Assembly (NCBI GenBank): GCA_019187105.1
Contig: JABAQM010000001.1
Span: 1,550,001 to 1,614,000 of the forward strand
Origin: Fimbriimonadaceae bacterium
GTDB taxonomy: Bacteria; Armatimonadota; Fimbriimonadia; Fimbriimonadales; Fimbriimonadaceae
Length of the DNA stretch: 64,000 nt
Direction of reading: 5' to 3'
The notes beneath the pieces were generated by a model. It had not been told where the DNA came from, did not search any database, and saw only the letters and a list, made by a program, of their open reading frames with translations. This document shows, in pieces, positions 1 through 64,000 of this stretch. Position 1 is the first letter of the stretch; the number at the start of each line of letters is the position of its first letter. The position numbers and the translations under genes are program-made.

Positions 1-2
1 CT

Positions 3-1259
3 GGCGATGTGCGGAACACGTTAATGCGGCTCCACGAACTCGATCCCGAGGATATGTTCGTCCTGGACGGCATCTTGGGAATGGAGGTTTTGCAGGACCT
101 TGCCAATCTGGACAAGCCGGCGCTGCGGTATCCAAGCTTCCACCCCTACGTCAATGAGGCGCTCATCAATCCGACGACCTTGTTCGAACTGATCCGCAAG
201 TCCGACGTCTTCGTCCACCAGCCGTTCGACAGTTTTCGGTCCGTTGAGGAGTTCGTGGCTTCGGCAGCAAGCGATCCCGACGTGATCGGGATCAAGCAGA
301 CCCTGTACCGCGTTGGGACGGAATCGCCCGTGGTCGAGTCGCTGTTGCGCGCGGCGGAAGCGGGCAAGCAGGTTGCGGTGATGGTCGAGCTTAAGGCGCG
401 CTTCGACGAAAGCAACAATCTCATTTGGGCAAGGGCGCTGGAACGCGCGGGCGTGCATGTGACTTACGGATTCGCAGAGCTCAAAACCCACTGCAAGCTC
501 TGCCTCATCGTACGCCGTGAGCGAGGAGGCATCCGGTCTTACGCTCACATCGGAACCGGGAACTACAACCCATCAACTGCCCGCATCTATACCGACTTCG
601 GATTGTTCACCGACGACCCAGAGATCACCCAGGATATCGCCGAGCTCTTCAACGTCCTCACGGGCTTCTCGCGGCAGACGCATTATCGAAAGATCCTCGT
701 CGCGCCTTACAGCCTCAGGGACGGGATCTTGGAGCGGATCCGCCGCGAGACGGCCATTGCCAGAGAAACCGGCAAGGGGCTCATGCTGATGAAGATGAAC
801 TCCTTGGTCGATCCTGACATGACGGATGCCCTTTACGAGGCAAGCCAAGCGGGAGTTGCCGTCGACCTGGTGGTGCGCGGAATCTGTACTTTGAGAGCCG
901 GTGTCCCCGGCCTCAGTGACAACGTAAGGGTTCGATCCGTGGTCGGCCAGTTCCTCGAACACAGCCGTCTTTACTACTTCGACAACGGAGGCAACCCCGA
1001 AGCGTTCATCGGCAGTGCCGATTTGATGCGACGAAACCTGGACCGCCGAGTGGAAACGCTCGTACCCGTGCAGAGCCCGGCAATCAAACGGCACTTGCGG
1101 GACCTTATGGGGTTGTATTTCCGTGACAACTGCAACACCTGGATCCAGTTGCCATCCGGGGAATACGTGCGCGAAGCTCCCGATGGAGGCGACTCGGCGT
1201 TCCGGGTGCAGGAATACCTAATGGGCCATCCCAGCACCCGTTCGCTATCCTTTACTTAG
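3..1259 (+). CDS. ppk1: Polyphosphate kinase, 5'-partial
   Basis: C-terminal 418 residues of polyphosphate kinase 1, which reversibly makes polyphosphate from ATP. The reading frame is open to the left edge, so the N-terminal and head domains (about 280-300 residues in the usual ~700-residue enzyme) lie outside the window; the GTG at 9 is not a real start. Visible are the family blocks HPYVNE, VFVHQPFDSF, GIKQTLYR and the two phospholipase-D-like catalytic halves: ELKTHCKL followed by HIGTGNYNPSTA, and FLEHSRLYYF followed by GSADLMRRNLDRRVE. The histidines in THCK and EHSR match the two conserved catalytic histidines of the family. The gene converges on the next one and overlaps its stop by 8 bp. 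Confidence 0.95.
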   Translation, partial: GDVRNTLMRLHELDPEDMFVLDGILGMEVLQDLANLDKPALRYPSFHPYVNEALINPTTLFELIRKSDVFVHQPFDSFRSVEEFVASAASDPDVIGIKQTLYRVGTESPVVESLLRAAEAGKQVAVMVELKARFDESNNLIWARALERAGVHVTYGFAELKTHCKLCLIVRRERGGIRSYAHIGTGNYNPSTARIYTDFGLFTDDPEITQDIAELFNVLTGFSRQTHYRKILVAPYSLRDGILERIRRETAIARETGKGLMLMKMNSLVDPDMTDALYEASQAGVAVDLVVRGICTLRAGVPGLSDNVRVRSVVGQFLEHSRLYYFDNGGNPEAFIGSADLMRRNLDRRVETLVPVQSPAIKRHLRDLMGLYFRDNCNTWIQLPSGEYVREAPDGGDSAFRVQEYLMGHPSTRSLSFT

Positions 1260-1695
1260 ACGGCTTCGCTTCTTCCTTCGAGCGGATTCCGTCGCCACCG
1301 GGCGCTGCAGGCGTCGGCCTTCGGTCCTGGGCCGGTCGCGGGGGCTCAATCTGACCGCGCATCGGCGGCAGCATCGCTTCGCGATCGACCCTGAGGTCGT
1401 TCTTATTCACCTTCAGCAGGCGCTGGCCCTGAAGGATATAAAGGTAGCCGCCATCGACGATCATGGTCGATTGGCCCGGGCCCATGGGCGGCATCGGTGC
1501 CATGGGCACTCCCGGCCCACCAGCTTGAGGAAACTGTCCCTGGAAGGGGCGTGCCGGACCAGGGGTGATTCCCTGTCGTTCCTGAGCAGGTGGGACCGCG
1601 CGGGACTCCTGCGCGAAGCTCCACGTGATGGTTAGGGGAAGGGCGAGGGCGGTGAGGGCGAAGCCGGCGACAAGCCAGTTGGAGTTTTTAAGCAT
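1252..1695 (-). CDS. Small secreted Pro/Gly-rich protein of unknown function
   Basis: A 147-residue protein with an N-terminal signal peptide (hydrophobic stretch about residues 8-24, ending near SFAQ). The mature part is rich in Pro, Gly and Met (PMAPMPPMGPG) and then has one ordered-looking segment, MIVDGGYLYILQGQRLLKVN. That segment resembles a single beta-propeller blade of the PQQ-like type (surface-display followed by a bound value). The C-terminus is charged and disordered. The start is chosen at 1695 because AGGAG sits 5 nt upstream; a longer in-frame extension lacks this. It follows ruvB on the same strand after 73 bp. I do not recognise the family. Confidence 0.7.
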   Translation of the reverse strand: MLKNSNWLVAGFALTALALPLTITWSFAQESRAVPPAQERQGITPGPARPFQGQFPQAGGPGVPMAPMPPMGPGQSTMIVDGGYLYILQGQRLLKVNKNDLRVDREAMLPPMRGQIEPPRPAQDRRPTPAAPGGDGIRSKEEAKPSK

Positions 1696-1768
1696 GGTTG
1701 CTCCTGGTTCGGAAGGTTCCGTTCCGACCTTACTATACAGGAATGATCGGCGGAATCCGGCGCAAATT

Positions 1769-2800
1769 TCAGTCGAACAGGTTTCGTGTTCCGGGCTTTT
1801 CGGCAGGGAGTGGGATGCCAAGGTGGCTGTAAGTCAGCTTCGTCGCACACCTTCCGCGCGGTGTCCGCTGGATGAGACCGGCCATCAGGAGATAGGGCTC
1901 ATACACGTCCTCGATCGTGCCGGCATCTTCGCCGGTCGAGGCGGCCAAGGTGTCGAGGCCCACCGGTCCACCTCCGTACTTCTCGATCATCGTCTCGAGA
2001 ATGACGCGGTCGATGCGATCGAGCCCGAGCCGATCGACTCTGAGCGCATCCAACGCCTTCTCGACAATGTCGCTGCCAATCTGGTCATGGCCGTCGACCT
2101 GGGCGAAGTCCCTCACTCGCCGCAGCAAGCGGTTGGCAATTCGAGGGGTTCCCCGGCTCCGCTCGGCGAGACGATCGGCGGCAGCATCATCGATCCTGTA
2201 GCCAAGGATGCCGGACGTTCGGGTGAGAATCTGGAAGAGAGCGTCGCGATCGTAGAACTCGAAGTGAAACACGATGCCGAATCGATCGCGAAGCGGTCCG
2301 GTCAGCAGACCCTGCCTGGTCGTGGCCCCGATCACCGTAAACGCGGGCAAATCAAGTCGGATCGAACGGGCGGCGGGTCCCTTTCCGATCATGATATCGA
2401 CCTTGTGGTCTTCCATCGCCGGATAGAGGATTTCCTCGACAGGACGGCTTAGGCGGTGGATTTCGTCTATGAAGAGAACGGCGTCGGGTTCTAGGTTCGT
2501 GAGGATGCCGACCAGGTCGCCCGGTCGCTCGATCGCCGGGCCGCTCGTGATATGGATGGTCGTCGCCATCTCCGTGGCGATTATGTGTGCGAGCGTGGTC
2601 TTTCCTAGCCCGGGCGGTCCGTAGAGCAGCGTGTGGTCGAGGGGCTCATTACGTTGCTGGGCGGCTTTGAGAAAAACGCCGAGGTTGTTGCGAATCGGGA
2701 CCTGGCCTATGAACTCGGCGAGATACCGTGGTCGGATCGACAGTTCGTAGCTTTGTTCCTCGGTGTGCCTTTCCGGATCGACTTCGCGCACGCTGCTCAT
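1769..2800 (-). CDS. ruvB: Holliday junction branch migration helicase RuvB
   Basis: The 343-residue AAA+ motor that drives branch migration of Holliday junctions together with RuvA. Walker A is GPPGLGKTT, Walker B is LFIDEIHRL, sensor I is in VIGATTR, and the arginine finger region follows in GPLRDRFG. The C-terminal winged helix carries the family pattern [13 protein letters not shown] and TPRGR. Length is typical for the family. Its start overlaps the stop of ruvA by 4 bp (ATGA), so the two are translationally coupled as in most bacteria. Confidence 0.98.
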
Positions 2801-3396
2801 CGCTGCAAGCTCCTGAGGGCAGTCTTGAGCTGCTCTTCCACGCTGTCCGACTCATCGCGTGCGATGGCAGCCGCCGACTCCGCTTCCTGGCGGCGATAGC
2901 CGAGGGCAAGTAGGGCATCGACAAGGTCATCGGCAACATGCACGATCGCCTTACGCGGGATCGTGGCCGACTCGACCTTCTGCATGAAGGCGTCCTGCTG
3001 AACCTTGTCCTTGAGCTCGAGAATGAGACGTTCCGCCAAGCGGGGTCCGACGCCGTTCGCCAATGCGAGGGTCTTGGCGTCCTGCCGAAGAATGGCCTCC
3101 GCCACCGCTGCGGCGCCAACTTGTCCGATGAGGCTGAGCCCGATCTTCGGACCGCAGCCCTTGACCTCAGTCAAGAGGTCAAAGAGGCGTCGCTCCGCCG
3201 GATCCACAAATCCGAACAGGGAAACCCCATCTTCTCGAAAAACCTGGCGAACGTAGAGATCGAGAGCTCCCCCGAGTTCGGGCAGAACCGGCCATGCAGA
3301 TTCCGGAATTTGAACCTCATAGCCTACGCCATGGACATCGACGACGATCGTCGCTCCATGATGCTCAAGCAATTCGCCACGCAACCTCGCAATCAT
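2797..3396 (-). CDS. ruvA: Holliday junction branch migration protein RuvA
   Basis: A 199-residue DNA-binding partner of RuvB that forms the tetrameric clamp on four-way junctions. The N-terminal OB fold ([25 protein letters not shown]) is followed by tandem helix-hairpin-helix motifs ([15 protein letters not shown] and [19 protein letters not shown]) and a C-terminal three-helix domain ([16 protein letters not shown]) that contacts RuvB. A TATGCT -10-like box lies just upstream, and the start codon overlaps a 10-mer, GTAGACAAAT, that is also found in the lexA promoter. That points to possible SOS control. Confidence 0.97.
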
Positions 3397-3404
3397 TTGT
3401 CTAC
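3395..3404 (-). promoter_or_regulatory. Candidate SOS/LexA-related motif at ruvA start
   Basis: Read on the minus strand this is GTAGACAAAT, ending on the first two bases of the ruvA ATG. The identical 10-mer lies between the -35 and -10 boxes of lexA (58672-58681). The function is inferred only from its presence at two classical SOS genes. Confidence 0.35.
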
Positions 3405-3497
3405 TAGTTCAGCATACCTTTCGGGTCAGCCGCAACATGGAACGGGGGACAAACCGTATGATAAATGGACGAAGGCAGGGATTGAAAGGGAGTGAAG

Positions 3498-4352
3498 ATG
3501 AGACTTGTACGATTTGGATTCGCAGTTGCCGCAATTACTTCGATAACAACGGTTTCGCTTGGCCAAGATGGCGTGCTGCTGCGCCGCGTTCTAAAGCCGT
3601 CCACGGACACCTATAACGTGAAGATGAAATCCATAAACAAGATGTACATCGAGCAGATGGGCGGTGACCAAGAAGCAAGCGTCGATGGCACGATGAAAGT
3701 CGTCGTGAAGGTAGGCGACGTCGATGCGGCCAAGAAGGCCAACGCCGTCGAACTGGCTTTCAGCGACATGAAGTTCGAGCTCGGCGGCATGGCCGCAACC
3801 GCTCAGGGCGCCTTGGACGAGTTGCCCAAGACCTACAAGATCAAGGGCTTCCTCGATGAGATGAACCGGTTCACCGAACCCAAGCTAGAAGGCATCGATC
3901 AGCGCAGCATGATGATGAGCGGAATGGAGCAAATGCGCAACTCCTTCTTCTTTGAGCTGCCCGAGAAGGCGGTCAAGGTCGGCGATACGTGGACCATCAA
4001 GCTGCCTAGCACCGCGATGATCAAAAAGGAAACGCCGATGGAGTGCAAGTTCATGGGCGAGGAGACGATCGACGGCACCGCCGCTTACAAGATCGAAATG
4101 AAAGCCGACATGAAAATCGACGCGGACATGTCGGAGATGGCGGGCGACGCGAATACGGGCGGCGTCCAGATGAAGATGATCATGAAGGGCACAAACGTCA
4201 TGACGACGACGCTGTGGATGGAGAAAGGCACAGGCCGCGCGCTTAAAACCGAGACCAAGGTGGTCGGCGATCAAACCATGGAGATGCCTGACATGAACAT
4301 GACCATGCCGATCAAATCGGAAACGACCGCGACGATGACACTGGCAAAGTAA
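3498..4352 (+). CDS. Secreted DUF6263-like protein of unknown function
   Basis: A 284-residue protein with a signal peptide (MRLVRFGFAVAAITSITTVSLGQ). The body has the rhythm of beta-strand pairs with repeated K-x-E/D patterns (YNVKMKSINKMY, GTMKVVVKVGDV, FFELPEKAVKVGDTWTIKLP, AYKIEMKADMK). This resembles the DUF6263/lipoprotein-like families that carry VKVGDTW in the middle. It is Met-rich and low in aromatic residues. Start: ATG at 3498 has AAGGGAG 5 nt upstream, whereas the in-frame GTG at 3492 sits on top of it. A TATGAT box lies at about 3459. It converges directly on the next gene, with no gap. The family assignment is tentative. Confidence 0.75.
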   Translation: MRLVRFGFAVAAITSITTVSLGQDGVLLRRVLKPSTDTYNVKMKSINKMYIEQMGGDQEASVDGTMKVVVKVGDVDAAKKANAVELAFSDMKFELGGMAATAQGALDELPKTYKIKGFLDEMNRFTEPKLEGIDQRSMMMSGMEQMRNSFFFELPEKAVKVGDTWTIKLPSTAMIKKETPMECKFMGEETIDGTAAYKIEMKADMKIDADMSEMAGDANTGGVQMKMIMKGTNVMTTTLWMEKGTGRALKTETKVVGDQTMEMPDMNMTMPIKSETTATMTLAK

Positions 4353-5636
4353 CTATCGTCTCCGAAGTGCCATATCGTCGCCAGCCGGTTGAAGCTCGAC
4401 CTGTCCTGCTGACTCGTCCAAGCCGTTCAATCCTAGCGAGTAAACGAATATCTTCCCGCCGATCAGTTTGTAGCGCAGAGGCTCTCCCGTAAAGGGATCC
4501 ATAAACTCCGGTCGGCGTGGAAGGCTGTCAGGCATCGCCCCTTTTGCACGTTCTGATGAAAGCCAGAGGGTTCCAAGGGCCGCATTGCGCATTGCCGTGA
4601 TTTCCATCTGTGACGAATGAGCCTCGAAGAAGCCGATCTGAAGGTCCCGATATAGGTTGCCTTTCCAATCGAGCGGAGACTCAGGATTGATCACTTTCTG
4701 AAGCTCCTCGGTTTGCAGCTCCGCCTCGGCCGCCGTCAGCTTTGGGTTGACCCAGGCTTCTGCGGCAATCCGCGCGATTCTCCATCGGCGGTAGTCGAAA
4801 TCTCGCCGGACGACGCCCGATCGATAAGCTCGGATGGCAAGCGTCGGCTCTGGCTCGCAAAACAAGGTGTATTGGTAGGCGCCGGACATGATATCGGCGA
4901 AGTGCCGATCGTCTGCAATGATGGTCGCTCCAATGCTTAGGCGCTGGTCGTCCAGTTCCAAGTCCTCGAGTATCTCCTCCAAATTTCGATGGAGGGCAAG
5001 GTCGTGCGGATGGTGGTCGAGGACCGTGGCCACCGCCTCGAAGCACCGGGCCAGAGCAAAAGTGAGCGTGAAACGATCGAGAACGGCGTCCTCCATCAGA
5101 TCGATGCGAACTTGGCAAAACAACCGCATCAGCCGGAGGGCATGGTCAGAGTCGAAAGGAGCGATAAGTTGCGCCGCCCTCGCCAGTCGCATCAGAATTC
5201 GGGTTACCGCCCATTCTGCTTCTTGAGACATCTCCTTACCTTCTGGTTGCCCGTTGATTGCCAGAGGAAGTTTTTGGAAGGAATGGGCATGCGCAAGGGC
5301 CATCGCAAAGCGCCGATAACACTCGAGCGGCCCGCTTTCAAGGCTTCCGTAGTCCATCAATCGATTTGCCAATTCGAGTGATCGATCGATCTCATGGGCG
5401 ACTAGGGCGTATTTGGAAGCGCTTCCTGGTTTTGGCACCAGTCGGCGATACTCCTCGATCGTGATGGGAATCCCGAGCTCACGAAGCCGCCTCTTTTCCG
5501 CCTCGATCAGCCGGTCCGTACCTAGCCGCTCGGCCACATAGACGGCGAAGAGGGTGGTGACCACGCCAAGCAGACCCAGCTTGAGGAATCGTCTTGCATT
5601 GCGACGTCGGCCTGAGGTCGACAGTTGAGCGTCCAT
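4353..5636 (-). CDS. Membrane-anchored protein of unknown function
   Basis: A 427-residue protein with one N-terminal transmembrane segment (LKLGLLGVVTTLFAVYVAERL, about residues 18-38). A long helical region follows (conserved-looking pieces ITIEEYRRLVPKPGSASKYA and LMRLFCQVRIDLMEDAVLDRF). The C-terminal part reads DPFTGEPLRYK, a motif common in planctomycete and armatimonad hypothetical proteins whose C-terminus ends in a strand-rich tail (KIFVYSLGLNGLDE). The start at 5636 has AGGAGG 8 nt upstream. An in-frame ATG at 5690 also has AGGAG at good spacing and would add 18 residues. It is divergent from the ureohydrolase gene. Function unknown. Confidence 0.7.
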   Translation of the reverse strand: MDAQLSTSGRRRNARRFLKLGLLGVVTTLFAVYVAERLGTDRLIEAEKRRLRELGIPITIEEYRRLVPKPGSASKYALVAHEIDRSLELANRLMDYGSLESGPLECYRRFAMALAHAHSFQKLPLAINGQPEGKEMSQEAEWAVTRILMRLARAAQLIAPFDSDHALRLMRLFCQVRIDLMEDAVLDRFTLTFALARCFEAVATVLDHHPHDLALHRNLEEILEDLELDDQRLSIGATIIADDRHFADIMSGAYQYTLFCEPEPTLAIRAYRSGVVRRDFDYRRWRIARIAAEAWVNPKLTAAEAELQTEELQKVINPESPLDWKGNLYRDLQIGFFEAHSSQMEITAMRNAALGTLWLSSERAKGAMPDSLPRRPEFMDPFTGEPLRYKLIGGKIFVYSLGLNGLDESAGQVELQPAGDDMALRRR

Positions 5637-5702
5637 ATGTTGCCCTCCTGGAGTGAATGTTGGACGGAGGAACTGCGGCGAGTTGCTCATTTGGGCTCCT
5701 GG

Positions 5703-5708
5703 TAACCT
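5703..5708 (+). promoter_or_regulatory. -10 box (TAACCT), leaderless type
   Basis: GGTAACCT stands exactly 6 nt before the ATG at 5715. It is the same box found upstream of 17515, 28549 and 63000. Confidence 0.4.
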
Positions 5709-5714
5709 TCGAAC

Positions 5715-5741
5715 ATGGCCAGGTGGTGCAGTGGCGCATAA
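5715..5741 (+). CDS. Possible 8-codon leader peptide upstream of ureohydrolase
   Basis: ATG at 5715 opens an 8-codon frame (MARWCSGA) that ends at a TAA overlapping the GTG start of the ureohydrolase at 5731. Its only support is its position 6 nt after a TAACCT box and the overlap, which would couple translation of the two. It may simply be chance. Confidence 0.25.
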   Translation: MARWCSGA

Positions 5742-6627
5742 CGATCCGAACTGGCCGCGAGCATCGGAGTGGCTGAAGTCGGGAGGCCACGATGTTGCCA
5801 TTCTAGGGGTGCCCCTCAATCACTCGATCTCACCGGGGCGCTGCGATCTTGCCCCGGCAGCAATCAGGGAAGCGCTTCATTTCTACAGCCCTTTTGATGT
5901 CGATCAAGGTACGACGATCCCGTCGCCGGAGGATCTTGGCGACCTGAAGGTGAGCAGCCATGGGCCGGAAGACGCCTTTCCCATCATCGTCGATCGATTG
6001 CAGGACCTACGCAAGGCCAACCGCCGGATCATCCTGCTCGGCGGAGATAACGGGGTCACCCGACCCGGAGTGCATGGCCTTGGTTTGCCGCTCGAAAAGT
6101 GTGGACTCATCACCCTCGATGCCCATCTCGATCTGAGAGATACCACCAATGGATTGCACAACGGCAACCCGGTACGCGCCCTACTGGAAGATGGCATGCC
6201 CGGCAAGAACATCATTCAGATCGGGATCCAGTCCTTTGCCAATTCAGAACCATATTATAAGGTTGCCTTAGAATCTGGAATCGAAGTGTGTCCACGATCG
6301 AACCTCAGCGACTTCTTGGTAACGGCCATGGTGGACGAGGTGATGTTCTGGCTACCCGGTGACGTCGAAGCCGTCTATCTGGACATTGACCTCGATGTGA
6401 TGGATCGCGCCTTCGCCCCGGGGTGCCCCGGTTCAAGACCCGGAGGCCTGACGCCTAGCGAGCTGCGCACCGCAATTCGACTCATCTGCGACGATGCGCG
6501 CGTGGTCATTGCGGACATTGTCGAGCTTGATCCTGAACGAGACCTCAACAACGTGACCGCCCTCGCCGGCGCCGCTTGCCTGCTCGAGGTCGCCTCCGCT
6601 TGGGGCCATCTCAATAGCCGGCCTTGA
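5731..6627 (+). CDS. Arginase-fold ureohydrolase (agmatinase/formimidoylglutamase family)
   Basis: A 298-residue member of the ureohydrolase family, which removes urea or a related group from guanidino compounds using a two-metal centre. Metal-binding blocks seen: GGDN (residues 104-107), DAHLD (130-134) and DIDLD (218-222), followed by FAPGCPGSRPGG. The first block is normally GGDH or GGGH, whose His binds a metal; here it is Asn107, so activity or metal use may differ. The start GTG 5731 is chosen for AGGTGG upstream; an extension to 5653 would overlap the divergent gene. The substrate cannot be told. Agmatine or aminopropylagmatine is plausible because speD and speE are in the same window, but they are 40 kb away. 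Confidence 0.8.
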   Translation: MAHNDPNWPRASEWLKSGGHDVAILGVPLNHSISPGRCDLAPAAIREALHFYSPFDVDQGTTIPSPEDLGDLKVSSHGPEDAFPIIVDRLQDLRKANRRIILLGGDNGVTRPGVHGLGLPLEKCGLITLDAHLDLRDTTNGLHNGNPVRALLEDGMPGKNIIQIGIQSFANSEPYYKVALESGIEVCPRSNLSDFLVTAMVDEVMFWLPGDVEAVYLDIDLDVMDRAFAPGCPGSRPGGLTPSELRTAIRLICDDARVVIADIVELDPERDLNNVTALAGAACLLEVASAWGHLNSRP

Positions 6628-7468
6628 TCGAACCCGCAAAGGTGAACCCGGTTGGCGACGGCTCGAATATCAGGCTGCCCAGCTGGTCGGTGCGCAGTGG
6701 CTTCCCTCCGACCGAACGAACCCGCTCCAGGACGTCGGGATGCGGATGTCCATAGCGGTTGTGCCTCCCACAGCTCATCACCACCCACTTCGGCTGGGTT
6801 CGCATGAGCCATCGCTGGCCCGTTGAGGACCCGCTTCCGTGGTGGCCGGCCTTCAGCACATCAGCCTTCCAATCGAGGGCGCTGATCAGCTCCTCTTCCA
6901 CGATGCTGCTGGCATCGCCGCTAAAAACCGCGGTGCCGATCCCGTCCGTGATCCGGACAAACATCGAGCCGTCATTGTCCGTTCGTCCGACCGACCAGGA
7001 GGGCGTCAGCCACTCGACCGCAAAACGCCCGAACACCAATCGTCCCCGGCTCTGACCTCGGACCGACTTTGGTGGGAGCCAAGACTGGCTCACCGTAAAA
7101 CGTGTTTCCGAATGAGGAATGAAGGGCTCGGCAATGACAACTTCGCGAATCGGCATCCTCCGAGACAGCCCTCGAAGTCCGCCGATATGATCAAGATCCG
7201 GGTGTGAGATCAGCACGAGGTCCACTGCCCGAACGCCGAATCGCCGCAACTCGCGGGCGATGATTCGGCTGCCGGTATCGAACCGTTCGGTGCGGGGACC
7301 GGCGTCAATGAGAAGATTACGACCCTCGGACTGGATCAAGATGCAATCGCCCTGTCCGACCTGGAGGAAAACGATCCGGCTCTTGTTTCCGGCCGGCCAA
7401 TAGTGGCTGGCGAAGGCAAAGAGCGATAGCGCCAGGGTGACAATCAAGCCTCTACGCAGGTCTAACAT
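6611..7468 (-). CDS. ComEC/Rec2 metallo-beta-lactamase part, separate gene
   Basis: A 285-residue protein with a short N-terminal hydrophobic segment (VTLALSLFAFASHYWPAG) and a metallo-beta-lactamase fold. It shows FLQVGQGDCILIQ, LLIDAGP, LISHPDLDHIGGL (HxDxDH-type metal motif without the first His), FSGDASS, LKAGHHGS and GHPHPDVLERV. These are the hallmarks of the C-terminal extracellular nuclease-like domain of ComEC, which acts in DNA uptake. It overlaps the ComEC membrane gene by 17 bp in another frame and has its own GGAGG site 5 nt before ATG, so it looks like a true separate gene. Its end overlaps the convergent ureohydrolase gene by 17 bp. Confidence 0.88.
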   Translation of the reverse strand: MLDLRRGLIVTLALSLFAFASHYWPAGNKSRIVFLQVGQGDCILIQSEGRNLLIDAGPRTERFDTGSRIIARELRRFGVRAVDLVLISHPDLDHIGGLRGLSRRMPIREVVIAEPFIPHSETRFTVSQSWLPPKSVRGQSRGRLVFGRFAVEWLTPSWSVGRTDNDGSMFVRITDGIGTAVFSGDASSIVEEELISALDWKADVLKAGHHGSGSSTGQRWLMRTQPKWVVMSCGRHNRYGHPHPDVLERVRSVGGKPLRTDQLGSLIFEPSPTGFTFAGSIKAGY

Positions 7469-8810
7469 AGGGCCTCCAGGTCCACAGGATCGCTGCAAAT
7501 GCCGGCACCAGCCACAAACCCGAAAACGGTGGGAGTTCCAAAACCGACCATCGTAGGTCGGAAAGCCCCTGGACGACGGCAACGACGTATTGGCAGAGCC
7601 CTTCGAGGAACCGGCCGACCCCGCGCGCCAACCCCGCGGATACTGCTCCGAAACCCCACATGAGGAGGGCCCCAACCGTGAGGACGGTAATCGCGGGGGC
7701 GATCAGGAGGTTAGCCACAATCGAGAGCCACGAGACCCGGCCAAATACGTAGGCCACCAGAGGGGCCGAAACCAAGCTGGCGATCCACGAAAGCTGGACA
7801 AGCTCGCGAAAGTCACGGAAGGCAATTCCCTCGTCGTCGATTCTCCCAAGCAAGATGAGGCCCGCGACAATCACACATGAGAATTGAAAGCTGCGGTCAA
7901 GGAGCGACGTCGGCGACACAAGCAGTTCCAAGATCACGAAGGCGGCAAGGGCCGACAAGGGATCGGGCGACCTTCTGAACAAGTAGGCCGAGTAGCCGAT
8001 CATCGCCATCATCGTGGCCCGAACGGCAGGCGGACGCAGCCCCGCGGCGCCGCAATACAGCAGGAGCAGCAGGCAGAGAATGCCAAGCGCAACCGGCCGT
8101 GGAATCGGTAGGGGCGCCAGAAGCCAGCCCAAAAACGTGGCGAGGATCAGGACGTGCAACCCCGATGTCGAGATGATATGGATCGTGCCCGTGCGGCTCA
8201 ACGCGTCGTACGTGTCCAAGTCTAGGTCGGCATCCACGTTGAAGCAGATCGCATCGACAAGGGCGGCGGACTCCTCCGAAAGATAGGCCCGTATCGAGCT
8301 GGTGAATGACTCGCGAATCGAGCGAGCTACGTGCCAGATCTCTGGTCCCCGCCGCGTGGTCTCGATCCTCGATGGCGCCACCCAGCCTGCCAGTCGATGG
8401 TCACGAAAGTAGTTTTCGCTAAACTCGTTTGGGGGCCGCACTTCCCCAACGATCCGCAGGGTATCGCCAAGGGCGACATCCTGGTCACCAAAGTACATGC
8501 GGTAGCGGGTACCGGCAACCGAAATGTCCGCTCGCTGGCCGTCATGGGTGGCCACCGACTGACTGATGACCACGACGTCTGTTGCGACGAGCGTTGGACG
8601 CGATTGGTTGGGAAGCTCAAGGCGCGGAGCCAGCAGCAAGCCTGCGGCAATCGCAACAGCGGCAAGCTGCCTCCGGGCACCGCTCACTGGGACAAGAACG
8701 AACAGAAGCAGGAACGATACGCCGATATCCAAGCTGCATGCCAGCCCCACCGCCATTCCCCCAGCCGCCACGACCAATGGTCGGTGCTCAAGTTGTTCTC
8801 GCAGGGTCAC
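7452..8810 (-). CDS. comEC: ComEC/Rec2-family DNA uptake channel (membrane part)
   Basis: A 452-residue polytopic membrane protein corresponding to the N-terminal and competence domains of ComEC. The OB-like segment (VATDVVVISQSV, LGDTLRIVGEVRPP, NYFRDHRLAGWVAP) precedes the competence domain with the signatures ISTSGLHVLILATFLGW, CGAAGLRPPAVRATMMA and FSCVIVAGLILLG. About ten transmembrane segments are visible. Typical ComEC is 700-800 residues because the metallo-beta-lactamase domain is fused; here that domain is the next gene. The start is GTG at 8810 with GAAGGG upstream. It likely forms the inner-membrane channel for single-stranded DNA in natural transformation. Confidence 0.92.
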   Translation of the reverse strand: MTLREQLEHRPLVVAAGGMAVGLACSLDIGVSFLLLFVLVPVSGARRQLAAVAIAAGLLLAPRLELPNQSRPTLVATDVVVISQSVATHDGQRADISVAGTRYRMYFGDQDVALGDTLRIVGEVRPPNEFSENYFRDHRLAGWVAPSRIETTRRGPEIWHVARSIRESFTSSIRAYLSEESAALVDAICFNVDADLDLDTYDALSRTGTIHIISTSGLHVLILATFLGWLLAPLPIPRPVALGILCLLLLLYCGAAGLRPPAVRATMMAMIGYSAYLFRRSPDPLSALAAFVILELLVSPTSLLDRSFQFSCVIVAGLILLGRIDDEGIAFRDFRELVQLSWIASLVSAPLVAYVFGRVSWLSIVANLLIAPAITVLTVGALLMWGFGAVSAGLARGVGRFLEGLCQYVVAVVQGLSDLRWSVLELPPFSGLWLVPAFAAILWTWRPYVRPA

Positions 8811-8968
8811 GATTACCCTTCTTCCCGCTGCGTTTTACCCTGGGCATTTGGTCCTCTTATCGCATGTGGACCAAGCCACCGACCTGCCAATGGTCCTAAC
8901 GAGCCATCCACCCACCAGTACCTTCTTGTTCATGGCTCGCTGACGGGCAGGCCCAGAGAGAGGAAGCT

Positions 8969-9919
8969 ATGAACAAATCGTTGGCTATCGCCACCACCCT
9001 ATTCGCCGTCAATGTAGCCCCTGCGTACGAGGGTCCCTCGATTCATACGATCACGATGCGGTCCTACAGCAAGGACAAGTGGGTCGGCTTTGCGGGCTAT
9101 GGGTACCTGACTGCCGATCAAAACCCGCCGATGACGTGGAACACCTATCCCGGCGGATACATGGACATCAACGTCTATGACTTCAACGGCGGCAAGTTGA
9201 TGCATGGCGATCAGGTCGCGTTCTTGACGGCCAGCCAATTCCAGAAGCAGTTCTACTGGACGGCCGATAACGCAGGCAAGGGTGGCATCAAGGTTCGAAC
9301 TGACGTTCTCGGGGCGTGGGAGCGGTTCCGAATCTGGAAGGTGAACGGCTCTGGAGAAATCAAGTGGAAATCGGTCGTCAAGATCGAGACCTGTGCGCCG
9401 GGCTGGTTTGTTAGCGCGCGGCTGGACCAGAACATCGAACATCACTCCGGCTGGATGTCGCCGATCGCAACCACCAATTGGGCTCAGGGTTGGGAAAACT
9501 TCCTGATCGGGCCCGACCGGCCAAAGGCAAAAGACTGGACCAACGCGAAGGTCGGAACATCGTGGACCCCTTACAGCAGCGACAGCTTTGTTGCCTACGC
9601 CTACGAAAACAGTCCCTATATGGAACCGAACGAGTCCGCCCTCCTGGATCGCGCGGTTCGCCAAGGCGTGCTCGATCCCACTGGTCCCCACTATGCAGGG
9701 GCTCTGGTGGTCTACGAGTACGGAAATCGTCGACTCTGGGGTGTATTCCAGCCCAAAGCGGTCATCCTACCGATGCCAAATGGGGCTGCGGACACGATTC
9801 GCAAGTACGATTCGCCGTGGGGAGGCCCCTATTGCCCTGAGATCCCTGGCGCACGCCTGCTTGGATCGGTGGAACCTCACAGTTTCCCGCGCTTTTACAA
9901 CTGGGACTGGCCGAACTAA
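8969..9919 (+). CDS. Secreted fascin-like (beta-trefoil) protein
   Basis: A 316-residue secreted protein (signal peptide MNKSLAIATTLFAVNVAPAYE). The middle part has repeats of the type found in fascin/actin-crosslinking-like beta-trefoils: WVGFAGYGYLTADQNPP, GGIKVRTDVLGAWERFRIW and GWFVSARLDQ. In each, an aromatic/Gly strand is followed by a surface-display phrase and then WERF. Such domains usually bind carbohydrate or protein surfaces. The C-terminal third (WTPYSSDSFVAYAYE, GALVVYEYGNRRLWGVF) is unfamiliar. A strong ribosome site, GAGAGGAAG, precedes the ATG. It is monocistronic. The trefoil call is from pattern only. Confidence 0.65.
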   Translation: MNKSLAIATTLFAVNVAPAYEGPSIHTITMRSYSKDKWVGFAGYGYLTADQNPPMTWNTYPGGYMDINVYDFNGGKLMHGDQVAFLTASQFQKQFYWTADNAGKGGIKVRTDVLGAWERFRIWKVNGSGEIKWKSVVKIETCAPGWFVSARLDQNIEHHSGWMSPIATTNWAQGWENFLIGPDRPKAKDWTNAKVGTSWTPYSSDSFVAYAYENSPYMEPNESALLDRAVRQGVLDPTGPHYAGALVVYEYGNRRLWGVFQPKAVILPMPNGAADTIRKYDSPWGGPYCPEIPGARLLGSVEPHSFPRFYNWDWPN

Positions 9920-10045
9920 GCACCTCGCGATACCATTCCGATTTCACTCAGCGGACAATCCTCGTCGGGCGAGGTAGCGAAGGGGAGAGCATCCGCTTTC
10001 GGGACAGTGACCTGATGGCGGTAAACTTCCGTCCGAAATCGCGGT

Positions 10046-10120
10046 GGGGGCATAGCTCAATGGGAGAGCACCTGCTTTGCAAGCAGGGGGTTAGGGGTTC
10101 GAGTCCCCTTGCCTCCACCA
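10046..10120 (+). tRNA. tRNA-Ala (anticodon TGC)
   Basis: A complete cloverleaf. The acceptor stem GGGGGCA pairs with TGCCTCC (one G-T), the D arm contains AGCTCAATGGGAGAGC, the anticodon stem-loop CCTGCTTTGCAAGCAGG carries TGC, the T arm is GGGGTTCGAGTCCCC, and the 3' CCA is encoded. A TAAACT box 18 nt upstream may be its -10 element. Confidence 0.97.
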
Positions 10121-10145
10121 ATCGGACCACCGGGTACCCTTAGCC

Positions 10146-10292
10146 GTGAAACGACCATCCAAGAGCGAGATTCGAGCGGCTGTCGAGAAGCTCAAAGTCG
10201 ACCAAACGGGAACTGGACGCCCCGTCGAGCCATACATTGGAAAGCTGAGCGAGAAGAAATCGAGTCAGCGGATCCGCAAGCAAGGGATCTAA
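10146..10292 (+). CDS. Small basic hypothetical protein (48 aa)
   Basis: A GTG-started 48-codon frame encoding a highly charged, Lys/Arg/Glu-rich peptide (KRPSKSEIRAAVEKLKVDQ, then RPVEPYIGKLSEKKSSQRI). The first half is a predicted amphipathic helix. It fills most of the gap between tRNA-Ala and the end of fhs. Support comes from a GGGTACCCT box ending 5 nt before the GTG, the same arrangement seen before other leaderless-looking genes here. There is no Shine-Dalgarno site and no known family. Confidence 0.4.
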   Translation: MKRPSKSEIRAAVEKLKVDQTGTGRPVEPYIGKLSEKKSSQRIRKQGI

Positions 10293-10339
10293 CTCCAGAA
10301 GCCGGACCGCCTCTTCCGCAGTTCAGCGGACCCTACAGG

Positions 10340-11971
10340 CTAGAAAAGGCCCGTGATCTTCCCCCTGTCATCGATGTCGATCACGAATGCCGTTGGGGAC
10401 TTACCCAGGCCGGGCATCAACATGATCTCGCCGCAGATCGCGACGAGGAATCCGGCCCCTGCCGACAACTTGATTTCGCGGACATGCAGCGTGAAGCCCT
10501 CCGGCGCGTTGAGCAGCTCGGGGTTGTCGCTCAGGCTGTATTGTGTCTTCGCGACGCAGACTGGCAGCTTTCCGAAGCCATGGCGCTCCAACCACGCCAA
10601 GTTCGTCTTCGCTTTGTCGGACAGCTCGACCGCCGCACCTCCATAGACTTTCTTGGTTAGCGCCTCGAGTTTCTCCACGACCGAGCAATCCGGCGTGTAG
10701 AGGGGCGAGAAATTCGATGGCTCTTCGGTGAGGCAGGCAACCTCCTGGGCCAGCTTTTCGCACCCCTTGCCGCCTTCGCCCCAGGGATTGCTCGAAATCG
10801 CCCTGACTCCGATCTCCCTGCAAAGGCGGCTCAATTCTTCATGCTCGTCTGGGCAATCCTCGGCGCGACGGTTGATGGCTACAACGACCGGGGGTCCGTA
10901 GCTCTGCAGGTGGCGCAAATGCTGTCTCAGGTTAGCAAAGCCGACGGCGAGGTCTCCCCCGCCCTGGTGCTGGAGGGCACGGATGGTGGCAACCAGAACG
11001 ATCGCGTCGGGACCATAGCCCAGCCGCGGACAAACGATGTTCAGGAACTTCTCGCCACCTAGATCGGAGCCAAAGCCAGCCTCGGTGACGACATAGTCGG
11101 CCAGTCCTAGCGCGCACTTCGTGCCGATGATCGAGGAACAGCCGTGGGCGATGTTGCCGAAAGGCCCGCCATGGACCAAGGCCGGCCCCCCTTCCATCGT
11201 CTGGACGAGATTCGGTCGGATGGCCGCGGCCATCAGGGCGCCCATCGCTCCGGCGGCATGAAGGTCGCGGGCATAAACCGGACCCTTCTTCTTGTTATGG
11301 GCGACGACCAGGGAGCCGAGGCGTTCCTTGAGGTCCGCCAACGAGGTCGCGAGGCAGAGTACGGCCATGATCTCGCTCGCAGGAGTGATGACGAATGAAT
11401 CTTCGCGCGTGAAACCGTTGTTCCGTCCCCCCAAACCGACCACGATCTGGCGGAGCGAGCGGTCGTTCATGTCCATCGTTCGCGGCCACAGGTCGCCGCG
11501 GGTGTCGATTTCGAGCTCGTTGCCGTTCTGCAAATGCGCATCGAGGAGCGCGCTAAGGAGGTTGTGGGCGGCTGTGATGGCCGGGAAGTCACCCGTGAAA
11601 AACAGGTTGATGTCCTCCATCGGCAGTACTTGACTGTAGCCTCCGCCGCATGCGCCGCCTTTGACGCCAAAGATTGGACCGAGAGCGGGCTCGCGGATCG
11701 CGGGTATCGCCTTCTTTCCGATTCGCTGAAGCGCTTGAGCCAAGCCGATCGTTACCGTCGTTTTGCCTTCACCGGAGGGGGTTGGACTCACCGCGGTTAC
11801 GAGAATGAGCTTGCCCTTCTTACGTTCTGAAAGCCGAGCGACCGTGTCCTGCATCAGCTTCGCCTTGTAGTGGCCGAGCGGTTCGTAGTCGGCCAGTCCC
11901 AGACCGGCATCCTTGGCAATGTCAGTGATTTCGCGTAAGGTTGCACTCTGGGCAATGTCGAGATTCGTCAT
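10340..11971 (-). CDS. fhs: Formate--tetrahydrofolate ligase
   Basis: A 543-residue ATP-dependent enzyme that joins formate to tetrahydrofolate, giving 10-formyl-THF for C1 biosynthesis. The P-loop-like ATP site is TPSGEGKTTVTIGL (around residue 65). Other family blocks are REPALGPIFGVKGGACGGGYSQV, TGDFPAITAAHNLL, ARDLHAAGAMGAL and the C-terminal GEIMLMPGLGKSPTA. Length is close to the usual ~555. It overlaps the formate dehydrogenase stop by 4 bp and is co-transcribed with it, so formate made or used by the dehydrogenase can feed the folate pool directly. Confidence 0.97.
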   Translation of the reverse strand: MTNLDIAQSATLREITDIAKDAGLGLADYEPLGHYKAKLMQDTVARLSERKKGKLILVTAVSPTPSGEGKTTVTIGLAQALQRIGKKAIPAIREPALGPIFGVKGGACGGGYSQVLPMEDINLFFTGDFPAITAAHNLLSALLDAHLQNGNELEIDTRGDLWPRTMDMNDRSLRQIVVGLGGRNNGFTREDSFVITPASEIMAVLCLATSLADLKERLGSLVVAHNKKKGPVYARDLHAAGAMGALMAAAIRPNLVQTMEGGPALVHGGPFGNIAHGCSSIIGTKCALGLADYVVTEAGFGSDLGGEKFLNIVCPRLGYGPDAIVLVATIRALQHQGGGDLAVGFANLRQHLRHLQSYGPPVVVAINRRAEDCPDEHEELSRLCREIGVRAISSNPWGEGGKGCEKLAQEVACLTEEPSNFSPLYTPDCSVVEKLEALTKKVYGGAAVELSDKAKTNLAWLERHGFGKLPVCVAKTQYSLSDNPELLNAPEGFTLHVREIKLSAGAGFLVAICGEIMLMPGLGKSPTAFVIDIDDRGKITGLF

Positions 11972-14652
11972 GAATATTCCTCTTGTTCTGTGTTTTCGAG
12001 CCGTTCGATCCGTACGGCGGTCACCTTGTATTCCGGGGCGCCGACCACGCGGTCGCGATAACCGCTGGTGACAAAGTTGGTAAAGACGCGCGGATCGTGA
12101 AAAGTCGTGAAAGCCTCGCGAAGTCGGATACTTGGCAGCACTCGAACAGGCAAGGTGGCACTTCCGTACCGGCTGGTTACCCGCACGCGGTCGCCTGTAG
12201 AAATTTGTAATCTTGCCGCGTCGTCAGGACCCAGGTCGAGCATGTCGGTCGGATGCAGTCGAACGTTTTCGGTCCGATTCGTCATGGTGCCGGCGTTAAA
12301 GTGGACGAGGGTCCGACCCGTGGTCAGGAGGAACGGGAAGTCGTCTGTGGGACATTCCTCGGTTGGCAAATAGGGGATCAGGGAAAACGCCGCCCGATCG
12401 CCGATAGGGAACGTTTCCTTGTGAAGAATGGTCGTCCCGGGATGGTCTTCGTCTAGGCACGGCCACTGGATTCCGTGACGGTCGATCCGCCCATACGATA
12501 TGCCGGCTCCCGCGGCCCAAACCTGCCGAACCTCATTCCAGATCTCCTCCGCCGAGGTGTAAGGAAAGAACTTCCCGCACCCCATCGCGGCCGCCAATTC
12601 GGTCACGATCAACCAGTCGGCTTTGGACCTGCCGACTGGCGGTATTGCTTGACGGACACGCTGGACCCGGCGTTCCGAGTTCATGAACGTGCCGTCTTTC
12701 TCGTAGGACGAACACGCCGGAAGAAACACATGGGCAAACTCACGCGCGGTCTCATTCAGAAACAGATCTTGGACGACGACCAGCTCGAGGTTCTTCAGCC
12801 CGGCAGCGGTTTGGCTGGCGTTCGGATTTGAGAGGTAGACATCGTAGCCGATCACGTACAGCGCCTTCAAAGATCCGGCTGCGGCGGCATCAAGCATTTG
12901 CATCCAGGTGAGCCCCGGCTCCCGAGGGACTGGCGCGCCCCAGACCCTTTCGGCGTGGTCGGCACCGACGGCGATCGGCGTGAATCCGCAAAGGTTCGAC
13001 GGCTCGCAGCCCATGTGGGCCGACCCCTGGACGTTGTTTTGGCCACGCAAGGGGTTTTCGCCCGAACCCGGCTTTCCAAGGTTGCCAGTCAGGAGAGCGA
13101 GGTTCACCAGGCACCGGACGCCCTCCGTGCCCTGCGAATGCTCGGTCATCCCAAGACCGTGGAAGATCATCGCCGGCTTCGCGCCCGCATAAACCCGAGC
13201 GGCAGCGCGCAGGTCGTCGACGGTCACGCCGGCAATCGGCGCGACTCGCTCCGGCGACCATTCGGCAACGAGCTCCCGGAAGGCGTCGAAATCGCTTGTA
13301 CGAGCCTCGACAAACGCTCGATCCTCAAGGCCCTCGCCAATGATCACGTTAGCAATCGCATGAAGCACCGGAATATTGGTGCCTGGTCGAATCTGAAGGT
13401 GAACGTCCGCGTACTCGGCGAGTTCGATGCGCCGGGGGTCGATAACCACCAGCTTCGCTCCTTTCAGCACGGCCTGCTTGATTCTCGCCCCGACGATAGG
13501 GTGGTTTTCCGTCGGATTGGCGCCGGATACAAGGAATCCCGATGCGACTTCGATGTCGTCGAACGAATTCGTCGCCGCCCCGGTACCCAGCGTCGCCTTC
13601 AACGCCGCAGCCGACGGCGCATGGCAGACCCGAGCACAACAATCCACGTTGTTGGTGCCAAGAACGACCCTCGCGAATTTCTGGGCAACGTAATTCTCTT
13701 CGTTGGTCGCCCGCGCCGAGCCCAGAACGCCGACGGCAGCCGGCCCTTCCACCGGGTGAATCGCCCTAAGCCTTTCGGCAACGAACTGGTACGCCTCGTC
13801 CCACTCGACTTCCCTCCAGCCGGCGTCGGTCCGAATCATCGGACGGGTGACGCGGTCGGTGGCATGAACGAATCGGTGGGCATAGCGGCCCTTTACGCAC
13901 AGGTGTCCTTTGCTGACCGGGGCATCTAAAACAGGACGGGCGACGATAACGGTGCCATTGCGCGAGCCAATTTCCATCTCGCAGCCCGTGCCGCAATAGG
14001 GGCAGGTCGTGCGAGTCCAGTCGGTAGGTTGTCCGGAATCAACCACAGGACGATCCATGATCGCATCGGACGGACAGGAATCGGCACATGCGCCGCAGCT
14101 CACACAGGAGCTCTCCAGCAAGCGGTTGCCCACATCCGGAAGGATCTCGGTCGCAGCGCCACGATGCCATGCCCGCCATACGTGTTGGCCTTGAACCTCA
14201 TCACAAATCCGGATGCAGCGATAGCAATGGACGCACTTGTCCATGTCAACCCGGAGGTAGGGGTGGTCATCATCTTTGAACCTGCCGTTCCGAGTGCCCT
14301 TTGGAAACAGACCAAACTCGCGAAGATAGTGGTGGAACTCGACGTGGTCTTCGAGCGGCTCGTCCTGGGGATAGCCACTCGCAAGCAGCTCGAGGATGGT
14401 TCGCCGATTCTCCAAGACGACGGGCGAATGGCTGGCTATCCGCATACCTTCTGAGAGCGGAGTTGTACAGGCCGCCGCCAGCCTCTCCTGACCCTCGATT
14501 TGCACGCAGCACAGCCGGCAGGCGCCGGTCGGCCGGATTCGGTCGTCGTGGCAGAGCGTTGGGATGTCGATCTTCCGACTGCGGAGCGCGTGGAGGATCG
14601 TCGTTCCTTCGGGGAAGTCGCCTCCCTGGCCATTGATCGTTACCTTAGGCAA
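11968..14652 (-). CDS. NAD-linked formate dehydrogenase, alpha (molybdopterin) subunit
   Basis: An 894-residue molybdopterin oxidoreductase. Domains in order: a [2Fe-2S] ferredoxin-like N-terminus (Cys34, Cys45, Cys48, Cys62); a His-Cys cluster region around 105-140; two [4Fe-4S] motifs, CVHCYRCIRIC (140-150) and CVSCGACADSC (183-193); a further cluster CPYCGTGC (217-224); and the bis-MGD catalytic domain. The active-site block NNVDCCARVCHAPS places Cys343 where selenocysteine or cysteine sits in formate dehydrogenases, with the conserved His next to it, so this is a cysteine-type enzyme. I chose the TTG at 14652 (GAGGAG 8 nt upstream) over a longer frame. It overlaps the diaphorase gene by 13 bp and fhs by 4 bp, forming one operon. 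Confidence 0.93.
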   Translation of the reverse strand: MPKVTINGQGGDFPEGTTILHALRSRKIDIPTLCHDDRIRPTGACRLCCVQIEGQERLAAACTTPLSEGMRIASHSPVVLENRRTILELLASGYPQDEPLEDHVEFHHYLREFGLFPKGTRNGRFKDDDHPYLRVDMDKCVHCYRCIRICDEVQGQHVWRAWHRGAATEILPDVGNRLLESSCVSCGACADSCPSDAIMDRPVVDSGQPTDWTRTTCPYCGTGCEMEIGSRNGTVIVARPVLDAPVSKGHLCVKGRYAHRFVHATDRVTRPMIRTDAGWREVEWDEAYQFVAERLRAIHPVEGPAAVGVLGSARATNEENYVAQKFARVVLGTNNVDCCARVCHAPSAAALKATLGTGAATNSFDDIEVASGFLVSGANPTENHPIVGARIKQAVLKGAKLVVIDPRRIELAEYADVHLQIRPGTNIPVLHAIANVIIGEGLEDRAFVEARTSDFDAFRELVAEWSPERVAPIAGVTVDDLRAAARVYAGAKPAMIFHGLGMTEHSQGTEGVRCLVNLALLTGNLGKPGSGENPLRGQNNVQGSAHMGCEPSNLCGFTPIAVGADHAERVWGAPVPREPGLTWMQMLDAAAAGSLKALYVIGYDVYLSNPNASQTAAGLKNLELVVVQDLFLNETAREFAHVFLPACSSYEKDGTFMNSERRVQRVRQAIPPVGRSKADWLIVTELAAAMGCGKFFPYTSAEEIWNEVRQVWAAGAGISYGRIDRHGIQWPCLDEDHPGTTILHKETFPIGDRAAFSLIPYLPTEECPTDDFPFLLTTGRTLVHFNAGTMTNRTENVRLHPTDMLDLGPDDAARLQISTGDRVRVTSRYGSATLPVRVLPSIRLREAFTTFHDPRVFTNFVTSGYRDRVVGAPEYKVTAVRIERLENTEQEEYS

Positions 14653-16088
14653 CTGGGAAACTCCTCGGGGAACTTTGCCAAAATGCTGGCGGCAACTTCG
14701 GCTAGGCCCGTCCCGTGTCCGCACAGGCTCGACAGGCGAAGCGCTTGGAGCAGGGATTTGAGCTCCACAGCCTCGGCAACGGATAGCTCACCCTCCTGCG
14801 CAATTCGATCGAAAAGTGCCTGCGCTCGACCTGTCCCGATACGACACGGCACGCATTTTCCGCAGGATTCTACGGCTCCGAAGGAGAAGATGTGGGCGAG
14901 CAGGTCGGGCATTCGCGTCAGGTCGTCGAATGCGACAATTCCGCCGTGGCCGATGCTGGCTCCAATCGCCTGCATCTCCTCAAAACCAAAGGCAACATCG
15001 AACTCCTCCGGCCGGACGACACCGGCGAGGGGACCACCCACCATCACCGCCTTGATGGTCGACGCCTTGAGACCACCTCCAATGTCCTTGAGGATGGTGC
15101 GAAGCGGGACCCCGAATTCCACCTCATAAAGCCCGGGTCGCTTGAAAAGTGAGTTCAACGACACCGCCTTCGTTCCCCGGCTCTGGCCAATGCCCTTTTT
15201 GGCATAGGCTTCGCCGCCGTTCAGCATGATCCAAGGAATGCTCGCCAGGGTCTCGACGTTGTTTACCAAGGTGGGGGCGCCGAAAAGGCCGGCCTGCGTG
15301 GGATAAGGGGGGCGGGAACGGACTTCAGGTCGTCGATGTTCGATGGAGTTGAGGAGAGAAGTCTCCTCGCCACACACATAGCTGCCTTGCCCAATCACCA
15401 GTTCAAGCTCGAAGTTCCCTCCAAGCCATCCTTCGGCCGTGGCCTCTTTCAAGGCTGCACGTAGCTTTTCTTCGGCGACGGGGTATTCCTTACGGAGGTA
15501 GATATAGCCTTTGTCTGCCCCGACCGCATGCCCGGCGATTAGCAGCGACTCGATCAGCCGGTGCGGCGTGCGCTCAATGATGAAGCGGTCGATGTACGAA
15601 CCATGGTCGCCCTCATCGGCATTGGCCACCACGAACTTTCTGGATTCGTCCTGGCCATGGACCGCGCGCCACTTTCGGGCGGCTGGAAAGGCTGCCCCGC
15701 CTCGCCCCCGCAGCTGCGAGAGTTCAAGCTGCTCGATTGCCCACTCCGGAGCGGATCGGATAACCCGTTCCAAGGCCGTGTAACCTCCCGCCGCACGATA
15801 GGCCGCATAGTCTTGCTGCGACCCATCGCTTACTCCCGCCAGCACAATCGGTTCATCGCAGTGAATTTCGATCCTGGGATCGCCAATCGTCTCGGTACTG
15901 GAAGGGGAAGCGTAGCACTTGCCGAGGCAGTAAACCGGTGGCCATTGCGCGAGCGCCGTACGCCAACCGCTCGGGTCCTGTGCCTTCGCCGCGAAGCAGC
16001 CCAGCCCACGACATCGCCGGTTTTCCATTTCCACCCCGCTGAGGTGATAGAACGATTCAATCTCTGGACCGGGCTGGACGGTTTTCAT
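14640..16088 (-). CDS. NAD-dependent formate dehydrogenase diaphorase subunit (NuoE/NuoF-like)
   Basis: A 482-residue electron-transfer subunit. The N-terminus has a thioredoxin-like [2Fe-2S] site (CRGLGC and, 35 residues on, YCLGKC) as in NuoE. The NuoF part follows: LRGRGGAAFPAARKW (NAD/FMN glycine-rich site), ANADEGDHGSY, GQGSYVCGEETSLLNSIE, and the terminal [4Fe-4S] ligand region ESCGKCVPCRIGT with SSLCGHG. This is the fused layout of FdsB/HoxF-type subunits, which pass electrons between formate dehydrogenase and NAD. The start is uncertain: ATG 16088 or an in-frame GTG at 16184 adding 32 residues, neither with a strong ribosome site. There is no separate gamma subunit. Confidence 0.9.
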   Translation of the reverse strand: MKTVQPGPEIESFYHLSGVEMENRRCRGLGCFAAKAQDPSGWRTALAQWPPVYCLGKCYASPSSTETIGDPRIEIHCDEPIVLAGVSDGSQQDYAAYRAAGGYTALERVIRSAPEWAIEQLELSQLRGRGGAAFPAARKWRAVHGQDESRKFVVANADEGDHGSYIDRFIIERTPHRLIESLLIAGHAVGADKGYIYLRKEYPVAEEKLRAALKEATAEGWLGGNFELELVIGQGSYVCGEETSLLNSIEHRRPEVRSRPPYPTQAGLFGAPTLVNNVETLASIPWIMLNGGEAYAKKGIGQSRGTKAVSLNSLFKRPGLYEVEFGVPLRTILKDIGGGLKASTIKAVMVGGPLAGVVRPEEFDVAFGFEEMQAIGASIGHGGIVAFDDLTRMPDLLAHIFSFGAVESCGKCVPCRIGTGRAQALFDRIAQEGELSVAEAVELKSLLQALRLSSLCGHGTGLAEVAASILAKFPEEFPSCLR

Positions 16089-16271
16089 TTGCCGAGCAAC
16101 CTCGAGAGGGCTCAGTTCGAACTTACCAGGATCAATTGACCAGTCACGTTGAAGCTGGTGGCCGAGAAAAAAGCCGAAAGCCACTGTCCGGGAGAGAAAG
16201 TGTCTGGTATTCCCAGCTTCTCCCTGCCTAGAAGGTCAGCGATAAAGAGGACAGTGGCGGCTCCGGCTAGC

Positions 16272-17415
16272 TCAAGGGTGGGGGGTGATCTTGAGCGGAG
16301 GAACAAACGGGTCGGAAAACTTTGGATCGGTCGCAATGCCGGTGTCGGTAAGCGTTTCCAGGAAGGCGACGAGCGCCTCCTTCTCTTGTTGCGTGAGGTT
16401 GAGGCGTCTCACGTTGCCCTGACCGTCTCGTAGCAACGGATCGAGATTCGGGTTGTTTTGAACCCCGCTGTTGTAAAACTCGACGACATCCATCAGGCTT
16501 GCAAACCGACCGTCGTGCATATAAGGCGCCCGAACCGCGATATCTCGCAAGGAGGGAGACTTGAACCGGCCACCGCCCGGCGTATTCAAATCCAGCCCAT
16601 TGTTCCGGGCCCGGGTACTGATTTGGGATGCGGCGACATGGCAGTTGTTGCAGCCTCGGGAGATGTTCGGAAATCCTTGAATCGGTTGAAACAACCGCAG
16701 GCCAAGGAACTCCTTGGGAGTCAGAGTCTGCTGGAAGTGGGCCTGACCATTGGCATCGAACGCAGAGTCCCACTTGGTGCGGTAGGAAACCATCGACCGA
16801 ACGAATTGGGCCAGTGCCCGCGAAATCCGTTCGGCAGTCACATCGGTGGATCCGAAAGCATCGTTAAACAGCTTCCCGTAAAACGGGGTGGTGCGGATCC
16901 GCTGAATCGCCTCTGGCAGAGTCAAATCCATCTCGATAGCGTTCTGAATTGGCTGAAGCACCTGGGCTTCCAAGGTTGGAGCACGCTCATCCCAGACGAA
17001 CCGGCCGTTTGGATAGTAACGCGCACTGGAAAGCCCGGGCGCATGCCGGTCCGTTAGCGCGCCGTTCAGGCCCTTGCTGAATCGATTGGGGTCGGAGAAT
17101 CCATGCTTCTGCTGGTGGCACGATCCGCACGAGACCGTGCGGTTTCGGGAAAGCTGCTTGTCGTAGAAAAGCACGCGCCCAAGCGTGGCCCCTTCATTGG
17201 TGATCGGGTTGTTCGGCGGAGTGTTGTCGGCAAAGTCCACGTTGCCCGGCGTGTTTGGATCCACGATATGGCGCGGGTACCCAACATCCGGATCAGCGTA
17301 CTTGTAGGGAATATCCGGCAAGATCGGCTTGCCCGAAAGCTGAAAGCCGGACCGACACCAGTGCCCACGGCGTCACGGCACGGCTAAGCATCAAGATCCG
17401 TTGTCCAGTCTTCAT
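16272..17415 (-). pseudogene. Di-haem cytochrome c peroxidase (MauG/CcpA family), frameshifted near N-terminus
   Basis: The main frame (16272-17321, 349 residues) carries two haem c sites, CGSCH and CNNCH, plus family blocks LGRVLFYDKQLSRN, FVWDERAPTLEAQ, PFYGKLFNDAF and RAPYMHDGRFASLMDVVEFYN. It is a periplasmic peroxidase or MauG-like enzyme. That frame has no ribosome site and no signal peptide. A good start with GAGAGGAA upstream lies at 17415 in a different frame and opens a signal-like peptide (MKTGQRILMLSR, then WALVSVRLSAFG). Removing one base from the run at 17332-17334 joins them as SAFGKPILPDIPYKY. It is therefore either a true frameshift or an assembly error in an intact gene. Confidence 0.8.
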
Positions 17416-17502
17416 AGCGGTTCCTCTCAGGGAAGGGTCTCCCTGCCCCCATTTTCATCCTCGCTTATTTGGAAATCATGAGGAACGGTGGCCGGCAGCG
17501 AC

Positions 17503-17508
17503 TAACCT
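17503..17508 (+). promoter_or_regulatory. -10 box (TAACCT), leaderless type
   Basis: TAACCT lies 6 nt before the GTG at 17515, so transcription would begin at or within a base or two of the start codon. Confidence 0.45.
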
Positions 17509-17514
17509 TAGCAG

Positions 17515-18906
17515 GTGTTGACCGCAATCTCCCTTGTCCTCACGACGATTCCATTCACGAACATCACAGCAGAGTTAAAGATCCAGCTCGCCAACGACGC
17601 CGCCTGCTGGGTAGATGTGGACGCGGACGGCTGGACCGACCTGGTGTGCGGCGGGGTGGTTTGGCGCAGCGAGCAGGGTAAGTCCTTCGAACGCCTCACT
17701 GAAGGTTTGGGCTCGGTTGTCGCGGCGGACTACGATAACGACGGATATCCAGACCTCTTCTCTTACTCACGGCAGAAGCTGTATCGCAATCTGAAGGGCA
17801 AGAAGTTTGAAGCGGTACAGCTGCCGGACCTTCCCGCCACGGTCTCGCGAGGCGCCTGCTGGGCCGACCTCGATGCCGATGCCTTTGTCGACCTCTTCGT
17901 CGGCGGGTTCGAAGACTGGGAGCGGCAAATCACCTACCCAAGCTTCATCCTCAAGAACCAATCGGGAAAAAGCTTTCAGTTGGTTTGGCAAGAGTCTAAA
18001 TACCGAACGAGGGGGGTAACCGCATGCGACTTCGATCGGGACGGGCTTGCCGAAGTCTATGTCTCCAACTACCGGCTGCAGCCAAACCAGCTATGGAATC
18101 GCAGCAAGGCGGGAGTCATGCGGGATCTCGCCCCCGATCGCAACGCCGTCGCCACATCGGAAGGCTTTTCTGGCGGCCATTCGATCGGGGCGGCTTGGGG
18201 CGACTTTGATGGCGACGGTGAGATCGATCTTTTTGCCGGAAACTTCGCCCACGTTGACGATCGGGGCGACCAGCCGAAGTCGCGTTTCCTGCACAACAAG
18301 GGCGCCAAGGGCGGCTGCCGTTTCGATGACAAGGGCACCTGTGGGGTCTGGTACCAGGAGTCCTATGCCTCTCCGGCTGCCGGCGACGCTGACAACGACG
18401 GCGACCTGGACCTGTTCTTTACGACCGTCTACGGGACGGCCTCATTCAACCGGCCCAACTACCCGGTGCTGTTCCAGAACGAAGGCGCATTCAAGTTCAC
18501 CGACGCGACCGAAGGGAGTGGCCTCGAAAAGCTTCCGCCGACCTACCAAGCCGCCTTCGCCGATCTTCGCAACGATGGCCGGCTGTGCCTGGCCACGGCC
18601 GGTTCGCTCTTCGCCTCCAAGTCTCCGGCGAAGCATTGGCTCGGCGTGCGTCTGGAAGGCGATGGCAAGAAAGTGAACCGCAGCGCGATCGGTGCGCAAG
18701 TACGAATCAAAGTGGGAAGCAGAGTTGTGACTCGCCAGGTCGAGGCCGGAACCGGGGAAGGCAATCAGAATGACCTTCGCCTGCACGTTGGGCTGGGTGA
18801 CAATGTAGGGCCGGTGGATCTGGACATCCTGTGGCCCGGCGGATTCCGACAGACCGTCAAATCGGTCCGATCGAACCGAATTGTTACCGTCAAGTTTCGG
18901 CGCTAA
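17515..18906 (+). CDS. FG-GAP/VCBS repeat protein with ASPIC/UnbV C-terminal domain
   Basis: A 463-residue secreted protein: short hydrophobic leader (MLTAISLVLTTIPF), then FG-GAP/VCBS beta-propeller blades with calcium-binding loops (DVDADGWTDLV, DYDNDGYPDLF, DLDADAFVDLF, DFDGDGEIDLF, DADNDGDLDLF). The C-terminal ASPIC/UnbV domain (NDLRLHVGLGDN, VDLDILWPGGFRQTV) is the family's signature pair. Such proteins are extracellular and common in soil Acidobacteria, Planctomycetes and Armatimonadota; their exact role is unknown. It is divergent from the cytochrome peroxidase gene, and a TAACCT box sits 6 nt before the start. Confidence 0.9.
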   Translation: MLTAISLVLTTIPFTNITAELKIQLANDAACWVDVDADGWTDLVCGGVVWRSEQGKSFERLTEGLGSVVAADYDNDGYPDLFSYSRQKLYRNLKGKKFEAVQLPDLPATVSRGACWADLDADAFVDLFVGGFEDWERQITYPSFILKNQSGKSFQLVWQESKYRTRGVTACDFDRDGLAEVYVSNYRLQPNQLWNRSKAGVMRDLAPDRNAVATSEGFSGGHSIGAAWGDFDGDGEIDLFAGNFAHVDDRGDQPKSRFLHNKGAKGGCRFDDKGTCGVWYQESYASPAAGDADNDGDLDLFFTTVYGTASFNRPNYPVLFQNEGAFKFTDATEGSGLEKLPPTYQAAFADLRNDGRLCLATAGSLFASKSPAKHWLGVRLEGDGKKVNRSAIGAQVRIKVGSRVVTRQVEAGTGEGNQNDLRLHVGLGDNVGPVDLDILWPGGFRQTVKSVRSNRIVTVKFRR

Positions 18907-18934
18907 GTCGGGCACCGTTACCAACAAAGAGAGA

Positions 18935-18955
18935 GGAGCCCCATTTCGGGGCTCC
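18935..18955. terminator. Shared intrinsic terminator between converging genes
   Basis: A perfect 8-bp stem, GGAGCCCC, with loop ATTTC and GGGGCTCC. It lies between two converging genes. On the minus strand it is followed by a moderately T-rich CTCTCTTTGTTGG; on the plus strand the tail is poor. Confidence 0.65.
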
Positions 18956-18972
18956 GGAGGGGTTTACGGATG

Positions 18973-19471
18973 TTAAGGAATTAGGACGGTGTCGATCACG
19001 TGGATGACCCCGTTGCCGCACAGAATGTCGGTTTTGATGACTTTCGAGTGGTTCACGGTGACGCCCTTCTTGTTCTCGATCTTCACCGACTTTCCGCCAA
19101 GTGTCTTGATGGACGAGCCGTTCTTGAGGCTCACGACATCGGCAGCGACGAACTTGCCGGGAACGACGTGGTACGTCAGGATCGCCTTGAGCTTCTCCTT
19201 GTTCTCCGGCTTAAGTAGGGTGGGCAAGGGTGCCCGGCTTCTTCTTTTCTAGCTTCTCGAAGGCCGCATTGGTCGGCGCAAACACCGTGAAAGGACCATC
19301 GCCTTTGAGGGCATCGACCAGCCCAGCGGCCTTAACCGCGGCCACGAGAGTAGAAAAGTCCTTGGCTCCGGCGGCTGTATCGACGATGTCCTTCTGAGAG
19401 GATGTGCCGGCGAAGGACAAGGAAGCGGTCACGGCGACGATGAATAACGGAATGAACATTTTCAGTTTCAT
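18973..19471 (-). pseudogene. Secreted FAS1 (fasciclin) domain protein, frameshifted
   Basis: Two overlapping frames together make one FAS1 protein of about 165 residues. The first (19211-19471) has a signal peptide ([22 protein letters not shown]), then [20 protein letters not shown] and the FAS1 H1 block [16 protein letters not shown]. The second (from 19227 down to 18973) continues with [20 protein letters not shown] and the H2 region [13 protein letters not shown]. Deleting one base from the run at 19222-19224 restores [12 protein letters not shown] exactly as in homologous proteins. FAS1 domains mediate adhesion at the cell surface. It lies downstream of DUF378 and probably shares its repeat-bearing promoter. 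A sequencing error is as likely as a real mutation. Confidence 0.85.
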
Positions 19472-19480
19472 AGCAATCTC

Positions 19481-19702
19481 CTAGCGACTGGCCACCACGA
19501 CGCCGTGGCTCGAATCCGGCATGGTCAATCGAATGGCTTGGTAAAGAGCGGCTGCACCGACGAGGATGTAGATAAGGCTCGCGAGGGGGCTGCCCGCTCC
19601 AAACAGTGCGGCGACCAGATCGAACTGCGCCGCGCCCACCATTCCCCAGTTGAGCCCGCCCACAATCAGCAGCACAAGGGTAACGACGTTTAGGGTTTTC
19701 AT
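19481..19702 (-). CDS. DUF378 family small membrane protein
   Basis: A 73-residue protein with two transmembrane helices. The N-terminal helix contains the DUF378 signature VLLIVGGLNWGMVGAAQFDLV, and a short loop (FGAGSPLASLIYILVG) leads into the second. The C-terminal tail is short and polar. The start at 19702 has GGAGAG 5 nt upstream; a longer frame to 19753 would run through the promoter. It is first in a two-gene unit with the FAS1 gene 9 bp downstream, driven by the near-consensus promoter at 19742-19770. Function unknown. Confidence 0.88.
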   Translation of the reverse strand: MKTLNVVTLVLLIVGGLNWGMVGAAQFDLVAALFGAGSPLASLIYILVGAAALYQAIRLTMPDSSHGVVVASR

Positions 19703-19741
19703 GATCTCTCCTGTCCGCCGCCACTCGGCCCGGACACATTC

Positions 19742-19770
19742 ATTGTACGACACTGTCTAGAGTTTGTCAA
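19742..19770 (-). promoter_or_regulatory. Near-consensus sigma-70 promoter for DUF378-FAS1
   Basis: Read on the minus strand: TTGACA (plus 19765-19770), a 17-nt spacer, then TACAAT (plus 19742-19747). The -35 box is itself one unit of the YTNGACA repeat array, and two further units fall in the spacer and -10 region. A bound repressor would therefore block polymerase directly. Confidence 0.85.
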
Positions 19771-19782
19771 GTATATGTCGAG
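19744..19782 (-). promoter_or_regulatory. Four direct repeats, candidate operator of the MerR/B12 regulator
   Basis: Minus-strand 7-mers CTCGACA (19776-19782), CTTGACA (19765-19771), CTAGACA (19754-19760) and TCGTACA (19744-19750), spaced 11, 11 and 10 bp. Head-to-tail 11-bp spacing matches how the DNA-binding domains of a CarH tetramer are known to line up on DNA. The link to the adjacent regulator is inferred. Confidence 0.7.
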
Positions 19783-19820
19783 AATTTTCAAGATCTTTCC
19801 TCCGCAGTTCCTCATCGATA

Positions 19821-19838
19821 TTCGACAGAACTTAGACA
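19821..19838 (+). promoter_or_regulatory. Two direct repeats, candidate autoregulatory operator
   Basis: Plus-strand TTCGACA (19821-19827) and TTAGACA (19832-19838), 11 bp apart. They match the consensus of the opposite array but point toward the regulator gene. Confidence 0.6.
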
Positions 19839-19849
19839 TGCAGTACTAT
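19821..19849 (+). promoter_or_regulatory. Promoter of the MerR/B12 regulator gene, leaderless type
   Basis: TTCGAC (19821-19826), 17-nt spacer, TACTAT (19844-19849). The expected transcription start falls at about 19856, which is the GTG start codon. Confidence 0.6.
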
Positions 19850-19855
19850 TAGGTC

Positions 19856-20743
19856 GTGCAGTTCCCGATTCGTAACGTGTCGCAGATCACGGGATTGAGC
19901 TCCCACACGATTCGGGCTTGGGAGCGCCGATACAGCGCCGTGACCCCGGAGCGATCCGGCACGAATCGGCGGCTCTACCGCCAAGGAGAGGTTGAGCGCC
20001 TCAAGCTGCTCCACCGTGCGGTTTCAGCGGGCTTCAGTATTGGCAGCGTCGCCAAGCTCTCAGACCAAGCACTCCAAGAGTTGCTTGGCGGCCCTGCAAT
20101 CGACGACACGTCCGAAGGCAGTCTCCTCGAACAGTGCCGAGGTGCCGTGCGCGACCTCGACGGCAAGGCGCTTGAGTCCGTACTCGTCATGGTATCGACG
20201 AAGTCCGGGATGCGAGCGGCGTTGCACGATCTCATCCTGCCCCTGCTGGATTGGATCGACACGGAATGGGCGCGAGGAAAGCTAACGATCAGCCAAGAAC
20301 ACCTTGCATCGGCGGTGATTCGAACCTTCCTGGAGAAAGTGCGGAGCGGCCTTCCAGTATCCACAATCGCCCCGCGAATCGTTGTCACAACGCCGGCAAA
20401 CCAGATTCACGAGATCGGTGCTCTGTTGGTTGGCATCACTGCATCCATGGCATCGTGGCAGGTCATCTACCTCGGACCAAACCTACCCGCGAGCGAGATT
20501 GTCGATGCCTCCCATAGGTCCGGAGCAGCTGCCGTAGCGCTCAGCCTGGTGTTTCCGACCGACGACGAACGCATTGGTGAGGAGTTGCGCACGATCCGCA
20601 AGGGCCTCAAACCGTCCGTGATTCTGTTCGTGGGTGGCCGGGCCGCGCCACACTACCAGCGGGAGCTGGCCGAAGTGAACGCGATCCTCGTTCCAAGTCT
20701 CGCGGCCCTTGAGGATCGTCTGGCCGGGCTTCGACCCAACTAA
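19856..20743 (+). CDS. MerR-type regulator with B12-binding domain (CarH/LitR-like)
   Basis: A 295-residue regulator. Residues 1-70 are a MerR winged helix (FPIRNVSQITGLSSHTIRAWERRY, NRRLYRQGEVERLKLL). A helical bundle follows, then a B12-binding Rossmann domain. The helix bundle carries the W-x9-EH motif of CarH-type photoreceptors (Trp138, Glu148, His149). The lower-ligand loop is QIHEIG with His185; the usual first Asp of DxHxxG is Gln183. The residue after Trp138 is Ala, so the His that forms the light-induced adduct in Thermus CarH is not at that place. CarH binds adenosylcobalamin in the dark, represses as a tetramer, and dissociates in light. The start is GTG and appears leaderless. 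Repeats in its own promoter suggest autoregulation. Confidence 0.9.
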   Translation: MQFPIRNVSQITGLSSHTIRAWERRYSAVTPERSGTNRRLYRQGEVERLKLLHRAVSAGFSIGSVAKLSDQALQELLGGPAIDDTSEGSLLEQCRGAVRDLDGKALESVLVMVSTKSGMRAALHDLILPLLDWIDTEWARGKLTISQEHLASAVIRTFLEKVRSGLPVSTIAPRIVVTTPANQIHEIGALLVGITASMASWQVIYLGPNLPASEIVDASHRSGAAAVALSLVFPTDDERIGEELRTIRKGLKPSVILFVGGRAAPHYQRELAEVNAILVPSLAALEDRLAGLRPN

Positions 20744-20771
20744 GCGGCCCGCAGACCATCGGAGCAGCCGG

Positions 20772-22775
20772 CTAGCGTGGCTTCGGCTTGACCTGTGGGA
20801 ACGAGCTGATGCGCAGTCTTGCCGCCCCCATCGGGATCAGCTTCAACTTTTGTCGCGGACGGTCGGTTGCGACCGGGCTCTTTGGCAAGATCGCGCAGAG
20901 GCCGTTTTCGTCGATTCCCCAGCTCGGGATTTGCCGTCCTTCGGCTTCCAACTCGATCGGCACGTCTGCCAACGTGAAGGGATAGTTTGACTTTGGCCAG
21001 GGCTTTGCAGAGACTTTGAACTTCGTTCCCGAAACCAGGCCAAAGTTCCAGTCGGACTTGGGAAGGATCTCAAAGGTCGGCCAGGGTTGCTGATCGACGC
21101 CAGGCTGCCAGGACGAGTCGTGCTGCGCGGTCTTCAGGCCGTCCACTCGGCGATACTCTTCTTCGATCCTCAAGCTGAAGGTCAGCGGCCCGCAATCCAC
21201 GCTGACCGCATCCTTCATTTGGTCCCAAACGCGCACCCGAGGCTCGAACGGTAGGGAGATTTCCACACGGTCGCCTTTGGACCACTCCCGCTCGATCCGA
21301 AGGTACTTGCCGGGCTCGCACCGCTCCGCTTTGCCCGCAACCTTGATGCTCGCTCCCTTTGCCCACAACGGAACGAGGACGTAGAGGGGGAATCTCACGG
21401 GACTCGCCGTCCCGACTTCCATCACCACGGCGCCATCGAAAGGATAGTGGGTGGTGGTGGTGATCGTGACTTCCTTGCCGTCGGCCACCTTGGCCGTAAC
21501 GGTGCCTTCGCAGAAGGTAAGGGCAGCAAGGCCGTTGTCTTGGGTTGCCATCCAAGTGCTCTCGAGGAAGTTGACCCACCCGCTCGTATGGTTGTGCTGG
21601 CAGCACCTGCTGCTGAACGGATTCATCAGAAGATACGGCCCCGGGTTGTCGATGCCGGGGTGGTGATTGGCGGCATCGCTGACCACCATGTTTGGCGCGG
21701 TCAGATAACGCAGCGCCCGCTGATCGGGCATGAAAGCTGCCGGCATGGAGTTGAAAGCAACATCCTCGGTATTTGCCACCCACAGCGGGTCGCCGGTAAT
21801 CGCGGTCATCACCTGGTTCGAGAGAATCTGCTCGACGAACGCGCAGGTTTCCGTCGCCTGGTGGGGGTCGTCGTGCCCGGGACGCGCATTCTCGTCCGCT
21901 CCGAACATCCCGCCCGGCACCTCGCCATACTTCTCCCGGATGAACTCGAAGTTGCGGTAGCTTGCCCGCAGGTCAGCCTCGTTCCCGCTTTGCTGGAAGT
22001 AGGTGGCCGGCGCCCGGAAGCATTCGGCGATGTTCACCACATGGAAATTGGGCAAGCGACCGAGCTGGCGCCAGTTTGCGGTGTTGCGGTCGATCTTGGT
22101 TGCCAGTTCCAGGAGAAACGCATCGCCGGTGCGGTTGTAGAGCCAATACACGCTCGCAAGGTTGTCGCCCCCGCGGCTGTTCTCCCAATAGTCCTGCAAG
22201 AACGCCTCGTCGGGAATCGTCAGCTGCCACCGAAAGTAGTTCGTCATCAGCTCGATGACCCGCTTGTCTCCGGAATGCTCGTGCCAAGCCTGCAGGATTT
22301 GGAGCATGAGCATCTGGGCCCAGAGGTCGCGATTGCCCTTCCCTTTGAGAACGATCGGGCCAAAGTCACCGTTCGGTCGTACACTCTTGAAAGCGCCCTC
22401 AACCCAAAGCTTCGTCTCCTCGATCATCGCAGGATCATTCAGAACGAAGCCAATCCGGCAATAGCCTCGCAGCCAATAAGGAACCTCCTCCCAACCGTAT
22501 TTGCCCTTACCTTCCGGGTTTAGCCAGGCATTGTCCTGCTTGATCAGCCAGATGGAAATCTTGCCGAGTTCCCCGGCAAGGCCCTTTCGTTGCCGATCCA
22601 GCATCTCCAAGAGCCAGCCTGCGGGCCGGAACGCCGTGATCGGCAGTTTCATCAGCGGAACCGGTCGGAGCGGCTCGCGATTGGGAAAATAAAAAGCATT
22701 CTTGCCGGCAGTCGGCGGTCGGTCGACGATCGAAGCGGGCGCGGAAAGGGCGGTCATGAGTAGGGCAGCGAGCAT
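20772..22775 (-). CDS. Glycoside hydrolase family 127-like (DUF1680) beta-L-arabinofuranosidase
   Basis: A 667-residue secreted enzyme (leader MLAALLMTALSAPAS). The (alpha/alpha)6 barrel shows the DUF1680/GH127 pattern: YWLRGYCRIGFVL, SRGGDNLASVYWLYN, the catalytic-region block HQATETCAF (Glu plus Cys), and the Cys pair in SSRCCQHNHTSGW that binds zinc and supplies the nucleophile in GH127. A beta-sandwich follows (PLYVLVPLWAKG, VSVDCGPLTFSL). The family removes beta-L-arabinofuranose from plant glycans, but GH127/146 members vary. It sits 34 bp after the GH76-like gene on the same strand, so the two likely work together on polysaccharide. Confidence 0.85.
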   Translation of the reverse strand: MLAALLMTALSAPASIVDRPPTAGKNAFYFPNREPLRPVPLMKLPITAFRPAGWLLEMLDRQRKGLAGELGKISIWLIKQDNAWLNPEGKGKYGWEEVPYWLRGYCRIGFVLNDPAMIEETKLWVEGAFKSVRPNGDFGPIVLKGKGNRDLWAQMLMLQILQAWHEHSGDKRVIELMTNYFRWQLTIPDEAFLQDYWENSRGGDNLASVYWLYNRTGDAFLLELATKIDRNTANWRQLGRLPNFHVVNIAECFRAPATYFQQSGNEADLRASYRNFEFIREKYGEVPGGMFGADENARPGHDDPHQATETCAFVEQILSNQVMTAITGDPLWVANTEDVAFNSMPAAFMPDQRALRYLTAPNMVVSDAANHHPGIDNPGPYLLMNPFSSRCCQHNHTSGWVNFLESTWMATQDNGLAALTFCEGTVTAKVADGKEVTITTTTHYPFDGAVVMEVGTASPVRFPLYVLVPLWAKGASIKVAGKAERCEPGKYLRIEREWSKGDRVEISLPFEPRVRVWDQMKDAVSVDCGPLTFSLRIEEEYRRVDGLKTAQHDSSWQPGVDQQPWPTFEILPKSDWNFGLVSGTKFKVSAKPWPKSNYPFTLADVPIELEAEGRQIPSWGIDENGLCAILPKSPVATDRPRQKLKLIPMGAARLRISSFPQVKPKPR

Positions 22776-22809
22776 GGCGCTTGTTGCCCGAGTCTATTCC
22801 ATCCGGTCG

Positions 22810-23853
22810 CTACCATTCGGAGAGGAGCGCCCGCGCTACCGACGCCTGATCCAGCAGCTGGAATTGATTGCGGCCCGCTTGCGACGGCCTGTCCCACCGG
22901 TTGCCAAAGCGGCCCTTGCCGTCCCGGCAGCGGCTCCAGACAAAGTCCAGAACGCCCCGAACGGTTTGCTCGATCGCGCGATCTTGGGGTCGGGCGTGAG
23001 CAAGCCCCTCCAGCCAGAGGTGCGCGAATTTACCGTCGTCCTTCGCCGCACCGGTCTTCGGATCGATCCAATGTGCAACCGAGGATTGGACCACCTTCTC
23101 GAGGTCGTCGAACTTGCCAAGATGGGCCGCCGCGCGCAGATAGAGCGCAGTGTTATAGGTCCACTTCGTCTTGTCGATCCGGCTGGCAAGCGTGATATTG
23201 TCCCAGAAAAGGCCATCGCCCGGGTCTTGGAGCTTCGTCTTTGTCCAGTTGACGATGGCCTCTGCCCGATCACGCAGATCGGATCGGCCCGTTCGGTCGG
23301 CAACCGCCAAGCAAGCAGCCGCCACCGGCAGATTCGAGCAGGTGTTCTTGGAGGTCTTCTCGTTCTCCCGCCAATAGATGCCGCCGCCCAACTTCTCGTC
23401 CCACCCGCTGAGCGAATAGGCGAGGGCTTCGTCCGCCCAGGTCAAGTACTTCCGTTCGCCGAGAATGTCGAAGGTCTCGGCCAGGGCCAGAACCATCCAG
23501 GCGTTATCGTCGTAGTACCGGTCGCCCTTCTTGGGAAACGGGGAGGCGTCATAGCCCGGCACCGGGCCGGCTGGGTTCCAGTAGGCTCGGCTGGCGTCGG
23601 CGTACTCCCGAAGCCATGGCTTGTACTTGGCATCGCGCTTGGCCGCCGCGTTAAGGGCCGAGAGCATCACGCCGGCCCCCCAATTGAAGCTGGGACCGCT
23701 CTTCGTACCGTCCGCATCGACCATCTCGGCGTAGAGCTTGCTTTTCGGAAGGTAGAACTCGCGACGGATCTGCTCTAGCACGGCAAATCCCCGCTGCACA
23801 AGGGTGGGGTCCTGGTCCATCGACATCACCGCCGCTATCACACCCGCCAGCAT
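22810..23853 (-). CDS. GH76-like six-hairpin glycosidase
   Basis: A 347-residue alpha-helical barrel protein. The catalytic Asp pair of GH76 alpha-1,6-mannanases is visible in YYDDNAWMVLAL. Other helices repeat with typical six-hairpin spacing (SFNWGAGVMLSALNAA, GGGIYWRENEKTSKNTCSN, LFWDNITL, WTYNTALYLRAAAHLG). It has only a short hydrophobic leader (MLAGVIAAVMSM), so export is uncertain. The predicted substrate is an alpha-linked mannan, by family only. It is the first gene of the pair with GH127. A TAGGCT box 6 nt before ATG suggests a leaderless message. Confidence 0.82.
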   Translation of the reverse strand: MLAGVIAAVMSMDQDPTLVQRGFAVLEQIRREFYLPKSKLYAEMVDADGTKSGPSFNWGAGVMLSALNAAAKRDAKYKPWLREYADASRAYWNPAGPVPGYDASPFPKKGDRYYDDNAWMVLALAETFDILGERKYLTWADEALAYSLSGWDEKLGGGIYWRENEKTSKNTCSNLPVAAACLAVADRTGRSDLRDRAEAIVNWTKTKLQDPGDGLFWDNITLASRIDKTKWTYNTALYLRAAAHLGKFDDLEKVVQSSVAHWIDPKTGAAKDDGKFAHLWLEGLAHARPQDRAIEQTVRGVLDFVWSRCRDGKGRFGNRWDRPSQAGRNQFQLLDQASVARALLSEW

Positions 23854-23859
23854 TGCACG

Positions 23860-23865
23860 AGCCTA
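23860..23865 (-). promoter_or_regulatory. -10 box (TAGGCT), leaderless type
   Basis: On the minus strand GGTAGGCT ends 6 nt before the ATG at 23853. Confidence 0.4.
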
Positions 23866-23965
23866 CCGCCCGCGTTGGAGGATGCTATTGCTTCGCATGC
23901 GCAGTTCATGCCAAAATATAAGTTCCGGCGCCTTGCACGACGTTTGGCGCATCCAGGTGTTTCCT

Positions 23966-25786
23966 TTGGCGAAGACGATTCAACTTAAACCCGAAGAGGT
24001 GCTCGTGCGTGATTATGCCGATCGCCTGATTCTTGAAAAGCTCACCGAGCTCCACGCCGCGGTCAAGCTCAGCGAGCTCGCCGACAAGCTTCAAGGGACC
24101 GGAATTGGCCTTGCCGCCATTCGCTCCCTGCTCGCCTCGAACCCCAGCCGCTTTGCTTACAGCGACCGGCGCTGGATTCCCGCCGCCCGAATCGAAGGGC
24201 GCGGCCGCCCGTTCGGCGAGTCGATCCGGCTCGTGATCGATCGCTTCGGCGGTCCGATGCCGATGCAGGTCTTGGTTCAGGAGCTGGCTTGGATTCGTAA
24301 CGCCGAGTCCGAGTTGCTCGAACCGCTCCTGGCCGACTACATCGGCAAAGACGATACGTTCGTGATGACCGAAGTCGGTGATGTCGCCCTTGCGGAATGG
24401 GTCTTCGTGGCAGCGGACGAAACCGTCGAGCGTGCATTGGCCCTCAACAAGCTGTCCCAAGAGGACTTGGACGCCGCCCTCGCCAAGCTGAAGGACTTCG
24501 ACTGGCGTCAGCCAGACGCCATCGCCAAGGCGCTTGAAAAAGCAGCCCCGATTTCGGTCAAGGGACTCGGAGCGGCCGCATGGTCGGTCCTGAACCCACA
24601 GGACTACAAGGCAACGCTGCTCTACAACTGGAAGGATTTCAACGCCACCCTCCTCGCCGTTCCCGGATTCACGTTCGCGCCGGACGGCATTATGCATCCG
24701 GAATCAGCGGCCAAGACCTGGATCAGCGCGGCCGTCAAGCTTGCCGAGAAGATTGCGCCAACCGTCGAGATCGAGGATGCCCAACCCATCGAGGTCAAGA
24801 TGGACGACGTCGCCAAGATGGCGAAGAAGATCATCGCCTCTGCCGAGACCTTGACTGCCGTCCAGCTTCTCGAAGAGTTCTACGAAATCACCCCCAGCGT
24901 CAAGACCTTCCCCGACGACCTCGCAAACGTGATCGCCGCTTTGCAGTCGCGGGACGACGTGTGGTGGGTCGGCGGCGATCGGTTCCGAAAGCCCGGCACG
25001 GCACCCGACTTCGTCGAAACCATTCCCGACGTGTTCCAATTCGTGCAGACCAGCTTCCTCGATGAGGAGGGCGAGCTCGTCGATGTCGAGTTGACCGACG
25101 ACGGACTCAGCAGCACCCTCCGCAAGCTGCTGCTGCACCCGCTCGCCACGGACGTTCTCGACGAGGACCCCACTCCTCCGGCGAAGAACATGCCGGAAGC
25201 GCTGCGCCTGGTTCTCAAGCCGATTCACCGCGAGCTCGGAACCTTCCCTCTCAGCCAGTTCCCTAACGGCTTCCTCGATGGCCAGCCTGAAATCCAGGAG
25301 TTGATATTCAGCGACCCCCACGGACGCGAGCTGCAGGTTTGGGCGAATCTTCGCCACCGCCTCCTCTTCAATTTCATCGACTGGTTCTACGAGCAGCCTG
25401 TCGAATCGGGAGCGGTCTTCAGCCTGATGAAGACGCACAAGCCGAATGTGTTTGAATTCGCCTGGTTGGATCAAACCGATCCGGTTGTCTACATCAGCAC
25501 GCAGCGCATGGAAGAGCTTCGGGATATCGCGACCCGGGCCGACGACATGAGCACCCTGCAAATCCTGCAGGAGGTCATGACGCACTGGCCGAAGGGCGCC
25601 GACTTCCTCACCATCCTGTGGGAGGTGAACGTCGTTCGCCGAAGCACGCGAAGGCTCGTCGCCTCGCTGCTCAGCAGCTATCACTGTTTCTATCAGCGCT
25701 CGGGCTCGCCGGTTTGGCACTATGACGCCAAGAAGGCCGAGCAGGGCTTCGACAAGGCGAAACGCAAGTTCGTCAAGAAGGCCTGA
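23966..25786 (+). CDS. Large protein of unknown function with winged-helix-like repeats
   Basis: A 606-residue soluble protein with no signal peptide or membrane segment. The first 160 residues read like two winged-helix units (LEKLTELHAAVKLSELADKL, then LASNPSRFAYSDRRWIP, and later VLVQELAWIRN with DDTFVMTEVGDVALAEW). A similar unit recurs near residues 280-340 (LTAVQLLEEFYEITP, SRDDVWWVGGDRFR). Aromatic-rich C-terminal segments follow (NFIDWFYEQPVES, CFYQRSGSPVWHY) and a Lys-rich tail. The start is TTG 23966 with AGGTG 7 nt upstream; the longer frame to 23804 overlaps the GH76 gene. It precedes rpsT by 40 bp. I do not recognise the family; DNA binding is a guess. Confidence 0.7.
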   Translation: MAKTIQLKPEEVLVRDYADRLILEKLTELHAAVKLSELADKLQGTGIGLAAIRSLLASNPSRFAYSDRRWIPAARIEGRGRPFGESIRLVIDRFGGPMPMQVLVQELAWIRNAESELLEPLLADYIGKDDTFVMTEVGDVALAEWVFVAADETVERALALNKLSQEDLDAALAKLKDFDWRQPDAIAKALEKAAPISVKGLGAAAWSVLNPQDYKATLLYNWKDFNATLLAVPGFTFAPDGIMHPESAAKTWISAAVKLAEKIAPTVEIEDAQPIEVKMDDVAKMAKKIIASAETLTAVQLLEEFYEITPSVKTFPDDLANVIAALQSRDDVWWVGGDRFRKPGTAPDFVETIPDVFQFVQTSFLDEEGELVDVELTDDGLSSTLRKLLLHPLATDVLDEDPTPPAKNMPEALRLVLKPIHRELGTFPLSQFPNGFLDGQPEIQELIFSDPHGRELQVWANLRHRLLFNFIDWFYEQPVESGAVFSLMKTHKPNVFEFAWLDQTDPVVYISTQRMEELRDIATRADDMSTLQILQEVMTHWPKGADFLTILWEVNVVRRSTRRLVASLLSSYHCFYQRSGSPVWHYDAKKAEQGFDKAKRKFVKKA

Positions 25787-25826
25787 GCGAATCGGCTACA
25801 ATAACCGGAGAATTTAACCAAAAAGC

Positions 25827-26096
25827 ATGGCAAACATCCAGTCGATGAAAAAGGACCTGCGCCGAAACGAAAAGGCGCGGGTAGTCAATCAAGCGGTCAA
25901 GAGCTCGCTAAAAACCTACGTCAAGAAGGTTCGCACAGCCGCCGCTGCGAACGACGAGGCGAAAGCAGCGGAAGCCCTGACTGCCGCTTACAAGGCGATC
26001 GACAAGGCCGCCCAGCGTGGGATCATCCACAAGAACCAGGCCGCCAGGCGCAAGTCGCGCGCGGCTGCCGCCGCAATCCCCGCAAAGAAAGCCTAA
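25827..26096 (+). CDS. rpsT: 30S ribosomal protein S20
   Basis: An 89-residue Lys/Ala-rich helical protein that binds 16S rRNA early in 30S assembly. It has the S20 pattern MANIQSMKKDLRRNEKARV, VKSSLKTYVKKV, AYKAIDKAAQRGIIHKNQAARRKSR. A TACAAT box at 25797-25802 and GGAGAA before the ATG give it its own leadered promoter. It converges on the L,D-transpeptidase gene with a 1-bp gap. Confidence 0.97.
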   Translation: MANIQSMKKDLRRNEKARVVNQAVKSSLKTYVKKVRTAAAANDEAKAAEALTAAYKAIDKAAQRGIIHKNQAARRKSRAAAAAIPAKKA

Positions 26097-26097
26097 C

Positions 26098-26598
26098 TCA
26101 GCCTTTTTCGAGCTTGGCCACGACCTGCTTGCCATGGGTATGCAGGTCGGTTTCTTTTTCGATCCTGACCCACGTGTCAAGCGTGGCCCATCCAAACAGC
26201 TTTTGAGCGTTGTCCTTCTTCAGCCGGATGCAGCCGTGTGACGCCGGCCGGCGCGGCACGCTCGGATGAGAATGGATCGCGATGAGACGCCGTCTTCCGC
26301 CCTTGACGATATCCAGACGAAGGGAATAAGGGATCTCCACGCTGCCAAACTCGGGCAAGGCCCGGTTGTACCGGCGCTTCTCACGGACTCGGAAGGTGCC
26401 TGCTGGAGTGGCGTTGTTTCGGCCGGTGGAGCAGTTGGCGGTCAGGACCACCTGGCCGTGCTGAATCGCTTGCAGCCGCTGAGTCTTGAGGTCCACCACG
26501 ATAAGCCGTGGATAGGAGACCTCCGCGCCGGCTGCTCCAGCAAGGGCCAGGGCGGCAACAACAGAGAGCGGTCGGTTGATGAGAACCATCCCTATCAT
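26098..26598 (-). CDS. L,D-transpeptidase (YkuD domain)
   Basis: A 166-residue exported enzyme with a signal peptide (LSVVAALALAGAAGA). The YkuD catalytic motif is intact: IHSHPSVPRRPASHGCIRL has the conserved His and the SHGC nucleophile Cys. Upstream strands (YPRLIVVDLKTQRLQAI, ANCSTGRNNATPAGTFRV) match the family. These enzymes make 3-3 crosslinks in peptidoglycan or attach proteins to it, outside the cytoplasmic membrane. The start may instead be the ATG at 26589. Confidence 0.93.
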   Translation of the reverse strand: MIGMVLINRPLSVVAALALAGAAGAEVSYPRLIVVDLKTQRLQAIQHGQVVLTANCSTGRNNATPAGTFRVREKRRYNRALPEFGSVEIPYSLRLDIVKGGRRRLIAIHSHPSVPRRPASHGCIRLKKDNAQKLFGWATLDTWVRIEKETDLHTHGKQVVAKLEKG

Positions 26599-26707
26599 GT
26601 TCGGCGCAGCTTGGCTCTCCCCTTAGCGCCAATAACTTAGATTCTCGACCAGCCGTGCCAGTGCCCGACGACGCTCATTTTGAGTCCAAAGACCTACTGC
26701 TCGCGGG

Positions 26708-26713
26708 TACCCT
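26708..26713 (+). promoter_or_regulatory. -10 box (TACCCT), leaderless type
   Basis: GGGTACCCT ends 6 nt before the thiolase ATG at 26720. No Shine-Dalgarno site is present. Confidence 0.45.
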
Positions 26714-26719
26714 GAGACC

Positions 26720-27898
26720 ATGAGCGACGTCGTCATTCTTTCCGGCGTGAGGACTCCGATTGGCGCCTTCCAAGGCTCGCTAAGCGGGTTCACTGCCCCC
26801 CAGCTGGGATCGTTTGCGATCCGATCCGCGCTTGAGAGGGCGGGAATCCAGGGTGAGGATGTCGACGAAGTGATCATGGGCTGCGTGCTGACCGGCGGCT
26901 TGGGTCAGGCCCCCGCACGACAGGCTTCACTGGGCGCAGGGATTCCGGACTCGGTGCCGTGCATGACGATCAACAAAGTTTGCGGCTCAGGCATGAAGGC
27001 GGCGATGCTGGCCTCCCAGTCGATCCGGCTCAACGATTCCAAGCTTGTCGTGGCTGGCGGAATGGAATCCATGAGCAATGCGCCTTACCTCCTCGACAAG
27101 GCTCGCTCAGGTTATCGAATGGGTCACGGCCAACTTACGGACTCGATGATTCACGATGGCCTGTGGGATCCCTACAACAACGTCCACATGGGAAGCTGCG
27201 GCGACCTGTGCGCGGCCGAATTCAACTTCGGGCGAGAGCAAATCGACACCTATGCTGCCGAAAGCTATCGACGAGTTCAGGCTGCCCAGGAGGCCTGCCG
27301 CCTTTCTGAGGAAATCGTTCCCGTTGAAGTCCCCCAGCGAAAGGGCGATCCGATTCTGTTTTCGGTCGATGAGCAACCGGGCAAGGGCGATCCTTCGAAA
27401 CTGCCGGGACTGAGGCCCGCCTTTGGAAAGGAAGGCGTTACCACCGCGGGCAACGCCAGTTCCATCAACGACGGCGGAGCGGCGATGGTCCTCGCGTGCA
27501 GCGACGAGGCCGAGAAGCGTGGCCTCAAGCCGCTAGGCAAGCTGGTGGCCTACTCCACGTTCGCTCAGAATCCCCAGTGGTTCACGACGGCTCCGGCTGC
27601 AGCGATTGAGAAATTGCTGGCGTCAGCCGGCAAGACCGTGGCCGACATCGACCTCTTCGAAGTCAATGAAGCTTTCGCAGTGGTAGCCATGGTCGTCGCC
27701 CAGAAGGTAGGAATTCCGCACGAAAAGCTCAATGTCAATGGCGGATCCGTCGCGATCGGGCATCCGATTGGCATGACGGGCGCCCGGCTGATCATCACCG
27801 CGCTCCATGAGCTTCGACGCCGCGGCGGAAAGTACGCCATCGCCACGCCGTGCATCGGTGGCGGCGAGGCCACCGCGGTTCTAATCGAAGCCCTATAA
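26720..27898 (+). CDS. Acetyl-CoA C-acetyltransferase (thiolase)
   Basis: A 392-residue thiolase that condenses two acetyl-CoA or cleaves 3-ketoacyl-CoA. The nucleophilic Cys lies in [12 protein letters not shown], the His in [16 protein letters not shown], and the second Cys in [12 protein letters not shown]. The N-terminal [18 protein letters not shown] and middle [12 protein letters not shown] blocks are typical. There are no neighbouring beta-oxidation or PHB genes, so its pathway is open. It ends overlapping the convergent ThuA-like gene by 6 bp. Confidence 0.95.
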
Positions 27899-28549
27899 CG
27901 CGGCCCAAAGGAATCCGCGACGCATCAGTTCGCGCGGCTCGGCGGCTTCGATGACGTTCGCCTTGTGCCCGAGCGCGTTGTAGAACACCCGGCCCTTGCC
28001 GTAGGACTTGGTCCAAAGGACCGGCATCCTGCACGGATTGGCTTGATGCGGACCGGGATGATCGGGATGCGGGAAGTCGCAGGTCGCAAGGACGTGGTTG
28101 CCCGGATCGACGTGGAGGTAGTACTGCTCGGTTTCGACGTCGAAGTCGGCCAAACCGTCGGTGATCTCATGACCCCGGACCAGGTTGACCCGGTAGCGAA
28201 CTCCGTCGTTCCCCGGGTGGGCGACCCATTGGCCGCCGGTCAGAAACTGCCACTCCGTATCGGCTCGAAACGAATCGCACATGCCGCCATGGCATCCTGC
28301 AATCCCGACCCCACGATCCCCAACGGCCCGAAGAACCGCGTCGCGCTGGTCAGGAGTGATCTCGGCCATCGTGACGACCGGGACAATGAGGCTGAGGCCC
28401 TTGATCGACTCTGCCTCAAGGAAGCCATCAACGCCATTCCGTACTTCCGCGCGGAATCCTTCCGCTTCCAACATGCGCCGAAACAGCTCGGCAACTTTGT
28501 CCGGCTCGTGGCCGTCCCATCCTCCCCAAACGATCAACGCGGTACCCAC
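27893..28549 (-). CDS. ThuA-like (trehalose utilisation) domain protein
   Basis: A 218-residue class I glutamine amidotransferase-fold protein of the ThuA type. Visible are ALIVWGGWDGHEPDKVAELF, the GIAGCHGGMCDSF elbow, the VRGHEITDGL and YYLHVDPGNHVLATC strands, and KSYGKGRVFYNALGH. ThuA domains occur in sugar-related contexts and often act on glycosides; the exact reaction is unknown. It is cytoplasmic by sequence (no leader). The start GTG lies 7 nt after a TAACCT box within a 14-mer shared with the promoter at 63007. Confidence 0.85.
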   Translation of the reverse strand: MGTALIVWGGWDGHEPDKVAELFRRMLEAEGFRAEVRNGVDGFLEAESIKGLSLIVPVVTMAEITPDQRDAVLRAVGDRGVGIAGCHGGMCDSFRADTEWQFLTGGQWVAHPGNDGVRYRVNLVRGHEITDGLADFDVETEQYYLHVDPGNHVLATCDFPHPDHPGPHQANPCRMPVLWTKSYGKGRVFYNALGHKANVIEAAEPRELMRRGFLWAAL

Positions 28550-28556
28550 GACTGCT

Positions 28557-28570
28557 AGGTTACCGGTGCA
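28557..28570 (-). promoter_or_regulatory. -10 box with 14-mer shared with methyltransferase promoter
   Basis: Minus-strand TGCACCGGTAACCT; TAACCT ends 7 nt before the GTG of the ThuA-like gene. The same 14-mer is at 63007-63020. Confidence 0.45.
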
Positions 28571-28606
28571 AAAGAAAAGCAGCCTGCCACCAAACAGACA
28601 GGCTGC
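28569..28606 (-). terminator. Intrinsic terminator after the PKD-like gene
   Basis: On the minus strand a perfect 8-bp stem, GCAGCCTG/CAGGCTGC, has a 12-nt loop and is followed by TTTTCTTTTG. It ends transcription of the queF-ymdB-PKD unit just before the ThuA-like promoter. Confidence 0.85.
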
Positions 28607-28624
28607 GGAGAGTAGTGCTTGGAG

Positions 28625-29626
28625 TTACGGATTTACTTCAATCGTAACCTTGCTTGTTTTGGGCTCCTTGAGCCCAAACTTGTCGGACACCGTCAGGGTG
28701 ACCACGAATTTGCCCGGCTTGCGGAACTTTCGCTTGACGGTCATGCCTTCTGCATCGACCGCAACGCCATCCGAAGCGTCGAAGTCCCAGGAGTACACGA
28801 GAACGCTCGAACCAGCCGATCCATAGCCGCGGAACTCGACCTCGTCACCGAGAGCGAGGTTCATGTCCGTATTCTGAAGCTCGGCGTAAATTGGGGTGGA
28901 ATCGTTGATCACCACCATTTCGCCAAGATAAAACGTGGCCGTCGAGTCCCCGCTGATCACGATGTCGGAGATGGCTTTGTTAGTCCGACCGAGTCCGGCA
29001 ATGGCTTGGAGCGGGACGGCGATGTTTCGCCAACCGCGGTCATTGGGTGCGCTTGTCATGGCGTCCACATAACACTCGCTCTTCATTCCGTCGCTCGTCG
29101 TAAAGATCAAGCGAAGCGATCTGAGCGGCGCGGCGGTTACCGAAACGCTGGAATCGGTACCGGAGCCACCGGTTTTGCCGCCGCCAACGGTTGATCCTTC
29201 GTTGCCGATGCCGCCAGGATTCCCGGCGCCGGTCTTGCCGCCACCACCGGTACCAACTGAGCCAGGCTGCGAGTTGGACCCCCCACCGGTCTTGCCACCG
29301 CTGCCCAGCGTTACCGAACTGTCAGCGAGACGGACGGTAAGCATAAGGAGATTGTTCTTGTCCGCATACAACTGAGACAGGTCGACCGGTTTGGCAAACC
29401 GAATGATTCCGCCTTGGAAGTAGTTGCGGGTGGAAATTCGGATCGACGTCGTTCCCTCGACGGCGATGTCGTCCGTTTCCGTGATCTGACCGCTGCCCCA
29501 AGACGATACGGAAATGCCTTGATCCTTCAGCGTCCGGCCGGCGGTGTAAATGCCGGTCGCGACTTGAGCTGAAGCAATCGCGGCGATGCCGGCGGCAAGT
29601 GCGGTCGAGATAAAGCGAATCTTCAT
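28625..29626 (-). CDS. Secreted protein with PKD-like domain and Gly-rich insert
   Basis: A 333-residue secreted protein (signal peptide MKIRFISTALAAGIAAIASAQ). A beta-sandwich resembling a carbohydrate-binding module starts at about residue 30 (TTSIRISTRNYFQGGIIRF, NNLLMLTVRLADSS). It is interrupted by a ~55-residue Gly/Ser/Thr insert with three GGKTG units, then resumes (LRSLRLIFTTSDG, WRNIAVPLQAIAGLG, ATFYLGEMVVI). The C-terminal domain is PKD/Ig-like (DEVEFRGYGSAGSSVLVYSWDFDASDG, GKFVVTLTVSDKFG). The start at 29626 is set by AGGA upstream. It lies 5 bp after ymdB. Binding partner unknown. Confidence 0.8.
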   Translation of the reverse strand: MKIRFISTALAAGIAAIASAQVATGIYTAGRTLKDQGISVSSWGSGQITETDDIAVEGTTSIRISTRNYFQGGIIRFAKPVDLSQLYADKNNLLMLTVRLADSSVTLGSGGKTGGGSNSQPGSVGTGGGGKTGAGNPGGIGNEGSTVGGGKTGGSGTDSSVSVTAAPLRSLRLIFTTSDGMKSECYVDAMTSAPNDRGWRNIAVPLQAIAGLGRTNKAISDIVISGDSTATFYLGEMVVINDSTPIYAELQNTDMNLALGDEVEFRGYGSAGSSVLVYSWDFDASDGVAVDAEGMTVKRKFRKPGKFVVTLTVSDKFGLKEPKTSKVTIEVNP

Positions 29627-29631
29627 GTTTC

Positions 29632-30417
29632 TCATTCCTGGTTGGCAACCCGAACGCGGCTAATGCCGGTCGCGCGGCCTGTATCTGTTTCGACGTCGAT
29701 GACCACCCCAGAGATTACACCAACCCCATCGGCAACCTCGAATTTCTGCGGCAATGAGGTACGGAACCGGTTGAGGATGATCGATCTGTCCATGCCTAGT
29801 ACGCCATTTTCCGGCCCGCACATCCCGACGTCGGTGATGGCGGCCGTCCCCCCTGGCAAGACTCGCTCGTCGGCGGTCGTGACATGAGTATGGGTGCCCA
29901 CGACTGCCGTAACCCGGCCCTCCAAGTGATATGCCATCGCGATCTTTTCGCTCGTCGCCTCGGCATGAAAGTCCACGAAGATGTGGGATGTGGTCTCGGC
30001 GGCCACCATTTCTTCCGTAAGGCGAAACGGATCATCGTAACCGTCGAGGAATACCCGCCCGCAGAGGTTGTAGATCGCGAGCGTAACGCCCTCCCTGGTG
30101 ACTTCGCAACGCCCGATGCCGGGTGCTCCCGCGGGCAGATTGGCGGGACGAATAATGGGATGGCCGGCATCGAGATATCCGAAGATTTCGCGCTTGTTGA
30201 AGGCGTGGTTGCCAAGCGTTATCGCGTCCACGCCCGCCTTGAAGAGGTCCTCGGCGATATCCGGCGTAATCCCAACGCCCGATGCCGCATTCTCCCCGTT
30301 GGCGATCACGAACCTTGGCTGATGGTCCTGCAGGAGCTTGGGCAGATGCCGCTTCACGGCTTCCCGGCCGGGCCGCCCGACAATGTCACCCAGGAAGAGA
30401 ATCCGGTACGTGCTCAC
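29632..30417 (-). CDS. ymdB: YmdB-family metallophosphoesterase
   Basis: A 261-residue cytoplasmic phosphodiesterase family (TIGR00282). Metal-binding blocks: [67 protein letters not shown] and [16 protein letters not shown]. Bacillus YmdB hydrolyses 2',3'-cyclic nucleotides and affects biofilm choice; that role is not shown here. GTG start at 30417 overlaps the queF stop by 4 bp. Confidence 0.95.
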
Positions 30418-30764
30418 TCTGGCGCCGGCCCCGTTTCCGCCACGACCACGGAGCTGATACCGCCTCGCACGTTGAAGTGGCCGGTTACCCGCATCCAGCG
30501 CGGCTGGCAAGCCGCCACGAGCTCATCGAGAATCCGATTGACCACCGCCTCATAAAAGATGCCTTCGTTTCGGAAGCCATAGTAGTAGAGCTTCAGGGCC
30601 TTCAGCTCAAGGCAAAGGGCGTCGGGAACATAGGATAGTTCGACCGTCGCAAAATCCGGCTGCCCGGTTTTGGGACAGACACTGGTGAACTCCGGGCACG
30701 TGTGCGTGATGCGATAGTCCCGGTTTGGATTGGGGTTGGGGAAGGTCTCAAGGGCAGGGGACAT
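30414..30764 (-). CDS. queF: NADPH-dependent 7-cyano-7-deazaguanine reductase
   Basis: A 116-residue single-domain (type I) QueF that reduces preQ0 to preQ1 in queuosine synthesis. The nucleophilic Cys is in [17 protein letters not shown], and the substrate-binding blocks are [19 protein letters not shown] and [24 protein letters not shown] box lies 10 nt before the ATG, back to back with the gpsA promoter. No other queuosine genes are nearby. Confidence 0.97.
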
Positions 30765-30794
30765 GCCGCGTTTAAGGGTACCTGTGGCCTCGTG

Positions 30795-30800
30795 TAGAAT
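30795..30800 (+). promoter_or_regulatory. -10 box (TAGAAT), leaderless type, gpsA
   Basis: TAGAAT ends 7 nt before the gpsA ATG. A poor -35 (TTAAGG) lies 17 nt further up. Confidence 0.5.
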
Positions 30801-30807
30801 GGCCGCC

Positions 30808-31806
30808 ATGAATGTCGCGGTTATCGGCGCCGGCAGCTGGGGCACCGCATTGGCACTCGTGCTCGCCCGCAATGGTCATGAGGTGGTCTTGATGGGCCGG
30901 AACCCGGAAGACCTGGCTGCGATGACGTCTGTTCGCGAGAATCTCCGCTACCTGCCTGGCTTCGTCATGCCGGACTCCGTGCGTTTCTCGCTGCTTGGCG
31001 ACCCCGATGGCGTCGAGCCCGATTTATGGGTGATGGCGGTGCCCTCTGGCGCCGTGCGGGGCGCCTCGGAATGTCTCGGCCGTACGACCACGCCGATCTT
31101 GGTAGCCGCGAAGGGATTGGAGCTTGGAACGGGCAGGCTGATGAGCGAAGTCGTTGCGGAATCCTGTCCGCTAGCCCCCGTCGCGGCTATCTCCGGCCCG
31201 AATCTGGCAATCGAGCTTGCTCGCGGCATTCCGACGATTTCAATCGTCGCCTCGGAGAACGAAGCGCTCGCCGATTCGGTGCGGTCCGCATTCGCGTCCT
31301 CCGCCCTTCGTGTTTACATCACGGCGGACCTCATCGGAGTCGAACTGGCCGGATCGTTGAAGAACGTCCTCGCCATCGCTGCGGGCATGTCGGACGGACT
31401 GGGCTATGGCGACAACACTAAAGGCGCGATGCTCGCCAGAGGGCTCGGCGAGATGATGCGCTTGGGCCGTGCGCTAGGTGCGATGCCAGAGACGTTTGTC
31501 GGCGTTGCCGGCGTCGGCGACCTATTCGCAACCGCAAACAGCAAGCTGAGCCGAAACTACCGCCTCGGAGTGGCGCTGGGATCAGGAAAAAAACTCGAAG
31601 ATGCGCTTCGGGACCTCGGCCAGGTCGCCGAAGGCGTCCCCACCAGCGAAGCGGTGATGAAGCTGGCCCGGCTGCACCAGGTCGAAATGAAGATCTTCGA
31701 AATGGCGCATGAAGTCATTCGCGGCCGCATCGAGCCGCGGGCCGCGGTGACGCTGCTGATGGAGCGGACACCGAAGTACGAGGGCCTTGCTTTCTCGGGG
31801 TCGTGA
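30808..31806 (+). CDS. gpsA: NAD(P)-dependent glycerol-3-phosphate dehydrogenase
   Basis: A 332-residue enzyme that makes sn-glycerol-3-phosphate for membrane lipids. The Rossmann motif is [22 protein letters not shown]. Conserved blocks include [61 protein letters not shown] (catalytic Lys in SLKN) and [20 protein letters not shown]. The start at 30808 gives the canonical N-terminus [12 protein letters not shown] and lies 7 nt after TAGAAT; ATG 30799 is less likely. Confidence 0.97.
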
Positions 31807-31825
31807 CTCGTGACTTGCGAACTGG

Positions 31826-31831
31826 TAGATT
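31826..31831 (+). promoter_or_regulatory. -10 box (TAGATT), leaderless type
   Basis: TAGATT ends 6 nt before the GTG at 31838. Confidence 0.4.
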
Positions 31832-31837
31832 CGACTC

Positions 31838-32302
31838 GTGGACCTCTCGGTGGCCAAGGATATCGCGATTGTTCTCGGCACGATCGTCGCCCTCGTCACC
31901 TTCTTCTCCGGAACCTGGGAGTACGTCCGCCAGGGTCATCAGCACCGGGCTCAGCACTTCGTGCAGATGCGACGGCGGTTTCTGGAAACACCCCAGTATC
32001 GTGAGATCCTGGACTTGCTCGCGACCAACGACCCTGCCCTCGCCACGATCTCGGTCCAGGAGAAGCGCAACTTCGTCGGCTTTCTCGAAGAGGTTGCCCT
32101 GATGGTGAATTCGGGGCTGATCCGGCGCGATGTTGCCCACTACATGTTCGGCTATTACGTCCTGCTCTGCCAGCGCAGCGAATCCTTCTGGCAGGGGCTC
32201 GACCGGACGAGCCAGTATTGGTCGCTCTTCCGCCAATTCGCGAGCGAGATGGAGCGGATGGGAAACAAGGTGCTACCCTCCCGCCAGCCCCTCAGGTTCT
32301 AG
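31838..32302 (+). CDS. Small membrane-anchored protein, DUF4760-like
   Basis: A 154-residue protein with one N-terminal transmembrane helix (KDIAIVLGTIVALVTFFSGTW) and an amphipathic helical cytoplasmic part (HFVQMRRRFLETPQYREILDLL, FVGFLEEVALMVNSGLIRRDVAHYMF). The pattern of early TM, then a bundle with LIRRDVAHYMFGYY, resembles DUF4760-type proteins of unknown role. It is preceded by a TAGATT box 6 nt before GTG. It lies between gpsA and the convergent phosphatase gene. Confidence 0.7.
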   Translation: MDLSVAKDIAIVLGTIVALVTFFSGTWEYVRQGHQHRAQHFVQMRRRFLETPQYREILDLLATNDPALATISVQEKRNFVGFLEEVALMVNSGLIRRDVAHYMFGYYVLLCQRSESFWQGLDRTSQYWSLFRQFASEMERMGNKVLPSRQPLRF

Positions 32303-32304
32303 AC

Positions 32305-33141
32305 CTAGGGGGTCATACTCGTCGGTCTCAGGCCGTCGCGGGGGTCAGTGAAGAACGGCTTTTGCCATTCTCCATAGACGGGATTGGGGAAAACAATAAA
32401 GTCTCCCCCGAAACGGTACTGATGGCGATCCACCGCCTTGGCCCGTTCCCCCACAGCCGCAAGCCGAGAGGGCTTCGTGGCGGCGAACTTTGGCATGACG
32501 AAAACTTCGGAGAAGTCGCGCAAATTGTCTCCAATGAGCATGACGACTTCAAACTTGTCTCGCGCGATGGCTCGTCGCTCGGTTTTGTCCGAGGTCGTCG
32601 TTTTAAGGAGCAGTCGATCCTGGATGTGAGCGGTACTGAGCCCCAGATGTTCAACAGCCTGGATGGTCGAAGCGCGGTTCTTCTCCAGGCGATTGGAAAT
32701 GTAAACGGGCACCACGCCCTCGGATTCCAGCCATCCGATAAAGGCCTTCGCCCCCGGGACAAGGCGCACTTCTTGCGGGTACTCGGATTCCCATTTCTCC
32801 CAAAGAAGCTCCGAATAGGCCAGCCCATTTCGATCCAGGAAGGACTGAAAGCCGGAATTGTCGATAACCGTTTCATCGAGATCGAGGACTACCGCCCAGG
32901 CTTTGCCGGATCCGGACCGTTTCTTCAGTCGTTCTTTCAACCGCCCGGCGGCATAGCGGTACGTCTGGAGACAAAGCGCCCGGTATTCCCCGCTGGACTG
33001 CATCCAAAGATTTGCGTCGAGGACGCGTTCTTGTGGATTGACCGCATCCTGGACCGCTGCCACCGCAGGCGGCATCTGAGTGCCTACCGTAAGGCCCACG
33101 ACGAGCCCGCCGAGTCCGATGAAGAGCCGGTTACCGCGCAT
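32305..33141 (-). CDS. HAD-family acid phosphatase (class C, lipoprotein e(P4)-like)
   Basis: A 278-residue exported phosphatase. The N-terminal leader is MRGNRLFIGLGGLVVGLTVG, without a lipobox Cys. The HAD motif I is VVLDLDETVIDNS, motif II VYISNR, and motif III/IV are in DKFEVVMLIGDNLRDFSE. The N-terminal helix LWMQSSGEYRALCLQTYRYA is typical of class C enzymes, which dephosphorylate nucleotides outside the cell. Export is expected; anchoring is not by lipid. The start could also be GTG 33171, upstream. Confidence 0.9.
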   Translation of the reverse strand: MRGNRLFIGLGGLVVGLTVGTQMPPAVAAVQDAVNPQERVLDANLWMQSSGEYRALCLQTYRYAAGRLKERLKKRSGSGKAWAVVLDLDETVIDNSGFQSFLDRNGLAYSELLWEKWESEYPQEVRLVPGAKAFIGWLESEGVVPVYISNRLEKNRASTIQAVEHLGLSTAHIQDRLLLKTTTSDKTERRAIARDKFEVVMLIGDNLRDFSEVFVMPKFAATKPSRLAAVGERAKAVDRHQYRFGGDFIVFPNPVYGEWQKPFFTDPRDGLRPTSMTP

Positions 33142-33249
33142 GCGATGATTCTGTCGCAAGGAACCATCCACCGTATGGCCGGGGTTAAGACATGCATACC
33201 CGTCACCCTTTCGAGGGCGGGCGCCGAAACCTCTCCTGCCATCCCGAAG

Positions 33250-33255
33250 TAAAGT
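33250..33255 (+). promoter_or_regulatory. -10 box (TAAAGT), leaderless type
   Basis: TAAAGT ends 7 nt before the ATG of the first ABC ATPase gene; no Shine-Dalgarno site is visible. Confidence 0.4.
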
Positions 33256-33262
33256 AACTCTA

Positions 33263-34186
33263 ATGCCGGTCGCGCAGATTCAAAATCTCACCGTCCAATA
33301 CGGATCGTTCGTGGCCCTGCGTGATTTTTCCGTCGATATTCCGGAAGGCTGCGTCGGCCTTCTTGGACCAAACGGCGCCGGCAAGACGACGCTCATCAAG
33401 ACTCTGCTGGGCTTCATTCAGCCTGCTGGGGGAGGCGGGAACGTGCTGGGGTCGGATATTCGATCACAGGGCCGGGAAATCCGCCAAAAGGTCGGCTTGA
33501 TGCCAGAACAGGATTGCCACCTCCCGGGAATGACCGCCGTCCAATTCGTCGCCTATGCCGGGGAGTTGGCGGGGATGCCCGGTCCGCAGGCGCTACGCCG
33601 TGCCCACGAAGTGCTCGAATACTGCGGCCTCGGCGAAGCGCGGTATCGCAAGGTAGAGACTTACTCGACCGGAATGAAGCAGCGGATTAAGCTGGCTCAG
33701 GCGCTCGTGCATGGGCCGTCGCTGCTGATGCTCGACGAACCGACGAACGGCCTCGACCCGGGCGGACGGGAAGATATGCTCCAGCTGATCCGTTCGATCT
33801 CGCACGGCAAGGGGGTCAACGTGCTGGTGAGCAGCCATCTCCTTCCCGATATCGAACGGGTCTGCGACGAAGTCATCGTAGTCGTGACGGGCCAACTTCG
33901 CGCGAGCGGAGCAATCAAGGACCTCAAACAGCTGGAAGGACATCCCATCGACTTGGAGCTTCGCGAGGAATCGCCCGCCTTTATCAGCGGTTTAGCCAGC
34001 GCCAATTTCGAGCTTCTATCGCAAAGTTCAATGACCGATATCCGAATCAAAGGACAGGGCACGCCAGAGCAAGTCGCGGCCCAGGTGTTCGCAATCGCGA
34101 AGCAGAGTGGAGCACAGATAAGGGGCCTTCAGGTCGCTCAGCGCTCACTCGAGGAAGCATTCTTGGAGGCCGTCAGTGGCAAGTAG
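33263..34186 (+). CDS. ABC transporter ATP-binding protein (ABC-2 type exporter)
   Basis: A 307-residue ATPase. Walker A is LLGPNGAGKTTLIK, the signature is YSTGMKQRIKLAQ (with T instead of G after S), Walker B is LLMLDEPTNGLDP and the switch His is in VNVLVSSHLLPD. The C-terminal ~80 residues form an extra domain typical of exporter ATPases. It pairs with the permease overlapping its end by 11 bp. Substrate unknown. It is the first gene of a four-gene exporter block. Confidence 0.95.
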   Translation: MPVAQIQNLTVQYGSFVALRDFSVDIPEGCVGLLGPNGAGKTTLIKTLLGFIQPAGGGGNVLGSDIRSQGREIRQKVGLMPEQDCHLPGMTAVQFVAYAGELAGMPGPQALRRAHEVLEYCGLGEARYRKVETYSTGMKQRIKLAQALVHGPSLLMLDEPTNGLDPGGREDMLQLIRSISHGKGVNVLVSSHLLPDIERVCDEVIVVVTGQLRASGAIKDLKQLEGHPIDLELREESPAFISGLASANFELLSQSSMTDIRIKGQGTPEQVAAQVFAIAKQSGAQIRGLQVAQRSLEEAFLEAVSGK

Positions 34187-35138
34187 TCACCTCCCTATCG
34201 CCGACCTGTCGTATCGAAACTACGACGGACCCTTGGACTCGCCGACTCGGCGATGGTGGGTCATCGCGCGGGCGTCGATTCTTCAGGCGGTAAAGAAGCG
34301 GCCCTTCTGGTTCTTCCTCGCCTTTGCCTACAGCTACTACCTGGTCATGGGGATTGTCTTTTTCTTCCTCGACCGGGTCGCCCAGTCTTCAGGGCCACGC
34401 GGCGATCAGCTAACCGAACAGTTCTTTGCCCGAATCATTTGGAAGGACCAGTTCCTCCACGGCATCGGAACCGGGCAGATATGGCTTATGGCAACGGCAT
34501 TGCTGCTCGGGGCCGGAGCGATCGCCAACGACAATCGCGCCAACGCGCTGCTCGTGTACTTGAGCAAGCCCTGCACAAAGCTGGATTATCTGATCGGTAA
34601 ATTCGTGGGGATTTGGGTACCGATGGTTGCCGTCATTGCCTTTCCTGGGCTCGTGTTCTACGGCTACTGCATCATGAGCTTCCGGGACTACGGGTTCTTC
34701 ACATCAGACCCCTGGCTGCTGCCCAAGTTCCTTGGCATCGCCGTTCTCAACGCCTTCTTCCAGGCAAGCGTTGTTCTCGGGGTTAGCTCGATGTTCAATC
34801 AGGGCCGGCTGGCGGGAGCGGCTTACGCCGGAATCTACTTCCTGAGCAACTTCTTTACGTCCGCGATGATCATCGCCTGGGCCAATATCTCGATTGACGG
34901 CGGCAAGCCACCAAGCATCGTCGGCCAGCTTTACTATGCATCTATCGATGGCTTGAACTACGGTCTCGCCAAGGCGATCATCGGAACCGATGGCAGCCCG
35001 GTCTTTAACGCTCAGGACCGAACCCCGATGATCCCTGCACCGAGCCTGCTGCCGGTGCTCACCATCGTCTTACTGATTTCAATTGTCTCCCTGGCGATCG
35101 CGTGGCGCCGGATTCGCGCCGTCGAGGTGGTGCGATGA
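34176..35138 (+). CDS. ABC-2 type permease
   Basis: A 320-residue integral membrane protein with about six transmembrane segments (PFWFFLAFAYSYYLVMGIVFFF, IWLMATALLLGAGAIANDN, FVGIWVPMVAVIAFPGLVFYG, YAGIYFLSNFFTSAMIIAWA, LLPVLTIVLLISIVSLAIA). The NDNRANALLVYLSKPCTKLDYL segment after TM2 is the usual ABC-2 coupling region. It is translated from an overlap with the upstream ATPase and overlaps the next ATPase by 4 bp. Confidence 0.9.
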   Translation: MASSHLPIADLSYRNYDGPLDSPTRRWWVIARASILQAVKKRPFWFFLAFAYSYYLVMGIVFFFLDRVAQSSGPRGDQLTEQFFARIIWKDQFLHGIGTGQIWLMATALLLGAGAIANDNRANALLVYLSKPCTKLDYLIGKFVGIWVPMVAVIAFPGLVFYGYCIMSFRDYGFFTSDPWLLPKFLGIAVLNAFFQASVVLGVSSMFNQGRLAGAAYAGIYFLSNFFTSAMIIAWANISIDGGKPPSIVGQLYYASIDGLNYGLAKAIIGTDGSPVFNAQDRTPMIPAPSLLPVLTIVLLISIVSLAIAWRRIRAVEVVR

Positions 35139-36052
35139 TTACCCTTAACCACGCCTCGCGCTGGTATGGCGAGGTCATCGGCCTCAACGATGTGTCGTGC
35201 GAGCTGACACCCGGAATCACGGCCTTGCTCGGAATGAACGGCGCCGGAAAGTCCACCATGATGAAGCTCATCACGGGCCAGCTCAAGCCGACCACCGGCG
35301 AAGTGCTGGTCGAGGGCGAGCAGCCGTTCGCCAACCCTGAGGTCTATCGCAAGCTCGGCTACTGCCCCGAGATCGACAACTTCTATGAGCACATGAGCGG
35401 GCGGGAGTTTGTCGTCCTTATGGGACGGCTGGCCGGGTTTTCTGCCGCCGAAAGCCGCAAGCGGGCGGCCGAGATGATTGAGCGTGTCGGCATGAAAGAC
35501 CGGTGCGACAAGAAGATCGCCGGCTACAGCAAGGGGATGCGCCAGCGCATCAAGCTCGCACAGGCGATGGTTCATGAGCCGAACTCGATTCTTCTCGACG
35601 AACCGCTTAATGGTCTCGATCCGGTAGGTCGACGGGAGTTCATGATGCTCCTCAAAAGCCTTGCCGATTCGGGCAAAACTATCATGGTCAGCAGCCACAT
35701 CCTTTTCGAAGTGGAGCAGATCACTCGCAACATCTTGCTGCTTCACCGGGGTCGTCTCCTGGCCAGCGGCGATCTTCGTGTCATTCGCGAGCTTATCGAC
35801 ACCCATCCCCACCGAATTCGAATCGAAACCCCCGCGCCTCGGGAAGTGGCCCGCCATATATCGGCATTGCCATACATCTTGAGCCTACGATTCGAGCCCA
35901 ATGGACAGGCGCTGGAGCTCCAAACCACGCAAGCCGACCAATTCTATTCCGCCCTTCCCGACTTGGCGCTCGAGCACAATTTGCCGATCCGCGGCTTCTC
36001 GAGCCCTGACAACAACTTGGAATCGGTGTTCCGATATCTGGTGGAGGTCTAA
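35135..36052 (+). CDS. ABC transporter ATP-binding protein (second ATPase of block)
   Basis: A 305-residue ATPase. Walker A is LLGMNGAGKSTMMK, the signature YSKGMRQRIKLAQAM, Walker B SILLDEPLNGLDP, and the switch His in IMVSSHILFE. The C-terminal accessory domain (HPHRIRIETPAPREV onward) is typical of exporters. Start ATG overlaps the permease stop (ATGA). It is distinct from the first ATPase, so two ATPase/permease pairs may form separate or mixed transporters. Confidence 0.95.
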   Translation: MITLNHASRWYGEVIGLNDVSCELTPGITALLGMNGAGKSTMMKLITGQLKPTTGEVLVEGEQPFANPEVYRKLGYCPEIDNFYEHMSGREFVVLMGRLAGFSAAESRKRAAEMIERVGMKDRCDKKIAGYSKGMRQRIKLAQAMVHEPNSILLDEPLNGLDPVGRREFMMLLKSLADSGKTIMVSSHILFEVEQITRNILLLHRGRLLASGDLRVIRELIDTHPHRIRIETPAPREVARHISALPYILSLRFEPNGQALELQTTQADQFYSALPDLALEHNLPIRGFSSPDNNLESVFRYLVEV

Positions 36053-36056
36053 CGGC

Positions 36057-36818
36057 GTGTTTGGTCTTCTGTTAAGCACCGCCGTTAAGGACTTCACCCG
36101 GTTCAAGCGGATCTGGATTTGGGTGCTTCTCGCGATCCTTATGGGCGCCCTCGGGATGGTTTGGGGCGGCATCGTCCGAGCGGCGAGTCCGGAAGATGCC
36201 TATATGCAGCTTGCGGCAAGCTTCGTCTTCCGGGTGGTCGCCTTGGCCGCGGCCGTGTTCAGCACCGCCGTCGTCAATCAGGAAGTTGAGCAGAAGACGA
36301 TCGTTTATCTGCTGACCCGCCCGATCAAGCGTTGGGAACTGGTGGTGGCACGCAGCCTTGCCGCTGCGATCGTGGTCTTCGGCATCGGGGTGCTGTGCAC
36401 CGTGGCCGCAGCGGCTGGCGCGGGCGCCCTCGGCGCGAGCGTGATACCTCGAGACATCATGGCCATTGCCGCCGGAACGCTGCTCTACACCGCGCTGTTC
36501 GTGATGTTCAACCTCTGGATGAACCGAGCGTTGACGGCTTGCCTCCTGTACGCGTTCGGGTGGGAAATCGCGATCCCGAACATGCCAGGCGACATGTATT
36601 ACCTGTCGGTTTACAGCTACATGCAGGCGATCGCCGAGCACCCGATGCGAGGACCCAGTCGCGGCCTGATGGCGATGATGCAAGGCCAGATCGGCGACTC
36701 GACGATGATGACAGCCTCGGTCGCTTGGCCGGTATTGGTCATCGCCACAGCAGCGCTCGTTATCGCCGCGGCACTATGGTTTTCGAATTTCGAATATGTG
36801 CCGCGTGAAGACGTCTGA
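36057..36818 (+). CDS. ABC-2 type permease (second permease of block)
   Basis: A 253-residue membrane protein with about six transmembrane segments (IWVLLAILMGALGMVWGGIV, FVFRVVALAAAVFSTAVV, AAIVVFGIGVLCTVAAAAGAG, AWPVLVIATAALVIAAALWF). The coupling segment NQEVEQKTIVYLLTRPIKRWE matches ABC-2 permeases. The start is GTG 36057 with GGAGG 10 nt upstream, just after the ATPase stop. Confidence 0.88.
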   Translation: MFGLLLSTAVKDFTRFKRIWIWVLLAILMGALGMVWGGIVRAASPEDAYMQLAASFVFRVVALAAAVFSTAVVNQEVEQKTIVYLLTRPIKRWELVVARSLAAAIVVFGIGVLCTVAAAAGAGALGASVIPRDIMAIAAGTLLYTALFVMFNLWMNRALTACLLYAFGWEIAIPNMPGDMYYLSVYSYMQAIAEHPMRGPSRGLMAMMQGQIGDSTMMTASVAWPVLVIATAALVIAAALWFSNFEYVPREDV

Positions 36819-36838
36819 AGCAGTGTCAGACTGAAGGG

Positions 36839-39130
36839 ATGATCAGCCTCGCCGTCGCCGCCGTCATGTTTCAGCCCGTTACCGTGCTTGAGCGTGGCGG
36901 AATAGGCGCTGGGGATTTCCGATACTGGGCGGTCGAGGACACATTCCTTGATCGGCTCGCGCAGGACCAGAACTTTGGCCGGGACCGGGCCCTTTCCGGC
37001 GGCAGCGATAAGACCATCCTCATCCGATTCGGTGATCTGCGCAGGGTGGCGCCCTCCAATGCCCGGATCAAATCAGCGACCCTGGTCCTGGGTATCGAAC
37101 AGGGTGGCGAGTTCCAACTTCGTGAAGTAAGGCGGATGCTGGTCGGATGGGGAGAGGGTGCTTTGAGCCGATCAACGCTATTCGGGAAAGCCAAAGCCAC
37201 GTCGCGCTGGAACTCCTCCACCTGGCGTCAGCGGCATGGTGGCACCAACCCGCTTCCCTGGAGCGGCGGCGGTGGCCTTGGGGCGGGAGACTCCGTGCTG
37301 ATTGCCGATGCCAGAGCTCGTGTCGAAGAAAGCACGTTCTTTATCGAGGGCTTGGCTGCGAGCTTACAGTCGATGTTGGACCGACCCGACGAGAACTTTG
37401 GCTGGGCCCTCCTGTTTGATAAACCATGCGGGTTCGCAAGCAGCGATGCACCTTCCCGACGACCGCAGCTCGTTGTCGAATGGGAAACTGCTGCGACCGA
37501 AGCTCCAACCACACCCGATTTGGTAGTAACGGGCCTGAGAACGGACTTGCCGCAGGTGAGCTCCTCAGGTGAGGGCAAGACGTTCCGAGCCTTTGTGACG
37601 ATTACCAATGCGGGTCAGAAGGCGCTTCCGGGCTTCCGCGTTCGCTGGACGATCGCCGACCGCCCGGGGGCCTGGATCGAGAATTCCACGGCCGTCGACG
37701 CGGGCAAGTCGGTGGAGATACAGTTGGAGGCGCCCGCTCGCTTGTCGGATGCCGACCCGCGTTCCCTGAGCATCGTCGTTCGGGCCGAGCCCATCCCCCC
37801 TCTGGAGGATCCCAGTCCCTGGAACAATACACGAAGGGTAGAAGGTGGCGGGCTTCCCGTGTTGCTTACGTCCCATCCCGATGAGCTCGAGCTTGCCCGA
37901 TCGGCAGTGGACTTCATGAACGAGGTCGCTTTGCCGCAGAGCAGGTTTTCATTTGCGCCAGAAGGAGCCCTCGAGCGCGTGCGTGCGGAAGAAATCACGG
38001 TCGACCAGAATGCGCCGAAGCTAGGAAACATGAGAGCGTGGCTCCAACTGCTCGGCACCCGATTGGGCCTCATCGTGCCGGCACTGCCATCGGAACGGTC
38101 TCCGGTCGGCGGTGCGGTTCCCGATGAACGACCGCTGGACCCGTTTCCCGGCATTATGGGTTACGGCGACACACGCGAAGAGTCCAACCTGCCGGGAGGC
38201 TATAACGTCCCGTACGACGGCGCCTTCGACGCCTTGATCGAATCGATGCGGCTGCCTGTAACCGACCTCTTCTCCGCGACCGACATCGCCGCCCTCCAAG
38301 CCATGTTGGGCAAACCACCGGCAGAACGAGCTTTTCCCTGGAGCGACCTGCCAGGCGTCATCGTCGTACGGGCGATGGATCGTGGGGGTCGGCCGTTGAA
38401 GGGAGCCGAGTTGCAGTTCTTCGATACCGCCGGCGACAAGTATGCTGACGAGCCCTACTTCAAGACTTCCACAGTGGCAACCAACTCGGTGACCGTCCCC
38501 AACCGCGGAGGCGCGAGCGGAAAGCCGACCGTCTTCCGAGGCGCCACGGACTTGCGAGGGGAGGCGATTGCCGTCAGGGCCACGAGGGCCGGCGTTAGCG
38601 ATGTAGCCTGGATCAAGCCCTGGCACTTGCTTGACACGTTTTCACGCGGATCTAAGGGGGCGGGGATCATCGACCTGCACTTCAATCTGACCGACCTGCC
38701 CTTGGTTCCGGACTCCAATCTGGCCACCGACAAGCTCGTTTCCGACAAGGCCGGTCGTTCGCCCGGCCAGCTCGCGGCACTTGTCGACAACGATCCGCAG
38801 TCCATCCTGGACTACAGCGGCGCCGAAGGCGATTGGATCGAAATCGACCTCGGTCGGGACCGTCTCTTTGGCGAAGTGCGGTTGGACCTTGCCGAAGGGG
38901 TGATTCCCAAATTCGATTGGATGGTTTATGGCACGGGCCAGGTTGCCGCCGAGGCCGTACCGTGGGTCCGGGAGGCCAGCGGCGAGTTCTCCAAGCGGGC
39001 TTCCCTCTCCACCGACGTTGTGTACCGTGGGCCAGCCGTCCGGGCGCGGTACCTCAGGCTGGTGTTGCGCGGCCCCTGTGCCAGCGCAAAGATCCGGGGC
39101 ATCCGGATTGTCTCGGCAAGAGAGCAGTAG
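36839..39130 (+). CDS. Large multidomain secreted protein (DNRLRE-, CARDB- and F5/8C-like)
   Basis: A 763-residue secreted protein with a short leader. Residues ~25-215 resemble a DNRLRE domain (AVEDTFLDRLAQDQNFGRDRAL, KTILIRFGDLRRV, ATLVLGIEQGG), a stalk module of surface proteins. About 230-330 looks like a CARDB module (PDLVVTGLRTDLPQVSSSGE, FVTITNAGQKALPGFRVRWTI). A central 400-residue region of unknown fold follows (residues GIMGYGDTREESNLPGGYN). The C-terminal 130 residues fit an F5/8 type C carbohydrate-binding domain (GDWIEIDLGRDRLFGEVRLDL, ARYLRLVLRGPC). It lies 20 bp after the exporter block and may be co-transcribed. Catalytic activity is not apparent. Confidence 0.75.
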   Translation: MISLAVAAVMFQPVTVLERGGIGAGDFRYWAVEDTFLDRLAQDQNFGRDRALSGGSDKTILIRFGDLRRVAPSNARIKSATLVLGIEQGGEFQLREVRRMLVGWGEGALSRSTLFGKAKATSRWNSSTWRQRHGGTNPLPWSGGGGLGAGDSVLIADARARVEESTFFIEGLAASLQSMLDRPDENFGWALLFDKPCGFASSDAPSRRPQLVVEWETAATEAPTTPDLVVTGLRTDLPQVSSSGEGKTFRAFVTITNAGQKALPGFRVRWTIADRPGAWIENSTAVDAGKSVEIQLEAPARLSDADPRSLSIVVRAEPIPPLEDPSPWNNTRRVEGGGLPVLLTSHPDELELARSAVDFMNEVALPQSRFSFAPEGALERVRAEEITVDQNAPKLGNMRAWLQLLGTRLGLIVPALPSERSPVGGAVPDERPLDPFPGIMGYGDTREESNLPGGYNVPYDGAFDALIESMRLPVTDLFSATDIAALQAMLGKPPAERAFPWSDLPGVIVVRAMDRGGRPLKGAELQFFDTAGDKYADEPYFKTSTVATNSVTVPNRGGASGKPTVFRGATDLRGEAIAVRATRAGVSDVAWIKPWHLLDTFSRGSKGAGIIDLHFNLTDLPLVPDSNLATDKLVSDKAGRSPGQLAALVDNDPQSILDYSGAEGDWIEIDLGRDRLFGEVRLDLAEGVIPKFDWMVYGTGQVAAEAVPWVREASGEFSKRASLSTDVVYRGPAVRARYLRLVLRGPCASAKIRGIRIVSAREQ

Positions 39131-39159
39131 CCGGGTCGCCCGGTATCCTCTAGCCTTCG

Positions 39160-40188
39160 ATGATCATCTTGATGAAGCTGGGGGCGACGGATGAGCAGAT
39201 CCAGGGGGTCTGCCAGGTCATCCGCGAGAGTGGACACGATCCGCTTGTGCTTCCGGGCGAAGATCGGCTCGCAATCGGCATTCCCGACGCCCTGAACCCG
39301 GATGAAAGAATCAACCTCGAAGCCCTGATATCGGGCCTTGAGGGCGTCAGTAAGGTCACCCAGACCAGCCGACCCTACAAGCTCGCGAGCATTGAATTCC
39401 AGCCGAACCGGGTTACCGTCAACGCCGGCGGAGTGAGGATCGGGCCGGGCAGCTTCGTCGTGATGGGAGGTCCGTGTTCGGTCGAAAGCTACGAGCAGTT
39501 CGCGACTGCCGCGCAGCACGTCAAGGCGGCCGGCGCTACCGTTCTTCGCGGCGGTGCATTCAAGCCTCGGACCTCGCCCTACGCGTTTCAGGGGCTTGCT
39601 GAGGAAGGCCTTCGAATCATCAAGCAGGTCGGGGAAGAAACCGGCCTTGCCACCATCAGCGAGGTCATGAGCGGCGACCTCGTGCCTCTCGTGGCGAAGT
39701 ATGTCGACATCTTGCAGATCGGCGCGCGAAGCATGCAGAACTTTCCTCTCTTGATCGAGGCCGGCAAGAGCGGCAAGCCGGTCTTTCTCAAGCGCGGTCC
39801 AAGCGCCTCGATCGACGAGTTCCTCTTGGCAGCCGAGTATGTGCTCAGCCAAGGCAACCCGAACGTCATCCTATGCGAGCGAGGGGTCCTGCCGATCGAT
39901 AAGGGCTACACCCGCAATACCCTCGACCTTTCGGCCGTGCCGGTTCTTAAGGAATACACGCACTTGCCGGTGATCGTCGATCCGTCCCACGGTACCGGTG
40001 TGGCCCGGTACGTGGCCCCGATGGCCAAGGCCGCTATGGTAGTGGGCGCCGATGGAATCATGGTCGAGATGCACCCCGACCCCAAGCACGCCCTCAGCGA
40101 TGGCAGCCAGGCGCTTACGCCGCCCCAATTCGAAAGCTTGATGGCCGACCTTCGCCGGCTCGCACCCTATGTCGGTGTGACCCTGTAG
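39160..40188 (+). CDS. aroF: 3-deoxy-7-phosphoheptulonate synthase (AroF-type, with regulatory domain)
   Basis: A 342-residue type I-beta DAHP synthase, the first step of the shikimate pathway. Residues 1-70 form a ferredoxin-like regulatory domain (MIILMKLGATDEQIQGVCQVI), as in the Thermotoga enzyme, which is inhibited by aromatic amino acids. Catalytic blocks: VVMGGPCSVESYEQ, LRGGAFKPRTSPY, LQIGARSMQNFPLL, LKRGPSASIDEFL, CERGV, VIVDPSHGTG and VEMHPDPKHALSDG. It leads an aroF-trpD-trpC-trpF unit with 1-bp spacing to trpD. A GGTATCCT box lies 10 nt before the ATG. Confidence 0.97.
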   Translation: MIILMKLGATDEQIQGVCQVIRESGHDPLVLPGEDRLAIGIPDALNPDERINLEALISGLEGVSKVTQTSRPYKLASIEFQPNRVTVNAGGVRIGPGSFVVMGGPCSVESYEQFATAAQHVKAAGATVLRGGAFKPRTSPYAFQGLAEEGLRIIKQVGEETGLATISEVMSGDLVPLVAKYVDILQIGARSMQNFPLLIEAGKSGKPVFLKRGPSASIDEFLLAAEYVLSQGNPNVILCERGVLPIDKGYTRNTLDLSAVPVLKEYTHLPVIVDPSHGTGVARYVAPMAKAAMVVGADGIMVEMHPDPKHALSDGSQALTPPQFESLMADLRRLAPYVGVTL

Positions 40189-40189
40189 C

Positions 40190-41191
40190 ATGTCACTTCT
40201 CGAGCGAATTCTCAGCCGCGAGCCGCTAACCCGTGACGAATCGTCGGCCGCCATGGAACGGTGGCTCCACGAAGACACGCCTGACGTGGAAATCGCCGGA
40301 TGTCTGATCGCTTTGCTGGCGAAAGGAACGACCGGCAACGAGCTGGCCGGGTTTGCCTCGACGCTCCGGCACCAAGCCATTCGCCTGCCAAGCGCAACTG
40401 AAGATCTTATCGATACGTGTGGCACCGGCGGCGGTCCCTCGACCTTTAACATGAGCACCGCTGCAGCGATCGTCGCCGCAGCAGCAGGCGCGAAGGTCGC
40501 CAAGCATGGAAACCGGGCGGTCACGAGCCAGTGCGGCAGCGCAGACGTATTGGAAGCACTCGGCGTCGTCCTCCACAGCGATGTCGACCGGCTCGACCGC
40601 ATGCTCCAGGAGACAGGCTTCGCGTTTCTGTTTGCTCCGCACCACCACCCCGGCATGAAACGGGTCGGTCCGATCCGAAAGGCGCTTGGAGTCCGCACCG
40701 TGTTCAACCAGCTTGGTCCACTCGCCAACCCCGCCGGTGCGCGTCGACAGATGATCGGCGTCTACGATCGGCTCCTCGTTCAACCGATGGCGGAAGCCCT
40801 GCGGCTGCTCGGCTCCGACCACGGCATCGTTATCCACGCGGCCGACGGTATGGACGAGGTGTCCCCGGTCTGCGGGACGTTTGGCATCGCTTGGGCAAAT
40901 GGGAGCGAGCAGACCTTTAACTTCCTGCCCGCCGATTTTGGAACCGATGGCTTAAGTGTGGCCGAGCTCAGCCCCGGGACGACACCGGCCGAAAATGCTG
41001 CGATCTTGAGAACCGCCGTTACGGATCCGGATTCCAAGCGGTCGCATGCGATCATTCCCAACGTAGCCGTGGCGCTATGGATTGCCGGTCTCGTATCACG
41101 ACCCCAGGAAGGTGTCGAACTTGCCCGAATCACCATCGCCGACGGGGCTGCGGGAAGGAAGCTCGACCAGATTATCGAGGTCAGCCGGTGA
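40190..41191 (+). CDS. trpD: Anthranilate phosphoribosyltransferase
   Basis: A 333-residue enzyme that joins anthranilate to PRPP in tryptophan synthesis. PRPP loop: DTCGTGGGPSTFNMSTAAA. Other blocks: KHGNRAVTSQCGSADVLEALG, FLFAPHHHPGMK, GVRTVFNQLGPLANP and VHAADGMDEVS-like IHAADGMDEVS. It is a stand-alone enzyme, not fused to TrpG. It is coupled to trpC by a 4-bp overlap. Confidence 0.97.
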   Translation: MSLLERILSREPLTRDESSAAMERWLHEDTPDVEIAGCLIALLAKGTTGNELAGFASTLRHQAIRLPSATEDLIDTCGTGGGPSTFNMSTAAAIVAAAAGAKVAKHGNRAVTSQCGSADVLEALGVVLHSDVDRLDRMLQETGFAFLFAPHHHPGMKRVGPIRKALGVRTVFNQLGPLANPAGARRQMIGVYDRLLVQPMAEALRLLGSDHGIVIHAADGMDEVSPVCGTFGIAWANGSEQTFNFLPADFGTDGLSVAELSPGTTPAENAAILRTAVTDPDSKRSHAIIPNVAVALWIAGLVSRPQEGVELARITIADGAAGRKLDQIIEVSR

Positions 41192-41973
41192 AAACCGTGC
41201 TGGACCGGATTTGGGCCGCGAAAAGAAACGAGGTGGAAGCTGCCAAGTCAGCCATTCCCTTGGACGACCTGAAAGGTCGGTGCAAGGACTGTTCGGCAAC
41301 CAGAGGGTTTAGACAGGCGATTGCCAGCGACCCAAGAGATATCGCGTTGGTCGCCGAGGTCAAGAAGGCCAGCCCCGTTAAGGGGATCATTCGGGAGAAC
41401 TTCGACGCACTGGCGATAGCCAGGTCCTATGACGATGCGGGAGCGACCGCCATCAGCGTGCTAACCGACACCGAATTTTTTCAGGGCCACCCGGCCTACC
41501 TCACCAAGATCCGGGCCACCTGCGAGCGACCCCTCCTGCGGAAGGACTTCATCGTCGACGCTTATCAGGTCTTCGAATCCCGGGCCATTGGAGCTGACGC
41601 GATCCTGCTTATCGTTAACGGCCTCGAACCATCCGAACTGCGGGACTTTCGCGCTTTGGCACTGGAGCTCGGGATGGACGTGCTGGTCGAAGCCCACTCA
41701 CAGGCCGAGGTCGACATCGCCCACTCGATCGGGGCGGACATGATTGGGATTAACAACCGCGATCTCGAGACGTTCGAGACTCGATTGGACATCGCCGAGC
41801 GACTGATACCAGAGCTGCCCAACGAGTGCGTTGCGGTAGCCGAAAGCGCCTTGAGCGAGCGCGAAGATGTGGAGCGCATGATCGCGGCAGGGGCACGCGC
41901 GGTCCTGATCGGTTCGGCCTTCTGCAAGCAAACCGACGTTGCCGCTGCGGTCCGCGACATCATGCCATGGTGA
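41188..41973 (+). CDS. trpC: Indole-3-glycerol phosphate synthase
   Basis: A 261-residue TIM-barrel enzyme of tryptophan synthesis. Catalytic and substrate blocks: VAEVKKASPVKGIIRENFD, ISVLTDTEFFQGH, LLRKDFIVDAYQVFESRAIGADAILLI, GINNRDLETFE, VAESALSEREDVERM and AVLIGSAFC. The GTG start at 41188 overlaps the trpD stop, giving the N-terminus MKTVLDRIWAAKRNEVE. Confidence 0.97.
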   Translation: MKTVLDRIWAAKRNEVEAAKSAIPLDDLKGRCKDCSATRGFRQAIASDPRDIALVAEVKKASPVKGIIRENFDALAIARSYDDAGATAISVLTDTEFFQGHPAYLTKIRATCERPLLRKDFIVDAYQVFESRAIGADAILLIVNGLEPSELRDFRALALELGMDVLVEAHSQAEVDIAHSIGADMIGINNRDLETFETRLDIAERLIPELPNECVAVAESALSEREDVERMIAAGARAVLIGSAFCKQTDVAAAVRDIMPW

Positions 41974-42596
41974 CTCGCATCAAGATTTGCGGGCTGACGC
42001 GCCCTGAAGACGTTGCGGTAGCCGCTGAAGAGGGAGCCAGCGCAATCGGCATCGTTCTCGATCCGATTAGCAAACGCTGCGTCGCGGACGCCGGTCTCCT
42101 CGTCGAGCTGCTCGCCGCCGTGCCGCCATACGTCACGCGGGTTGCCGTTTTTGGAACCCTTGTAGAAATCCCACCTTTGTGCCGGTTTGATGCCGTGCAG
42201 TTTGTCGATCCCGGGTCCGGTCAGTCCCTGGACTTAAAACGAATTCGAGCGATTCGGATTGCGGCTGGAGACGTGCCACCGCAAACGTGGCCGCATGCCG
42301 ATGCGGTGCTGCTCGACGCCCGCGTCGAGGGCACGATGGGTGGAACGGGTCACACGGTGGATGAATCCACTGCCCAGCTGTATCTCGCTGCTTCGCCGGT
42401 GCCGGTCATCCTTGCCGGCGGCCTCACCCCTGACAATGTGGCAGCCAAGGTTCTTGACCTTCAGCCCTACGCCGTGGACGTTAGTTCGGGTGTCGAAGCA
42501 TCTCCGGGCACCAAGGACCACGACAAGATACGAAAGTTCTGTGAGGCAGTTCGCGAAGCCGATCAGGCCAGACGAAAAAAAACGCGAGGGTGTTGA
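41967..42596 (+). CDS. trpF: Phosphoribosylanthranilate isomerase
   Basis: A 209-residue TIM-barrel isomerase. Signature blocks: RIKICGLTRPEDVAVAAEEGA, AIGIVLDPISKRCV, VAVFGTL, VQFVDPGSG, LLDARVEGTMGGTGHT, VILAGGLTPDNVAA and AVDVSSGVEASPGTKDHDKI. The catalytic Cys (in KICGLT) and Asp (in LLDARV) are present. It overlaps trpC by 7 bp. trpE, trpA and trpB are not in the window. Confidence 0.97.
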   Translation: MVTRIKICGLTRPEDVAVAAEEGASAIGIVLDPISKRCVADAGLLVELLAAVPPYVTRVAVFGTLVEIPPLCRFDAVQFVDPGSGQSLDLKRIRAIRIAAGDVPPQTWPHADAVLLDARVEGTMGGTGHTVDESTAQLYLAASPVPVILAGGLTPDNVAAKVLDLQPYAVDVSSGVEASPGTKDHDKIRKFCEAVREADQARRKKTRGC

Positions 42597-42746
42597 AAGG
42601 AGAGCAAAGAACACCCCCGCAATTCTGTTGTCCCCGAGCTTTACCCTTCTCCCCGTTATCCCCTTAAGGAGATCCCTCTACTTTTACGAGGGCATTCGCT
42701 CTTGGTTGAAAGAATTATAACGGGGTTCTCGTCAACTGTCTACAAA

Positions 42747-42769
42747 ATTGTTGCGAACTTTTCAACAAT
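42747..42769. repeat. Inverted repeat upstream of third ABC unit
   Basis: ATTGTTG-N9-CAACAAT, a perfect 7-bp inverted repeat in the 263-bp trpF/ABC gap, about 55 bp upstream of the TATAAT box. It may be an operator; no regulator is suggested. Confidence 0.4.
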
Positions 42770-42824
42770 GTGGTCCCCGTATTCCTACTAGGTGCCCAAT
42801 TCAGCCTCAAACAGGGGGCGCGGG

Positions 42825-42830
42825 TATAAT
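42825..42830 (+). promoter_or_regulatory. -10 box TATAAT of the third ABC unit
   Basis: A perfect TATAAT. The best -35 candidate (TTCAGC, 42800-42805) is poor with a 19-nt spacer. GAGGAGGT follows before the TTG start at 42860. Confidence 0.55.
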
Positions 42831-42859
42831 TCGCAGACTCGCGAGGAGGTCCGCTGCCT

Positions 42860-43795
42860 TTGGGCGCTGCGATAGAAACCGTCAATCTCACCAAGACCTA
42901 TAAGTCCCGTTTGGGTGGTCATGTAAACGTCGTCGATAAGCTCAATCTCCATGTGGAGGAGGGCGAGATTTTTGGCTTTTTGGGCCCCAACGGGGCAGGC
43001 AAGACGACGACGATCAAGATGCTGCTCGGCATCATCTATCCCGACGAAGGCAACGCCTATGTCCTTGGCAAAGAGCTCGGTGACATCGAGGTGCACCGGA
43101 AGATCAGCTATCTGCCGGAAAAGCCCTATTACTACGAGCACATGACGGGCCTTGAGATCCTGATGTTTTATGCCTCGCTTTTCGGCATCAAGGATCGACA
43201 GCACTGCCTGAGGTTGCTTGAGCGGGTCAATCTGCACCAGGACCTCAACAAGACGATTTCTCAATATTCGAAGGGTATGCAGCAGCGCATCGGCCTCGCC
43301 CAGAGCCTGCTTAACGACCCCAAGCTCCTCTTCCTGGACGAACCCACTGGCGGCCTTGATCCCATCGCCCACCGGGACATTCGCGACCTCATCCTGAGCT
43401 TTCGCGACGAAGGTCGAACGGTGTTCATTTCCAGCCACGAGTTAAGCGAGGTCGAGCTGATCTGCGACCGCGTGGCCATCATCAATTACGGCGTGATTGC
43501 ACGCCAGGGCCGACTCTCAGAGCTCTTACGAGGAGGCCGCATCGAGATCACCATTACCGGCGTCGAGGAGGACACGCTCAGTAAGCTTAACGTGGCCGAT
43601 GCCAAAATTCGGGCGGTTCCGTCGGGAATCCTGATGGACGTTTCCGAAGACTCAGACCCGAACTCGGTGATCGATTTCGTCAGGGGCCGCGGCGGGATGA
43701 TCGTTAGCGTAGTTCCTCGCAAAAAGCGGCTGGAAGACCTCTTCGTGGAAACTGTTCGGGACGACAACGCTGTTAAACAAGGTGAACCGGCATGA
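42860..43795 (+). CDS. ABC transporter ATP-binding protein (third exporter)
   Basis: A 311-residue ATPase: Walker A FLGPNGAGKTTTIK, signature YSKGMQQRIGLAQSL, Walker B LLFLDEPTGGLDP, switch His in VFISSHELSE. The C-terminal domain (GGRIEITITGVEED onward) is typical of ABC-2 exporters. TTG start at 42860 has GAGGAGGT 9 nt upstream. It forms an operon with the permease (4-bp overlap) and the TPR-like gene. Confidence 0.95.
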   Translation: MGAAIETVNLTKTYKSRLGGHVNVVDKLNLHVEEGEIFGFLGPNGAGKTTTIKMLLGIIYPDEGNAYVLGKELGDIEVHRKISYLPEKPYYYEHMTGLEILMFYASLFGIKDRQHCLRLLERVNLHQDLNKTISQYSKGMQQRIGLAQSLLNDPKLLFLDEPTGGLDPIAHRDIRDLILSFRDEGRTVFISSHELSEVELICDRVAIINYGVIARQGRLSELLRGGRIEITITGVEEDTLSKLNVADAKIRAVPSGILMDVSEDSDPNSVIDFVRGRGGMIVSVVPRKKRLEDLFVETVRDDNAVKQGEPA

Positions 43796-44583
43796 GAGTC
43801 GTTTGGTCCATCGCCCGCACCACCCTGGGTGAAGCCGTGCGACGGCGAGTCCTTCTCGTCATTCTGCTCATCGCCGTCCTGTTCCTCGCGATCGCTCCCG
43901 GACTCTCCGTCCTTTCCGCCCGTCAAGAAACGACGGTTCTAAAGGGTATGACGCTGGGCATTCTCCAGCTGACGAGCGCCGTTATCGCGATCGTCCTGAC
44001 CGTCTACATGATCCCCAACGAGATCGAACGGCGGACGATCTACACGATCTTGTGCAAGCCCGTGGAACGCTGGCAGTTCGTGCTCGGAAAGTATCTTGGC
44101 GCGGTCATGGCCCTCGGCCTGATGATGGCCCTCATGACGGCCGTGCTCATTATCGTTTTTGCGCTGCAGCAAGGCGCCACGAACATCAACGAGCTTGGGG
44201 TCCTGGCCAAGGCGCCGGTGATGTACTTCATCCAAATGTCCCTGTTAGCGGCAGTGGGCGTGTTTTTCTCGACCTTTGTCTCACCTCTCGTCAATTTCTT
44301 CTTGACCGGGGGCGTGTATCTGGTCGGAACACTTTTCAGCGTGTTCTTCGAAACGCTCTCCACCTCGACGAGCGCGAGTACGGTCTCCGTCACAACAGCG
44401 AAGATCATCCAGGCCATCCTGCCCAACTTCGCCGCCTACAATGTTCAGAATCCGATCATCAATCCCACCCAGCAGATCGCTCAGGAATCCACCTACTACG
44501 CGAACATCACGCTGTATGGCCTGGTCTATATCGGCATTCTTCTGATCGCTGGCATGATCATCTTCCAGCGCAGAGAGGTTTAA
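43792..44583 (+). CDS. ABC-2 type permease (third exporter)
   Basis: A 263-residue membrane protein with about six transmembrane segments (VLLVILLIAVLFLAIAPGLSV, GILQLTSAVIAIVLTVYMI, AVMALGLMMALMTAVLIIVFA, FIQMSLLAAVGVFFSTFV, GLVYIGILLIAGMIIF). The coupling segment NEIERRTIYTILCKPVERWQ is a clear ABC-2 feature. It overlaps the ATPase stop by 4 bp and leaves a 1-bp gap to the next gene. Confidence 0.92.
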   Translation: MRVVWSIARTTLGEAVRRRVLLVILLIAVLFLAIAPGLSVLSARQETTVLKGMTLGILQLTSAVIAIVLTVYMIPNEIERRTIYTILCKPVERWQFVLGKYLGAVMALGLMMALMTAVLIIVFALQQGATNINELGVLAKAPVMYFIQMSLLAAVGVFFSTFVSPLVNFFLTGGVYLVGTLFSVFFETLSTSTSASTVSVTTAKIIQAILPNFAAYNVQNPIINPTQQIAQESTYYANITLYGLVYIGILLIAGMIIFQRREV

Positions 44584-44584
44584 A

Positions 44585-45955
44585 GTGGCGGATCGAAGGA
44601 AGGTCTGGCTCGGAGCCATCGCCGCCCTCGCGGTTGTCCAAGGCAGCCTGAATTCTCTCGTCGTCTATCCCAAGTGGTCCAAGGACTACAGCCTTAAACA
44701 AGGCAACATCGCCCAGGGGCTTGGACCGGATCAGCTTCTTTTGGCGTTAGCCGGCTTCCGGGAGATGATCGCTGGAATTCTCTGGGTCCGCGCCGACTCG
44801 TTCTTCGATAACGGGAACTACGACGCAATCCTGCCCATGATTCGATTGGTCACGTGGCTCGATCCGAACCAGATCGACGTCTTCGCCACCGGCATGTGGC
44901 ACATCGCCTATAACTTCACCGACGAAGAGCAGCGGTCAGACCGCCGCTATATTCCTTCGGCACTTGCCCTGGGCAAGGAAGGCGCCAAACGCAATCCAAG
45001 TACGTACGAAATGTATTTCGAGACGGGATGGCTTTGGTACCACAAGATCGACGACGACTATTTCCAAGCAGTCAAGTGGTTCGAGAAGGCTAACGAGTAT
45101 CCCGACATGATCGAGATGCGCAAGAACCTCCTGTCCAACGCCTATCAGCGCAACGGTCAGATCTCCGAGGGCCTTGACCACTATATGAAGCTTCTCGAGG
45201 AGGCGGAAAAGGAGATTAAGTCGCCGGAAGCGGGTCACCAAAGCTTTCAGCGCCGCGACACGATTGAAGGAAACATCGACACGATGATCGTGCGGATGTC
45301 CCAGCGAGGATTCTTCGCCGCCCAAAACAATGGAGGCGTGGTTCCTCCGGGACCCTACGACGTTAATCCTCCCTTTGACGTGGGCTTCAGTGTGCGGGCC
45401 ACGGTCGAGGAATACAAAACGATCCGGTTGGAAGGCACATGGAACGTCCTGCCGGTAGGCACCCGCATCCGCGTCGTGCTCAGGGACGCGAATTATCCGG
45501 GCGCCAAAGCGGCTCAGATGGACTGGGACGCCAAGGAAGACGTCGCGCTCGATCCGCCAAAGGACTGGACGTGGATGCAAGATCAGCTCTTCGTGCGGAA
45601 CCGCCGATTCAACCGGCCGATCGATATGAGCAAGGATCCCACCATGTATCCGTGCAAATCCGAAAAGTACGTCTTGGAGTTCTATTACAACGCGCGTTCG
45701 GCGCCACCTCACATCCAGGACAAGTTCAGCTGGAGCGGCGAAGGATTCACCGACTCGAACTTCCTTTCGCTGGATGCAAGGCCGAATCAGCGGGTTCTGT
45801 ACACTTCCCTCGAACTGACACGGGACCAGATTCTCCGTCGCAACGAGTGGCAAGACAAGGTTCCCGTGGTCCAGACGGCAAACTATAAGGCGCCGGAACG
45901 CGGACAGCTTCCGAGCGACGTGATCCGCATTCCGACCCTGCGATCGGGCCAATAA
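44585..45955 (+). CDS. TPR-like protein linked to ABC exporter, family unknown
   Basis: A 456-residue protein with an N-terminal transmembrane segment (KVWLGAIAALAVVQGSLNSLVVY). Helical TPR-like repeats follow (FREMIAGILWVRADSFFDNGNYDAILPMIRLV, and a tetratricopeptide stretch YFQAVKWFEKANEYPDMIEMRKNLL). The C-terminal half is beta-rich (FDVGFSVRATVEEYKTIRLEG, YVLEFYYNARSAPPHIQDKF). It is co-transcribed with an ABC-2 ATPase and permease, so it may be an extracytoplasmic partner of that exporter. I know no named family for it. Confidence 0.75.
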   Translation: MADRRKVWLGAIAALAVVQGSLNSLVVYPKWSKDYSLKQGNIAQGLGPDQLLLALAGFREMIAGILWVRADSFFDNGNYDAILPMIRLVTWLDPNQIDVFATGMWHIAYNFTDEEQRSDRRYIPSALALGKEGAKRNPSTYEMYFETGWLWYHKIDDDYFQAVKWFEKANEYPDMIEMRKNLLSNAYQRNGQISEGLDHYMKLLEEAEKEIKSPEAGHQSFQRRDTIEGNIDTMIVRMSQRGFFAAQNNGGVVPPGPYDVNPPFDVGFSVRATVEEYKTIRLEGTWNVLPVGTRIRVVLRDANYPGAKAAQMDWDAKEDVALDPPKDWTWMQDQLFVRNRRFNRPIDMSKDPTMYPCKSEKYVLEFYYNARSAPPHIQDKFSWSGEGFTDSNFLSLDARPNQRVLYTSLELTRDQILRRNEWQDKVPVVQTANYKAPERGQLPSDVIRIPTLRSGQ

Positions 45956-46338
45956 GGCCGGAGCCGGATCGAGTTTCGCGGCGAGATTGCGGCCATCCTG
46001 CCCTGAACGGAGGACAATACCTGCCGTCTTGCCCGCATATATGGCCGTTTGCCTTGACAGGTGGGGTCAACACTGGTACAATGCCCCATTGCGTCCAAGG
46101 GTTACGATACCGAACGATCTAAGGAAGCAAATCTATTCGATGAATCGCTCGCTCGTGAAAACCGGAATCCAACGCATAGCTTCCAGCTCGGAAGAATCAC
46201 GCGGTTTCGGTAGCGCCGAGCGCTGTGAGCGATTCACCTCGTCAATGACGAGCAGTTTCGCAGTTTGGTCGGGTTTCTCCCGGCGGGCTTTTGTTCGCCG
46301 GTCCGGCGCGGGTTTGAACCTTAAAGAGGGAAACTTGA
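45956..46338 (+). promoter_or_regulatory. speD upstream region with long leader
   Basis: 383 bp without an established gene. It holds a near-consensus promoter (46054-46082) and then about 250 nt of leader. Two perfect hairpins are visible in the leader: CTCGTC-AAT-GACGAG at 46238-46252 and CCGGCG-N10-CGCCGG at 46280-46301. No known riboswitch consensus is recognised. Confidence 0.5.
46054..46082 (+). promoter_or_regulatory. Strong sigma-70 promoter for speD-speE
   Basis: TTGACA (46054-46059), 17-nt spacer, TACAAT (46077-46082). An inverted repeat TTGAC-N7-GTCAA (46054-46070) covers the -35 box and half of the spacer, as an operator would. Confidence 0.85.
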
Positions 46339-46947
46339 TTGGCTATCACGCTTGCATTCCTTAGCTGCGCTGCCTTTGCAGCAATCGTCCCGCTGGTCCA
46401 TCCAGCCAGATCATCTTTCTTCCGTCGGCTGATCGACAAACTCAGGGGTGGCCATGCTATCGTCGCAACGCCTGAGCGAAGCACCCAGTCGGGCTGGCAA
46501 TTTATCCACTGCGACGACCTCGCTTCCTTCCAGGAGTGGCTTGGCCGGGACGAGATGGGGCTGCCGCCAGCGGAAGGAGAAGATCCTTCGCTGGGCTCGC
46601 ATTTGCTTGTCGAACTATTCGGGTGCAAGCAAGATGCTCTTGAAGAGGAGCTATCGGTAGGCGAAGCCATGCGAAGCGCCGCCGACGAAAGCCTCGCGAC
46701 CGTCGTCGCCGAATCGTTCCACGAGTTCAAGCCTTACGGTGTCTCCGGCGCGGTTATCATTCAGGAATCCCACTACACGATCCACACGTGGCCGGAGCAT
46801 GGCTACGCAGCCGTGGACTTGTTCTACTGCGGTGGCACGGTTCACGTCCACCGTGCCATTGACGTCCTTGTCGAACGCTTTCGACCGAGTCGGATGAAGT
46901 TTCTCGTCGTCCGGCGTGGCATTCGCACGGAAGTTGTCCGCCATTAG
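46339..46947 (+). CDS. speD: S-adenosylmethionine decarboxylase with N-terminal extension
   Basis: A 202-residue pyruvoyl enzyme that makes decarboxylated SAM for aminopropyl transfer. The catalytic core is at residues ~84-202: GSHLLVELFGCKQ, then VSGAVIIQESHYTIHTWPEHG with the ESHYTIHTWPE self-cleavage site (Ser forms the pyruvoyl group), and AAVDLFYCGG. Usual bacterial SpeD is 115-140 residues and starts near the first block. Here about 80 extra residues include a hydrophobic leader (LAFLSCAAFAAIVPLV). The TTG start at 46339 has AGAGGG upstream; an internal ATG at 46555 would give a shorter form. It is followed by speE. Confidence 0.92.
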   Translation: MAITLAFLSCAAFAAIVPLVHPARSSFFRRLIDKLRGGHAIVATPERSTQSGWQFIHCDDLASFQEWLGRDEMGLPPAEGEDPSLGSHLLVELFGCKQDALEEELSVGEAMRSAADESLATVVAESFHEFKPYGVSGAVIIQESHYTIHTWPEHGYAAVDLFYCGGTVHVHRAIDVLVERFRPSRMKFLVVRRGIRTEVVRH

Positions 46948-46994
46948 CACGCGGACGATGGACTTTTCCTCGCCTCTCCCGCCCAATTAAACGA

Positions 46995-47924
46995 ATGTTT
47001 TCACAAAGCACCGGCATGTTCGTTGCCGAAACCCATACAACGGCCGTCACCTGGCTCTTCACTGTCGAAAAGTTCCTGAAGGAAGGCAAGACGCAGTTCC
47101 AGGAGTACCAAATTGCCGAGATTCCGCGATTTGGCAAGTCGCTTTTTCTCGATTACAACATTCAGACATCCCTCCTCGATGAGCATGTCTTCCATGAGTG
47201 CATGACCCAACCCGCTATGGTGCTGCACCCAAATCCCAAGAAGGTCGCCGTCTGCGGTGGCGGGGAGGGAGCAACGCTGCGGGAGGCGCTCAAGCATAAC
47301 ACAGTCGAAAAGGCTGTGATGATCGATATCGATGAGGAGCTCATCGACATGGTGCGGGACCACATGCCGGAATGGCACCAAGGCTCATTCGACGACCCTC
47401 GTACCGAAATGGAATTCTGCGACGCGCGCAAATATCTCGAGAGTGCCAAGGGTGCAAACTTTGACGTAATCCTAAGCGACTTAACCAACCCCCACGAGGC
47501 AGGGCCGGCTCTGTTCCTGTTTACCAAGGAGTACTACCAAATATGTGCCGATGCCCTAAGTGACGATGGCGTTTTTGCTATGCAAGCAGGCTGCGCGAAT
47601 ATGAACTATTTCGATCTTTTCGCGTGCAATATGAAAACTCTGGAGAGCATGAAGGAAACGTTCCCGTACGTTCGTGGGTATCTTGCGTTCGTCACAACCT
47701 TCATGCTCCCATGGGGATTCGTTCTTGCCAGTAAGAAATACGACCCCCTCCAACTGGCCGAACAAGAGATCGCCAGCCGCTTCGCCGCCCGGGGCGTAAA
47801 GACCAAATACTATACGCCTCGCTATCACTCGGCCACGTTTACACTTCCCGACTATCTCCTCGAGGCGACGGAGGAGGTTGGAAGAGTGTTAACTGATGCT
47901 CAACCTTATATCTGGACGGCCTAA
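46995..47924 (+). CDS. speE: Spermidine synthase-family aminopropyltransferase
   Basis: A 309-residue transferase that moves the aminopropyl group from decarboxylated SAM to an amine. SAM-binding blocks VAVCGGGEGATLREALK, IDIDEELIDMVRDHMPEWHQGSFDDPR and CDARKYL closely match the Thermus-type enzyme, which uses agmatine. Two active-site positions differ from most spermidine synthases: Phe66 where Tyr binds the amine (DEHVFHE), and Asn165 in DLTNP in place of the usual DSTDP second Asp. Substrate preference may therefore be altered. It lies 47 bp after speD. Confidence 0.93.
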   Translation: MFSQSTGMFVAETHTTAVTWLFTVEKFLKEGKTQFQEYQIAEIPRFGKSLFLDYNIQTSLLDEHVFHECMTQPAMVLHPNPKKVAVCGGGEGATLREALKHNTVEKAVMIDIDEELIDMVRDHMPEWHQGSFDDPRTEMEFCDARKYLESAKGANFDVILSDLTNPHEAGPALFLFTKEYYQICADALSDDGVFAMQAGCANMNYFDLFACNMKTLESMKETFPYVRGYLAFVTTFMLPWGFVLASKKYDPLQLAEQEIASRFAARGVKTKYYTPRYHSATFTLPDYLLEATEEVGRVLTDAQPYIWTA

Positions 47925-48022
47925 AGTCCTAGCAATCGAACAGAAATCGGGGTACACCTCGTCGTAATGCATGGCGCGTCGGCAGGGTTGCCGGGAAAAA
48001 CGCGTACGGAGGTCTTCGAACA

Positions 48023-48322
48023 ATGATGTTTCGACGATTGTATTGGGTCACGGAAGTCTCTGAGGCGGGAAATGTCCGCGTTGCCGGAGTCTATACGTCG
48101 ATTCCTGATCTGATTGAGAAAGGTCTTGAAAATGGCGCGGTAACGCGAATCTCGCTGGTCAAGCTCGATAGCTGCGACGGCCCCCTTGGCCGCTGGGAGT
48201 CCCCCTCGTTCGGCAATATGCGCGAAGACCTCCAGGCCTACGTCGCTACGGGAGAATTTGCCCTGGACGAGATTCAATCCCTTGCGATGGCGATCAGCGG
48301 ACTGGCCGGCATCAAGGCTTAG
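48023..48322 (+). CDS. Small conserved hypothetical protein
   Basis: A 99-residue protein (MMFRRLYWVTEVSEAGNVRVAG, VYTSIPDLIEKGLENG, LVKLDSCDGPLGRWESPSF) with a mixed alpha/beta pattern and no leader or membrane segment. GGAGG lies at suitable distance upstream. The start could be either of the two adjacent ATGs. It overlaps the end of the convergent DinB-like gene by 4 bp. I do not recognise a family. Confidence 0.65.
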   Translation: MMFRRLYWVTEVSEAGNVRVAGVYTSIPDLIEKGLENGAVTRISLVKLDSCDGPLGRWESPSFGNMREDLQAYVATGEFALDEIQSLAMAISGLAGIKA

Positions 48323-48762
48323 CCCGCCCGCACCGTTCGCTTGATCAAGTTCATTTGCCCGATGTGGTAGGCCCCATGGACGGCGATACGAACCAACGCA
48401 TCGATCGCTTCCTCGTCGGTCGGCAGCTTGTGGTCGAACGGATCGCTTTCGGTAAGGCGAAGGGCCTCGTTGAGGCCGGCAAGAAACCGCTTCTTAAGAA
48501 CCGGAAACTCGCTTTCCTCTGGCACGCGAAAGTCGTTGCTCCAGACCTCCATCTGCGGTCGGCGCGGCTTGCCCGCCAGTTTTTCGAGCCAGATGTCCTG
48601 CCATAGGAGCGCATGGGCAAGATTGGTGGCGAGTGAATAGGGTACGTGGTCGGGCTGGATCGAGGCCGTGCCAGCCTTGATGCGCAGCATGCCAGCCGGT
48701 GTCGGAATGTCGTAGCCCTCAATGATATGCCGTAAGACCAGCGCCAGCACCGTGCGATCCAT
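48319..48762 (-). CDS. DinB-like (YfiT) metal-binding protein
   Basis: A 147-residue four-helix-bundle protein. The metal-ligand histidines are visible in LATNLAHALLWQDIW and AVHGAYHIGQMNLIKR, the DinB/YfiT pattern. Members are often bacillithiol- or other thiol-transferases, or uncharacterised. It has its own TAATCT box 6 nt before ATG. It follows the zinc peptidase gene with a 2-bp gap. Confidence 0.85.
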   Translation of the reverse strand: MDRTVLALVLRHIIEGYDIPTPAGMLRIKAGTASIQPDHVPYSLATNLAHALLWQDIWLEKLAGKPRRPQMEVWSNDFRVPEESEFPVLKKRFLAGLNEALRLTESDPFDHKLPTDEEAIDALVRIAVHGAYHIGQMNLIKRTVRAG

Positions 48763-48764
48763 GG

Positions 48765-49607
48765 CTATAGATTACGCGCTGAGAACGTGTCCCCCTGCCG
48801 CATATCGCCGGTATCCCAGCCCTTGCGGAACCACCTCATGCGTTGTTCGGATGTTCCGTGGGTGAAGGATTCGGGCACGGTATAGCCCTGCGACCGCTTT
48901 TGGATCGTGTCATCGCCAATCGCAGCCGCAGCGTTGAGCGCTTCCTCGATATCTTCCCGGTCGAGGATGTTTTTCATCTTCTGGGCATGGTGAGCCCAGA
49001 CGCCGGCAAGGTAGTCGGCTTGCAGTTCGAGCCTCACACTCAGGTTGTTGTAAGCAGCTTCCGAAATGCGACCCCGCTGGGAGTGCACCTTCTCCGTCAG
49101 GCCGAGGATGTGCTGGATGTGGTGGCCCACTTCATGGGCGATCACATACGCTTGGGCGAAGTCTCCCGGCGCCCCGAACTTCTGGTGAAGCTCGTCGTAG
49201 AACTCAAGGTCGATATAGACCTGCGAATCGTTAGGGCAATAGAAGGGTCCCATGGCTGCGCTGGCAAAGCCGCAGGCACTCTCGACCTGGCCGGCAAAAA
49301 TCACCAGTTTGGGCTCGATGTACTGAACTCCCGCCTGCTCAGGAAGGATTCGATTCCAGACATCCTCGGTATCGGCCAGCACCACCGATACGAAGTCTTT
49401 CCGCTCCTCCTCCTCCGGAGTAAGTGGCCGCTGAACGCCCGGCTGATCGTTCAGTTGCTGGAGCGCGGTTCGAGGATCCCCGCCCAAGAGGGTGACCAGC
49501 AAAACGATAATGAGCGTCCCAACGCCACCTCCCACCGCCATCCCCCTGGGGGACATGCCTCGCCGATCTTCGATGTTCTCGCTTTCCCGTCTGCCACGCC
49601 AACGCAT
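48765..49607 (-). CDS. YpfJ-type neutral zinc metallopeptidase
   Basis: A 280-residue protein of the putative neutral zinc metallopeptidase family (PF04228). The N-terminal hydrophobic segment (VGGGVGTLIIVLLVTLLGG) anchors it. The catalytic zinc motif is HEVGHHIQHILG, followed by RLELQADYLAGVWAHHAQ with the third-ligand Glu. Other blocks: SACGFASAAMGPFYCPNDSQVYIDLEFYD and TFSARNL at the C-terminus. A TAGAAT box lies 9 nt before the ATG. The substrate is unknown. Confidence 0.95.
   Translation of the reverse strand: MRWRGRRESENIEDRRGMSPRGMAVGGGVGTLIIVLLVTLLGGDPRTALQQLNDQPGVQRPLTPEEEERKDFVSVVLADTEDVWNRILPEQAGVQYIEPKLVIFAGQVESACGFASAAMGPFYCPNDSQVYIDLEFYDELHQKFGAPGDFAQAYVIAHEVGHHIQHILGLTEKVHSQRGRISEAAYNNLSVRLELQADYLAGVWAHHAQKMKNILDREDIEEALNAAAAIGDDTIQKRSQGYTVPESFTHGTSEQRMRWFRKGWDTGDMRQGDTFSARNL
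48769..48774 (-). promoter_or_regulatory. -10 box (TAATCT), leaderless type, DinB-like gene
   Basis: TAATCT on the minus strand ends 6 nt before the ATG at 48762 and lies inside the last codons of the upstream gene. Confidence 0.4.
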
Positions 49608-49684
49608 CTTGTAACTATTCTACGGCTGGCGGCCATTTCATCAACCGAGAAACCGAAGCTACGGTTCCTTTCGTAAATGACGGT

Positions 49685-50857
49685 ATGTCATCCGCCTTGG
49701 CACTTGCCGCGATCATCGTTTCGCAATCGGGCACCGCTTCCCAGGATTTCTCCGCCTTGTGGGACAAGTGCAAGCGGACCATCACCCAGACCTACTACGC
49801 GAAGAATTCGCAGAAAGCAAAGATGGAGGGGCTTCTGGCGAAGTACGAGCCGCGAGCGAAGGCTGCCACAACCCATGACGCCTTCGACACGGTGATGGAC
49901 GAAATGATCGCCGAATTCAAGGACTCGCACTTCGATTTCCTCAGCAAGGGTGACCAGGGCTTCTACTCGTTCTCGGAAATGCTCAAGCGCGAGAATGGCG
50001 AGGAAATGCCGCACATCGGGGCGTGGTTCAAGCGGGCTCCCGACGGCTATACGGTGACGATGGTATTGAACGGGATGCCCGCCGAAGCAGCCGGGCTCAA
50101 GAAGGGCGACGTTATCACGCGCATCGACGGCAAGCCGTTCACACCCGTTGCATCGCTCCAGCCGTTCGTGGGCAAGAAAGCCTCCATCGAGTACCGCCGG
50201 GGAAGCGGGGCGCGCAAGGCGGACGTCCAGGTTGAATCGTCGAGGGGCATGGAGATGTTTCTTCAGGCGACCAAGAACAGCGTCCGCACTATTGAGCATC
50301 AGGGTAGGAAGTACGGCTATATCCACCTGTGGACTATGGCCTCCGACCAATTCAAACGGACTCTGGAATCGGCGGTTTACGGCGCCCTAAAGGACACCGA
50401 CGGTTTCATTCTCGATATCCGCGACGGGTTTGGCGGCCGTCCCGAAGGCTACGGCGATCCGTTCTTCCGACCGGAAGCACAGATTGAATGGACCTTTTCC
50501 GGTCAGGATCGAGGGAGTCTCCAACTGTTTGGCTACGGTCGGCCGCTCGTCGTCCTCATCAACGGCGGCAGCAGAAGCGCGAAGGAAGTCTTCAGCTACA
50601 TCATCAAGAAATCGAAGCGGGCCACCCTCATCGGCTCACGCACTTCAGGTTCCGTACTGGGCACCTCTCCGAATCCGATTGCCGACTGGGCCTTCCTGGA
50701 AGTCCCCATGGTCGACGTCGTTGTGGATGGCAAGCGGCTCGAAGGGGTCGGCGTCGAGCCTGATATCGCAGTCGCCTCGGAACACGATGTGGATGGGAAG
50801 GACCTTTATATCGAGGCTGCGGTCACCCACCTCACGAAGGTGATTTCGAAGAACTAG
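49685..50857 (+). CDS. S41-family carboxyl-terminal protease with PDZ domain
   Basis: A 390-residue exported serine protease of the S41 (CtpA-like) family. A short leader precedes a helical N-terminus. The PDZ domain is about residues 105-180 (YTVTMVLNGMPAEAAGLKKGDVITRIDGKPF). The S41 catalytic domain has the Ser in INGGSRSAKEVFSY with Lys four residues on (SAKE), FILDIRDGFGG, and GVGVEPDIAV. Converges with pabA/trpG, overlapping by 4 bp. Confidence 0.93.
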   Translation: MSSALALAAIIVSQSGTASQDFSALWDKCKRTITQTYYAKNSQKAKMEGLLAKYEPRAKAATTHDAFDTVMDEMIAEFKDSHFDFLSKGDQGFYSFSEMLKRENGEEMPHIGAWFKRAPDGYTVTMVLNGMPAEAAGLKKGDVITRIDGKPFTPVASLQPFVGKKASIEYRRGSGARKADVQVESSRGMEMFLQATKNSVRTIEHQGRKYGYIHLWTMASDQFKRTLESAVYGALKDTDGFILDIRDGFGGRPEGYGDPFFRPEAQIEWTFSGQDRGSLQLFGYGRPLVVLINGGSRSAKEVFSYIIKKSKRATLIGSRTSGSVLGTSPNPIADWAFLEVPMVDVVVDGKRLEGVGVEPDIAVASEHDVDGKDLYIEAAVTHLTKVISKN

Positions 50858-51465
50858 GCCGCGGCCGGTCGCCGGGCCACCCAGTTCGCGAAGTTCTCGA
50901 CAATACGCATGCCGTTCTCGGTGAGCGCAGACTCGGGATGGAACTGCACGCCTTCTATCGGCAATCGTTCGTGGCGGATCCCCATGACTTCATTGTCGTC
51001 ACGGGCGCGTGCCGTTATCTTGAAGCCCGGTGGCAGAGAAGCCTCGGTCATCACCAGCGAGTGATAGCGGATCGCCGAAAAAGGATTTGGCATGCCTTCG
51101 AACAGCCCTTGGCAGTCGTGCTCGACGAGCGAGGCCTTACCATGCATGATCTTGTGAGCCTGTGTGACAACTCCGCCGGCAACATACGCGACCGCCTGGT
51201 GGCCGAGGCAGACGCCGAAGATCGGGACACCGGAGAGTTCCGGCACCGACTCCGAAAGGACCGCATTCATCAGACCCAGGCAGATACCCGACTCCTTAGG
51301 GGTACACGGCCCCGGCGAAAGCATGATGCCGTCGGGACGAAGCTCTTGGATGGCAGCCAAGTCGATTTGGTCGTTGCGACGCACCTCGATGTCCGCACCG
51401 CACTGCCCAAGGTGCTGCACCAAGTTATAGGTGAAGCTGTCGTAGTTGTCGATCACCAAGATCAT
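50854..51465 (-). CDS. Glutamine amidotransferase subunit of anthranilate/aminodeoxychorismate synthase
   Basis: A 203-residue class I amidotransferase (TrpG/PabA). Catalytic Cys lies in FGVCLGHQAVA, the His and Glu in GVQFHPESA; the N-terminus MILVIDNYDSFTYNLVQHLG is diagnostic of the pair. It feeds ammonia to TrpE or PabB, which are not in the window. In many bacteria one subunit serves both folate and tryptophan pathways, so I leave the symbol open. ATG overlaps the nitrilase stop by 4 bp. Confidence 0.95.
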   Translation of the reverse strand: MILVIDNYDSFTYNLVQHLGQCGADIEVRRNDQIDLAAIQELRPDGIMLSPGPCTPKESGICLGLMNAVLSESVPELSGVPIFGVCLGHQAVAYVAGGVVTQAHKIMHGKASLVEHDCQGLFEGMPNPFSAIRYHSLVMTEASLPPGFKITARARDDNEVMGIRHERLPIEGVQFHPESALTENGMRIVENFANWVARRPAAA

Positions 51466-52310
51466 CGCGCCGCCACCCACGCCTGGACGTCGCTCCATGC
51501 GCTTTCAAGATCGCTGATCAGTGGGCTTCCGGCTCGGGCAAGCGTCACCTGATCGAGATCGATCTCCGTGACCAGCACGTGCTCCTCGGCGACCGGACTC
51601 TGCGCTATGAGCTTCCCAAAGGGATCCACGACCATGCCCCCGCCGACAAAGCCCTTGCCGCCTTCGAATCCTGTGAGCATGGCGTTCAGACAGTACACGC
51701 CGTGCTCTTCGGCGATGCCCGTGAGCACACGCTCGTAGCGCAAGAGGTTGCTTGGCCGGTCCTCAGAAAACCCACGCGCAGGTGACGCGCTCGGCACGAT
51801 CATTACCGTCGCCCCATCCAGCGCGAGCAGCGTGGAAAGAATGGAGTGCCAGGCATCCTCGCAGATCATGATGCCGAAGCGACCAAAGCGGGTTTCGACG
51901 GTGCCTGGTGCGGTTCCCCGGCCCACAAACCGGTCCTCGTCAAAGACGCCATAGGTGGGCAGGAAGAACTTGTGATAGGAGGTAACCAGCTGCCATGCCG
52001 CACCATCCCACGAAACGTAGGCCGCGCTGTTGTAAAGCAAGGTGCCTTCCTTCTCATAGAAACCGATCACGGCATCGATCGGCCTCTCGGGACGGAAGTT
52101 CGTCAGGCGCTCAAGTAAGCCCTGGCTGGTCAGAGAAGATTCCAACACCCCGCCCTCCAGGAAGTAGCCGGTCGTGCTCGCTTCGGGAAACACGACCAGG
52201 TCGACACCCTCGCGGCTGACCTCGAGGATGGTTTCACCGATCCGGGCGAGGTTCTCGTCGACCTTGGCTTTCGCCGGAGCAAATTGCACGCAGGCGACCG
52301 AAAGTCGCAT
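51462..52310 (-). CDS. Carbon-nitrogen hydrolase (nitrilase superfamily)
   Basis: A 282-residue amidase-like enzyme with the Glu-Lys-Cys triad: Glu in VVFPEASTTGYF, Lys in YHKFFLPTYGVFDE, Cys in IMICEDAWHS. The family cleaves amides or nitriles and includes NAD synthetase amidases and omega-amidase; the substrate cannot be told from this sequence. It is upstream of and coupled to the amidotransferase gene, possibly supplying or processing glutamine-derived compounds. Confidence 0.9.
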   Translation of the reverse strand: MRLSVACVQFAPAKAKVDENLARIGETILEVSREGVDLVVFPEASTTGYFLEGGVLESSLTSQGLLERLTNFRPERPIDAVIGFYEKEGTLLYNSAAYVSWDGAAWQLVTSYHKFFLPTYGVFDEDRFVGRGTAPGTVETRFGRFGIMICEDAWHSILSTLLALDGATVMIVPSASPARGFSEDRPSNLLRYERVLTGIAEEHGVYCLNAMLTGFEGGKGFVGGGMVVDPFGKLIAQSPVAEEHVLVTEIDLDQVTLARAGSPLISDLESAWSDVQAWVAAR

Positions 52311-52322
52311 CGGATCAGTGTA

Positions 52323-53639
52323 CTAGGGCTTCAGCGAAGGAGGCGCCGGATCGCGAACGAACGCGGTGAATTGAAACGCCGTGTCGGTCAGCGCGAAGTT
52401 CCCAGCACTGAAACGGTGGATACGCACGCGGAAGGCGTTTCCGCTGTCGGTCACCGAAACCGTGTTCGGCGTCGAGACGGCGACCGGCGTTACCGAGACG
52501 GACCACGTGGCTTCGGTAAAAGAGTTGTTGTTAACCGTTACGTCGTAAGTGCCAGCCGAGATGTACGCGACGGTGAAGTTGCCGCTGCCACCGCGAATCG
52601 TGCCGGTGGATCCCACGCTTCCGTAGGCGACGGGAATCGCTGCGCGGTAGCTTCCACCCACGTACTCTCGGAAGAGGTAGCCGTTTGTGGCGATCGCGCA
52701 GCCCGGCATGCCGATAAAGGTCGTCGTGCTCTCGCTCAGATTGACGAACTCGGCTGCGCGTGCGTTGGCTCCGGTCACGGAGAACGACCCGGCAACCCCG
52801 TCTTCCGCTAGTGATAGGAAGCGACCTCCAATGGCGGTCCCTATAGAACTCGAGGCTTCGCCATAGACGGCGGCGCCGCTACCCGACGCCGTACCAAAGT
52901 ACCCACCAAAGCTCGATCCAGAGGTGGCGCTGGCGGACCCCACTACTGCCCGGCCGGTTGTGGAAAGGGTTTCAAAAAAACCGGCAACAGAATTGCCCGT
53001 CGCTGCGGTATTTCGAATTCGTGCCGCAAATGCGGTGGCGCTGTTCGCGCTGGCATCCAACGCGACGCTGGCGCCCGTGGTACTCGTTGCATTGAGGTCG
53101 AGCAGGGTAGTTGCTCCGCCGCTGGTGTTCAGGGTGAGACCCGTCGCGGCGGTTGTGGAGGCGGTCATCGGCAGATCGAGCCCGCCTGCGGTCGGAAATC
53201 CCCACGTCACGTTCACGAGATCGTCCGTCATGAGCGCCTGGGTTTTCTCGGTTGCGCCAGAAATACTGAGCATGCCCGGCACCACGCCGCGACTTGCGAT
53301 GTTGAAAATCGTGCCCGCCAGATTGAGACCGGCCCCAGCCGAGTAAACCGTGTCGTTATCGATTCCGTCGAGAAACCCTGCCGGAACATTCACCAAGTTG
53401 TTCCAGTTGATGCCGGTCAGGGAGCCGCCATTGCCTTGGAACGCTCCGGCCTTGACCGTGCCGCTGATATTGGCGTTGCCCGTCTGCTGAACGCCCGGCG
53501 TGACATCCTGCAATCGTACGACGAACTCCTTCACATTCTGGGCCTGAAGACTGCGGGGCCAAAGGGCGGCAGCGGCAGTAACGAAGCCGATACCCGCGGC
53601 GATTCCCATGTGGACAAAGTGCTTGGCATTTCCTTTCAC
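52323..53639 (-). CDS. Secreted low-complexity/beta-solenoid-like protein
   Basis: A 438-residue secreted protein (signal peptide MGIAAGIGFVTAAAALWPRSLQAQ). The N-terminal part has FQGNGGSLTGINWNNLVNVP, a phrase common in phage-tail-like and hyalin-type surface proteins. A Ser/Thr/Ala/Gly-rich middle has many short periodic units (TASTTAATGLTLNTSGGA, ASGSGAAVYGEASSSIGTAIGG), compatible with a beta-solenoid. The C-terminal 100 residues look like a folded beta domain (GGSGNFTVAYISAGTYDVTVN). GTG start at 53639 follows a TACCAT box by 6 nt. Function unknown; a surface fibre is possible. Confidence 0.7.
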   Translation of the reverse strand: MKGNAKHFVHMGIAAGIGFVTAAAALWPRSLQAQNVKEFVVRLQDVTPGVQQTGNANISGTVKAGAFQGNGGSLTGINWNNLVNVPAGFLDGIDNDTVYSAGAGLNLAGTIFNIASRGVVPGMLSISGATEKTQALMTDDLVNVTWGFPTAGGLDLPMTASTTAATGLTLNTSGGATTLLDLNATSTTGASVALDASANSATAFAARIRNTAATGNSVAGFFETLSTTGRAVVGSASATSGSSFGGYFGTASGSGAAVYGEASSSIGTAIGGRFLSLAEDGVAGSFSVTGANARAAEFVNLSESTTTFIGMPGCAIATNGYLFREYVGGSYRAAIPVAYGSVGSTGTIRGGSGNFTVAYISAGTYDVTVNNNSFTEATWSVSVTPVAVSTPNTVSVTDSGNAFRVRIHRFSAGNFALTDTAFQFTAFVRDPAPPSLKP

Positions 53640-53645
53640 TGCTCC

Positions 53646-53651
53646 ATGGTA
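53646..53651 (-). promoter_or_regulatory. -10 box (TACCAT), leaderless type
   Basis: TACCAT on the minus strand ends 6 nt before the GTG at 53639. Confidence 0.4.
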
Positions 53652-53749
53652 CGGCACGGTTTGACTTGCTGCGCCGTATTTTGCGCACCATGCCTGGTAT
53701 TGGATCCTGCCGAACCCGTTGTATCCTAAACCCTGGAAGGAGATATTCG

Positions 53750-55669
53750 ATGCTGACCGCTGCGCTTTGCTTTGTTTCCGGCGCTTTCGCCACCGTTGCC
53801 GAGGTCACCCCGGCTCAAGCCGAGATTCCAGGCATGACCACCTACCGAACTGTTACAATGGCCAACGGTCAGGTGGAAACCCCCGCTGACGAGCCGCCAC
53901 AGATGCCGGGATGGCCGAGGACCACGGGAAGCCATGTGAACTTCGCACCCGCCAGGGGCGTCGTGTTCGCCGACTTGGACGGGGACGGCAAGAAGGAGAT
54001 CCTGGCTCCGAGCACGGAGGGCAAACTCTTTGCCTGGAAGCTCGATGGCAGCCTCGCCGCCGGTTTCCCCGTCAGCACGATCGGGTTCCCGCAGTATCCG
54101 CCGAGTGTTGGCGATCTCGACGGAGACGGAAACGTGGAGATCGTTCAGACCACCCGTGGCTTTACAAACGGCGGGCGGCTCTACGTGTTCAACAAGAATG
54201 GCCAGGTCCTTTCGGGATGGCCGAAGTCGATTGGCAACAACAACGTCGAGTATTCCGCCACCCTTGCCGACCTCGACCGCGATAACCACCTCGAGATCAT
54301 CGTCGGCGAGAGAGCCTATCCGATAGGCAGGCTCCATGTGTTTGAGAAGGACGGGAGCGAGTGGGGTGGCAACTGGCCGGTTACGATCGACCACGTTCCG
54401 ACAATGACGGCCTCGGTCGGGGACGTGGATCGTGATGGCGAGCTCGAGATCTTCTATCCCTCGTACAACTCGATGTATCTGATCCGGAGAGACGGCAGCC
54501 TCATGCCCGGGTGGCCCAAGGCGATTCCAAACGCCAACTTCAGCTACCAGTCAGCGGCGCTCGCCGACCTGGATGGCGATCTTGACTTAGAGATCGTGGT
54601 GGGTTGCCATGGCTCCAAACCCGGTATCCACGCGTTCCGCTATGACGGCACGACGATGCCGGGTTGGCCCAAGAGCTTCCAAACCTGGACTTACTGCCCT
54701 CCGACGGTTACCGACCTCGAGGGAAATGGCGTGCTCGACATCATCTCGGGTCAAGCCGGCTCGTTTTCGCCGCCGTCGAACATGTTCTGGGTATGGAACC
54801 CCCAGGGCCAAGTTCGCTCGGGATTCCCCCTGGTGAGTGACCATGGCGGCGGCAGTGAGGGTCCGCTGACGACAGCCGATGTGGACGGTGACGGCATCCA
54901 CGAGATCTTTGCCGACCACAACATGATGGTCAGCGACCAAGGGTTCTTCTATGGCATCGACGCGAATGGGCAGGCGCTTCCCGGTTTTCCGACTCGCACC
55001 GATGGCTTCACTTATCTGAACGGCGGAACAATTGGCGATGTGGATGGCGATGGCGACTACGAACTAGGCGTTATTGCCTCGCGTGTGGATCTCCAAACGA
55101 TAACGATCTACCTGTACACACTGCCCAGCAAGTACCGCGCCACCGGTCGCGAGTGGCCAACCTACCACGCCAGGAATACCCGTGGCGGCCAGTACTTTAT
55201 AGCCGAGCAGGCTGTCGCCCCAACGAATTTCCAGATCGTACGTGGCGTGCTCGTGTTTGGTGACCTCAATAGCCTGATCGCCGACGACAACAACTCGCTG
55301 GTGGTCCGCAACGGGATTGTTTTCCAGAACGATTACCCGGTCAACATTGAATTTACATCACAGTCGCCCAGCTCCAATCCCACGACCCTGGATTTCGACA
55401 TCCGTTTCCTGGCCAGTTCGCCCGGCGTTCGCTACGTCGTCGATCTCTTTGACTACGATGCCGGAGCATGGGACACCTCCGATGCGATTACGGGCTTGGC
55501 GCCGACTTCCGAGGACCACCTTTCGATCAACAGCACCAACCCAGGTCGGTATGTCGAGGCCGGAACTAACCGCGTCAGGGCCCGCATCCGGGCAAAGTGG
55601 AACGCCATCGCGCTTTCGGGAAGCTTCGCGATCCACACCGACCTTGTTCGCTGGAGGATGCGCAACTAG
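53750..55669 (+). CDS. Secreted VCBS/FG-GAP beta-propeller protein
   Basis: A 639-residue secreted protein (signal peptide MLTAALCFVSGAFATVAEVTPAQA). At least seven VCBS/FG-GAP blades with Asp-rich calcium loops: DLDGDGKKEIL, DLDGDGNVEIV, DLDRDNHLEII, DVDRDGELEIF, DLDGDLDLEIV, DVDGDGIHEIF and DVDGDGDYELG. Each is followed by a repeated phrase such as MPGWPK or LSGWPKS. A C-terminal beta-sandwich (about residues 510-639) follows. GGAAGGAG precedes the ATG. It is divergent from the solenoid-like gene. Role unknown, likely cell-surface or extracellular binding. Confidence 0.9.
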   Translation: MLTAALCFVSGAFATVAEVTPAQAEIPGMTTYRTVTMANGQVETPADEPPQMPGWPRTTGSHVNFAPARGVVFADLDGDGKKEILAPSTEGKLFAWKLDGSLAAGFPVSTIGFPQYPPSVGDLDGDGNVEIVQTTRGFTNGGRLYVFNKNGQVLSGWPKSIGNNNVEYSATLADLDRDNHLEIIVGERAYPIGRLHVFEKDGSEWGGNWPVTIDHVPTMTASVGDVDRDGELEIFYPSYNSMYLIRRDGSLMPGWPKAIPNANFSYQSAALADLDGDLDLEIVVGCHGSKPGIHAFRYDGTTMPGWPKSFQTWTYCPPTVTDLEGNGVLDIISGQAGSFSPPSNMFWVWNPQGQVRSGFPLVSDHGGGSEGPLTTADVDGDGIHEIFADHNMMVSDQGFFYGIDANGQALPGFPTRTDGFTYLNGGTIGDVDGDGDYELGVIASRVDLQTITIYLYTLPSKYRATGREWPTYHARNTRGGQYFIAEQAVAPTNFQIVRGVLVFGDLNSLIADDNNSLVVRNGIVFQNDYPVNIEFTSQSPSSNPTTLDFDIRFLASSPGVRYVVDLFDYDAGAWDTSDAITGLAPTSEDHLSINSTNPGRYVEAGTNRVRARIRAKWNAIALSGSFAIHTDLVRWRMRN

Positions 55670-55711
55670 CTCGATGAAGCAACCATAGAGGAACTTTCTG
55701 GTCGCTCGCGA

Positions 55712-55717
55712 TAGAAT
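55712..55717 (+). promoter_or_regulatory. -10 box (TAGAAT), leaderless type, M28 peptidase
   Basis: TAGAAT ends 7 nt before the ATG at 55725. No -35 box or Shine-Dalgarno site is visible. Confidence 0.4.
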
Positions 55718-55724
55718 GCTTACT

Positions 55725-57218
55725 ATGCGAGCCATTCGTTGGTCCCTTTTTGTTGCCTCCTGCCTGGTTGCGGGTTCGGCTCTTGCCCAGTATCCGGGTG
55801 CGGCGCCGGTTCCCGAGAACATGCGAAAGGGCTGGGACTCGATTGCCCTCGACGATCTGAAGAGTTACCTCGGCTTTCTTGCCGGACCCGAAACGAAGGG
55901 CCGCGGCACAGGACAGCCCGGCTACCAGAAAGCGGCAGAGTATGTCGCCGACAAGTTCAAGTCGTTCGGGCTCAAGCCGATCGGCGATGATGGCACGTAC
56001 TTCCAAAACATCGTGTTCGATCGCTACCGCACGAATCCCATGAAGAGCTCGCTTCAAGTGGGTACCGACATCCGAATCATTGGATTCAATACCATGCGTC
56101 TGGATACGGTAACCGCCGACACGAAACTTGAGGGACCGATTGTTTTCGTGCGGGCAAAGGGGGCAAAGGCTCAACTCGCCGACCCCGACAAGCTGAAGGA
56201 CGCGATTGTGGTTCTTTCGGCCGACGCCATGAGCACCGAACTCCGTCGCCAGATTTTCTTTGCGGGAGCAAAGGCGGTGCTGACGGTTCAGCCCAAGGTG
56301 GCTGAAGGCACCTGGTCAGTCCGTCGGCGAGGACGCACGGGGCAAGGACCGGGACGCGCGAGCAGCAGCATCAGGGGCGTTCTGTCCCAAGATACGGCGA
56401 ATCGATTGGCGAGCGCCGTTGGCAGTGACGCCGCCGCCGTCAACCTGGCCTCGATGGCGGCCGATACGGCTGACATTTCCGCCACGTCGAAGGTGGCAAC
56501 CATTGAGGCCGTCGTCGAAAAGGAAGAGGTGAAAGTCCCCAACGTGGTCGGACTGCTTGAGGGCTCCGATCCCGAGCTCAAATCGGAGATCGTCGCCCTT
56601 GGCGGACACCTCGACCACCTAGGCGAATCCAATGGACAGGTGTTCCCCGGTGCAGACGACGATGGCTCCGGCATCACGGCTCTTCTTGCCATCGCCAAGG
56701 CGTTCCACGCGAACCCGATCAAGCCAAAACGCAGCATCCTGTTCATGGGCTTCTGCGGTGAAGAAATGGGTCTTATAGGCAGCGGACACTACACGCAGAA
56801 TCCGATCCTTCCCTTGGACAAAACGATCTGCCTGCTGCAGATGGATATGGTTGGACGGAATGAGGAGCACCAGGGCGAAAAGGCAGCCGACAATGTAGAT
56901 ACGATCCATTTGGTTGGCAGCAAGAGAATCTCCATGGAACTTCACGAAGCGATCTTGGAAGCCAACAAGCATGTCAACTTCAAGTTCGAGGACGACGAAG
57001 AGGACGTTTACACCCGCAGCGACCACTACATGTTCGCGCAAAAGGGCGTGCCGATCGCGTTCATCTTCAGCGGCTTCCACCCGGACTATCATCAGCCGAC
57101 GGATACAATTGAGAAGATCAACTTCGACAAGATCCGAAGCGCGGCGCGGTTGTTTTTTGTGACGGCTTTCCAAGCGGCCAACCGGGCCGAAGCCTTCAAA
57201 AAGGAGATCAAGGGGTAA
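55725..57218 (+). CDS. M28-family aminopeptidase
   Basis: A 497-residue exported zinc peptidase (leader MRAIRWSLFVASCLVAGSALA). Zinc ligands and catalytic residues: His in GGHLDHLGES, Asp in GADDDGSG, Glu pair in CGEEMGLIG, Asp in LLQMDMVGR, His in FHPDYHQPTDT. A PA-domain-like insert lies between residues ~120 and 260 (IVFVRAKGAKAQ, KAVLTVQP). The start ATG at 55725 fits both the leader and the TAGAAT box; ATG 55716 is an alternative. It is followed closely by the lipoprotein gene. Confidence 0.93.
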   Translation: MRAIRWSLFVASCLVAGSALAQYPGAAPVPENMRKGWDSIALDDLKSYLGFLAGPETKGRGTGQPGYQKAAEYVADKFKSFGLKPIGDDGTYFQNIVFDRYRTNPMKSSLQVGTDIRIIGFNTMRLDTVTADTKLEGPIVFVRAKGAKAQLADPDKLKDAIVVLSADAMSTELRRQIFFAGAKAVLTVQPKVAEGTWSVRRRGRTGQGPGRASSSIRGVLSQDTANRLASAVGSDAAAVNLASMAADTADISATSKVATIEAVVEKEEVKVPNVVGLLEGSDPELKSEIVALGGHLDHLGESNGQVFPGADDDGSGITALLAIAKAFHANPIKPKRSILFMGFCGEEMGLIGSGHYTQNPILPLDKTICLLQMDMVGRNEEHQGEKAADNVDTIHLVGSKRISMELHEAILEANKHVNFKFEDDEEDVYTRSDHYMFAQKGVPIAFIFSGFHPDYHQPTDTIEKINFDKIRSAARLFFVTAFQAANRAEAFKKEIKG

Positions 57219-57219
57219 A

Positions 57220-57585
57220 GTGGCAACTATGTCGAAGGGTTGGATGCGCGCTTTGTTGGCAGTTGCGACTGCCGTGATACTCGTGGGATGTTCGCAGAAT
57301 GGCGGTTCCAGCGAGAAGCCCAATGAGGCAATGGACCCGCCCGTCGATCAAGTTCCGGGCTCGACGAACACCGGTGGCGGCGACTCCGATCCAGTCGGAA
57401 GCACCCAAGGCGGTGTAGGCACGGTGACTGCGGGCGCCACCGCTGGCGGAATGACGCCTATGACGGGAACCGACAGCGTCGGCGGAGGCGGCTACGGTGT
57501 CGGATCGGCGGCCAAGGATCAGGCTCGAGAAGCCGCCAGCCAGGCCGGAGCAGGAAGCATGGGCCAGGCAGACAGCGACCAGTAA
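57220..57585 (+). CDS. Small Gly/Thr-rich lipoprotein
   Basis: A 121-residue protein with a lipoprotein signal (ALLAVATAVILVGC, lipobox LVGC). The mature part is disordered, Gly/Thr/Asp-rich and ends in an Ala-rich helix (AAKDQAREAASQAGAG). GTG start at 57220 follows AAGGGG by 4 nt; ATG 57229 is an alternative. It starts one base after the M28 peptidase stop, so it is co-transcribed. Function unknown. Confidence 0.75.
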   Translation: MATMSKGWMRALLAVATAVILVGCSQNGGSSEKPNEAMDPPVDQVPGSTNTGGGDSDPVGSTQGGVGTVTAGATAGGMTPMTGTDSVGGGGYGVGSAAKDQAREAASQAGAGSMGQADSDQ

Positions 57586-57617
57586 TCGGTTAACGGCTCC
57601 AAACGTCCTAACACTAC

Positions 57618-58010
57618 ATGAGCCTGCTTCCGTTACTCGTCGTGCTCACCATCGATCGATCCGCGACCATTACGAGCGAACGGGCGTTCTCGTGGGTGGA
57701 GGACGGTAAGTCCAAGCTTGTCAAGCAGGTGAGCCTGAAGGCTATGGAATTCGAGTGGCCACGGCAAGTGAACGGGGTCTACGTCGCTCGGGCCAAGTTC
57801 AGCTTCGACCAGCGCGAGAACTTCATTGCCCTGAAATCGCACCCGGTGGACGTGGTCGTTGTTCTGACCGAAGGAAAGAAGAAATCGACCCTAACCGGCG
57901 CCCGCATCAAGCAGGTGCTCGGCATCATGCCGAGTCATCGCATCGATGCCAAGCAGCACGGGCCAACCTTGGATGTGACGATCGAAGCGAAGCGGCTGAA
58001 CGGAAGCTAG
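57618..58010 (+). CDS. Hypothetical exported protein
   Basis: A 130-residue protein with a short hydrophobic N-terminus (LLPLLVVLTI) and a beta-rich body (RAFSWVEDGKSKLVKQVSLKA, VYVARAKFSFDQRENFIALKS, DVVVVLTEGKKKSTLTGARIKQVLG). No recognised family. It ends 4 bp into the convergent lexA gene end. Expression site unclear: the hydrophobic stretch may be too short for cleavage. Confidence 0.6.
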   Translation: MSLLPLLVVLTIDRSATITSERAFSWVEDGKSKLVKQVSLKAMEFEWPRQVNGVYVARAKFSFDQRENFIALKSHPVDVVVVLTEGKKKSTLTGARIKQVLGIMPSHRIDAKQHGPTLDVTIEAKRLNGS

Positions 58011-58636
58011 AATGCCATCCCCTCGTAATCGCGTATCAGACCGACAACTCGGCCGACGACGCGAGCGTCTTCCTGTTGCACCATGATAGGCTCGTACGCC
58101 GGGTTGGCCGGCATGAGGCGAACACCGGACTTATCGAAGTGGATTCGCTTGACGGTGGCCTCTTCGCCGAGCAGCACGGCAACGAGGTCCCCATGATTGG
58201 CGGTCTGCTGGGGCTTGATGACGACAAGGTCGCGAGGCATGATGCCTTCGCCCGACATGGAGTCGCCTCTGACCCGTAGCAGGAACGCCCCCTCGATGTT
58301 GCGCACCATTTCACTCGGCACCGGAATGAGGTCCTCAACGGACTCTTGGGCGAGGATCGGTGCGCCCGCGGCGATCTGTCCCAGCAACGGAAGCATCGAC
58401 ACGCGACTGGTGGACTGATATTGCGGATGAGTGATACGTATGGAGCGTGGCGTATTGGCTCGAGAGATGTAGCCCTTCTTTTCAAGAGCGTCCAAATGGA
58501 CCGTCACGCCGCGCAGCGAGCCGATGTGGAAGTGCTGTCCGATCTCGCGAATGGACGGTGGATAGCCCTCTTTTTGGATGTAATCCAGCAGGAACTGCAG
58601 AATAAGCTCTTGTTTTCTTGTCAAACCTCGGGCCAT
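58007..58636 (-). CDS. lexA: SOS repressor LexA
   Basis: A 209-residue repressor/autoprotease of the SOS response. The N-terminal winged helix is MARGLTRKQELILQFLLDYIQKEG, with PSIREIGQHFHIGSLRGVTVHLDALEKKGYI. The cleavage site is Ala-Gly in GQIAAGAP, the nucleophile is Ser in LRVRGDSMSGEGI, and the Lys is in EEATVKRI. Length is typical. It is driven by a near-consensus promoter at 58660-58688 that contains the GTAGACAAAT 10-mer also found at ruvA. Confidence 0.97.
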   Translation of the reverse strand: MARGLTRKQELILQFLLDYIQKEGYPPSIREIGQHFHIGSLRGVTVHLDALEKKGYISRANTPRSIRITHPQYQSTSRVSMLPLLGQIAAGAPILAQESVEDLIPVPSEMVRNIEGAFLLRVRGDSMSGEGIMPRDLVVIKPQQTANHGDLVAVLLGEEATVKRIHFDKSGVRLMPANPAYEPIMVQQEDARVVGRVVGLIRDYEGMAF

Positions 58637-58659
58637 ATGTCTTCCCCTCCGTAGTGTTC

Positions 58660-58688
58660 AGTATACGCGCTATTTGTCTACCTGTCAA
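58660..58688 (-). promoter_or_regulatory. lexA promoter
   Basis: Minus strand: TTGACA (plus 58683-58688), 17-nt spacer, TATACT (plus 58660-58665). The spacer holds GTAGACAAAT. Confidence 0.85.
58672..58681 (-). promoter_or_regulatory. Candidate LexA-related motif in lexA promoter
   Basis: GTAGACAAAT between -35 and -10, identical to 3395-3404 at ruvA. It would allow autorepression if it is an operator. No palindrome of the Bacillus type (CGAAC-N4-GTTCG) is present. Confidence 0.35.
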
Positions 58689-58756
58689 GCAGACGGGCGA
58701 ACCGCTCGGAACGTGTCATACTTTTGGTTTGCCGTAACTGCGGTTGGAGCTTTCTT

Positions 58757-60526
58757 TTGTCGATTACCAAGACGCGCACCTTTATCGAGAAGTCCGGCTG
58801 CGGCTGGATAACCGGCGGAGCAATCATCCTCGTTCTCATCGGCGGCATGTTCTACCAGTGCAATAACTCGCAGCAGGGACAGAACCAACCTGGGGCCAAA
58901 CGAGAGGACAACACACCGGCAGTGGCCACCGTGGGTGGCCTCAACATCACGTCGGGCATGGTCCAGTCGGCATTTGACCAACGCCAGCAACAGATGAGGA
59001 CTGCCGCTCCGACGCCGGAGACGGAGCTCGCAGCCTATGGCCAGGCCATCTACTCATGGGTAGATCAGGGCCTTCGGCTGGAAGCGCTCCGTGCCAATGG
59101 ATTCAATCCGACGAACGAGGAAGTTCTAAAGCTCGCCGAGCCGTCGATTGATATGAACTTCTTCATGCTCAAGTTCCAGCTTGAACAGTCTGGTCAGCTC
59201 AAACCGAATTCCACCCAGGCGGAGTTCGACGAGCTCCTCAAGAAGAACACCGGCAAGGATCAAGCGACCCTGCGCAAGGAAGAACTCGCCCAGATCAAGG
59301 AAAATCTCGCCGATCCGAAAAGGAAAGGCACCGTGCTCGCAAGCGTCGCCAACGAGCTGCTGCGGGAAAAGCTTGCCACGAAGATCCAAGTCACCGACGA
59401 CGAAATCAAGAAGAGCTTCGATACCTACAAATTCAAGCGAATCCGGGTCGGGACCGGTCCGGATGCGCCAAAGAAACTCGAGGAAGCCCAAGCAGCCCTG
59501 AAGGGAGGCATGTCCTTTGAGGCAGCCATGGAGAAGTACTCCAACGAGTCGGCTCCGCCCGGCAAGAAGAAGGCTGAGTCGACCGCAGAGCTGCCTTACA
59601 CGAGCCTGATCTCAAGCGCATACTACGAGCCCCTGCTAAAGCTTGGCAAAGGCGGGGTGAGCGAGCCGATCGAAGAGCCCGGCGTCGGACCAACCCTCTA
59701 CAAGTTGATCGACATCACCTCGAAACCGCCCAAGGATTGGGAGAAGACCAAGGAAGACACGCGCAAACAGCTGGCCGCACAGAAGGCAAGCGCAGTGGCC
59801 GAAGCGGAAGTGGATAAGGCCCGGAAGAACGCGAAGATCGAGTGGTTCAGCCCCGGCTTCAAGGTCCTGTACGAATACACGAAGGTCATCAATGATCCGG
59901 AGCTGTCGAAACAGGCCAATGCGGACCCGAAGATCATGCGAGCGATCATCGATGAGGCCGCCAAGGTGCCTGGAGAGGACTCCATCGGAGTCCGGGTGGC
60001 CACACTCACGAAGTTCGGCGCCTTCAATCAAATTTGGCTGGCAACGAAGCCCGCGGACCGCGCCGCACTTGAGACGGAGAGGCTCGCCATCCTTGGCGAA
60101 ACGATCAACGTCATCGAAAGTCCCGATGTTCGACTGGACATGGCCGACATCCTGGTGAACAAGAAGGACGGTAAAGGCGCCATTCAGCAGTTGACATCCG
60201 CCGCCAACGGCAATATCACCACCGACGCGTTGGGTCAGTCGCGCTATTCGCGAATCTATTCCATCCTGGAAAAGGTTCGCCGCGACAAGCTCGCCACCGA
60301 CGAGGAAATCAAGGCGGTCGAGGATATCCAGAAGGCTTGGCAGCAGCGGTCTCTTGAGCAAGCCAAGTTCGAGGAAGAAGAGCGAAAGATGCGCGAGGAT
60401 GCCGCCAAGCGGGCCGAAGAAGAGCGCAAGAAAGAGATGGAGAAGAACAAGCCAGTTGAGCGCGGCAAAACGGAAGGCTCCAAAACCGAAACTCCCGCCA
60501 CAACCGGCGCCACTACCGGAAAGTAG
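58757..60526 (+). CDS. SurA/PpiC-like peptidyl-prolyl isomerase or chaperone
   Basis: A 589-residue membrane-anchored protein. The N-terminal helix (ITGGAIILVLIGGMFYQC) is followed by a SurA-N-like segment (VATVGGLNITSGMVQSAFDQR). The middle part resembles a PpiC-type parvulin domain (KRIRVGTGPDAPKKLEEAQAAL, GGMSFEAAMEKYSNESAPP, LLKLGKGGVSEPIEEPG). A long C-terminal region ends in a highly charged coiled coil (KFEEEERKMREDAAKRAEEE). It likely assists folding of exported proteins. TTG start at 58757 follows GGAG; an upstream TTG at 58724 would add CRNCG. It precedes rsmI by 19 bp. Confidence 0.85.
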   Translation: MSITKTRTFIEKSGCGWITGGAIILVLIGGMFYQCNNSQQGQNQPGAKREDNTPAVATVGGLNITSGMVQSAFDQRQQQMRTAAPTPETELAAYGQAIYSWVDQGLRLEALRANGFNPTNEEVLKLAEPSIDMNFFMLKFQLEQSGQLKPNSTQAEFDELLKKNTGKDQATLRKEELAQIKENLADPKRKGTVLASVANELLREKLATKIQVTDDEIKKSFDTYKFKRIRVGTGPDAPKKLEEAQAALKGGMSFEAAMEKYSNESAPPGKKKAESTAELPYTSLISSAYYEPLLKLGKGGVSEPIEEPGVGPTLYKLIDITSKPPKDWEKTKEDTRKQLAAQKASAVAEAEVDKARKNAKIEWFSPGFKVLYEYTKVINDPELSKQANADPKIMRAIIDEAAKVPGEDSIGVRVATLTKFGAFNQIWLATKPADRAALETERLAILGETINVIESPDVRLDMADILVNKKDGKGAIQQLTSAANGNITTDALGQSRYSRIYSILEKVRRDKLATDEEIKAVEDIQKAWQQRSLEQAKFEEEERKMREDAAKRAEEERKKEMEKNKPVERGKTEGSKTETPATTGATTGK

Positions 60527-60545
60527 CCCGGCTGCCGGTCTGGTC

Positions 60546-61265
60546 ATGGTAGCAACTCCTCTGGGAAACCTCGGGGACCTTTCCGCTCGGGCTGCGGAGG
60601 GTATGGCCGCCGCCGACTTCTGGATCGTCGAAGACAGTCGCATCAGCGCAAAGCTGGCCCAGCATCTCGGGATTCGCAAGCCGATGACCGTTCTCAACGA
60701 CCATTCGGGCTCATCCATTATCGAGAGGATCGCGGAGCGCATCAGTGCCGGGGAGTCGGCGGTCCTGATGACTGATGCCGGCACGCCAGGAATCAGCGAC
60801 CCGGGCGCCATGCTCGTCGACCGACTGTATGACCTGGCCGTGCCGATCGATAGCATCCCGGGACCGTCCGCGGTCGTGGTTGCGCTGTCGCTCAGCGGGT
60901 TCTTTGCCCAGCGCTTCGCGTTCCTGGGTTACCTGCCCCGCCGTACAGGCGACATCGTCAAGGAGGTTCAACCCTACGAGAGCTCCACGATGACATTGGT
61001 CCTTTTCGAATCGCCTTACCGCTTTCGAACCGTCCTTGAAGTGATTTATCAGGTTTTGGGTAAGCGACGGGTGGCGATTTGCCGAGAATTAACCAAGCGT
61101 CACCAGCAGATTTGGCGCGGGACGCTGGATAGTCTGCCCAGCGAGGCCCAAGTTCCGGCTAAGGGAGAGTTCACCATCGTAATCGAAGGCATGCGAAAGT
61201 CAGGGGTACAATCGTCGAACCCGATACGGCGGAAAGGTTCGCACGGAGGCGACGGAAACGCATGA
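60546..61265 (+). CDS. rsmI: 16S rRNA (cytidine(1402)-2'-O)-methyltransferase
   Basis: A 239-residue SAM-dependent tetrapyrrole-methylase-fold enzyme that methylates C1402 of 16S rRNA. Family blocks: VATPLGNLGDLSARA, FWIVEDSRISAKL, NDHSGSSIIERI, LMTDAGTPGISDPGAMLVD, IDSIPGPSAVVVALSLSG and FLGYLPRRTGD, then LVLFESPYRF and ICRELTKRHQQIWRG. The N-terminus is short compared with relatives, which start a few residues earlier; a non-ATG start near 60540 is possible. It overlaps the export gene by 4 bp. Confidence 0.95.
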   Translation: MVATPLGNLGDLSARAAEGMAAADFWIVEDSRISAKLAQHLGIRKPMTVLNDHSGSSIIERIAERISAGESAVLMTDAGTPGISDPGAMLVDRLYDLAVPIDSIPGPSAVVVALSLSGFFAQRFAFLGYLPRRTGDIVKEVQPYESSTMTLVLFESPYRFRTVLEVIYQVLGKRRVAICRELTKRHQQIWRGTLDSLPSEAQVPAKGEFTIVIEGMRKSGVQSSNPIRRKGSHGGDGNA

Positions 61266-62194
61266 GAAAGGCATTCGGCTTGGCATTCTTGTTTGGATTG
61301 CTTGCCCTCGTTCAGTCTGCTTTTGCCCAGGAAGGCACTTATCGACTTCAGCCTGAAGACATCATCCGCATCCAGGTGATGGGCGAGCAGCAGATCAACG
61401 CCCAGCTACCGGTCGGCCGCGATGGCAACGTTACTGCACCGTTCCTTGGTCCGATTCGCGCCGCTGGCAAGACGGTCAGTGAGCTGGAAGCCGACCTAAC
61501 CGCAGCGTATATCCAGAAGCTCCGATTCCGCGAGCCCCGCGTTTCGGTTACTATCGAGTCCTTCCGGGCCGTGCGCGTGGCGATCGGCGGCGCGGTAACC
61601 CGAGCGGGGGTTTACTCCATCCGCCCAACCGATACCATCCTAACCCTGATCAACCTCGGTGGTGGTCTTGCCGGCGGCGCGGACCAGAAGCGCGCAACGC
61701 TGAAGCGAGGACAGACGCGGGAGCTGATTCCGATCGACCTTCAGGCCATGCTGTTGCGAGGCGACCTCTCACAGAACTATGTCCTTCAGGATGGCGACGA
61801 GCTTATGGTGCCGGAAGACGTTCGAGCAAGGGTGCTGGTCGTAGGCGCCGTGGCTCGGCCGGGCATCGTGGCCTACCGGGATCCGATGACCGTCATGGAC
61901 GCCCTGTCGTTCTCTGGTGGCGAAATTCCCAACCGTTCCTGGCTCAGCCGGACGGTCGTGCTGCGAGAACAACCCGGCAATCCGGGCCAGTATCTTCGTA
62001 TTCCAGCCAACATCATCCGTTTTCTTGATCACGCGGAAGCGTCGCAAAACGTCATCCTACAGGCGGGCGACATCGTCTTCGTGCCAAAGACCCGAACCCC
62101 GGACTGGAACCAGCTGGCGACGATCTTCAACACGATCTTCTTCGCTGACCGCTTTATCCAGGACAACGCGCTCGGCATTCGAATCTTCCGCTAG
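61262..62194 (+). CDS. Wza-like polysaccharide export protein (SLBB domains)
   Basis: A 310-residue exported protein (signal peptide FGLAFLFGLLALVQSAFAQ). The Poly_export domain is clear: YRLQPEDIIRIQVMGEQQINAQLPVGRDGNVTAPFLGPI. Two SLBB domains follow (VRVAIGGAVTRAGVYSIRPTDTILTLI and ARVLVVGAVARPGIVAYRD). There is no lipobox Cys, unlike Wza. The rest of a capsule or exopolysaccharide locus is not present downstream. It overlaps rsmI by 4 bp. Confidence 0.93.
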   Translation: MRKAFGLAFLFGLLALVQSAFAQEGTYRLQPEDIIRIQVMGEQQINAQLPVGRDGNVTAPFLGPIRAAGKTVSELEADLTAAYIQKLRFREPRVSVTIESFRAVRVAIGGAVTRAGVYSIRPTDTILTLINLGGGLAGGADQKRATLKRGQTRELIPIDLQAMLLRGDLSQNYVLQDGDELMVPEDVRARVLVVGAVARPGIVAYRDPMTVMDALSFSGGEIPNRSWLSRTVVLREQPGNPGQYLRIPANIIRFLDHAEASQNVILQAGDIVFVPKTRTPDWNQLATIFNTIFFADRFIQDNALGIRIFR

Positions 62195-62235
62195 TCCGAC
62201 GCCTCCGGCATCCTGCTGGCAGATCGAGGGCTTGG

Positions 62236-63000
62236 CTATCGCGGCTTGGACGCGGACCAAATCTCTTCGCTGGGCCAGCGGCGAGACCAGTCCTGCGTGA
62301 TGTAGTCGAACCGCATCTCCTGATCGGCCGCTGGCGCACGCAGGCAGATTAGGTTCTCGATGACCATGCCCTGCCGACGCAGGAGCTGGATCATCCGGTC
62401 GTACGAGAGATGAAACTCGACGCTCTCCGCGTCGAACTGAAACCGCTTGTCTCCGAACCAATCCCGAACCAGGACGTCCGTTGCGACCCCCGTATCGGGG
62501 CTGCAAAGCATCGAAAGGAATCCGTTGACGAGGAAGATCAGCTTCCCCCCTGGCCGCAAGAGGCGCACGGCCTCGGGGATCCACAGATCCGGATCGCACC
62601 AAATCGAGGCACCATACTCGCTGAACACCACGTCGAAGCTCCCGGATACGAGGGGCACGTGCTCAGCCGATGCCTCGATGAGGGGAAAGGCGATCCCAAA
62701 TTCTCCTTGAAAAGCTCTGGCCCTTTCTAGCTGCGCCGGTGTGATGTCCAAACCGACCGGCCTTGCCCCGAGCTTTGCGAACCACGCGGAGAAGTAGGCC
62801 GTACCGCAGCCAAGCTCAAGCACGTCCTTGCCGCGAAACCAAGAGGGGTCCCCCAACGCTTGAATGTCTTCTTCGGGCAGGTTCCAGATTCCCCAAGTGA
62901 TCGCGTCACTCGCCCAACAGCGGCGGCCCGGCTCTTCGAAGTCCTTGCTCCAGCTTGTCCAGGCCTCGCGGTTCTTTCTTGCGTGGTCGGAAAGCTCCAC
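62236..63000 (-). CDS. Class I SAM-dependent methyltransferase
   Basis: A 254-residue methyltransferase. The SAM site is KDVLELGCGTAYFSAWFAKLG, motif II GLDITPAQLERAR, and motif III SFDVVFSEYGASIWCDPD. The C-terminal part (LIFLVNGFLSMLCSPDTG, FDAESVEFHLSYDRMIQLLRRQGM) resembles small-molecule methyltransferases. The substrate is unknown. Its GTG start is preceded by the TAACCT box and the 14-mer shared with the ThuA-like gene. Confidence 0.9.
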   Translation of the reverse strand: MELSDHARKNREAWTSWSKDFEEPGRRCWASDAITWGIWNLPEEDIQALGDPSWFRGKDVLELGCGTAYFSAWFAKLGARPVGLDITPAQLERARAFQGEFGIAFPLIEASAEHVPLVSGSFDVVFSEYGASIWCDPDLWIPEAVRLLRPGGKLIFLVNGFLSMLCSPDTGVATDVLVRDWFGDKRFQFDAESVEFHLSYDRMIQLLRRQGMVIENLICLRAPAADQEMRFDYITQDWSRRWPSEEIWSASKPR

Positions 63001-63006
63001 TCCTTG

Positions 63007-63020
63007 AGGTTACCGGTGCA
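63007..63020 (-). promoter_or_regulatory. -10 box with shared 14-mer, methyltransferase promoter
   Basis: Minus-strand TGCACCGGTAACCT, TAACCT ending 6 nt before the GTG at 63000; identical to 28557-28570. Confidence 0.45.
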
Positions 63021-63053
63021 CCGCCGCGCGTTGGTGCAAAATGGTTGGACGAC

Positions 63054-63896
63054 ATGGCCAAAACGCAGGGCATCCTGAAGCCGCGCGGACTCGGAAAGAC
63101 TTCGCGAACCGATGCTTGGTGGGCACAGCCGGCGGTCACCTTCGCCGTGCTCACCCTATTCATCGTTTACGCGACCTGGGCGGCTTTTCAAGGCGCGAAC
63201 TACTCGCACGGAAACTACTTATCGCCGTTCTATTCGCCGGAGATTTTTGGCAACTCGCCGCACTCCTGGTTCGGCCCGAAACCCGAGTGGTGGCCGAGCT
63301 GGCTGCCCTTCTCGCCGGCGCTGCTCATCCTTCCGTTCCCCGCACTGTTTCGGTTCACGTGCTACTACTATCGCGGCGCCTACTACAAGGCGTTTTGGGC
63401 GGATCCGCCGAACTGCGCGGTGAGCGAGCCTCGCAAAGGCTACACCGGCGAAAACGGCCTTCCCTTGATCCTGCAGAATGTCCATCGCTATTTCATGTAC
63501 TTCGCCATTCTCTTTCTGCTTGCGCTCTGGCACGACGCCTATAAGGGGTTCTTCTTCCCGATCGGGGAAATGGGTCGCTACGAGCCGGCCGGCCTTGGGC
63601 CGCTTCCCAACCAGCCGGTACAGTTCGGCGTCGGACTCGGCACACTGGTGCTGCTTTTCAATACGGTGATGCTGACCCTCTACACCCTTTCCTGCCATTC
63701 GTTCCGGCACATGATCGGTGGCCGCATCGACTGCCTCTCCAAAAAACCGACGAAGCTGGCATGCTACTCCTGCGTGACCGGACTTAACAAGCGCCACATG
63801 CTGTTCGCCTGGATTAGCCTCTTCGGGGTTATGGGAGCCGATCTTTACGTCAGGCTTTGCGCCATGGGCATCGTCCACGACTTGAGGTTCTTCTGA
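63054..63896 (+). CDS. Succinate dehydrogenase membrane subunit (Mycobacterium Sdh1-like)
   Basis: A 280-residue polytopic protein with about five transmembrane segments. The haem/quinone region LSCHSFRHMIGGRIDCLSKKP and the C-terminal LNKRHMLFAWISLFGVMGADLYVRL match the large membrane subunit of the mycobacterial Sdh1 type rather than the short SdhC/SdhD. QNVHRYFMYFAILFLLALWHD holds another candidate haem His. It overlaps the start of sdhA by 1 bp, so it encodes the anchor of the same complex, which likely uses menaquinone. Confidence 0.88.
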   Translation: MAKTQGILKPRGLGKTSRTDAWWAQPAVTFAVLTLFIVYATWAAFQGANYSHGNYLSPFYSPEIFGNSPHSWFGPKPEWWPSWLPFSPALLILPFPALFRFTCYYYRGAYYKAFWADPPNCAVSEPRKGYTGENGLPLILQNVHRYFMYFAILFLLALWHDAYKGFFFPIGEMGRYEPAGLGPLPNQPVQFGVGLGTLVLLFNTVMLTLYTLSCHSFRHMIGGRIDCLSKKPTKLACYSCVTGLNKRHMLFAWISLFGVMGADLYVRLCAMGIVHDLRFF

Positions 63897-64000
63897 TGAC
63901 GGCATTCCGAACCTTCACGTACGACGTGATCGTCGTCGGCGCGGGCGGGGCCGGTCTCCGCGCTGCCATCGAAGCTTCAGCAGCCGGCGTCAAGGTCGGC
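63896..64000 (+). CDS. sdhA: Succinate dehydrogenase flavoprotein, 3'-partial
   Basis: The first 35 codons only, cut by the window end. YDVIVVGAGGAGLRAAIEAS is the FAD-binding GxGxxG motif of SdhA/FrdA. It starts at the ATG that shares one base with the TGA of the membrane-subunit gene. Confidence 0.93.
   Translation, partial: MTAFRTFTYDVIVVGAGGAGLRAAIEASAAGVKVG

What the first reader, a model, noticed from the sequence alone, without database searches (positions are those of the whole stretch)
19742..19855. Two helically phased YTNGACA arrays between a CarH-like B12 regulator and DUF378-FAS1
Seen: on the minus strand CTCGACA, CTTGACA, CTAGACA and TCGTACA start 11, 11 and 10 bp apart (plus-strand 19782 to 19744). 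On the plus strand TTCGACA and TTAGACA are 11 bp apart (19821-19838). The minus array includes the -35 box of a TTGACA-17-TACAAT promoter, and the plus array includes the -35 box of the regulator's own promoter. Known: CarH tetramers bind DNA with domains head to tail, about 11 bp each, over the -35 region, and release in light. Inference: this is a complete light/B12 operator system with an unusual target, and both promoters are controlled by the same protein.
Basis: partly seen in the sequence, partly recalled or inferred. Interest (0 to 1): 0.88.

Follow-up and report, generated by a model that had tools for sequence, protein, structure and literature searches.

The report
CarH-type operator pair controlling fasciclin genes
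A vitamin-B12-binding, probably light-responsive repressor sits back to back with genes for a small membrane protein and a fasciclin adhesion-type protein, and both promoters carry its textbook 11-bp binding repeats; the same arrangement recurs in many bacteria, which points to an undescribed light- or B12-controlled surface-protein switch.

Summary
The arrays are real. On the minus strand three perfect TnGACA repeats lie 11 bp apart (19781-19754), with the -35 box in the middle one. On the plus strand two perfect repeats (19822-19838) carry the regulator's own -35. The triple repeat occurs once in the 3.3-Mb genome. The layout equals that of the Thermus thermophilus carH promoter and the published CarH consensus nnnnTnnACAn. 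Orthologous regulators in other Fimbriimonadia keep the arrays: 73 pairs at 11 bp upstream of 91 regulator genes, against about 0.02 in control windows. The unusual target is also conserved: DUF378 and/or FAS1 is divergent from the regulator in 15 of 17 Armatimonadota loci and 19 of 74 other loci. Other relatives sit by photolyase, carotenoid, TspO, DUF1365 or CFA-synthase genes, the usual light regulon. The AdoCbl-pocket residues W131, E141, H142 and H177 are kept. His132, which drives tetramer break-up in Thermus CarH, is Ala here and non-His in 86 of 91 relatives, so light release must differ in detail and is unproven. The window's FAS1 gene is broken by a frame change. Verdict: new variant of a known kind.

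The parts
19856..20743 (+). CarH-like regulator (MerR HTH + B12-binding_2 + B12-binding), GTG start, 295 aa
   Evidence: Pfam calls over cut-off; best PDB match T. thermophilus CarH by sequence and by fold of the AlphaFold2 model
19754..19781 (-). operator of the DUF378-FAS1 promoter: three 11-bp direct repeats TCGACA (19781-19776), TTGACA (19770-19765), TAGACA (19759-19754)
   Evidence: conserved in 14 of 15 Armatimonadota loci with a divergent DUF378/FAS1 gene
   Evidence: 11/12 match
19822..19838 (+). operator of the regulator's own promoter: two 11-bp direct repeats TCGACA and TAGACA
   Evidence: exact in 13 and with one mismatch in 3 more of 17 Armatimonadota loci
19822..19849 (+). regulator promoter: -35 TCGACA (first repeat), 16 nt, -10 TACTAT; GTG start 6 nt after the -10, so probably a leaderless mRNA
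   Evidence: same geometry in T. thermophilus carH
19481..19708 (-). DUF378 small membrane protein (75 aa), first gene of the divergent operon
   Evidence: Pfam PF04070, 2.1e-20
18973..19471 (-). FAS1 (fasciclin) secreted protein gene, split by a frame change around 19211-19227 into two overlapping half ORFs
   Evidence: both halves match PF02469, positions 2-47 and 48-123; intact in relatives; frames shown

Best explanation
This is a divergent, self-regulating CarH-type switch. In the dark, AdoCbl-loaded regulator oligomerises and its DNA-binding domains sit head to tail on the 11-bp repeats. They cover the -35 box and spacer of the DUF378-FAS1 promoter (three repeats) and of the regulator's own, probably leaderless, promoter (two repeats), so both are repressed. 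Loss of the adenosyl ligand by light, or lack of AdoCbl, releases the protein and turns on a small membrane protein and a secreted fasciclin (adhesion or aggregation type) protein as part of a light or photo-oxidative response. Shown here: the repeats, their overlap with both promoters, their conservation, the linked target, the AdoCbl-pocket residues. Inferred: binding by this protein, AdoCbl dependence, repression, light release, and the adhesion role of the target.
For: The array layout is identical to T. thermophilus carH, TGTACA-N5-TTGACA-N5-TATACA with -35 in the middle repeat, and fits the published consensus nnnnTnnACAn (PMC9304148). Arrays lie beside the regulator in 13 of 16 regulator-bearing class genomes; only 11 of the 97 class genomes without it have any match. 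Spacing of 11: 30 observed against 0.01 in shuffles (Armatimonadota) and 43 against 0.035 (other loci); 73 against 0.015 in control windows from the same loci. FAS1 and/or DUF378 divergent in 15 of 17 Armatimonadota loci and 19 of 74 others. E141, H142 and H177 in 91 of 91, W131 in 90 of 91. Model matches CarH. An ATP:cob(I)alamin adenosyltransferase gene is present. Relatives sit by photolyase, crtI, lycopene cyclase, TspO, DUF1365, CFA synthase. FAS1 genes are light or photo-oxidative stress genes elsewhere: R. sphaeroides RSP_1409, A. brasilense, M. kansasii.
Against: His132 is replaced by Ala; Thermus H132A stays largely tetrameric in light. Two Gly of the published photoreceptor signature (GxxW, GxxH) are Asp and Asn here. 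The regulator's -35 is TCGACA rather than TTGACA. The FAS1 gene of this genome is frame-broken. No array precedes this genome's photolyase gene. No binding or expression data exist.
Confidence: 0.8

Rival explanations
1. AdoCbl-dependent repressor that senses B12 status (or oxygen/redox through the cobalamin), not light: the pocket is kept but the light-driven ligand switch is lost with His132.
For: His132 is Ala in the window and non-His in 86 of 91 relatives; Thermus H132A forms dark tetramers but mostly does not dissociate in light.
Against: CtMerR with Arg at this position is photolysed and monomerises. Close relatives lacking His132 stand beside photolyase, carotenoid, TspO and CFA-synthase genes. 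No cobalamin riboswitch over the gathering score in the genome, and no B12 gene next to the locus.
Confidence: 0.2
2. CarA-like, B12-independent regulator: the operator is used, but the B12 domain is vestigial and another signal controls release.
For: M. xanthus CarA uses the same operator without B12 (PMC9304148).
Against: W131, E141, H142 and the cobalt ligand H177 are all kept in the window and are near-invariant over 91 relatives; an adenosyltransferase gene is present.
Confidence: 0.08
3. The repeats are a chance product of strong TTGACA-type promoters and have no operator function.
For: Each array contains a -35 box, and the repeat core resembles TTGACA.
Against: Exact 11-bp spacing conserved in phase over 17 loci and beyond, 30 against 0.01 expected; extra repeats lie outside the -35; absent from control windows in the same loci.
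Confidence: 0.02

Closest known systems
CarH/LitR of Thermus thermophilus and its carH operator
   Same: Domain order, AdoCbl pocket (W131, E141, H142, H177), three 11-bp TnnACA repeats with the -35 in the middle one, start codon about 6 nt after the -10
   Different: About 30% identity; His132 replaced by Ala; target is DUF378-FAS1 instead of phytoene synthase and photolyase; separate operators at two divergent promoters
CtMerR of Chloracidobacterium thermophilum
   Same: MerR plus cobalamin domain without His132; shows that a light-monomerising tetramer is possible without it (PMC11796333)
   Different: More distant in sequence; its operator and targets were not described in the passages I read
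Myxobacterial CarH/CarA operators (PMC9304148)
   Same: Tandem 11-bp DR/dr repeats over -35 regions; some control two divergent promoters
   Different: Targets are carotenoid genes
RpoE-ChrR control of fasciclin genes (Rhodobacter sphaeroides RSP_1409, PMC7074977; Azospirillum brasilense, cited in PMC10949492)
   Same: A FAS1 gene under photo-oxidative stress control
   Different: Sigma factor and anti-sigma factor instead of a B12 repressor

Membership tests
CarH/LitR B12-based regulators | N-terminal MerR HTH plus helical B12-binding_2 and Rossmann B12-binding domains | tested here: met
   Pfam, all over cut-off; fold search top hits 5c8d, 5c8e, 5c8f
CarH/LitR B12-based regulators | AdoCbl-pocket residues W131, E141, H142 (Wx9EH) and cobalt ligand H177 | tested here: met
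   Window W138, E148, H149, H185, invariant in A1; alignment with TtCarH
CarH/LitR B12-based regulators | His132 upper ligand of the light state in Thermus CarH | tested here: not met
   Ala in window; His in 5 of 91 relatives. Not universal even among proven photoreceptors: CtMerR has Arg
SignatureFinder light-responsive cobalamin signature | GxxW, EH, GxxH, GxxxP | tested here: not met
   EH and GxxxP kept; the others read DxxW and NxxH in the window. Most relatives keep both Gly
CarH operator | Tandem 11-bp repeats nnnnTnnACAn overlapping -35 or -10 | tested here: met
   literature consensus
CarH/LitR B12-based regulators | AdoCbl-dependent tetramer that binds DNA and is released by light | not testable with these tools
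   Needs purified protein
CarH carotenogenic or photoprotective regulon | Linked carotenoid, photolyase or related genes | tested here: inconclusive
   None beside the window locus; photolyase exists elsewhere in the genome without an array; present beside many relatives
FAS1 and DUF378 families | Pfam match of the divergent genes | tested here: met
   PF04070 and both halves of PF02469; DUF378 and FAS1 also confirmed in other-phyla loci

The most novel reading that the evidence does not exclude
A widespread, undescribed branch of CarH-type B12 regulators lacking the upper-ligand histidine controls a surface module (DUF378 plus fasciclin) through paired 11-bp-repeat operators, acting as a light- or B12-gated adhesion or aggregation switch in Armatimonadota and about ten other bacterial groups.
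Probability: 0.5. Interest if true: 0.7.

Novelty: new variant of a known kind. Interest (0 to 1): 0.57.

Why it matters
Known CarH/LitR targets are carotenoid and repair genes. A conserved link to fasciclin and DUF378 gives two poorly understood gene families a testable signal (light or B12) and a likely role in photo-oxidative stress or aggregation. It also shows that most of this branch lacks the histidine thought to drive CarH photoswitching, which makes it a good test of how B12 photoreceptors work without bis-His ligation. The operator rule (TnGACA every 11 bp over a -35) can be used to map such regulons in uncultured phyla.

Tried and rejected
The first genome-contig scan with the single protein found nothing; the scan with alignment A1 worked. 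The upstream listing read minus-strand loci on the wrong strand; it was redone on oriented sequence and only one search is used for counts. The fourth minus repeat TCGTACA was rejected (10 bp, no T of TnnACA, it is the -10). The only other exact pair in the genome (G000:C1:287755) lies in a histidine-kinase reading frame and was rejected as chance. Arrays near this genome's photolyase, adenosyltransferase and weak cobalamin-riboswitch loci were looked for: none except one TnnACA pair (TTAACA, TTAACA) near the adenosyltransferase, taken as chance. Literature searches for CarH or LitR with fasciclin, and for DUF378, found no described link in the open-access library. A tree shows the FAS1/DUF378 link scattered (18 changes over 34 tips) outside the Armatimonadota cluster, so it is not one simple inheritance.

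Full report
The observation. The intergenic stretch between 19709 and 19855 carries two sets of 11-bp direct repeats. The minus set is TCGACA, TTGACA, TAGACA, starting at 19781, 19770 and 19759. The plus set is TCGACA and TAGACA, starting at 19822 and 19833. The three-repeat array is found once in the 3.3-Mb genome (the reversed control pattern also once). The stricter two-repeat pattern is found four times, three of them here and one inside a histidine-kinase frame. Both arrays overlap consensus promoters: TTGACA-17-TACAAT on the minus strand and TCGACA-16-TACTAT on the plus strand.

The regulator. The 295-aa protein at 19856-20743 has a MerR HTH, a helical B12-binding_2 and a Rossmann B12-binding domain. 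It is closest in the PDB to Thermus thermophilus CarH by sequence and by fold (mean pLDDT 89.6). W131, E141, H142 and H177 of CarH are conserved, and the residue at 132 is Ala. Over 91 related regulators E141, H142 and H177 are invariant and W131 is present in 90, but 132 is His in only 5. In Thermus CarH the H132A variant mostly stays tetrameric in light (PMC10442372). CtMerR, which has Arg there, still monomerises in light (PMC11796333). So the AdoCbl pocket is supported, and light release is plausible but undecided. The genome has a cobalamin adenosyltransferase gene.

Comparison with known operators. The published CarH repeat is nnnnTnnACAn, three or four copies over -35 or -10 (PMC9304148). 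In T. thermophilus the stretch upstream of carH reads TGTACA-N5-TTGACA-N5-TATACA, the only such array in the 6.8-kb locus read, with the -35 in the middle repeat and the start codon right after the -10. The window's minus array has the same layout, and the plus array has two of the three repeats.

Conservation. Orthologues (42-49% identity) occur in 16 of 113 genomes of the class, the window's own included. Searching the same 113 genomes for the triple TnGACA pattern with at most one mismatch gives hits right beside the regulator in 13 of the 16. Of the 97 genomes without the regulator 11 have any match, several of them simple repeats. Every one of the regulator-linked array loci also carries FAS1 or DUF378. 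Upstream of 17 Armatimonadota regulators there are 30 TnGACA pairs at spacing 11, against 0.01 in dinucleotide shuffles; upstream of 74 regulators from other loci 43 against 0.035. Random windows from the same loci give 0.015 per draw against 73 observed. The plus array, over the regulator's own -35, is exact in 13 and one mismatch off in 3 more of 17 loci. The minus array is present in 14 of the 15 loci that have a divergent DUF378 or FAS1 gene. Of the two loci without them, G083a has no minus array, and G073 has only a degenerate pair in front of a divergent gene that clusters with TspO.

The target. DUF378 and/or FAS1 is divergent from the regulator in 15 of 17 Armatimonadota loci and in 19 of 74 loci from other groups. 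By record titles these include Thermodesulfobacteriota, Latescibacterota, Verrucomicrobia, KSB1, Zixibacteriota, Acidobacteriota, Actinomycetota, Bacteroidetes and Ignavibacteria relatives. Most are binned metagenomes, so single assignments may be wrong. The 80 loci are the best matches of a capped scan, so the fraction is not a census. In other members of the branch the neighbours are photolyase, phytoene desaturase, lycopene cyclase, a NUDIX protein that looks like IPP isomerase, TspO, DUF1365, amine oxidase and cyclopropane-fatty-acid synthase, several of which also stand next to FAS1. Fasciclin genes are induced by photo-oxidative stress or light under other regulators: RSP_1409 in R. sphaeroides (PMC7074977), A. 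brasilense as cited in PMC10949492, and M. kansasii (PMC9861118). I found no report linking CarH or LitR to fasciclin or DUF378 in the library held.

Mechanism proposed. AdoCbl-bound oligomer covers both -35 regions in the dark and represses DUF378-FAS1 and itself; loss of the adenosyl group or of AdoCbl frees both promoters. Three repeats at the target against two at the regulator suggest tighter control of the target (inference). The start codon of the regulator lies 6 nt after the -10, so its mRNA is probably leaderless, as the same geometry in most relatives and in Thermus suggests.

Caveats. The FAS1 gene in this window is split by a frame change that relatives do not have; whether this is a sequencing error or real decay is unknown. 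The window regulator misses two Gly of the published photoreceptor signature. There is no binding or expression evidence.

Noticed in passing
window 18973-19471 (-): FAS1 gene broken by a frame change near 19211-19227; both halves match the fasciclin profile and relatives have one intact frame.
   Followed up: partly
window 19844-19858: Regulator start codon 6 nt downstream of its -10: probable leaderless mRNA, same geometry in most relatives and in Thermus carH.
   Followed up: partly
L104:4674-5183 (-) and L095:11-517 (-): Two families (about 170 aa each) without Pfam match recur beside the regulator in several Armatimonadota loci.
   Followed up: no
G020, contigs C18, C20, C23, C25, C50, C63: Many 11-bp tandem repeats of TCGACAAYYGT type in a genome without a full-length orthologue of the regulator; look like a dispersed simple repeat.
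   Followed up: no
L164, L166, L135, L120: DUF4397 secreted proteins also occur beside this regulator in several loci, in some together with DUF378 or FAS1.
   Followed up: no
L153, L132, L123, L139 and others: A sigma-70 family gene lies beside the regulator in about eleven loci, mostly Verrucomicrobia and Dadabacteria.
   Followed up: no
window 20772-22775 (-) and 17515-18906 (+): Flanking genes are a GH127 beta-L-arabinofuranosidase and an FG-GAP/ASPIC protein; no match to them in the related Armatimonadota loci.
   Followed up: yes

Follow-up and report, generated by a model that had tools for sequence, protein, structure and literature searches.

That RNA may sense polyamines is a suspicion of long standing. 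The genes for S-adenosylmethionine decarboxylase (speD) and spermidine synthase (speE) studied here stand behind a long leader, and the locus raises the question of whether this leader is a regulatory RNA and how it would act on the genes that follow it. The locus lies in the window, a stretch of 64,000 nucleotides from a genome of 3.3 Mb assigned to the Fimbriimonadaceae (Armatimonadota); all positions given without a locus name refer to this window, and its features are collected in Table 1.

Table 1. Features of the speD-speE locus, with positions in the window.
Feature	Position	Strand	Description
Promoter	46054..46082	+	-35 TTGACA 46054-46059, 17-nt spacer, -10 TACAAT 46077-46082; kept before speD in the family
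Inverted repeat TTGAC-N7-GTCAA	46054..46070	.	over the -35 box; judged accidental
speD leader RNA	46089..46338	+	start predicted near 46089 from promoter position
P1 region	46089..46130	+	46089-46092/46127-46130 and 46094-46096/46123-46125; from the fold of the window leader and the shared 5' end
P2 long-range helix	46141..46236	+	46141-46152/46225-46236, 12 bp; coevolves in all three clades
Hairpin CTCGTC-AAT-GACGAG	46238..46252	+	6 bp; first hairpin of the original prediction
P6 3' hairpin	46268..46307	+	outer 46268-46272/46303-46307, inner 46280-46288/46293-46301 (second hairpin of the original prediction); from covariation
GUUUCUC, possible anti-Shine-Dalgarno	46273..46279	+	complementary to 46328-46334; putative pairing
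Shine-Dalgarno region GAGGGAAAC	46326..46334	+	from sequence comparison
Short overlapping frame	46335..46364	+	9 codons from a TTG 4 nt ahead of speD; TAG 46362-46364
speD	46339..46947	+	S-adenosylmethionine decarboxylase, TTG start; PF02675 1.2e-36, TIGR03330 3.5e-37
speE	46995..47924	+	spermidine synthase; PF01564 3.5e-41, NF002010 2.1e-77

The speD locus in the Fimbriimonadaceae

speD was found in 78 of 85 genomes of the family. From 85 distinct loci, 74 Fimbriimonadaceae loci were retained for comparison, leaving out L062, which was cut off, and the loci of other families. Because some of the 74 loci are closely related, locus counts do not represent independent events; this kinship inflates the counts, and E-values are rough. 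In the SpeD protein of the window, an N-terminal extension (46339-46590; about 84 residues, the first of them hydrophobic) precedes the decarboxylase domain, which begins at residue 88. Most SpeD matches in the family include this extension, through which the enzyme is possibly membrane-anchored. One locus, L021 (G023:C174:1188-1775), has a single in-frame TGA within its speD match, which is either a sequencing error or real. A frame of 74 amino acids starting at ATG 46140, inside the leader, was discarded as it had no family match in profile searches.

A conserved promoter precedes the leader

The original prediction described a near-perfect promoter overlaid by an inverted repeat. The promoter was present, matching the consensus at 11 of 12 positions, and was the sole promoter-like match in 44500-48500; since shuffled versions of these 4 kb contained a mean of 1.8 promoter-like matches, the window match alone was not above chance. 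A scan across the family showed that the promoter is conserved before speD. Out of a possible 13.3, the best site scored 11 or more at 43 of the 74 loci and in none of 74 control stretches taken from within speD; with 9 as the cut-off, the counts were 58 and 4. Among these 58 promoters, the -35 box was TTGACA in 37 and the spacer was 17 nt in 52, and the distance from the end of the -10 box to speD was 213-324 nt (median 241.5). The inverted repeat was also found where it had been placed, but as a control site it failed: it recurred in only 2 of the 58 family promoters, and a conserved operator was therefore ruled out.

With the predicted promoter and the TTG at 46339 as its limits, the leader is about 250 nt long as stated, and family leaders measured about 210-320 nt after the promoter. 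The window leader folded moderately better than its shuffled versions (z -2.2; 2 of 200 shuffles equal or better). Averaged over 73 loci, the folding z was -1.6 for leaders and -1.0 for coding controls; because the leaders lay so little below the controls, thermodynamic stability alone was weak evidence for structure. The 5' end of the transcript, UGCGYC, was common to most family loci, and its pairing with GRYGC was noticed by eye in some relatives.

No known RNA family was recognised in the leader at the outset, and the searches agreed. A search of 45950-46420 against Rfam returned no match up to E 5, a search that could miss a far-diverged variant, and in 12 relatives none reached the gathering score. 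Neither the SAM families nor the four-stem SAM-I aptamer matched in this region or in these 12 relatives. With Rfam 15, no family was placed in the leader; the sole sub-threshold matches (L143 1-145) lay outside it and were weak chance matches. The leader was also undescribed in the available text of the open-access papers listed on speD, on Armatimonadetes/Armatimonadota and on Fimbriimonas regulatory RNA.

A long-range helix coevolves across three clades

A first attempt with RNAalifold on alignments of full-length leaders gave next to nothing, and in the full-length alignment of the largest clade (30 leaders) no pair fell below E 0.05, the best reaching 0.058. These alignments were uninformative because the middle of the leader is too diverged, and we therefore used an alignment-free partner-swap test, which compares the pairing of a leader's own 5' and 3' segments with that obtained when its 5' segment is offered the 3' segments of other species. 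An earlier version based on duplex folding was too permissive and was replaced. The segments tested for P2 were chosen after a first look at the data. Ten of the 74 loci were skipped (no anchor or an odd distance), leaving 64, and five more (L025, L027, L033, L061, and L146) were dropped by hand after the first result.

In the remaining 59 leaders, own P2 partners scored 18.3 versus 14.7 (sd 0.36) for swapped ones, a z of 10.2. Three control windows gave z values of -1.5, -1.6, and an unexpected 4.4, so that the last was not null. When 54 of the 59 leaders were divided by clade (L003, L012, L041, L042, and L050 left out), P2 was recovered in each, with z 7.0 in 17 leaders, 5.9 in 29, and 3.4 (p 0.004) in the 8 leaders of the window's own clade. 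A perfect helix as good as P2 of the window leader occurred in 9 of 300 shuffles of that leader.

A folded domain in the best-resolved clade

In one clade, nineteen leaders align well, and on these we ran a phylogeny-aware covariation test. It was purpose-written (not R-scape) and used the G statistic with average-product correction, the null being 60 alignments in which substitutions were re-dealt along the FastTree tree. The six best column pairs all fell in P2 or in P3, a hairpin inside P2; one column pair was below E 0.05 and four were below E 1. P1, P1b, P4, P4b, and P5 were added by eye and counting, together with a pseudoknot that joins the P5 loop to GUUCG just 3' of P2.

The resulting alignment, A1 (19 sequences, without the clade members L027, L028, L053, and L055), holds 42 pairs in 8 helices and has 92.3% of its 794 cells paired, versus 78.0% in shuffles and 32-48% in slid versions; the structure was drawn from the very alignment on which it was counted, a bias in its favour. 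Changes on both sides were seen in 23 of the 42 pairs, and none of 500 shuffles reached any of the five measures. P2 (7 of 7 pairs) and P3 (7 of 8) together supplied the bulk of these double changes, and P1 and P1b had none among the 19 leaders.

A covariance model built from these leaders, R1, recovered L053, L027, and L028, none of which was in its alignment, and its matches outside the training set included three that were clearly diverged (E 2.7e-32, 1.9e-29, and 5.4e-9). Across the 85 family genomes R1 produced 23 strong matches (E <= 5.1e-8), one per genome and every one directly upstream of speD; 19 of these genomes had supplied the model, and four (G102, G107, G025, and G022) had not. 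Two weak matches elsewhere (E 0.0019 and 0.0048) are probably due to chance. There was no strong match in the other 61 genomes, that of the window included. One genome has a second match to speD, a diverged one (G082:C5:214107-214436), with no R1 match beside it.

The window leader itself gave R1, the model of its sister clade, a weak, full-length match of 12.9 bits (46075-46275), with the score coming from the -10 box, the 5' end, and the GGUCGGGUU block. The interior of the leader did not align to the model, and P3 to P5 and the pseudoknot are therefore not shown for the window. In the clades compared, the leaders displayed both conservation and strong covariation, the property on which the original prediction of a structured leader had been staked.

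The 3' hairpin and the Shine-Dalgarno region

Two perfect hairpins had been predicted near the 3' end of the leader. Both exist in the window, and the second (9 bp, two of them G-U) covaries in the window's clade as the inner part of P6; as a family feature the first did not stand, as no counterpart was noticed in relatives. P6 was counted in 29 and 9 chosen loci, excluding those without the motif in their 3' part. In the largest clade (29 sequences), both partners had changed in 8 of 13 pairs, a count attained by 0 of 500 shuffles, and a small helix beside the Shine-Dalgarno region (helix 3) was weak, with 64.7%. The window's clade (9 sequences) had 98.1% of its cells paired and 6 pairs with changes on both sides; 8 of 500 shuffles matched this last measure and none matched the other four.

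P6 ends roughly 15-20 nt upstream of the Shine-Dalgarno region. Between its outer and inner parts lies GUUUCUC, which together with AGGGAAACUUGAUUG was invariant in 9 of 9 window-clade sequences and forms seven complementary pairs, one of them G-U, with GGGAAAC. Judged from this complementarity, sequestration of the Shine-Dalgarno region by the GUUUCUC segment is plausible; a UUUCUC or UUUUCC motif occurred in only 49 of the 74 loci, so such sequestration would not be universal.

Two overlapping starts at speD

The comparison of start sites disclosed an arrangement that is new here and that the original prediction had missed: a second weak start codon 4 nt before that of speD, opening a short frame into the gene. 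Start sites were recognised by an in-frame NYGATTG in 63 of the 74 loci, the other 11 not being counted, and the TTG at position 0 is therefore fixed in these 63 by the search pattern. The codon at -4 was TTG in 35 loci, GTG in 26, and ACG in 2, and never ATG; where it is TTG or GTG, it overlaps a TGA. Frames opened by TTG or GTG at -4 stopped within 13 codons in 53 of 61 loci, 52 of them at TAG, as against a chance of 0.361 estimated from positions in the speD body (p 3e-16 if loci are independent). The short frame is typically 9-10 codons long, with its UAG inside speD.

The coding sequence of speD shares this region. In the 49 loci selected because their TAG falls at codon 9 or 10, the AG always belonged to a serine AGY codon of frame 0, AGY making up 27% of speD serines overall, and nine different T-ending codons preceded it. 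Around the start, the frame-0 second positions varied least, indicating that speD is coding here and that the short peptide is not conserved. The context is not confined to speD: GAGG-N2-8-KTGATTG occurred at 18 sites in the window genome (2 for the reversed-pattern control), and at these sites frames of at least 200 codons opened from the -4 codon in five cases and from the 0 codon only at speD.

These counts allow for a reading in which the short frame is the main control, ribosomes starting at -4 and stopping at the UAG so as to block or couple SpeD initiation, with the fold setting only access. The near-invariable TTG or GTG at -4 (61 of 63 loci), the excess of early stops, and the five long frames opened from -4 at the context sites all favour it. 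So do E. coli data, in which polyamines promote initiation at UUG and GUG and influence read-through of UAG (PMC4405209, available text), and by analogy polyamines could tune initiation at -4. We nevertheless regard this reading as unlikely: the short peptide shows no conservation, a covarying structure of about 200 nt would be left unexplained, and at 8 of the 61 loci the frame opened by the -4 codon runs on for 21-49 codons before it stops, which speaks against the short frame being essential.

The speD leader shares its UUG start codon with members of the polyamine modulon, whose definition, in the available text of PMC4405209, includes no conserved structured leader. In E. coli mdtJI, the spermidine-linked short frame mdtU stops 106 nt before mdtJ, and the MdtU peptide itself is conserved (PMC7815308, available text). 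The long leader, the short upstream frame, and the polyamine genes are common to speD, to mdtU/mdtJI, and to the speFL leader as described there; unlike mdtU, the speD short frame overlaps the start and its own peptide is not conserved. Peptide conservation of the kind that marks arrest-peptide upstream frames (speFL, MAGDIS) was absent from the speD short frame.

Eukaryotic AdoMet decarboxylase mRNA carries a short upstream frame (MAGDIS). The two cases are alike in that the message for this enzyme bears a short frame ahead of the gene; they differ in that the speD short frame overlaps the start in another reading frame, encodes no conserved peptide, and follows a structured RNA. The overlapping weak starts raise the separate question of whether a bacterial AdoMet decarboxylase is controlled by a short upstream frame.

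A candidate riboswitch-like leader acting on translation

The conserved promoter, the covarying RNA, and the constrained start together agree with a cis-regulatory leader acting at the level of translation. Judged from sequence comparison, it is rather likely that the speD-speE leader is a conserved folded cis-regulatory RNA setting the translation of SpeD. As in riboswitches, a conserved structured domain lies upstream of a gene, and the leader is probably new and riboswitch-like. In the best-resolved clade, P2 closes a multi-helix domain comprising P3, P4 with P4b, P5, and the pseudoknot. This upstream domain may sense a signal of the polyamine pathway, most likely spermidine, SAM, or a related metabolite; the first two suggest themselves because, wherever the RNA could be searched for, it stands before speD-speE alone. 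The 3' part would then open or close the Shine-Dalgarno region through the GUUUCUC segment or neighbouring pairing, and the overlapping short frame might compete with or be coupled to SpeD initiation. The likely logic would be feedback repression of SpeD.

A more specific proposal is that the leader represents a new Fimbriimonadaceae riboswitch class for spermidine, SAM, or decarboxylated SAM, acting on a pair of starts, where an out-of-frame decoy with its UAG competes with the UUG of SpeD, as an independent bacterial counterpart of the eukaryotic AdoMet decarboxylase control by an upstream frame; we put this forward tentatively, as a possibility of modest probability. The nearest known case is the spermidine riboswitch, a four-stem variant of SAM-I that terminates transcription and is represented by 13 examples, all from Gram-positive bacteria (PMC10853860, available text). 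Both are leader RNAs of polyamine genes for which a feedback off-switch is the expected logic. In contrast to that riboswitch as the available text presents it, the speD leader has no SAM-I match, is arranged differently, belongs to Armatimonadota, and adjoins a translation start.

The sensor could also be a protein or the ribosome rather than a small molecule. Large structured leaders can be protein targets, and the present data do not separate a protein from a metabolite; a leader bound by SpeD or another regulator is nonetheless improbable in our estimate, no candidate protein having been identified. The original prediction noted that polyamine genes are often under RNA control or attenuation, and the transcriptional form of the latter found little support at this locus. 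A leader terminator is very improbable: a loose scan marked 46268-46284 as terminator-like, in the window only, and no U-tract is conserved behind P6 among the relatives. A programmed +1 frameshift of the antizyme or prfB kind, in which ribosomes starting at -4 shift at the UAG into speD, would suit the +1 relation of the two frames and the conserved stop, but it is scarcely credible given that speD keeps its own UUG in 63 loci (as the selection pattern demands), that the speD frame is under coding constraint before the UAG, that the codon before the UAG varies widely with no conserved shift codon, and that a polyamine-stimulated shift would mean positive feedback.

The leader offers dozens of natural variants on the key enzyme of spermidine synthesis, with a structure backed by covariation. 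These variants, the covarying structure, a single strong copy per genome where R1 works, and the conserved promoter make ligand binding directly testable.

speD leaders in neighbouring families

Loci L161-L166, from another family of the same order, carry a different and even more conserved long speD leader (for example L164 769-1000). It holds the blocks GGAGGCGA and UCGCCUCC and the pair CGCGGUC/GACCGCG, the partners of each pair lying more than 100 nt apart, and it had no Rfam match; in the alignment of these leaders, L165 stood on the wrong strand. In a third family of the order, L156, L158, and L160 share the block GGGUUGGGUCGGCGCGUGGGCGCC shortly before speD, which possibly marks a related leader.
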